22,848 nt of DNA. It comes from Clostridia bacterium. Lineage in GTDB: Bacteria; Bacillota_A; Clostridia; Oscillospirales; UBA929. Where the stretch lies: positions 1 through 22,848 of the forward strand of contig BNZR01000019.1 in NCBI GenBank assembly GCA_026001245.1. The letters are read 5' to 3'. The notes under the pieces are model-generated. The model was given only the letters and a program-made list of their open reading frames with translations. It did not search any database and was not told where the DNA came from. Positions 1 to 22,848 of the stretch are shown here, one piece after another (the stretch's first letter is position 1; each line of letters opens with the position of its first letter). The position numbers and the translations under genes are program-made.

Positions 1-540
1 AAGGACGCGGGTGCGCGTAAAGTGTTTGCGTTCCTTGGCCCGGCGTGGCTTATCAACTACACCCTTGGCGACAACGCCACGGAATCCGTAGGCGACTGGG
101 CCGTTGCGGCTCCTCCCTTCGAGTGCTGGTGGGGCGGAAGCTGGACGCTTGCCAACAAAGACACGAAGTTTAAGAAAACCCTTGGCGAGTTCCTTACCTG
201 GATGACCCTTGACACCAGCAACGACGGGTTCCTGTACGGCTTTGCCAACGGCAAGTACAACGAAAACGGCACCAAGGACTATGTCTCCTCCGCCGTTGTC
301 GTTGAAAAATCTGACGGCAAGTCGGACTTCCTGGGTGGTCAGGATCTGTTCAAGGCATATGGCCCGCTGGCTGAAAAAGTAAAGGTTAAAATCGCTAACC
401 TTGGTCAGTACGACGGCACGATTCAGTCTCTGTTCCAAGAGGCCGTTACGGCGTATGCCAACGGCGAGAAATCCAAGGAAGACGCCTTGAAGCAGTTCAA
501 AGAGAACGTCAAATCCAAGCTGGATTTTGACGCCAAGTAA
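1..540 (+). CDS. Carbohydrate ABC transporter substrate-binding protein, C-terminal part
   Basis: The reading frame is open from the first base, so the N-terminus, including any lipoprotein signal, lies outside the window. About 179 residues remain. They resemble the C-terminal lobe of family-1 extracellular sugar-binding proteins: a GPAWL-type ligand-pocket segment near the left edge, a WWGGSW segment, then the helical tail with LFQEAVTAYANG and a Lys/Glu-rich end typical of these proteins. The role is to capture a sugar or oligosaccharide outside the membrane and deliver it to the two permeases that follow at 613 and 1584. No ATPase gene is present here, which is common for CUT1 importers that share an MsmX-type ATPase encoded elsewhere. 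The identification rests on overall pattern and operon context; the substrate cannot be read from the sequence. Confidence 0.82.
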   Translation, partial: KDAGARKVFAFLGPAWLINYTLGDNATESVGDWAVAAPPFECWWGGSWTLANKDTKFKKTLGEFLTWMTLDTSNDGFLYGFANGKYNENGTKDYVSSAVVVEKSDGKSDFLGGQDLFKAYGPLAEKVKVKIANLGQYDGTIQSLFQEAVTAYANGEKSKEDALKQFKENVKSKLDFDAK

Positions 541-553
541 ATAGCCTAAGAAA

Positions 554-587
554 GGGAAGGGCGGGAGCTTATGCGTCTGCCCTTCCC
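554..587 (+). other. Intergenic hairpin after the binding-protein gene
   Basis: GGGAAGGGC at 554-562 and GCCCTTCCC at 579-587 form a perfect 9-bp stem with a 16-base loop. No T-run follows, so it is not a classic terminator. Hairpins at this spot between a binding-protein gene and its permease genes often protect the upstream mRNA or partly attenuate transcription, giving more binding protein than permease; that role is inferred here. The hairpin covers the ATG at 571, which argues against that codon as the permease start. Confidence 0.6.
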
Positions 588-612
588 ATATTTCAAATCG
601 GAGGTGTTTTGT

Positions 613-1587
613 TTGCGCCACCAGAAAACAGTCAATTACGCCAAATGGGGATACATATTCTCCGTGCCTTTCGTGGTCGTGTTCCTGCTGTTTTCCCTGT
701 ATCCGATACTTTTTACAACCGTTCTCGGATTCACCGATTTGCGCGGTACAGCGACTTCGTTTAGCTTTCTGTCCAATCCCTTTGAGAATTTCCAAAACAT
801 ATTCAGCGACCCGGTGTTTGTGAAGTCCTTCGGGAACACCATGATTCTTTGGATTTGCAACTTCATTCCGCAAATCGCCTTGGCGCTGTTGCTAACGGCG
901 TGGTTTACCAACGAGAATATCCGCGTGCGCGGACAGGGCGCGTTTAAGGTATTGATTTACATGCCCAATATCATAACCGCCGCCACGATCGCCATACTGT
1001 TTAACACTTTGTTCCTCTACCCCTCCGGCCCGGTCAACGAGATACTGGTTCAGCTGGGGTTCATTGACAAGCCGCAGGAGCTACTGCGAAACGAGTGGGT
1101 TGACAGAGGGATAGTTTCGTTTATCCAGTTTTGGATGTGGTACGGCAACACTATGATTGTCCTAATCGCGGGCGTTTTGGGCATCAGCCCCACGCTGTTC
1201 GAGGCGGCCTCTATCGACGGCGCGAGCGGAGTGCAGACATTCTTTAAGGTCACACTGCCCAACCTGCGCACGATATTGCTGTACACCTTAGTCACCTCAA
1301 TGATCGGCGGCTTGCAGATGTTTGACATTCCCAAGCTGTTGCTGGGCGACGAGGGGCCGAACAACTCGATGGTTACAACCAGTATTTACATCTACAACAA
1401 GGCGTTTTCGGGTCGCTACCTCTATAATCAGGCCAGCGCCGCCAGTTTGATAATGTTTGTGGTTATCGGAATCCTGGGGGGCATATTGTTCTTCGTCATG
1501 CGTGACAAGGACGCGGCGATTATGGAGAAGCAACGCAAGGCCGCAATCCGCGCCGCGAAAGCCGCGCAGAAGGAGGCGGGCGTATGA
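613..1587 (+). CDS. Sugar ABC transporter permease, MalF/UgpA type
   Basis: This is an inner-membrane permease of the binding-protein-dependent transport family, with about six hydrophobic helices and the cytoplasmic EAA loop (EAASIDGASGVQTFFKVTLP) that docks the ATPase. I place the start at TTG 613 because GGAGGT at 600-605 sits seven bases upstream. The frame is also open from ATG 571, but that codon lies inside the hairpin at 554-587 and has only a weak ribosome binding site. From TTG the protein is 324 residues, normal for CUT1 permeases. The C-terminal tail is rich in Lys, Arg and Ala. Its stop overlaps the start of the next permease by four bases (ATGA), indicating translational coupling. 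The sugar is unknown; the GH13 lipoprotein in the same window makes an alpha-gluco-oligosaccharide plausible but does not prove it. Confidence 0.9.
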   Translation: MRHQKTVNYAKWGYIFSVPFVVVFLLFSLYPILFTTVLGFTDLRGTATSFSFLSNPFENFQNIFSDPVFVKSFGNTMILWICNFIPQIALALLLTAWFTNENIRVRGQGAFKVLIYMPNIITAATIAILFNTLFLYPSGPVNEILVQLGFIDKPQELLRNEWVDRGIVSFIQFWMWYGNTMIVLIAGVLGISPTLFEAASIDGASGVQTFFKVTLPNLRTILLYTLVTSMIGGLQMFDIPKLLLGDEGPNNSMVTTSIYIYNKAFSGRYLYNQASAASLIMFVVIGILGGILFFVMRDKDAAIMEKQRKAAIRAAKAAQKEAGV

Positions 1588-2444
1588 GCAAGCACCAGAA
1601 AAACATGACGATTCAACGCAATATCATCAAAACGGTGGTATATATCGTCTGTATCTTCCTTTCATTGCTCAGCATTTGGCCGTTTTTGGTCATGTTCGTC
1701 AACGCTACGCGTGACACGGTGTCGATTAACGGTTCGCAGCTTTCGTTGATTCCCGGCTCGTACCTGATGAACAACTTCAAGGTGTTTGAGACAAACCCGA
1801 CGTTTAACGCGTTAACGGGCTTCACCAACTCCTTGATAATTTCCAGCCTTTCAACGATACTTGCGGTCTACTTCTCCAGCTTGACGGCCTACGGTATCAC
1901 GGCGTATTCATGGAAGGGCAGAAAACAGTTTTTCACGTTTATCATGTGCGTCATGATGATTCCCGCGCAGATTTCGGGTATCGGTTTTTACCGCTTTATG
2001 TACACCATAGGGATGGACAACAGCCTGATACCGCTGATTATCCCGGCGATAGCCGCGCCGGCGATGGTGTTCTTCATGCGGCAGTACCTGCAGGCCACGC
2101 TTTCGCTTGAGATTGTGGAGGCGGCGCGAATAGACGGGTCGGGTGAGTTTTTCACCTTTAACCGGATAGTTTTGCCGATTATGGTACCCGCAGTGGCCAC
2201 ACAGGCGATATTCTCGTTTGTGGCCAGCTGGAACAACCTGTTCATGCCGATGGTGTTGCTAACTGACAAAAGCAAGTACACAATGCCGATAATGGTCAGT
2301 CTGTTGCGCGGCAACATCTACAAGGTGGAGATGGGGGCGATTTACTTGGGGCTGTCGCTTACCACGATACCGCTGTTTATCATGTACTTCCTGCTATCGC
2401 GTTACATAATCGCGGGCGTCGCACTGGGCGGCGTAAAAGAGTAA
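1584..2444 (+). CDS. Sugar ABC transporter permease, MalG/UgpE type
   Basis: This is the second membrane subunit of the same importer, 286 residues with about six transmembrane helices. The EAA loop is visible as EAARIDGSGEFFTFNRIVLP around residues 175-195, and the protein ends in YIIAGVALGGVKE, a tail typical of the MalG group. It should pair with the upstream permease to form the channel, energised by an ATPase encoded elsewhere. The start ATG overlaps the upstream stop by four bases. It is the last gene of the transporter operon: a strong rho-independent terminator begins three bases after its stop codon. Length and composition are ordinary. Confidence 0.92.
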   Translation: MSKHQKNMTIQRNIIKTVVYIVCIFLSLLSIWPFLVMFVNATRDTVSINGSQLSLIPGSYLMNNFKVFETNPTFNALTGFTNSLIISSLSTILAVYFSSLTAYGITAYSWKGRKQFFTFIMCVMMIPAQISGIGFYRFMYTIGMDNSLIPLIIPAIAAPAMVFFMRQYLQATLSLEIVEAARIDGSGEFFTFNRIVLPIMVPAVATQAIFSFVASWNNLFMPMVLLTDKSKYTMPIMVSLLRGNIYKVEMGAIYLGLSLTTIPLFIMYFLLSRYIIAGVALGGVKE

Positions 2445-2446
2445 TC

Positions 2447-2478
2447 AAAAACCCCGACCCGAAAGGGTCGGGGTTTTT
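2447..2478 (+). terminator. Rho-independent terminator of the sugar ABC operon
   Basis: AACCCCGACCC pairs with GGGTCGGGGTT across a GAAA tetraloop (2461-2464), followed by a T-run at 2474-2478. The A-run on the left makes it usable in both directions. It separates the transporter operon from the promoter that starts three bases later. Confidence 0.95.
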
Positions 2479-2480
2479 GC

Positions 2481-2509
2481 TTGACATGTGGGTTTAAAGT
2501 TGTTATAAT
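2481..2509 (+). promoter_or_regulatory. Consensus sigma-A promoter of the ior-paaK-ruv operon
   Basis: TTGACA at 2481-2486 and TATAAT at 2504-2509 are separated by exactly 17 bases. Both boxes match consensus fully, so strong constitutive initiation near 2516 is expected. The leader is only about 23 bases, with no room for a riboswitch or attenuator before the GTG start at 2539. Confidence 0.9.
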
Positions 2510-2538
2510 AGTAAAAACGTTTAAGAGGGGGCTATATA

Positions 2539-4257
2539 GTGCCGTTGTTGCTGGGGAATGAGGCCGTTGCGCGGGGACTTTACGAGGCGGGGTGCGCCTT
2601 TGTGTCGTCCTATCCGGGTACGCCGAGTACTGAAATTACTGAATTTGCCGCCCGCGAGCTGTACGCGGAGTGGGCGCCTAACGAAAAGGTCGCGCTGGAG
2701 GCCGCGTTCGGCGCGAGCATGTCCGGGGCGCGGGCGTTTTCGGGCATGAAGCATGTGGGATTGAACGTCGCCGCCGACCCGTTGTTCACGGCCGCGTACA
2801 CGGGGGTCAACGGAGGACTGGTTGTGGCCGTAGCGGACGACCCCGGCATGCATTCGTCCCAAAACGAGCAGGACAGCCGTCACTACGCCGAGGCCGCGAA
2901 ACTGCCCATGCTGGAGCCGTCGGACTCCGAGGAATGTCTGACATTCACCAAGCTGGCGTTCGAGCTGTCGGAACGGTTCGACACGCCCGTGCTGTTGCGC
3001 CTGACCACCCGCGTGTCCCACAGCAGAGGGGTTACGCGGTTGGGGCAGAAGTTCGAGGGCGAGCGCAAAGCCTATGCCAAGGACGCGTCCAAATACGTGA
3101 TGGTACCCGCCAACGCCCGCCGCCGCCACGCGGCGGTGGAGGAGCGATTGGTCGAGCTGGGCAACTATTGCGAAACCGCCGAGATAAACAAAATCGAGTG
3201 GGGCAGCAAGCGCAAAATCGGCGTGGTTGCGGCGGGGATCGCCTATCGTACTGCCCGCGAGGCGTTGGGGGACGAGGTTAGCTACCTCAAGCTGGGCATG
3301 GTGTATCCATTGCCCGTGGGGGCGATAATCGAGCTGGCCGAAGCGGTGGACGAGCTGTGGGTGCTGGAAGAGCTGGACGATTTTATCGAGACGCACTGCA
3401 AAAAACACGGCATAAAGGTTCGCGGAAAAGCCGATTTGTCGCCGCTGGGCGAATACGCGGTGGAAAATCTGCGGCAAATTATACTTAATGTTCAGAAAAA
3501 AGGCGGAGAACCGCAGTCGGACATACCCGCAAGACCTCCGGCACTCTGTCCGGGCTGTCCGCACAGGGGCGTGTTCTTTGTTTTGAACAAGATGAACTTC
3601 ACGGTGTTTGGCGACATCGGATGTTACACCTTGGGAGCCGCGCCGCCGCTTAACGCCATGGATATGACGCTGTGCATGGGCGCGTCAATCGGCGCGTTGC
3701 ACGGATTTTTAAAGGCCAACCCCGCCGCCGCCAGCCGCGCAGTCGCGGTGATTGGCGACAGCACGTTCATACATTCGGGGCTGACGGGCTTGGTAAACAG
3801 CGTGTACAACAACACAAACTCGACGGTTATTATTGTGGACAACTCCATCACGGGCATGACCGGGCATCAGCAGAACCCCGCCACGGGCAGGACGCTGTTG
3901 GGCGCGTTCGCCCCCGCGCTGGACTTGGAAACGGTCTGCCACGCGCTGGGGATAGCGCAGGTTAGCGTAATTGACCCCGGCGATTTGTCACTGCTGGAGA
4001 AAACCATACGCAACCACACGTTGCTTGACGCGCCGTCGGTGATTATCGCCCGGTCGCCCTGCGTGCTGTTGCCGGGGGTGGAGCGCAAGGAGCCGCCGAA
4101 GGTTGCGGACTGTAAAAACTGCAAATTTTGCATGAAGCTGGGCTGTCCCGCGCTGGTGTCTTTGGAAAAACGCGTGGCTATAGATGAATCGTTGTGCGTG
4201 GGTTGCGGATTGTGCGCGAAGCTGTGCCGTTTTGACGCTATCGGAGGTGCGGAATGA
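2539..4257 (+). CDS. iorA: Indolepyruvate:ferredoxin oxidoreductase, alpha subunit
   Basis: The product is the catalytic subunit of IOR, which oxidatively decarboxylates aryl-2-oxoacids (indolepyruvate, phenylpyruvate, hydroxyphenylpyruvate) to aryl-acetyl-CoA with ferredoxin as acceptor; the reaction is reversible in anaerobes. Visible features in order: N-terminal pyrimidine-binding domain with GNEAVARGLYEAG and SSYPGTPSTEI, a central transketolase-C-like domain, the CPGCPH cluster near residue 337, the TPP site GDIGCYTLG near 358 and IGDSTF near 405, and a C-terminal ferredoxin-like domain with cysteine clusters near 525 (CKNCKFC) and 553 (CVGCGLCAKLC). The length of 572 residues is close to the usual ~580-600. 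The start is GTG 2539 with AGAGGGGGC at 2524-2532. It is the first gene of its operon and overlaps iorB by four bases. Confidence 0.95.
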   Translation: MPLLLGNEAVARGLYEAGCAFVSSYPGTPSTEITEFAARELYAEWAPNEKVALEAAFGASMSGARAFSGMKHVGLNVAADPLFTAAYTGVNGGLVVAVADDPGMHSSQNEQDSRHYAEAAKLPMLEPSDSEECLTFTKLAFELSERFDTPVLLRLTTRVSHSRGVTRLGQKFEGERKAYAKDASKYVMVPANARRRHAAVEERLVELGNYCETAEINKIEWGSKRKIGVVAAGIAYRTAREALGDEVSYLKLGMVYPLPVGAIIELAEAVDELWVLEELDDFIETHCKKHGIKVRGKADLSPLGEYAVENLRQIILNVQKKGGEPQSDIPARPPALCPGCPHRGVFFVLNKMNFTVFGDIGCYTLGAAPPLNAMDMTLCMGASIGALHGFLKANPAAASRAVAVIGDSTFIHSGLTGLVNSVYNNTNSTVIIVDNSITGMTGHQQNPATGRTLLGAFAPALDLETVCHALGIAQVSVIDPGDLSLLEKTIRNHTLLDAPSVIIARSPCVLLPGVERKEPPKVADCKNCKFCMKLGCPALVSLEKRVAIDESLCVGCGLCAKLCRFDAIGGAE

Positions 4258-4820
4258 CTAATATTTTGATTGTCGGCGTGGGCGGGCAGGGCAGTCTGTT
4301 GGCCAGCAAGGTGCTTGGCAGTGTGTTTTTACAGCAGGGGCTGGACGTTAAGGTCAACGAGGTGCACGGCATGTCCCAGCGCGGCGGCTCGGTCGAGACC
4401 ACCGTCCGCGCCGATAGCAAAACCGTGCAGTCGCCGCTGATACCCGATGGCGAGGTGGATATTCTGATCGCGCTGGAGCGGCTGGAGGCGTTGCGCTACG
4501 CGCACACGCTGTCGCCCAACGCCGCCGCGCTGATTAGCACACAGCGTATCGCGCCGATGCCGGTGCTTACCGGGGCGGCGAGCTATCCGGAGTACGAGAG
4601 CTTGAACGCGAAGACGGTTTTTGTTGACGCGTTGGGGCTGGCGCGGCAGGCGGGCAGTGTTAAGGCGGCGAATATCGTCATGCTGGGCGCGGCGGCGAGG
4701 TTTATCGGGGCGAAGGACGAGCTGTGGCAGATTGCCTTGGCGGAATGTGTCAAGCCGAAGCTGTTAGAGATAAACCGCGCGGCGTTTAATCTAGGGAAAA
4801 ATGGAGTGGGAGAAGAATGA
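4254..4820 (+). CDS. iorB: Indolepyruvate:ferredoxin oxidoreductase, beta subunit
   Basis: This is the gamma-domain partner of IorA and belongs to the 2-oxoacid:acceptor oxidoreductase gamma family. It opens with the dinucleotide-like motif GVGGQGSLLASKVLG and carries the NEVHGMSQRGGSV segment typical of IorB. At 188 residues it has normal length. IorA and IorB together form the working enzyme that links aryl-2-oxoacids to aryl-acetyl-CoA and reduced ferredoxin in the cytoplasm. Its start overlaps the iorA stop by four bases (ATGA), and its stop overlaps the start of the phenylacetate-CoA ligase gene in the same way, so the three proteins are probably made in coordinated amounts. Confidence 0.95.
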   Translation: MTNILIVGVGGQGSLLASKVLGSVFLQQGLDVKVNEVHGMSQRGGSVETTVRADSKTVQSPLIPDGEVDILIALERLEALRYAHTLSPNAAALISTQRIAPMPVLTGAASYPEYESLNAKTVFVDALGLARQAGSVKAANIVMLGAAARFIGAKDELWQIALAECVKPKLLEINRAAFNLGKNGVGEE

Positions 4821-6118
4821 GTGACAGATACTGGAACCGCGAGGCCGAGACCATGCCCCGCGAGGCTCTGCGTGATTTGCAGGGCAAAAGACTAATCGAG
4901 ACCGTGGAGCTGGCCTACAACAACGTCAAAACCTATCGCGACCGTATGAACGAGCAGGGCGTTCTGCCCGGCGACATCAAAAGCATAGACGACATAGTAA
5001 AACTGCCGTTTATGTACAAAAACGACCTGCGCGACAACTACCCCTACGGCATGTTCGCGGTACCCATGAGCGAGGTTGTGCGGATTCACGCCTCCAGCGG
5101 CTCGACAGGCAAGCAGACGGTTGTGGGGTACACCCGTGGCGACCTTGACGTGTGGCACGAGGGCATGGCGCGAAGCATGACAATGGCGGGCGTTACCAAG
5201 GACGACCTTGTGCATGTGTCCTACGGCTACGGGCTGTTCACGGGGGGACTGGGCGGCCACTACGGCGCGGAGACCATCGGCGCGACGACGATCCCCGTGT
5301 CCACGGGCAACACCCAGCGGCAGTTGCAGATTATGGAGGACTTCGGCTCGACGGTGCTGTTGTGTACGCCGAGCTACGCCATGCTGCTGGGCGACGCGGT
5401 GGTGGAGCAGAAACGCAACATCAAGCTGCGCGTGGGGCTGTTCGGCGCGGAGCCTTGGACGGAGAACATGCGGCGTGCTATCGAAGAGCGGCTGAAGATA
5501 AACGCGTTTGATATTTACGGCCTGTCGGAGATCAGCGGGCCGGGCGTTGCCAACGAGTGCGGCCACAAAAACGGACTGCATGTTTGGGAGGATCACTTCT
5601 ACCCGGAGATTATCGACCCGGACAGCGCGGATAGCCTGCCGGACGGCACGCGGGGCGAGCTGGTGTTCACCTGTCTGACCAAGAAGGCGTTGCCGCTGAT
5701 ACGCTATCGCACCCGGGATCTAAGCACTCTGCGGCGCGATGAGTGTCCCTGCGGCCGCACGGCGGCGCGTATGGACAAGCCCACGGGACGCAGTGACGAC
5801 ATGCTGATTATCCGCGGCGTGAACGTGTTCCCCTCGCAGATTGAGGGCGTTTTGCTGAACTACAAGCAGATTTCGCCCCACTACGTGATTGTGGTGGACC
5901 GCGTGAACAACACCGACAGCCTAGAGGTGCAGGTGGAGATGTCCGAGGCGTTGTTTTCGGACAATGTGCGCTCTATCGAAAACGCCGAGCGGCTGATTCG
6001 CAGGGATGTTGAGAACACCTTGGGGCTTTCGGCAAAAATTCGGCTGGTTGAGCCGCGCACAATCGCCCGCAGTGAGGGCAAGGCCAAAAGGGTTATCGAC
6101 AACAGAGTGCTATTATAG
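4817..6118 (+). CDS. paaK: Phenylacetate-CoA ligase (AMP-forming)
   Basis: This is a 433-residue adenylate-forming ligase of the PaaK family, which makes phenylacetyl-CoA (or a related aryl-acetyl-CoA) from the free acid, ATP and CoA. The phosphate-binding loop SSGSTGKQTVVGYT lies near residues 93-106. DIYGLSEISGPGVANEC near 232-248 is the family's A5-like motif. RSDDMLIIRGVNVFPSQIE near 328-346 contains the hinge, and AEGKAKR-like sequence (RSEGKAKRV) near the end carries the C-terminal lysine. Next to iorAB the pair can run in two directions: aryl-acetyl-CoA from amino-acid breakdown used for ATP, or activation of aryl acids for reductive carboxylation to aromatic amino acids. The sequence does not decide the direction. 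Four-base overlap with iorB; 11 bases to the ACT gene. Confidence 0.95.
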   Translation: MSDRYWNREAETMPREALRDLQGKRLIETVELAYNNVKTYRDRMNEQGVLPGDIKSIDDIVKLPFMYKNDLRDNYPYGMFAVPMSEVVRIHASSGSTGKQTVVGYTRGDLDVWHEGMARSMTMAGVTKDDLVHVSYGYGLFTGGLGGHYGAETIGATTIPVSTGNTQRQLQIMEDFGSTVLLCTPSYAMLLGDAVVEQKRNIKLRVGLFGAEPWTENMRRAIEERLKINAFDIYGLSEISGPGVANECGHKNGLHVWEDHFYPEIIDPDSADSLPDGTRGELVFTCLTKKALPLIRYRTRDLSTLRRDECPCGRTAARMDKPTGRSDDMLIIRGVNVFPSQIEGVLLNYKQISPHYVIVVDRVNNTDSLEVQVEMSEALFSDNVRSIENAERLIRRDVENTLGLSAKIRLVEPRTIARSEGKAKRVIDNRVLL

Positions 6119-6129
6119 GAGGGGCAAAT

Positions 6130-6543
6130 ATGCTGAATCAAATTTCCGTATTTGTGGAGAACCGCCCCGGCAGGCTGGCCGAGATTATCGACATTATATC
6201 CACGGCGGGCGTGAATATCCGCGCCCTTAGCATCGCCGACACCGCCGATTTCGGGATTCTGCGCCTGGTGGTTGACAAGCCCGGCGAGTGCCGAGCCGCG
6301 CTGAAAAACGCAGGGGTCACCGCCAAAATCACGCCCGTAATCGCGGCGCGTATGGACGACAAGGCCGGGTCGCTGAACAAAATCCTGTCCGTTTTGAGCG
6401 TAAAGGGGCTGGACTTGGAGTATGTATACGCGTTTTTGGGATTAACGGACGGCGCGGCCACGCTGGTTATAAGCGCGGCGAAGATTGAGGACGCGGCGGC
6501 CGCGCTGACCGCCGCCGGGGTCGAGCTTATTGAAAACGCTTGA
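6130..6543 (+). CDS. Tandem ACT-domain protein
   Basis: The protein has 137 residues made almost entirely of two ACT domains, roughly 4-68 and 70-136. The first begins with the classical ISVFVENRPGRLAEIIDII pattern and the second with ARMDDKAGSLNKILSVL. ACT domains bind amino acids and act as allosteric sensors. Free-standing tandem ACT proteins are commonly encoded beside paaK and ior genes in anaerobic bacteria, where they probably sense an aromatic amino acid, but the ligand and target are not established. A GGAGG ribosome binding site lies just upstream of ATG 6130. The 3' end overlaps the next reading frame by 14 bases. Confidence 0.9.
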   Translation: MLNQISVFVENRPGRLAEIIDIISTAGVNIRALSIADTADFGILRLVVDKPGECRAALKNAGVTAKITPVIAARMDDKAGSLNKILSVLSVKGLDLEYVYAFLGLTDGAATLVISAAKIEDAAAALTAAGVELIENA

Positions 6544-7708
6544 CGAGGTTTTCGCGGGCTTTGACCGAATTTCCGAGAGAAACACCGCCCGCGTACTGGA
6601 CGCGTTCCGCCGTCACCGCGTGTCGGACAGTCACTTCGCGGGGACGACGGGCTACGGCTACAGCGACCTGGGGCGCGACAACTTAGAGCGCGTGTTCGCC
6701 GATGTTATGGGCGCGGAGTCCGCGCTGGTTCGCGTGCAGTTTGCCTGCGGCACTCACGCAATTGCCTGTGCGCTTTTCGGGGCGGTGAAATCGGGGGCCG
6801 TGTTGCTGTCCGCAACGGGTGCGCCGTATGACACGTTGCGCGGCGTGGTCGCGGGCAAGCCGGGGTCGTTGCAGGATTACGGCGTGGGGTACCGCGAGTT
6901 GGGGTTACTGTCTGACGGTACGCCGGATTTGCGGGGCTTGGCGGTCGCCGCCCGTGAGGTTGCCGCAGTGTTCATTCAGCGGTCGCGGGGTTATGCCAGC
7001 CGCCCCGCCATCGATATAAACACATTGGAATCTATGGTTAAAGTTATACGAGAAGTAAACCAATCGGCGGTTATCGTGGTGGACAACTGCTACTGCGAGT
7101 TTGTTGATGTGCGCGAGCCGCCCATGGTCGGCGCGGATTTTACGGCGGGGTCGCTGATTAAAAACCCCGGCGGGGGACTGGCGCCGTCCGGCGGCTACGT
7201 CGCGGGGCGCGCCGATTTGGTGGAACGTGCCGCCGCCCGTCTGACCGCGCCCGGCTTGGGGGCGGAGGTCGGCTCGTCGCTGGGGCAGAATCGGTTGCTG
7301 TATCAGGGATTGTTTACGGCACCCCACGCCGTGGCGCAGGCGTTGAAGACCGTGGCCTACGCCGCCTATATTTTGGAGGAGCGCGGGTTTCAAACCGAGC
7401 CGCGCTATTTCGAGACGAGGGCGGATATTATCCAAACGCTGTTTTTGGGCGAGCCGCAGCGGCTTTTGGCGTTTTGCAAAGGGATTCAAAGCGGGTCGCC
7501 TATCGACTCGTTCTTAAAGCCCGAGCCTTGGGACATGCCGGGCTACGACTGCCCTGTTGTCATGGCGGCGGGGACATTCATACAGGGCGGCTCGCTGGAG
7601 CTTACCTGTGACGCGCCCATGCGCGAGCCGTACGCCGTGTATATTCAGGGCGGCCTGACTTTTGAAGCGGGGAAATACGCTATCGACCGAGCGGTGAAAA
7701 ATCTGTGA
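6530..7708 (+). CDS. PLP-dependent methionine gamma-lyase family protein (aluminium-resistance annotated family)
   Basis: The 392-residue product matches the Met_gamma_lyase family (fold-type I PLP enzymes) often annotated as cystathionine beta-lyase involved in aluminium resistance. Recognisable features are SHFAGTTGYGYSDLGRDNLE near the N-terminus, VRVQFACGTHAIACALFG, VVDNCYCEF with the Asp expected to contact the pyridine nitrogen, and SLIKNPGGGLAPSGGYVAG, whose Lys should form the Schiff base. The real substrate of this family is uncertain. The start is TTG 6530 inside the end of the ACT gene; the ribosome binding site is weak, so coupling to ACT translation is likely. The stop overlaps the GTG start of ruvC (GTGA), tying it to DNA-repair genes, an unexplained pairing. 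Confidence 0.88.
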   Translation: MKTLDEVFAGFDRISERNTARVLDAFRRHRVSDSHFAGTTGYGYSDLGRDNLERVFADVMGAESALVRVQFACGTHAIACALFGAVKSGAVLLSATGAPYDTLRGVVAGKPGSLQDYGVGYRELGLLSDGTPDLRGLAVAAREVAAVFIQRSRGYASRPAIDINTLESMVKVIREVNQSAVIVVDNCYCEFVDVREPPMVGADFTAGSLIKNPGGGLAPSGGYVAGRADLVERAAARLTAPGLGAEVGSSLGQNRLLYQGLFTAPHAVAQALKTVAYAAYILEERGFQTEPRYFETRADIIQTLFLGEPQRLLAFCKGIQSGSPIDSFLKPEPWDMPGYDCPVVMAAGTFIQGGSLELTCDAPMREPYAVYIQGGLTFEAGKYAIDRAVKNL

Positions 7709-8184
7709 CGGTCTGCGGGATTGACCCCGGCGTTGCGATTGTGGGGTTCGGGTTTGTGGAAAAGTCGGGCGGCCAGCTTCGGGCGATACGCAGCGGCGTT
7801 ATGCGAACCGAGGCGGGCTTGCCCTTGGAAACGCGCCTGCTGCACATCTACAACGATTTTAACCAGCTGCTGGATTTAGTCCCGCCGGACGCATTGGCGG
7901 TTGAGGAGTTGTTTTTCAACGCGAACGTCAACACGGGCTTGCCCGTGGCGCATGCCCGGGGCGTGGTGTTGCTGTGCGGCGCGTTGCGCGGGATTCCGAT
8001 TTTTAGCTATTCGCCGCAGCAGGTCAAGCTGGCGGTGGTGGGGTACGGCAAGGCGGAGAAGCTTCAGGTTATGGAGATGACGAAAAAGCTGTTGGGCTTG
8101 AAGCAAGTCCCGCGCCCGGACGACGCGGCGGACGCGCTGGCTGTCGCGCTGTGCCACATGAATCACAGCAGAATCTTAGGCTAG
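7705..8184 (+). CDS. ruvC: Holliday-junction resolvase RuvC
   Basis: RuvC is the endonuclease that symmetrically cuts Holliday junctions in the RuvABC complex. The four acidic catalytic positions are visible: Asp7 in GIDPG, Glu67 in AVEELFFN, and Asp140 and Asp143 in RPDDAADALAVALCH. The NVNTGLPVAHARGV segment is a family signature. At 159 residues it is slightly shorter than the common 165-175 but looks complete. The start is GTG 7705, overlapping the upstream PLP-enzyme stop by four bases. Ten bases separate it from ruvA. The order ruvC-ruvA-ruvB is usual. Confidence 0.96.
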   Translation: MTVCGIDPGVAIVGFGFVEKSGGQLRAIRSGVMRTEAGLPLETRLLHIYNDFNQLLDLVPPDALAVEELFFNANVNTGLPVAHARGVVLLCGALRGIPIFSYSPQQVKLAVVGYGKAEKLQVMEMTKKLLGLKQVPRPDDAADALAVALCHMNHSRILG

Positions 8185-8194
8185 GAGAATCGAT

Positions 8195-8785
8195 ATGTTT
8201 TACTACTTGAACGGCGTTGCCGCGCATCTTGAGCCGAGCCTTGCGGTTATCGACTGCGGGGGCGTGGGCTACGCCTGCCATACGTCCATGAACACGCTGT
8301 CTAGTCTGAAAATCAACGAACCCGCCAAGCTGTACACGTTTGTCAACGTGCGCGAGGACGCGTTTGACATTTTCGGGTTTGCCGACCGGCAGGAGCTGGA
8401 CTGCTTTCGGCTGTTGCTGAACATATCGGGGGTGGGGCCTAAGGCCGCGCTGGCGATACTGTCGGTGGTCACGCCGGAGCGGTTGTCGCTGGCGGTGGTC
8501 GCGGGGGACGAGAAGCAGTTGACGGCGGCCAGCGGCGTTGGCAAAAAGCTTGCCCAGCGGATAATTTTGGAGTTGAAAGACAAGCTGGCCAAGGGCATGG
8601 GCGATAGAGATTACGAGGGCTTCTCGGTTGCGCAAGTCGGCGGGGCGATTAGCGAGGCGCAGACCGCGCTTATGGTGCTGGGGTACTCGGCAAGTGAGGC
8701 GGGGGCGGCGTTGCGCGGCCTGGACGAAAGCCTGACGGTCGAGGATTTGATTAGGCAGGCGTTGAAAAAGGTGAACCGACTGTGA
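8195..8785 (+). CDS. ruvA: Holliday-junction branch-migration protein RuvA
   Basis: RuvA is the tetrameric junction-binding subunit that recruits the RuvB motor. The 196 residues show the N-terminal OB fold ([41 protein letters not shown]), two helix-hairpin-helix segments ([16 protein letters not shown] and [20 protein letters not shown]), and the mobile C-terminal domain III ending at [13 protein letters not shown]. Length is standard. AGGAGA precedes ATG 8195 by a normal distance. The 3' end overlaps the GTG start of ruvB by four bases. Confidence 0.97.
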
Positions 8786-9843
8786 GTATTGATTTTAACG
8801 ACGAGAACGATTATAACGAGGAGCGGCTTGTCGCCTCCACGCTGTTGCCGGAGGAGGACGGCGAGGTATCTTTGCGCCCGCACCGCCTGTCGGAGTACAC
8901 GGGGCAGGCCAAGGCCAAGGACAATTTGGCGATTTACATTCAAGCCGCAAAGCTGCGGCACGAGCCGCTGGATCACGTGCTGCTGTACGGGCCGCCGGGG
9001 CTTGGAAAGACCACGCTTGCGGGGGTTATCGCCAACGAGATGGACGTGAATATTCGCATAACGTCAGGCCCCGCCATCGAAAAAGCGGGCGATTTGGCCG
9101 CCTTGCTGACCAATTTGGACGAGTTTGACATACTGTTTGTGGACGAGATTCATCGTCTTAACCGCGCCGTTGAGGAGATTCTTTACCCGGCGATGGAGGA
9201 CTACGCGGTGGACATAATTCTAGGCAAGGGTCCAAGTGCGCGGTCGATACGGCTGGATTTGAAAAAATTCACGCTTATCGGCGCGACTACGCGGGCGGGG
9301 CAACTCACAGCGCCGTTGCGCGACCGCTTCGGCGTTATCGAGCGGCTGGAGCTGTACACCCCCGCCGAGCTGAAAAAAATCGTGACGCGAAGCGCGTCGA
9401 TTTTGGGGATAGCCATCGAGGAGGAGGGCGCGCTGGAGATCGCGTCGCGGGCGCGCGGCACGCCGCGTATCGCCAACCGCATACTTAAACGCGTGCGCGA
9501 CTACGCGCAGGTGCGGGCGGGCGGCGTTATAACAAAACAGGTGGCCGACCAGGCGTTGTCGCGCCTGGAGATCGACCACTTGGGGCTGGACGCGACCGAC
9601 CGCCGCATGCTTTTGAGCATAATCAGCAATTTCGGGGGCGGGCCGGTGGGGCTGGACACGCTGGCCGCGACAATCGGCGAGGAAAGCGTTACGCTGGAGG
9701 ACGTGTACGAGCCGTTTCTTATGCAGATGGGCTTTTTGAACCGCACCCCGCGCGGGCGTTGCGTGACCAGACGCGCCTACGAGCATCTAGGGTTACCGAT
9801 GGTGACGGACGACACGCAGGTTAGACTTGGGGGATTGGGGTAA
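8782..9843 (+). CDS. ruvB: Holliday-junction branch-migration ATPase RuvB
   Basis: RuvB is the AAA+ hexameric motor that drives branch migration on RuvA-bound junctions. Visible elements are [18 protein letters not shown], the Walker A motif [12 protein letters not shown] near residues 72-83, Walker [12 protein letters not shown] near 118-128, sensor [19 protein letters not shown], the arginine sensor II region [17 protein letters not shown], and the C-terminal winged helix ending in a [10 protein letters not shown] segment. The 353-residue length is normal. The start is GTG 8782 within the ruvA stop. It is the last gene of the operon, followed by a strong terminator. Confidence 0.97.
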
Positions 9844-9855
9844 AATAAAAAAGCG

Positions 9856-9883
9856 GCCGCCCCCGGACACACTTGGGGGCGGC
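9856..9883 (+). terminator. Terminator between convergent ruvB and cheV
   Basis: GCCGCCCCC (9856-9864) and GGGGGCGGC (9875-9883) form a perfect 9-bp G+C stem with a 10-base loop. A-rich sequence lies to the left and AAAATTTATAAAAAAG to the right. The T-tract is better for minus-strand transcripts (the A-run at 9845-9852 read in reverse), but the stem can serve both converging genes. Confidence 0.8.
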
Positions 9884-9900
9884 TAAAATTTATAAAAAAG

Positions 9901-10833
9901 CTAGTTGATGATGTACCTGTCGATGGTTGCTACCAAGTTGCCGATCTCCGGCTTGGATAGTTGCGCCGTTGCGCCTAGGGACTCGCCCTTGTCGCGCATG
10001 GCATCGTCGATAAGCGAGGAGAAGATGATAACCGGAATGGCCTTGGACGCCTTGTTTTCGCGTACCATCTTGGTAAGACGGTGGCCGTCCATTCGCGGCA
10101 TCTCAATGTCGGTGATTATGCACGACACGTAGGTGCTAAGCTCATCGGGATAGGCCTCGGATAGCTCTTGAATATGATCCCACGCGTCCTGTCCGTTGGT
10201 GAACGCGGTGATGTTGGTGTAGCCGGATTCGTGCAGTGCCTCAAGAATCATCTTCTTCAGCAGTGCGGAATCCTCCGCCACGACTATTGGGCGGGCGTTG
10301 CGCTCACGCGGGCCGAGCGATTCGATTTCGGACATTTGGATGCCCGTTTGGGGCGAGATGTCAAAGACAATCTTCTCAAAGTCGATGATGGTAATCAGCT
10401 TGTCCTTCAGTTTGGCGATACCCGTGGCAAGACCCTCTTGGCCGCCGTAGATGGTATTGTCGGGCTTTTCAATGTCCGACCAGGTGATACGGTGTATCCC
10501 CTCGACGGTGTGTACGTGGAATGCGACGCTCATTTTGTTAAAGCCCGTTATGATAAACATATCGCGATCCATGTTGTTTGACGGGGGCAGATCCATGTAG
10601 CCCGGCAGGTCTATGACCGTGATAATGCTGTTGCGCGGCTTGAACACGCCCTCGATGTTGGGGTGCGAGTTGGGCATGGGGTTGACTGTGGAATACTTCA
10701 TAATCTCTGTAACCTTAGCCACATTGATTCCAAATATGTTTCCGGCTATGGTGAATTCCATAATCTCTAGTTCGTTGGTTCCGCTTTCCAATAAAATATC
10801 GGACTTAGCAGTGGAATTGGTTGATGTAGCCAT
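9901..10833 (-). CDS. cheV: Chemotaxis coupling/response-regulator protein CheV
   Basis: The 310-residue protein joins a CheW-like domain (about 20-165; ELEIMEFTIAGNIFGINVAKVTEIM and VIDLPGYM) to a receiver domain (about 185-310; VAEDSALLKKMI with acidic residues, IITDIEMPRMDGHRLT with the phospho-acceptor Asp, VIIFSSL and the LSKPE lysine). CheV couples methyl-accepting receptors to CheA and is tuned by phosphorylation. AAGGAGG precedes ATG 10833. No other chemotaxis or flagellar genes are in the window, so this is a detached copy. A promoter candidate sits at 10890-10918. Confidence 0.95.
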   Translation of the reverse strand: MATSTNSTAKSDILLESGTNELEIMEFTIAGNIFGINVAKVTEIMKYSTVNPMPNSHPNIEGVFKPRNSIITVIDLPGYMDLPPSNNMDRDMFIITGFNKMSVAFHVHTVEGIHRITWSDIEKPDNTIYGGQEGLATGIAKLKDKLITIIDFEKIVFDISPQTGIQMSEIESLGPRERNARPIVVAEDSALLKKMILEALHESGYTNITAFTNGQDAWDHIQELSEAYPDELSTYVSCIITDIEMPRMDGHRLTKMVRENKASKAIPVIIFSSLIDDAMRDKGESLGATAQLSKPEIGNLVATIDRYIIN

Positions 10834-10889
10834 TGCAAGCAGCCTCCTTGTTACCCTTGGATTAATGAGGGGTACATGCCCCCTACACT

Positions 10890-10918
10890 ATTTTAACCTA
10901 TTTCGGCGCGTTTGTACA
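10890..10918 (-). promoter_or_regulatory. Candidate sigma-A promoter for cheV
   Basis: On the minus strand TGTACA (10918-10913) and TAAAAT (10895-10890) are separated by 17 bases, matching four and five of six consensus positions. Initiation would give a 5' leader of roughly 50 bases that includes a small GGGG/CCCC hairpin around 10869-10882. Confidence 0.5.
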
Positions 10919-10920
10919 GG

Positions 10921-10968
10921 GGTTTTTGAAATTTTTTTTCAAAACCTGTGAAAAAATTTTCAAAAACC
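10921..10968 (-). terminator. A+T-rich inverted repeat after trmB, possible terminator
   Basis: GGTTTTTGAAA at 10921-10931 and TTTCAAAAACC at 10958-10968 are perfect 11-base inverted copies. A third, one-base-shorter relative of the arm lies at 10937-10946, so alternative hairpins are possible. The element starts at the trmB stop codon and ends just before the cheV -35 box. The stem is poor in G+C, so termination strength is doubtful. Confidence 0.4.
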
Positions 10969-11609
10969 TATCCGATACCCGCCGAAACGCGCCCAATCGG
11001 GACGTTTTGCGCCGCGAATTTAAGCTCGTATTCCGTTGCGATGTCGTCCGTCGGGCGGCCGGAATCGCGGTGCCAATCCTGCGACACGGCGTTTAGCCGC
11101 CAGCCCGCGGCGGGCAATTCCTGCAGCGTAAAGTCGAACAGCGGGCGGTTGTCGCTTTTAAAAATCAGCTCGCCGCTTTGGGACAGCACCTTGGCGTAAC
11201 GGTCTAAAAAGATGCGGTGCGTCAGTCGGCGTTTGGCCTGCCGGGCTTTGTGCCACGGGTCGCAGAATTGGATATACAGCCGGTCAACCTCGCCGCGCTC
11301 GAACCATGTGTCAAATAGCGCCGCGTCCTGCCCCGTTAGGATTAGGTTCGGAAGACCGACAGCGGCGGCCTTTTCGGCGGCGACAACCAGCGCGTCCGGC
11401 ACCTTTTCCACGGCCAGCAGTTGGACATCGGGGTGACGAGAGGCGCATTCGGCGGCGAACCGCCCCATGCCGCAACCCAGCTCGACCCAAATTTTGTCCC
11501 GCTTGAAGTGTTCGCGCCAATTGCCGCGATAAATTGCGGGGTCGGGCAAAATCATAGGCGCAACGGCTTCAAGGCGCGGGACAAGGTTCTTTTTTCGACG
11601 CATTCTCAC
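10968..11609 (-). CDS. trmB: tRNA (guanine-N7)-methyltransferase
   Basis: This is a SAM-dependent enzyme that forms m7G46 in tRNA variable loops. The 213 residues start MRMRRKKNLVPRLEAV, like typical Firmicute TrmB. They then show the SAM-binding motif VELGCGMGRFAAECA near residue 42, the YIQFCDPWHKARQAKRRL segment with the family DPWxKxRHxKRR signature (one variant position), and the C-terminal TEYELKF motif. The start is the GTG at 11609 because AGAGGG lies seven bases upstream; ATG 11603 two codons downstream is the alternative. It is divergent from the SDR gene, with an 80-base shared upstream region. Confidence 0.95.
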   Translation of the reverse strand: MRMRRKKNLVPRLEAVAPMILPDPAIYRGNWREHFKRDKIWVELGCGMGRFAAECASRHPDVQLLAVEKVPDALVVAAEKAAAVGLPNLILTGQDAALFDTWFERGEVDRLYIQFCDPWHKARQAKRRLTHRIFLDRYAKVLSQSGELIFKSDNRPLFDFTLQELPAAGWRLNAVSQDWHRDSGRPTDDIATEYELKFAAQNVPIGRVSAGIG

Positions 11610-11621
11610 TTAAAAACCCTC

Positions 11622-11650
11622 TTTACATTGTAACCTTTTTATTGTATCAT
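11622..11650 (+). promoter_or_regulatory. Candidate sigma-A promoter for the SDR gene
   Basis: TTTACA at 11622-11627 and TATCAT at 11645-11650, 17 bases apart, each match five of six consensus positions. Initiation near 11657 would leave a leader of about 33 bases. The region must also hold the oppositely directed trmB promoter, for which I see only a weak TACAAT-type -10. Confidence 0.55.
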
Positions 11651-11689
11651 AAAAGCAGAGCTTTCGCAAGCCGAGGGGAGGCAAAAATT

Positions 11690-12301
11690 TTGAAATACGC
11701 ACTTGTAACGGGCGCGTCACGCGGGATTGGCAGGGCGTGCGCCGAGCTGTTCGCGCAGAACGGCTATACGGTCTACGCGGGCTTTCTAAACACGCCGATT
11801 GCCCCGCGTGAGCATATAATTCCGATACAATTTGACGTGGGGCGCGCCTGCCCGGCGTTGGACGTGGACGTGCTTGTAAACAACGCGGGAATCGCGCTTA
11901 TAAGGCCGATAAACATGACTACCGAGGACGAGTGGGACAGGATTATGGCGGTCAATTTGAAATCCGCATACATCTGCGTTAATGCGGTGTTGCCGCATAT
12001 GATTAAGCGCAAAAACGGCGCGATTATAAATATCTCCTCGCGGTGGGGCTTGGTGGGCGCTTCCTGCGAGGTGGCGTATTCCGCGTCCAAGGCCGGGCTT
12101 ATCGGGTTTACCAAGGCCTTGGCCAAGGAGCTTGAACCCAGCAATATCCGCGTAAACGCGGTCGCGCCGGGGGCGGTGGACACGGACATGAACCGGGGAC
12201 TGGATTTGAGCGATTTCCGCGTTATCCAGCCAGAGGAGGTTGCCAAAGCCGTGCTGGATTTGGCGCACGGCTCCGGCACCGGGACGGTGGTCGAGCCTTA
12301 G
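11690..12301 (+). CDS. Short-chain dehydrogenase/reductase, FabG/YmfI-like, compact
   Basis: This is a classical-SDR NAD(P)-dependent oxidoreductase. It has the cofactor motif TGASRGIGRA near residue 8, VNNAG near 63, the catalytic Ser in NISSRWG and the YSASK dyad (Tyr and Lys) near 129-133, then a VAPGAVDTDM segment. I start it at TTG 11690, eight bases after GGGAGG; the upstream in-frame TTG at 11642 lies inside the promoter. The protein is 203 residues against the usual ~240-250. It is short between the cofactor motif and NNAG and lacks the C-terminal GQVxxVDGG strand, ending at GTGTVVEP. It could be a reduced but working family member; the substrate is unknown. The last four bases overlap the end of the convergent ligase fusion. 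Confidence 0.85.
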   Translation: MKYALVTGASRGIGRACAELFAQNGYTVYAGFLNTPIAPREHIIPIQFDVGRACPALDVDVLVNNAGIALIRPINMTTEDEWDRIMAVNLKSAYICVNAVLPHMIKRKNGAIINISSRWGLVGASCEVAYSASKAGLIGFTKALAKELEPSNIRVNAVAPGAVDTDMNRGLDLSDFRVIQPEEVAKAVLDLAHGSGTGTVVEP

Positions 12302-14877
12302 GCGGTCTGGACTTTCGCGTCCTCGCCAAGCCCAAGCAGTTCAATGCTTTCGGCCACCATTTTGTACTTTAGAATCTTGCCCGCCGCGTTCATGGGGAAC
12401 TCCTCGACAAAGCGGACGTATTTCGGAACCTTGTGGCGGGCCATGTGGTCAAGCACGAATTGCTTTATCTCGTCCTGCGTACTCTGCACGCCCTCGCGCA
12501 GGATAACCCACGCCATAATTTCCTCGCCCAAGGCGCTGTCGGGTACCCCGATAATCTGCACGTCCTTGACCTTTTCGTGGGTGTAGATGAAATCCTCAAT
12601 CTCTTTGGGGTAGATGTTCTCGCCGCCGCGAATAATCATGTCTTTAATGCGCCCCGTTATCTTGAAGTTGCCGTCGGGCAGACGCAGAGCCAAGTCGCCG
12701 GTGTGCAGCCAGCCGTCTGCGTCTATCGCGGCGGCGGTGGCGGCGGGCATTTTGTAATAGCCCTTCATGATGTTGTAACCCCGCGCCACGAATTCGCCGG
12801 GTGTGTTGTCGGGCAACGGTTCATAGGTCACGGGGTCGATAATGCGGCACTCTACGCCCGGCAGGTTCGAGCCTACGGTGTTTACCTTGACCTCTATGCT
12901 GTCGTCCGCGGTGGACATGGTACAGCCGGGCGAGCTTTCGGTCTGGCCGAATACGATTGTTATCTCGCGCATGTTCATTTTGTCGATAACCTCGCGCATG
13001 ACCTTGACGGGGCAGGGACTGCCCGCCATGATACCCGTGCGCATGTGCGAGAAGTCGGTATTGGCGTAGTCGGGGTTTTTCTCCATGGTTTCCAGCATGG
13101 CGATAAACATTGTCGGAACGCCGTTGCACGCGGTTATGCGCTCGCGGTTTATGCAATCCAAGCTTAGGCGGGGGGAGAACGCGGGGATGGGACACATGGT
13201 CGCGCCATGGGTCATGCTGGCCGTCATGGACAGCACCATGCCGAAGCAGTGGAACATCGGGACGTGTATCAAAAAGCGGTCGGCGGTGGACAGATCCATG
13301 CGGTCGCCTATGTTTTTGCCGTTGTTGACCACGTTGTAATGCGTAAGCATAACGCCCTTGGGGAAGCCCGTTGTGCCGGAGGTGTACTGCATGTTGCACA
13401 CATCATGGGTGCGCACGTGGGACGCGTACTCGGCCAGAACGTCCGCCTCTACGTCGTCGGCGCGTTTAAGTGCGTTTTTCCAGGTGTAACAGCCCTTCTG
13501 CGCCGAGCCGATCTTAATTACGTTGCGCAGACGGGGCAGACGCTCGCTGAACAGCTGCTCGCCCGGCTCGACCGTGGCAAGCTCCGGGCATATCTCCTTG
13601 ATAATCGCGGTGTAGTCGCTGTCCTTGAAGTTGTCCGACATTACAAGCGTGTGCGTGTCGGACTGGCGCAGGAGGTACTCCGCCTCTTGAATCTTGTAGG
13701 AGGTGTTAACCGTAACCAGCACCGCGCCGATTTTAACCGCCGCCCAAAACGTGATGAACCATTCGGGCAGGTTGGGCGCCCAAATCGCAACGCGATCCTT
13801 TTTGCGCACGCCCAAGGCTATCAGCGAACGGGCAAATCTGTCCACATCGTCGCGGAACTGGCGGTAGGTGCGCGTGTAGTTAAGCATGGTGTAGCGGAAC
13901 GCGTATTGGTCGGGGAAGTGGGCGATAACGCGATCCAGAACCTCCGGCAACGTGCTGTCGATTAACTGCTCCTTTTTCCAGAAAAACTTGCCCGTTCCGG
14001 CGCGGTTGTTAAACAGCAACGGCTCGTCCTCGAAGTATTCGGAGTAGTTATCCACCATGTGGCGCATGAAGTCCTTGATGGGCATGTCGGAATCGTCCTC
14101 ATGCCCCAGCCATTCAAACGACACGAACCCGTCAAACGAGATGGAGCTTAGCGCAAGCATTGCGTCCTTGATGGGAATGTCGCCCTCGCCCATAAGGCGG
14201 TAGGCCTCGCCGGGGCGTTTGTATATATCCTTGCGGGACTCGCCCGCTTTGGGGCTTACGCTGTCCCGCAGATGTACGTATTTTATCATGGTGCCTAGGT
14301 TATCCACGGTTTGCTCCGGGGTTTCGGGATTTTGCTGATGGAAGGTGTGGTCAATGTCCCACAACGCGCCGACTACGTCACTGCGGAATCCGGTCAAAAG
14401 CTTGCGCAAACGCTTGGTATCGCTGTAAATCCCCTTGGTTTCGACCAGTAAAGTCACCTTTTTGGCCTCGGCGTAGGGGACTAGCTCGTCAAGGGTTTCG
14501 ATAAGCGCGGTGTCGTCGTCGCCATACTTGGTGTAATCGTCGATTTGCAGGCGCACGTAGGGACAGCCCAGGCTTGCCGCGGTGTTGATGTAGTTGCGCG
14601 CCTCCTCGCGGAACGCCTTTTGACTTTTCAGGCTTGTTATCTGCTTGCCGACCGTTTTTACGCTTTTGCCGATGGAGAAGCAGGTAAGCCGCAGTCCCAT
14701 GCGAAGCAGTTCCTGCCGCGTGGACACGCTGTTGTTTTTAAGGAATTTTGCGTAGGTGAGCGCATCGGACCCCAGGTCGCGAACCTCGAACCCCGCAAAG
14801 CCCTCCTCACGCGCCAGCGCGCAGGTTTGCTCCCAGTTCTTGCGCGGACAGCCGATTGTTGAAAACGCGATTTTCAT
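12298..14877 (-). CDS. Fusion: TIM-barrel sugar isomerase/epimerase domain + acyl-CoA synthetase
   Basis: This single 859-residue frame joins two enzymes. Residues ~1-280 form an AP-endonuclease/xylose-isomerase-like TIM barrel beginning MKIAFSTIGCPRKNW. Its likely metal ligands are all present: Glu ~146 (LLVETKG), Asp ~174 (WDIDHTFHQ), His ~202 (YVHLRDS) and Glu ~255 (FEWLGH). Residues ~300-859 are an AMP-forming fatty-acyl/medium-chain acyl-CoA synthetase: phosphate loop YTSGTTGFPKG near 500, GQTESSPG near 647, the hinge RIKDMIIRGGENIYPKEIE near 745, and the catalytic C-terminal Lys in NAAGKILKYKM near 833. Both halves look active. AGGAGG sits seven bases before ATG 14877. Expression is preceded by a T-box leader at 14907-15114. 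The acyl substrate and the TIM-barrel substrate cannot be read from sequence. Confidence 0.92.
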   Translation of the reverse strand: MKIAFSTIGCPRKNWEQTCALAREEGFAGFEVRDLGSDALTYAKFLKNNSVSTRQELLRMGLRLTCFSIGKSVKTVGKQITSLKSQKAFREEARNYINTAASLGCPYVRLQIDDYTKYGDDDTALIETLDELVPYAEAKKVTLLVETKGIYSDTKRLRKLLTGFRSDVVGALWDIDHTFHQQNPETPEQTVDNLGTMIKYVHLRDSVSPKAGESRKDIYKRPGEAYRLMGEGDIPIKDAMLALSSISFDGFVSFEWLGHEDDSDMPIKDFMRHMVDNYSEYFEDEPLLFNNRAGTGKFFWKKEQLIDSTLPEVLDRVIAHFPDQYAFRYTMLNYTRTYRQFRDDVDRFARSLIALGVRKKDRVAIWAPNLPEWFITFWAAVKIGAVLVTVNTSYKIQEAEYLLRQSDTHTLVMSDNFKDSDYTAIIKEICPELATVEPGEQLFSERLPRLRNVIKIGSAQKGCYTWKNALKRADDVEADVLAEYASHVRTHDVCNMQYTSGTTGFPKGVMLTHYNVVNNGKNIGDRMDLSTADRFLIHVPMFHCFGMVLSMTASMTHGATMCPIPAFSPRLSLDCINRERITACNGVPTMFIAMLETMEKNPDYANTDFSHMRTGIMAGSPCPVKVMREVIDKMNMREITIVFGQTESSPGCTMSTADDSIEVKVNTVGSNLPGVECRIIDPVTYEPLPDNTPGEFVARGYNIMKGYYKMPAATAAAIDADGWLHTGDLALRLPDGNFKITGRIKDMIIRGGENIYPKEIEDFIYTHEKVKDVQIIGVPDSALGEEIMAWVILREGVQSTQDEIKQFVLDHMARHKVPKYVRFVEEFPMNAAGKILKYKMVAESIELLGLGEDAKVQTA

Positions 14878-14906
14878 GTGATTTCCTCCTGATTTTTCGG
14901 GAAACG

Positions 14907-15114
14907 AAAAAGCTTCATCTCCCGTAACAAAATTACAAGAGACGAAGCTGTAAGCTCCGCGGTACCACTCTTATTGGAGCGCCTTCCGCGCCCCCACTCG
15001 TTGAGGATAACGCTCAAGGGTGAGCGCAAACCCGCCGCCGCGCACCGTTTCTCACCAACCAACGGCTCTCTGTGACGCTTAAGTCGAATTGCTTATGCCT
15101 ATCATCGCGATTTG
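14907..15114 (-). promoter_or_regulatory. T-box riboswitch leader, specifier best read as CUC (Leu)
   Basis: Read on the minus strand this is a complete T-box. Stem I starts at GATGATAGG (15106-15098), carries AGAGAGCCG plus the GGTGAGAAACGG distal loop (15071-15046), and returns through CACCCTTGAG. By alignment with the glyQS pattern of codon, then A, then three bases, then TTGAG, the specifier is CTC at 15024-15022. The T-box motif GAGTGGTACCGCGG is at 14970-14957, inside antiterminator arms GCTCC (14980-14976) and GGAGC (14958-14954). The UGGU bulge predicts discriminator A73, as in tRNA-Leu. The competing terminator pairs 14949-14939 with 14921-14911 (11 bp, one G-T) before a T-run. Uncharged tRNA should allow read-through into the downstream fusion gene. 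T-box identity is very secure; the codon is moderately so. Confidence 0.93.
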
Positions 15115-15120
15115 TTTGTT

Positions 15121-15149
15121 AGGATAACATATTCGCGGCGGTTTGTCAA
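15121..15149 (-). promoter_or_regulatory. Promoter of the T-box leader
   Basis: On the minus strand TTGACA (15149-15144) is followed after 17 bases by TATCCT (15126-15121). The -35 box and the spacer up to base 15128 lie inside the 46-bp direct repeat, while the -10 box lies outside it. The start of transcription should be near 15114, directly before stem I of the T-box. Confidence 0.75.
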
Positions 15150-15173
15150 TAGAAGTTGGGAGATTTATTTTTT
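15128..15173. repeat. 46-bp direct repeat, copy A
   Basis: The repeat begins CATATTCGCGGCGG and ends GATTTATTTTTT. It is identical over all 46 bases to 16576-16621 in the same orientation, 1448 bases away. Copy A touches the stop codon of the LRR gene on one side and contains the -35 box of the T-box promoter. Confidence 0.97.
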
Positions 15174-16537
15174 TAGTTTTTCACTTTGCGCGTGATAAAT
15201 ATACCGCCGCCAGCCAGTAGCAGGATAAGCAGGGCGATTAGAGCAACGGACGTGTCGCCCGTTTTGCTGTTCTTGCTTGTGTCGGAACTTGTTTCTGTGC
15301 CGGGGTTCGGCGAGGGGCTAGGCGTTGAGGTGTCAGCGGCAAGCAATTTCACGCCGAGGGGAATCGCGATAGCCGCACCCGCTTTATCCACAAACTTCGC
15401 TTGGAATTTGGTGGTTTCGCCGTCTTTCAGGTCGTATTTTTTAAGTGCCGCAGGCAACAGTTTGATGACTGTCGAGCCGGAAACCACGGTGTAGTCAACG
15501 TCTTTAACCAGCACAACCAACTCGCCGTCCACGATTATGTACAAGTTGTCAAACGCGGACAGCGGTATGTCGATCGCGAAAGTAACCGCCGTGTCGGATT
15601 TGACCTCTTTTTCAAGACTGTCGCCGCCTTTAGCGTAAGCATCAGCGGCGTTTGCGATTTCATCGCCGCTTTCGTTTTGACCGACAACCCATTCGGTAGC
15701 GGTGTTGGGTTCTTCGTCAGGCAAGGCAACTATCGCGTTTTCTGTGACGTACTGGGGCGCGAAGCTATAGTCACCCGTAATCTTGTTTTTATTAAGCCCT
15801 GTAATCGCGGCTTCTGAAGATAAATAGTTATGATTGCAGTAAAGCTCCGCAAGTTTGTCGTTCTTAGACAGATCCAACTCTGTAAGTTGGTTGTGGTCAA
15901 TGTAGAGGGACTCCAACGCGGTGTTTTTGGATACGTCAATCTTGGGCAGTTCGTTGTAGCGGAAGTTTATACGCGTTAAAGCTGTGTTTTTGGACACATC
16001 TATTGTTTTTAGTTGGTTGAAAGAACCGACAAGGTCTGTCAGTGCAGTGTTCTTGGAAACGTCCAGCACGGGCAGTTCGTTGTGGAAGAGCCAAAGGGCT
16101 GTCAACGCGGTGTTTTTGGACACGTCAAGTTTTGTCAGCGCGTTGTTGTCAGCCTCAAGCCGTGTTAACGCGGTGTTCTGGGACAGATCCAACTCGGTAA
16201 TCTCGTTAAATGAGCAGTATAGCTCTGTCAGTCCGGTGAAATACTCAATGCCGCTTAGGCTGGAGATCTCCGCCCAAGTTACATCAAGACCGTCAATGCC
16301 GGCGACATCGGTGTCGTAGATTGTGTCCTTATCCAAAAGCTCCAAAACTATCGCCTTGAAGTTTGGATCAGTAAATTTGGCGGTGATGTCTGTTCCGTTG
16401 GCAACAGGCGGATCAACGCTGTCCGCCGCAAATGCGGGGACGTTCACGGATAGCGCGAGAGTTAGCATTAAAATCAGCGCGAGGAGCTTACAAAATTTTC
16501 CACAGGGGGGGGGGGGGGTAATTTTTGCCTTTTTCAT
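15173..16537 (-). CDS. Secreted, wall-anchored leucine-rich-repeat protein
   Basis: The start is ATG 16537 with GGAGG eight bases upstream; the longer frame upstream of it overlaps the promoter. The 454 residues comprise a signal peptide ~1-37 (Lys-rich start, hydrophobic core, AFA cleavage site), a unique segment, and seven 21-residue leucine-rich repeats at ~103-245 built on LTxLxxxxNxLxxLDVSKNTA. An X2-like immunoglobulin-fold segment follows at ~330-400 (SAFDNLYIIVDGELV, YTVVSGSTVIKLLP), then a Ser/Thr/Pro spacer, a sorting-like motif NSKTGD at ~423-428, a membrane helix and a basic tail RKVKN. It is probably displayed on the cell wall by a sortase or held by the helix; the ligand is unknown. 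A C14 tract encodes Thr7 to Pro11, so expression may switch. No terminator separates it from the T-box promoter downstream. Confidence 0.88.
   Translation of the reverse strand: MKKAKITPPPPCGKFCKLLALILMLTLALSVNVPAFAADSVDPPVANGTDITAKFTDPNFKAIVLELLDKDTIYDTDVAGIDGLDVTWAEISSLSGIEYFTGLTELYCSFNEITELDLSQNTALTRLEADNNALTKLDVSKNTALTALWLFHNELPVLDVSKNTALTDLVGSFNQLKTIDVSKNTALTRINFRYNELPKIDVSKNTALESLYIDHNQLTELDLSKNDKLAELYCNHNYLSSEAAITGLNKNKITGDYSFAPQYVTENAIVALPDEEPNTATEWVVGQNESGDEIANAADAYAKGGDSLEKEVKSDTAVTFAIDIPLSAFDNLYIIVDGELVVLVKDVDYTVVSGSTVIKLLPAALKKYDLKDGETTKFQAKFVDKAGAAIAIPLGVKLLAADTSTPSPSPNPGTETSSDTSKNSKTGDTSVALIALLILLLAGGGIFITRKVKN
15853..16231 (-). repeat. 63-bp tandem repeats encoding the LRR units
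   Basis: About six 63-base units encode the 21-residue LRRs. The segment for LDVSKNTAL is nearly the same in each (GTGTTTTTGGA on the plus strand recurs), while the codons for the exposed face vary. This pattern fits array growth by unequal crossing-over or slippage. Confidence 0.8.
16505..16518. repeat. Homopolymer G14/C14 tract at the 5' end of the LRR gene
   Basis: Fourteen uninterrupted G on the plus strand, i.e. C14 in the coding strand, cover part of codon 7 and codons 8-11 of the LRR gene. With 14 bases the frame is open; 13 or 15 would shift it before the signal-peptide core. Tract length is also the position most exposed to sequencing error. Confidence 0.95.
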
Positions 16538-16568
16538 GGGTATACCTCCAAAAAATAAATTTGTGAGT

Positions 16569-16597
16569 ATTGTAGCATATTCGCGGCGGTTTGTCAA
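16569..16597 (-). promoter_or_regulatory. Promoter of the LRR gene
   Basis: On the minus strand TTGACA (16597-16592) and TACAAT (16574-16569) are 17 bases apart. The -35 box and nearly all of the spacer belong to repeat copy B, exactly as in copy A for the T-box promoter, but here the -10 is a better match. The leader is about 25-30 bases and carries the GGAGG site. Confidence 0.85.
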
Positions 16598-16621
16598 TAG
16601 AAGTTGGGAGATTTATTTTTT
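16576..16621. repeat. 46-bp direct repeat, copy B
   Basis: This is a perfect second copy of 15128-15173. It lies between the divergent LRR and antitoxin promoters, ending one base before the antitoxin -35 box. The bases beyond both ends differ from those around copy A. Confidence 0.97.
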
Positions 16622-16622
16622 A

Positions 16623-16651
16623 TTGACACAACAGGTCTTTTACGATATAAT
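16623..16651 (+). promoter_or_regulatory. Consensus promoter of the toxin-antitoxin pair
   Basis: TTGACA at 16623-16628 and TATAAT at 16646-16651 match consensus fully, with a 17-base spacer. It is back to back with the LRR promoter, with 25 bases between the two -35 boxes. I see no clear operator palindrome. Confidence 0.88.
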
Positions 16652-16688
16652 GAAAGTACAATTAAAACAAACTATTAGGAGGTTAGCT

Positions 16689-16967
16689 ATGGATATTCAG
16701 TTATCCACGTTAAAGACCAATCCGGCAAAGTATTTCGACCTAGCTAAGTCTTTTGACATCACAGTCACAAGGCGCGGCAAAATACTTGGGCGTATCATAA
16801 GCGAGGAAAAAGCGGCGGATTACGAGAAGCGAAAAGCGTTTGACGAGCTGATGGCGTTTTCCAAGCTACCGTCCGGCTTGCCGGAAGAATACCGCGACCC
16901 GAATTACGACCCGAACTACGACCTGCTGCGCGAGGCGGCATACCGAGACAGGGGGCTTTTGGAATGA
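16689..16967 (+). CDS. Type II antitoxin, Phd/YefM-like
   Basis: The product has 92 residues from ATG 16689, with GGAGG at 16678-16682. The N-terminal half (IQLSTLKTNPAKYFDLAKSF, then VTRRGKILGRIISE) fits the Phd/YefM DNA-binding fold, with the typical strand-turn RRGK. The C-terminal half is charged, holds the repeat RDPNYDPNYD, and should be the flexible arm that blocks the toxin. Its stop overlaps the toxin start by four bases (ATGA), the usual antitoxin-first, coupled arrangement. Autorepression by the complex is expected from the family. The family assignment is by pattern only. Confidence 0.82.
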   Translation: MDIQLSTLKTNPAKYFDLAKSFDITVTRRGKILGRIISEEKAADYEKRKAFDELMAFSKLPSGLPEEYRDPNYDPNYDLLREAAYRDRGLLE

Positions 16968-17368
16968 TAGTGGTCTTTGACAACAACATAATAATAGACG
17001 CGCTTGAACCGCGCCCGCACTACGAGACACAGGCAAAGGAGCTTTTAAGGCGCGTTATGACGAACAAGATTGAGGGGTACGTTGCCGCCAGTAGCTTAAC
17101 CGATATATTTTATGTGCTAAGCAAAAAGGCGGGAGAGGAAAACGCAAAGGCCGCGACCCAAAATATCGCAAATTTGCTTGAAGTTGTTGACGTGTTGAAG
17201 TCTGATTGCAAAGCCGCGTTTAGTCTGCCGATGACGGACTTTGAGGATGCGGTGGTTGCGGTTTGCGCCAAGAAAGTCGGCGCGGACTGCGTAGTGTCAC
17301 GCGATGAGAAATTTATAAAAGCGAACAGCGGGGTTAGGGTGGTTAAGCCCGACGCGCTGGTTGGGTAG
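16964..17368 (+). CDS. PIN-domain toxin ribonuclease, VapC-like
   Basis: The 134-residue protein is one PIN domain. Candidate metal-binding acids are Asp6 (VVFDNNIIIDAL), the Asp in SSLTDIFYVL, the DFEDAV acids near 86-89 and the Asp in VVSRDEKF near 109-110. PIN toxins of type II systems cut RNA, often tRNA or rRNA, when the antitoxin is degraded. It is paired with the Phd-like antitoxin by a four-base overlap. The stop lies ten bases from the convergent GH13 stop and no terminator is visible between them. Confidence 0.88.
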   Translation: MIVVFDNNIIIDALEPRPHYETQAKELLRRVMTNKIEGYVAASSLTDIFYVLSKKAGEENAKAATQNIANLLEVVDVLKSDCKAAFSLPMTDFEDAVVAVCAKKVGADCVVSRDEKFIKANSGVRVVKPDALVG

Positions 17369-17378
17369 TCTAAAACTT

Positions 17379-19004
17379 TCACTTCAAAATCGCGATTGTG
17401 TACGGCGGTAACTTCAACTGTATGCCGCTTTGCGTTGGGGCTTCGCCTGTTGCGCTCAGCCAGTCAAGCAGCTCGAACTCTACGTCGGGCAACAAAACCT
17501 CTGCGTCCGACAAATTGTAGATTACAACTATCGTTTCGTAGCCCCATGTGCGGCTGACTGCGGCTACTTTGTTTGAGCTTTGCGCCAACTCCAGCGGCAA
17601 CACGTCGCCGCGCCCCAGTTGGGGGTACTTTGCCCGCAGGCGCACCGCGTGTTGGACGTACCGGAAAATCGAGTCGCCGTCCGCGATTTGCGCTAAGAGC
17701 GGCGGGAAGATGGGCTTCATGCCGTCCGCGTCCCAACCGGCGGGGCCGTTGCCGCCCGCCGACTCGGTGTCCGTCCAAAACATCGGGGCGCGTTTGTTCT
17801 CGTCCTTGCCGTAGCCCGCCAGCCCGATTTCCTCGCCGTAGTAGACAAACGCGTCGCCGGGTTGGGTCAGCGTCATGCCCCAGGCGGTTTTGATCAGATT
17901 CGGGTCGCGCTTGAACACCGCCGAGGCGCGGGGATTGTCGTGATTCGTCAAAAACGGGGCGGCGGTGCCGTCGGGGTTTTGCGCTTTGATAAGCCCCTGC
18001 GCCTCGGCGATTTTGGCGACATAATCGGCGGCGGCGTAATCCTTTGTCAACAGAGCTTTACCCACGTAGCCGGTCGCGCCCGCGAAGGGATAGGAGAAAA
18101 AGCTGTCGATTTTTGAGGCGTAATAGGCGTACAGCCGGATGGTCGTATCCCAGTCCTCGCCTACAAAATACACGTCCGGCTTCAGCGCGGCGGCCATGTC
18201 GTGAAGCCACGTCAGAATCTCAATATTTGTCGCGTCCTGACCGCTCTCAAATTCCTTGACCGCGTCCAGACGGAAGCCGCGCACGCCCTTGTCAAGCCAA
18301 AATTTCACAATGTCCGCGATTTCGCCGCGCACGTCCTCGTTTCGCAGGTTCAAATCGGGCATTTTGTCCCAGAAGCCCGCTTCGTAAGAGCGGTCGCCGG
18401 GTAGCTCGTACCAGCCCGCGTGCTTGCCGCTTTCGATGTGGTAGTAGGCCTCGTAGCGCTGGTCGCCCGCCTTGGCGGCCACGAACCACGGGTGTTCGTC
18501 GGAGGTGTGGTTGATTACCAAATCCAGCAGAATATCCAAGCCGCGCTGTTTGCAGGCGGCCGCCAGCGCGTCAAAGTCCGCCATCGTGCCGTACTGGGGG
18601 TCTATGGCAAGATAATCCTTGACATCGTACTTGTGATAGGTGGTTGACGGGTGGATTGGCGAGAGCCAAATCCCGTCAAAGCCCATGTTTTTGATGTAGT
18701 CCAGCGACTCGGTAACGCCCGCAAGGTCGCCGATTCCATCCCCGTCGCTGTCGCGGAACGAGTAGACGAAAATTTGATACCAAGTGCGTCCGTTTTCAGG
18801 TGGACGGGCGTATTCGGGCAGGGGATCGCCCGCAAGGTAGGCCGCGAGTTGCTCTGTCCACGGGCGCGGGTCGGGCGTGGGGGAGACGGTCGCGGAGTCG
18901 GACACAACAGGCGGGGGAATTTGGTCGGTCGGCGCGTCGACCTGCACGGAACAGGCGGATAACGCGAGAAGCAGGGCGAGAATCAACGCAAAAAATCGTT
19001 TCAT
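17379..19004 (-). CDS. GH13 alpha-amylase-family lipoprotein
   Basis: The 541 residues start at ATG 19004, which has GGGAGG just upstream; longer frames upstream would run over the opposing promoter. The N-terminus is a lipoprotein signal ending in LSAC, so Cys18 should be lipidated and the enzyme held outside the membrane. The four GH13 regions are present: DLVINHTSDEH near 160, GFRLDAVKEF with nucleophile Asp ~246, VGEDWD with acid/base Glu ~282, and LTNHDNPR with transition-state Asp ~355. The (beta/alpha)8 entry segment YQIFVYSFRDSDGDGIGDL carries a Ca-site-like Asp series. It likely hydrolyses alpha-1,4 or 1,6-glucans outside the cell, feeding an oligosaccharide importer such as the one at 1-2444. 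Exact specificity is not clear. Confidence 0.93.
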   Translation of the reverse strand: MKRFFALILALLLALSACSVQVDAPTDQIPPPVVSDSATVSPTPDPRPWTEQLAAYLAGDPLPEYARPPENGRTWYQIFVYSFRDSDGDGIGDLAGVTESLDYIKNMGFDGIWLSPIHPSTTYHKYDVKDYLAIDPQYGTMADFDALAAACKQRGLDILLDLVINHTSDEHPWFVAAKAGDQRYEAYYHIESGKHAGWYELPGDRSYEAGFWDKMPDLNLRNEDVRGEIADIVKFWLDKGVRGFRLDAVKEFESGQDATNIEILTWLHDMAAALKPDVYFVGEDWDTTIRLYAYYASKIDSFFSYPFAGATGYVGKALLTKDYAAADYVAKIAEAQGLIKAQNPDGTAAPFLTNHDNPRASAVFKRDPNLIKTAWGMTLTQPGDAFVYYGEEIGLAGYGKDENKRAPMFWTDTESAGGNGPAGWDADGMKPIFPPLLAQIADGDSIFRYVQHAVRLRAKYPQLGRGDVLPLELAQSSNKVAAVSRTWGYETIVVIYNLSDAEVLLPDVEFELLDWLSATGEAPTQSGIQLKLPPYTIAILK

Positions 19005-19017
19005 GGCTTCCTCCCTA

Positions 19018-19046
19018 TTGACAAATTGCGCGGGAAATGATAACAT
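19018..19046 (+). promoter_or_regulatory. Candidate promoter of the FNT channel gene
   Basis: TTGACA at 19018-19023 and TAACAT at 19041-19046 are 17 bases apart; the -35 is perfect and the -10 matches four of six. It overlaps the translation-start region of the divergent GH13 gene. Confidence 0.55.
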
Positions 19047-19074
19047 CGACTTATTTCTTGTGGGGGCGTTGCTT

Positions 19075-19896
19075 ATGAACATATTCACACCGGCCGAAAT
19101 CGTGGAAAACTACTCAAACGCGGGGGAAAAACGCGTGAAAAACACCGTGGGGCGCATGCTAGTCCTCGGCATTTTTGCGGGCTTTTTCATAGCTGCGGGC
19201 GGCATGATAGCCAATACCGCCGCCCATCTTTTGCCGGACGCGGGCGCGATACGCTTGGTTAGCGGTCTGCTGTTCCCGGCGGGGCTGATAATGGTCGTGC
19301 TGACGGGCGCGGAGCTGTTCACGGGCGCGGTTTTGCTGGTCATGCCGTTGCTTGCCCGCCGTATCAAGGCGGCGCGGATGTTGTGGCTGTGGCTGGTGGT
19401 CTATGTCGGCAACTTTGTCGGGGCGTTCGCGTTGGCGGCGGGCTGTGCGCTGTTCGGCCAGCTTGGGATTTCGGGCGGACAGCTTGCGGTGTACACGATA
19501 AAGGTCGCCGCGACAAAATGCGCGATAAACCCCGCAAATGCCTTGGTTTCTGGCATACTTTGCAACATTTTAGTCTGTGTGGCCGTGCTGATGAGCCTGT
19601 CGGCCAAGGACACCTTTGGCAAGGCCGCCGGGGCGTATGTCCCCATCGCGGTGTTCGTGATCGCGGGGCTGGAACACAGTATTGCCAACGTTTTCTTCAT
19701 ATCGGCGGGTCTGCTTGCGCTGGCCGTGCCGGACTACGCAAACCTTGCAATCGCGGCAAAATTGGACGTTTCCGCGCTGACCTGGGGCGGGTTCTTGGCG
19801 CGTCATCTGTTGCCCGTGACCATCGGCAACATCATAGGCGGGGCGTTGGTCGGCGCGGGCATGTGGTACACTCAAAGCAAGCCTATCAAGCGATAG
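19075..19896 (+). CDS. Formate/nitrite transporter (FNT) family channel
   Basis: The start is ATG 19075 with GGGGG about eight bases upstream; the frame is open further upstream but that part runs over the GH13 gene. The 273 residues have about six membrane helices. Family marks include TPAEIVENYSNAG at the start, the LTGAELFTGAVL segment, the KCAINPANALVSGILCN segment and GLEHSIANVFF with the conserved central His. FNT pentamers move formate, nitrite, hydrosulfide or lactate; in a fermenting Clostridium formate export is the most likely role. It is convergent with the aminopeptidase gene, with 19 bases between stops. Confidence 0.92.
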   Translation: MNIFTPAEIVENYSNAGEKRVKNTVGRMLVLGIFAGFFIAAGGMIANTAAHLLPDAGAIRLVSGLLFPAGLIMVVLTGAELFTGAVLLVMPLLARRIKAARMLWLWLVVYVGNFVGAFALAAGCALFGQLGISGGQLAVYTIKVAATKCAINPANALVSGILCNILVCVAVLMSLSAKDTFGKAAGAYVPIAVFVIAGLEHSIANVFFISAGLLALAVPDYANLAIAAKLDVSALTWGGFLARHLLPVTIGNIIGGALVGAGMWYTQSKPIKR

Positions 19897-19912
19897 CCTA
19901 TCAGTTGATAGG
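19897..19912. repeat. Palindrome CTATCANNTGATAG, copy 1
   Basis: CCTATCAGTTGATAGG fills most of the 19-base gap between the two convergent stop codons. A degenerate relative, CTATCAAGCGATAG, lies directly upstream at 19883-19896 in the last codons of the channel gene. No T-run follows, so it is not an obvious terminator. Confidence 0.75.
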
Positions 19913-19915
19913 GTG

Positions 19916-20980
19916 CTAAATGATAAGCAGATCTTTCGGGGCGTTCATAAGATTTTCAACGCCGTTTTCGCGGATTACGATGCAATCCTCAATGCGAACC
20001 CCGAATTTGCCCGGCAAGTAGATGCCCGGTTCGGCGGAGATTACCGTTCCGGCTTGCAACGGCTCTTTCGCGCCGGGATACGCGCCGGAACCCTCGTGTA
20101 CCTCCACGCCCAGCCCGTGGCCGAAGCCGTGGCCGAAATAATCGCCAAAGCCCGCGCCGCCGATGACGTCCGCCGCCGCCGCGTGTATGGCTTCGCCTGA
20201 AACCCCGGCCTTTGCGGCGGTGATTCCGGCGAGTTGAGCGTTCAAAACGGTGCTGTAGACAAGTCGCATTTCGTCCGTGGCCCGCCCGAGCGCGACGGTG
20301 CGCGTCATGTCGGAGCAATAGCCCTCGCAGACGCAGCCGAAGTCCATGGTTATGAAGTCACCAACGGCGATTTTTCGGTCGCCCGGCACGGCGTGCGGCA
20401 TGGACGAATTCGGGCCGGACGCGACAATCGGGTCAAACGACATGCGCCCCGCGCCGAATTTCAGCATGTGGTAAATCAGCTCCGCCGCGATTTCGCGCTC
20501 GGTCAGGCCGGGCTTGATCAGTCCCAGCACCGCGTCCAGCGCACGCTCGGCGATACGCTGGGCTTTTTTCATGCGGTCGATTTCCCACAGCTCTTTTACA
20601 TCTCGGATTTTTGAGGTGTCGGCGGGCAACCATCGGACGTTCGGAAGCTCCTTTTGCCACTTTTCGTGGGATTTTACGGTGCGAATGCCGTCCTCAAAGC
20701 CTAAAGTCGCGATTTTCCAGTCTGAAGCCAGCTCGCGAGTCAGCTTGTAGTAGTCGGTACCGCGAGCGATTTGAAGCACTTTGAAGTCGGGCAGGTTTTT
20801 TTGCGCGGTCTCGATATAGCGCGAATCGGTCAAAAACACAGCCCTATCAGCTGATAGGATTGCCAGTCCGTCCGAGGTGGCGACACCTGTCGCGTAGAAG
20901 CGATTCGGCTCTCCAGTGAGCAATAGCGCGTCAAAAGGCGAGGAATCGCAGAATTTTTGCAATTTTTCACGGTTGTTCAT
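19916..20980 (-). CDS. Xaa-Pro aminopeptidase / M24 metallopeptidase
   Basis: The 354-residue protein has a creatinase-like N-terminal domain (~1-125) and a pita-bread catalytic domain. The five metal ligands of the M24 family are in place: Asp ~213 (TMDFGC), Asp ~224 (YCSDMTRT), His ~285 (GHGFGHGLG), Glu ~316 (SAEPGIYL) and Glu ~330 (VRIEDC). It should remove N-terminal residues preceding proline from peptides in the cytoplasm. GGGGAGG precedes ATG 20980. The start overlaps the end of the upstream YqeG-like gene by 14 bases, so the two are probably translated together. The codons over 20843-20858 form a perfect 16-bp palindrome. Confidence 0.94.
   Translation of the reverse strand: MNNREKLQKFCDSSPFDALLLTGEPNRFYATGVATSDGLAILSADRAVFLTDSRYIETAQKNLPDFKVLQIARGTDYYKLTRELASDWKIATLGFEDGIRTVKSHEKWQKELPNVRWLPADTSKIRDVKELWEIDRMKKAQRIAERALDAVLGLIKPGLTEREIAAELIYHMLKFGAGRMSFDPIVASGPNSSMPHAVPGDRKIAVGDFITMDFGCVCEGYCSDMTRTVALGRATDEMRLVYSTVLNAQLAGITAAKAGVSGEAIHAAAADVIGGAGFGDYFGHGFGHGLGVEVHEGSGAYPGAKEPLQAGTVISAEPGIYLPGKFGVRIEDCIVIRENGVENLMNAPKDLLII
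20843..20858. repeat. Palindrome CTATCANNTGATAG, copy 2
   Basis: CCTATCAGCTGATAGG is a perfect 16-bp palindrome inside the aminopeptidase coding region, encoding LSADR on the minus strand. Confidence 0.8.
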
Positions 20981-21452
20981 AGTAGGTTGTCCTCCCCATA
21001 AATAGAGCCTCGACAGCGCGGCGCAGTCTGAACCACGGGCTGTCGATCAGCGGGTCAACCATGATGGTCATCATTTCGGCGCGTAGGCCGCTACGTATGT
21101 CGGTGCGAAGCTGGTCGCCGACCATCGCAAAGTCAGACACCCTCAAACCCAGGCGGGACACGGCTTTGAGCAGACCTTGCGGCGCGGGTTTTTTCGCGGA
21201 GTGGACGTAGTCCAGCCCCAGCGGTTCGCAGAAAGCGCGGACGCGGGACTCGCGTGAGTTCGAGCATACTATCAATTGATAGCCATTGCCGCGCAAGGTG
21301 TTCAGCCATTCGGAGACCTCTGGCGGCGGCGCGTTGACATGGTAGCCCGCCAAGGTGTTGTCCAAGTCCAGCAACAGCCCCGAAAGTGCGAAACTTCGCA
21401 TAAAATCGGCAGAAATCTCGGTTACGGAGCGAATATATATGTCGGGTTTCAT
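20967..21452 (-). CDS. YqeG-type HAD-superfamily phosphatase
   Basis: The 161-residue protein is a HAD hydrolase of the IIIA type. Motif I is DLDNTLAG near residue 30, motif II SNS near 62, motif III Lys in AKKPAPQGL near 88-92, and motif IV GDQLRTDI near 112. The family includes the Bacillus YqeG protein and mitochondrial phosphatidylglycerophosphatase relatives, so lipid-phosphate dephosphorylation is possible but not proven. TGAGGTGAG precedes ATG 21452. It is the first gene of a two-gene minus-strand unit with the aminopeptidase. A CTATCAATTGATAG palindrome lies within it at 21269-21282. Confidence 0.9.
   Translation of the reverse strand: MKPDIYIRSVTEISADFMRSFALSGLLLDLDNTLAGYHVNAPPPEVSEWLNTLRGNGYQLIVCSNSRESRVRAFCEPLGLDYVHSAKKPAPQGLLKAVSRLGLRVSDFAMVGDQLRTDIRSGLRAEMMTIMVDPLIDSPWFRLRRAVEALFMGRTTYYEQP
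21269..21282. repeat. Palindrome CTATCANNTGATAG, copy 3
   Basis: CTATCAATTGATAG is a perfect 14-bp palindrome inside the YqeG-like gene. It is read there as YQLI, a different frame from copy 2. Confidence 0.8.
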
Positions 21453-21497
21453 ATCTCACCTCAACGCGTCATAAAAATATGTGAGGGGGGTGCGGCC

Positions 21498-22409
21498 GTG
21501 TTTACTGTATATTTGGCGGTTTCCGCCGCCGACGCGCAGAGAATCGGCGGGCGGGGGTTGCCGCTGGCGCGCATGTCGTATCGTTTGGGGGATGACGGGG
21601 GTCTGCTTCGCGCCGCGTCTCCGCCGCAATTCCAGCGCAGGGATTTGATGGTAGTCAGCAACCCGGAGAGTCGGGACGCCGGCGATTTAGACGGCTTGAG
21701 CATCGTCTCGGAGTGCCGAAAGCGCGGCGGCGGCGGGATTTTGCTGGATTTTGAGGGCGAGCCGCGCCTTATAGATCAAGTGATAGGGTTGGACGCGCTG
21801 TGCCGCCGCGAGGGCTTGGAGTTGGTTGTGCCGGAAGCGTACGCGGAATTTGTCACACACGCCGTGTTGCTGGTATCGACGGCGTTGACGGCGGGGTCGC
21901 TGTCGCGTGAGCTTGAAAAAGCGTCGGAGCGATACGGGGCAAGTCGGATAATGCTAGACATAGAGCGGATTTGCAGGGATGTACGACTGCCGTCGCCAAA
22001 CGGGGAGTCCGCGATTTTAAGCCCGATGGAGATGGCGGGGCTGCTTTCATCGCGCCGCCCACAGACCTTTTTTTCGCACGATTTGTGCGCTAATTATTTC
22101 ACCTACAAGGACGCGGCCGCCGCAACACATTTCGTGATTTTTGACGACGCGGTGGGTATATCGCGCAAGCTGCAATTGGGGCGCAACATGGGACTGCGCG
22201 GCGCGATTCTGATGTACGCAGAGGTCGAAATGGCCGTGCAGGTCATGGGACGCTTACGCGCATCTATAAAACTACCCTTGGATACGCCCGACGACGAAGT
22301 CGTCCGCACGGCGAGCAACGACGAGCGCGTTAAACCCTACTTAGAGGGCAAAACTATCGCCCGCAGTATCGTCGTCAAAAATAAATTGGTCAATTTGGTT
22401 ATAAAGTAA
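21498..22409 (+). CDS. Chimeric frame: unrecognised protein (1-243) joined to leucyl-tRNA synthetase C-terminus
   Basis: The start is GTG 21498, seven bases after a GAGGGGGG site. Residues 1-243 are not recognised. They alternate beta-like and helical segments (GGILLDFEGEP, LELVVPEAYAEF, GASRIMLDIE, THFVIFDD, GAILMYAEV) in a way that could be a glycosidase-like TIM barrel, but I do not assign a function. From about residue 242 the sequence becomes the end of LeuS: EVEMAVQVMGRLRASI, LDTPDDEVV, then YLEGKTIARSIVVKNKLVNLVIK. The switch falls at base 22225, in the five-base sequence GAGGT. An identical but inverted copy at 22744-22848 continues differently (GDILEDCLKNP, then stop), which is probably the native end. 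The frame is therefore a recombinant or an artefact, not a normal gene. Confidence 0.8.
   Translation: MFTVYLAVSAADAQRIGGRGLPLARMSYRLGDDGGLLRAASPPQFQRRDLMVVSNPESRDAGDLDGLSIVSECRKRGGGGILLDFEGEPRLIDQVIGLDALCRREGLELVVPEAYAEFVTHAVLLVSTALTAGSLSRELEKASERYGASRIMLDIERICRDVRLPSPNGESAILSPMEMAGLLSSRRPQTFFSHDLCANYFTYKDAAAATHFVIFDDAVGISRKLQLGRNMGLRGAILMYAEVEMAVQVMGRLRASIKLPLDTPDDEVVRTASNDERVKPYLEGKTIARSIVVKNKLVNLVIK
22121..22225 (+). repeat. 105-bp inverted repeat, left arm
   Basis: It is identical base for base to the reverse complement of 22744-22848. The identity ends at 22225, exactly where the LeuS-like sequence begins. The other end is limited by the window edge, so the true repeat may be longer. 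Confidence 0.97.
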
Positions 22410-22421
22410 ATGAAATTGTGC

Positions 22422-22450
22422 TTGACATGCTCGTCCTTTTGAGTTATAAT
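22422..22450 (+). promoter_or_regulatory. Consensus promoter of rpsU
   Basis: TTGACA at 22422-22427 and TATAAT at 22445-22450 are perfect boxes with a 17-base spacer, as expected for a highly expressed ribosomal protein gene. It lies just after the stop of the LeuS-like tail. Confidence 0.93.
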
Positions 22451-22495
22451 AGGTAAGTACCGCTTTATCGTGAAAATCGGAGGGAGGGAAAACCA

Positions 22496-22678
22496 ATGTC
22501 GGAAGTGAGACTCAAAGACAACGAATCGTTGGACAGTGCGCTCAAACGGTTCAAGCGCAACTGTGCCAAGGCGGGCGTCCTCTCCGAACTCCGTAAGCGT
22601 GAACACTACGAAAGTCCCAGTGTTAAACGCCGCAAAAAGTCTGAAGCCGCCCGTGCCAAAAAGCGCAAATTCCTCTAG
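22496..22678 (+). CDS. rpsU: 30S ribosomal protein S21
   Basis: This is a small basic ribosomal protein of 60 residues: [39 protein letters not shown] and a Lys/Arg-rich tail ending KKRKFL, matching bS21 in length and pattern. It sits on the 30S platform and helps mRNA binding during initiation. A GGAGGGAGGG site precedes ATG 22496. It has its own consensus promoter and terminator, so it is a single-gene unit. Confidence 0.97.
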
Positions 22679-22688
22679 AGAACTAAGG

Positions 22689-22719
22689 CCCGTAACGGCA
22701 ATTCCGTTACGGGTTTTTT
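22689..22719 (+). terminator. Rho-independent terminator of rpsU
   Basis: CCCGTAACGG (22689-22698) pairs perfectly with CCGTTACGGG (22704-22713) around a CAATT loop, followed by six T (22714-22719). The converging frame on the other strand ends inside its right arm. Confidence 0.96.
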
Positions 22720-22848
22720 AGGCAATCTTCCAAAATATCGCCAACCTCTGCGTACATCAGAATCGCGCCGCGCAGTCCCATGTTGCGCCCCAATTGCAGC
22801 TTGCGCGATATACCCACCGCGTCGTCAAAAATCACGAAATGTGTTGCG
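22707..22848 (-). CDS. C-terminal end of a second, inverted copy of the unrecognised protein
   Basis: The frame enters from the right window edge. Its first 35 visible residues (THFVIFDDAVGISRKLQLG and on to ILMYAEV) equal residues 209-243 of the plus-strand chimera, then it ends GDILEDCLKNP with TAA at 22709-22707. The stop lies in the right arm of the rpsU terminator. This end reads like a natural C-terminus, so the intact gene is probably the one off the right edge, about 254 residues long if the rest is the same. Convergent with rpsU. Confidence 0.72.
   Translation of the reverse strand, partial: ATHFVIFDDAVGISRKLQLGRNMGLRGAILMYAEVGDILEDCLKNP
22744..22848 (-). repeat. 105-bp inverted repeat, right arm
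   Basis: This is the reverse-complement twin of 22121-22225 with no mismatch, truncated only by the window edge. Confidence 0.97.

Follow-up and report, generated by a model that had tools for sequence, protein, structure and literature searches.

The window, that is, the whole 22,848-nucleotide stretch of DNA that was analysed, carries on its minus strand an open reading frame (14877..12298) for an 859-residue fusion protein, in which a TIM barrel is joined to an AMP-forming acyl-CoA ligase, as judged from the frame itself, from matches to PF01261, PF00501, and PF13193, and from relatives. Between a promoter and the ATG of this frame at 14877 lies a T-box leader RNA on the same strand, this being matched by RF00230 at 15114..14935 (cmscan, 81.8 bits, E-value of 3.5e-18) over model positions 1–219 of 219, with the stem II region deleted. 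The promoter is of the sigma-70 type (TTGACA-17-TATCCT; 15149..15121, minus strand) and agrees with the consensus at 10 of 12 positions in a consensus scan. Within the leader, the register of the Rfam alignment places the specifier CUC (leucine) in the internal loop of stem I (15024..15022, minus strand), and CUC or CUG likewise occurs in 36 related leaders. The antiterminator, AAGAG(UGGUACC)GCGGAGC...GCUUCGUCUCUU (14972..14937, minus strand; Rfam alignment and covariation over 20 T-boxes), contains a UGGU bulge (14967..14964, minus strand; Rfam alignment). There is also an intrinsic terminator (14949..14901, minus strand), whose 18-pair stem (14949..14911) and ensuing U run were recognized by folding, by consensus scan, and by reading of the sequence, the last of which also gave a ribosome-binding site, AGGAGG (14890..14885, minus strand), 7 nt 5' of the ATG. 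The first-pass annotation had described a full T-box directly before the fusion gene with a UGGU bulge, and both its placement and the bulge proved correct. As for its completeness, stem I, the T-box motif, the antiterminator, and the terminator are borne out by the cmscan match along the full model length, by the fold, and by the scans, but stem II is deleted, and ‘full’ was therefore too strong a word.

In assigning the leader to its RNA class, we found both the T-box sequence and an antiterminator with a UGGN bulge (AGAGUGGUACCGCGG), and the window T-box is a new member of this known class. The Infernal search with RF00230 that had been suggested beforehand returned the T-box with CUC in register and, by E-value, as the only match in 14700–15300, while a default cmscan at the Rfam gathering score gave no match anywhere in the window. 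Here, the score of the window T-box lies below the gathering score of 93, which is a search threshold and not a structural feature, and which is reached by 10 of the 14 relatives whose T-box immediately precedes the ligase, including L070 and L075. None of the 40 model positions in the stem II region is occupied by a base in the window alignment; stem II is also missing from glyQS-type T-boxes, and we did not treat it as defining. Folding of the leader (14878–15149) gave −101.5 kcal/mol (z of −4.26), with none of 200 shuffles being as low. Moreover, consensus scans revealed two promoter-like sites and two terminator-like sites, against 0.4 expected for each, and among these are the promoter and the terminator of the T-box. 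On reading the sequence, the 3' arm of the antiterminator is also the 5' arm of the terminator, and the two structures are therefore mutually exclusive. Over 20 T-boxes, the antiterminator pairing holds in 93.3% of cells (78.1% in shuffles) and falls to 48–59% when the partners are slid, with double-sided changes in 9 of 12 pairs and a covariation score matched by none of 500 shuffles. As the structure was taken from the same alignment, this covariation mainly confirms the known T-box fold.

For comparison, the window was set beside 80 related loci, six of which have less than 700 nt of upstream DNA. A first motif scan, covering 700 nt upstream in 76 of the 80 loci, gave 17 matches, comprising 14 T-boxes and three matches with two mismatches (L010, L021, and L043), the latter being rejected because they did not look like T-boxes at that position. 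A covariance model (R1) was also trained on the T-box cores of 15 leaders belonging to the same ligase and of five others; a match was thus assured for these 15, whereas the remaining 22 matched without having been used for training. The 22 T-boxes that stand before a leuA-like gene were missed by the motif scan and found by R1, which brings to 36 of the 80 the loci where a T-box precedes the ligase or its operon (14 directly before the ligase and 22 before the leuA-like gene). One R1 match with an E-value of 0.56 (L024) was left out of the count. With the window included, all 37 leaders have a leucine specifier (31 CUC and 6 CUG), and the CUC claimed earlier for the window does stand at the Rfam specifier columns, these being the three columns before ‘A-CCCU’. 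Specifiers were read by a rule that counts nine bases in the 5' direction from the GAGC strand in stem I and takes the triplet that begins there. Wherever more than one candidate for this strand existed, it was settled by visual inspection, as a script gave an ambiguous or misplaced 3' strand for several leaders, e.g., L001, L019, L022, L030, L066, L048@8718, and L082. All 37 leaders have UGGU in the T-box, including that of L012, where the script had picked an earlier UGGC in stem III.

Closer to the specifier, the S-turn letters AGUA/GAA are replaced by AGCA/UGC in the window T-box, and with this noncanonical S-turn the specifier call draws on the 3' register and on its conservation among relatives rather than on the usual GAA. 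In L001, the nearest relative in the tree, the stem II region is present and the specifier lies in an identical GCGCUC. Among control leaders from carrier genomes in which a T-box directly precedes leuA (L085 and L087–L090), four of the five are leucine by the rule, while L085 is one base off by the rule and has CUC at the Rfam specifier columns. L086, whose T-box lies 3.5 kb before leuA and is Ile by eye, was left out of this control, and no T-box motif was found in the leuA controls L093–L095. In L025, a gene that is ValS-like by reading is preceded by a T-box with GUC by eye. The counts exclude L091, L092, L109 (another UUC leader), and L110, a G004 T-box some 7 kb upstream of VorB. We consider it very unlikely that the window T-box has lost its function and is a decaying relic: the loss of stem II, the altered S-turn, and the score under the gathering threshold would suit such a relic, yet the leader retains a promoter, a specifier, an antiterminator, a terminator, and a ribosome site, and R1 gives the window core 56.6 bits, the third of 50 matches (the window being in the R1 training set). 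Separately, we observed a tRNA-Ala(GGC) gene inside the T-box leader of L080 (5793–5868; Desulfotruncus alcoholivorax DSM 16058), where it occupies the site of stem III ahead of the antiterminator.

As for the protein, the ligase domains (residues 315–834; 13935..12376, minus strand) score 310.3 bits for PF00501 and 61.1 bits for PF13193, against Pfam cut-offs of 29.9 and 24.5, and the window protein belongs to the AMP-forming acyl-CoA ligase superfamily. When the full-length protein was compared with the PDB, the first 60 matches listed were adenylate-forming enzymes, acyl-CoA ligases among them. The best NCBIfam match of the ligase part is PRK12583 / NF009233 (‘fatty acid CoA ligase family protein’) with 683.6 bits, which misses the cut-off of 832; the window ligase, which differs further in its fusion to a TIM barrel, thus looks like an AMP-forming acyl-CoA ligase and is not filed as a PRK12583 member.

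We consider it likely that the leucine-specific T-box governs a CoA ligase whose role is to activate isovalerate as a precursor of leucine. T-boxes turn on their genes in response to a shortage of the amino acid. Here, uncharged tRNA-Leu (GAG anticodon, A73) would build up and pair through its anticodon with the CUC specifier and through its 3' end with the UGGU bulge, upon which the antiterminator would beat the terminator and the ligase gene would be transcribed. The ligase would convert scavenged isovalerate to isovaleryl-CoA, a ferredoxin-dependent 2-oxoacid oxidoreductase (VOR, possibly IOR) would carboxylate this to 2-oxoisocaproate, and a branched-chain aminotransferase would then yield leucine. 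Antitermination, isovalerate as the substrate, and its reductive carboxylation, with the direction of the oxidoreductase that this implies, are steps that we infer. It is extremely unlikely that the ligase and the ferredoxin oxidoreductases instead run oxidatively for energy in amino-acid fermentation, as a T-box turns its genes on at amino-acid shortage and not at abundance. In Clostridium, OFOR genes that neighbour acyl kinases or ADP-forming ligases have been linked to oxidation, but AMP-forming ligases favour acyl-CoA synthesis, as was argued for the Bacteroides IOR, and an IOR beside an AMP-forming ligase was argued to serve biosynthesis (PMC13285125).

The chemistry that we propose for the ligase and its partners has a physiological precedent. 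In ruminococci, leucine is made from isovalerate by carboxylation (Allison 1962, 1966, as cited in PMC7356843), and rumen bacteria convert isobutyrate to valine, phenylacetate to phenylalanine, and isovalerate to leucine (Allison 1962, 1966; Allison and Peel 1971; Allison 1965, cited or listed in PMC7356843). The predicted chemistry is the same, but whereas the ruminococcal isovalerate pathway is known as physiology (PMC7356843), we propose candidate genes and their control. The fusion gene is thus a testable candidate for a pathway reported from rumen bacteria in the 1960s.

Recurring neighbours of the ligase gene lend support to the leucine-linked acid salvage that the first-pass annotation had suggested, this being seen in the gene row of L012, in the VOR of L084, in the leuS of L080, and in the specifiers of the sister ligases. 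In L012, the row consists of a T-box (CUC), a leuA-like gene, the fusion, ilvE (TIGR01123, 419.1 bits, cut-off of 250.05), a P-loop gene (by reading), VorB (NF005507, 537.0 bits, cut-off of 399), and the beta and gamma genes. VorB and ilvE are located just upstream of the T-box, leuA-like gene, and fusion in L030, while VorB lies downstream of these three in L022. The order in L084 is P-loop, VorB (540.9 bits, NF005507), beta, gamma, XRE, MbcS-like, XRE, MbcS-like, Leu T-box, and fusion, with the small genes assigned by reading. In L066, OFOR alpha and beta genes come after the ligase, with an opposing and possibly spurious ORF in between, and in L080 the T-box and ligase are followed by leuS (TIGR00396, 1146.7 bits, cut-off of 548.4). 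Such rows bear on the main rival to isovalerate salvage for leucine, namely that isovaleryl-CoA is scavenged as a primer for iso-branched membrane fatty acids, with leucine being sensed as its usual source. MbcS of Staphylococcus aureus does scavenge isobutyrate and 2-methylbutyrate for lipids (PMC10026030), but the VOR and branched-chain aminotransferase genes behind the Leu T-box and fusion in L012, the leuS of L080, and the PaaK genes with Phe T-boxes (with iorAB in L081), where a fatty-acid primer makes little sense, lead us to regard the lipid explanation as improbable. Less easily reconciled with our scheme is the NifJ-type PFOR, rather than a VOR, after the ligase in L053 and, by reading, in L025, L033, L040, L042, L049, and L059. 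As a further neighbour, an Amidohydro_2 protein comes after the fusion in L017 (8520–9335, by Pfam) and, by reading, in L030, L031, L033, L050, L058, L070, and L071.

Several findings count against the isovalerate reading. By R1, 44 of the 80 loci have no T-box before the ligase, among a set in which six have less than 700 nt upstream. The same row as in L012, with an XRE-cupin and MbcS-like ligase in addition, is found in L027, but the T-box is missing; neither in this operon nor in that of L029, both with ilvE and VOR, was a T-box found by R1 or by Rfam at an E-value of 0.01, and the same searches gave none in L016 and L018. Moreover, the scanned ORFs of the window include no VOR, BCAT, or leu genes, only iorAB-paaK. 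In L057 (Ruminococcus flavefaciens ATCC 19208), the fusion gene lacks a T-box match, and T-boxes are present before an XRE-MbcS-like ligase (AUC) and a leuA-type gene (CUC). In a ligase tree of 77 rows, T-box carriers make up 6 of the 10 rows of a basal, mostly barrel-free clade, 22 of the 44 rows of a leuA-like clade, and 9 of the remaining rows, and this spread argues that the T-box association is old or was repeatedly kept.

With regard to genome content, VorB is above cut-off in 16 of 17 genomes versus 3 of 14 control genomes, and IOR alpha in 28 of 32 versus 2 of 14. In contrast to a complete loss of the classical leucine pathway in all carriers, an idea that we rejected, leuB is above cut-off in 13 of 32 genomes; leuA (TIGR00973) is so in 8 of 32. 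Among the 14 T-box genomes (G001, G002, G004–G008, G010–G012, and G014–G017), leuB is above cut-off in only five, and the salvage route thus need not be the only leucine route. No leuA match at all was found in G001 and G016. As the weaker leuA matches include full-length genes with their own T-boxes (L087–L089), and as most of the genomes are possibly incomplete MAGs, the absence of leuA is not to be overread.

The TIM-barrel domain (residues 20–262; 14820..14092, minus strand) has a common sugar epimerase/isomerase fold, which does not tell its substrate, and a search by sequence against the PDB at an E-value of 0.001 gave no match. Residues Glu146, Asp174, His177, His202, and Glu255 are nearly invariant. 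The scheme gives the barrel no role, and this, too, counts against the isovalerate reading. In 24 loci, an ORF of 400–560 residues with a shared segment ends somewhere from 150 bases upstream of the fusion start to 60 bases within the fusion (e.g., L027:4589–6004, with 23 further related loci). By tblastn, this LeuA-like gene lies between the T-box and the fusion in 22 of the 22 second-group loci, while 12 of the 24 genes have no T-box match before them. RDGEQ and HxH are catalytic and metal motifs of LeuA. On alignment with four true LeuA proteins, all of which have both motifs, RDGEQ is absent and HxH is broken in 24 of 24 LeuA-like proteins, that of L056 having kept the first His of HxH. 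The C-terminal domain retains its GDG segment, which is GNG in two of the LeuA-like proteins and in one true LeuA, and PF08502, the LeuA allosteric/dimerisation domain, scores 107.8–109.8 bits in the three proteins scanned (cut-off of 24.9). A dead LeuA with a leucine-binding domain, encoded next to the ligase and in many cases itself under a Leu T-box, suggests a catalytically inactive leucine sensor for the ligase, though this is a guess made from sequence.

The barrel and the LeuA-like gene also raise the prospect that the ligase acts on some other leucine-related acid (e.g., 2-oxoisocaproate, 3-methylcrotonate, or a product of the TIM-barrel or leuA-like protein) in an undescribed leucine route, which we think quite unlikely. 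While the barrel is fused to or adjacent to the ligase in most loci with its putative metal site kept, and the leuA-like gene precedes many fusions, the same family includes Leu T-box ligases with no TIM barrel in the stretch examined (L053, L066, L073, L078, and L080), and the motif losses in the LeuA-like proteins speak against a product of theirs.

We then compared the leucine-type ligase with sister CoA ligases, using an RF00230 search of 17 genomes, which were mostly chosen as carriers of Leu-type T-boxes, and whose counts therefore describe carriers and not bacteria at large. T-boxes before MbcS-like ligases are Ile or Val in 20 of 20 cases (16 AUC, 3 GUA, and 1 GUC), these places being 9 of 25 matches in 8 of the 17 genomes along with 11 places in related loci. 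The ligase part is seen behind 18 of the 20, and in the other two (L048@8718 and L050@13569) the DNA ends after the XRE part and before the ligase part. The nine T-box ligases of the 17 genomes score 391–493 bits against an NF047394 cut-off of 850, and ‘MbcS-like’ thus denotes resemblance and not membership. MbcS-like ligases with T-boxes are often fused to an XRE-cupin regulator; as an observation in its own right, single proteins of about 770–800 residues that combine the two occur under Ile or Val T-boxes in L050, L052, L054, L062, L102, L106, L107, and L108, as judged by Pfam for L050, L052, and L102, and by ORF length, start, and partly BLAST for the others. In PaaK operons, four of five T-boxes are UUC (Phe), these being located shortly upstream of a PaaK-type ligase in G004, G008, and G012, and upstream of an iorA-iorB-PaaK-ACT row in G015. 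The fifth, L083 (G017, contig C10), is GCC (Ala) by the rule, against the Phe pattern, and is followed by Lrp-like, aminotransferase, paaK, iorA, and iorB genes (by reading of ORF starts). A reading of the L081 iorAB-PaaK leader as Val was dropped, as the rule gives Phe. The T-box of a VOR operon in G008 (L082) is AUC by eye. Counting against the isovalerate reading, a T-box is close by in only 9 of 25 MbcS-like and 4 of 28 PaaK matches in the 17 genomes. Nonetheless, as far as the specifiers tell, the supported pattern is that sister-ligase T-boxes mostly name the amino acid expected from the likely acid of the ligase.

MbcS of S. aureus is, like the proposed window ligase, an ATP-dependent acyl-CoA synthetase scavenging branched short-chain acids, but it prefers 2-methylbutyrate and isobutyrate, takes isovalerate poorly, and feeds lipids (PMC10026030), whereas the window ligase is closest to PRK12583. 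Given the poor use of isovalerate by MbcS (PMC10026030), a Leu-type ligase would fill a gap, and the Ile and Val T-boxes on MbcS-like ligases match this. More broadly, and with somewhat less than an even chance of being right, the T-box specifiers may mark a regulon of CoA ligases feeding ferredoxin-dependent reductive carboxylation, with one type per amino acid, and with the dead LeuA gating the Leu ligase as a leucine sensor at the protein level. The TIM-fused ligases would then serve isovalerate and leucine, the XRE-cupin MbcS-like ligases 2-methylbutyrate and isoleucine or isobutyrate and valine, and PaaK with IOR phenylacetate and phenylalanine. In many carriers, leucine would control its own salvage both via tRNA and via an allosteric pseudoenzyme.

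Were this so, the CoA ligases of acid salvage and the ferredoxin oxidoreductases would join the T-box targets, and with the T-box on each CoA ligase naming the end product, the substrate of an orphan ligase would become a prediction. T-boxes of leuA (Geobacter; leaders L087–L090) share with the window a stem I, a CUC or CUG specifier, a UGGU bulge, and an antiterminator/terminator, but their target is 2-isopropylmalate synthase and not a CoA ligase, and the window copy lacks stem II. The Geobacter leuA T-box has been predicted to read tRNA-Leu(GAG) (PMC2700814). In a search whose scope left the main T-box surveys (Vitreschak 2008, Gutierrez-Preciado 2009) outside, we found no paper linking such ligase genes or T-boxes to the conversion of isovalerate and related acids to branched-chain amino acids by rumen bacteria, and the main text on S. 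aureus MbcS does not mention the T-box (PMC10026030). Likewise, the code from specifier to ligase (Leu, Ile, Val, and Phe) with its T-box target was not found in the literature searched, and earlier mentions may exist.

Elsewhere in the window, related chemistry for aromatic acids is indicated by a second gene row on the plus strand (2539–6543), likely for the conversion of phenylacetate to phenylalanine. This consists of iorA, the indolepyruvate:ferredoxin oxidoreductase alpha subunit (2539..4257; TIGR03336, 679.8 bits, above the cut-off of 650.9), iorB, the beta subunit (4254..4820; PF01558, and NF005325 with 210.9 bits against a cut-off of 230), a phenylacetate-CoA-ligase-like gene, PaaK (4817..6118; TIGR02155, 558.5 bits, missing the cut-off of 646.3), and an ACT-domain protein after paaK (6130..6543; PF19571 and PF01842). 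No T-box core was found before this row, and a promoter-like TTGACA/TATAAT is present by reading. The gene order is the same as in the Phe T-box operon L081 of another genome. On the plus strand at 16323–17368, we also noticed a Phd/YefM-like antitoxin (below the Pfam cut-off) followed by a PIN-domain protein, which are likely a toxin-antitoxin pair.
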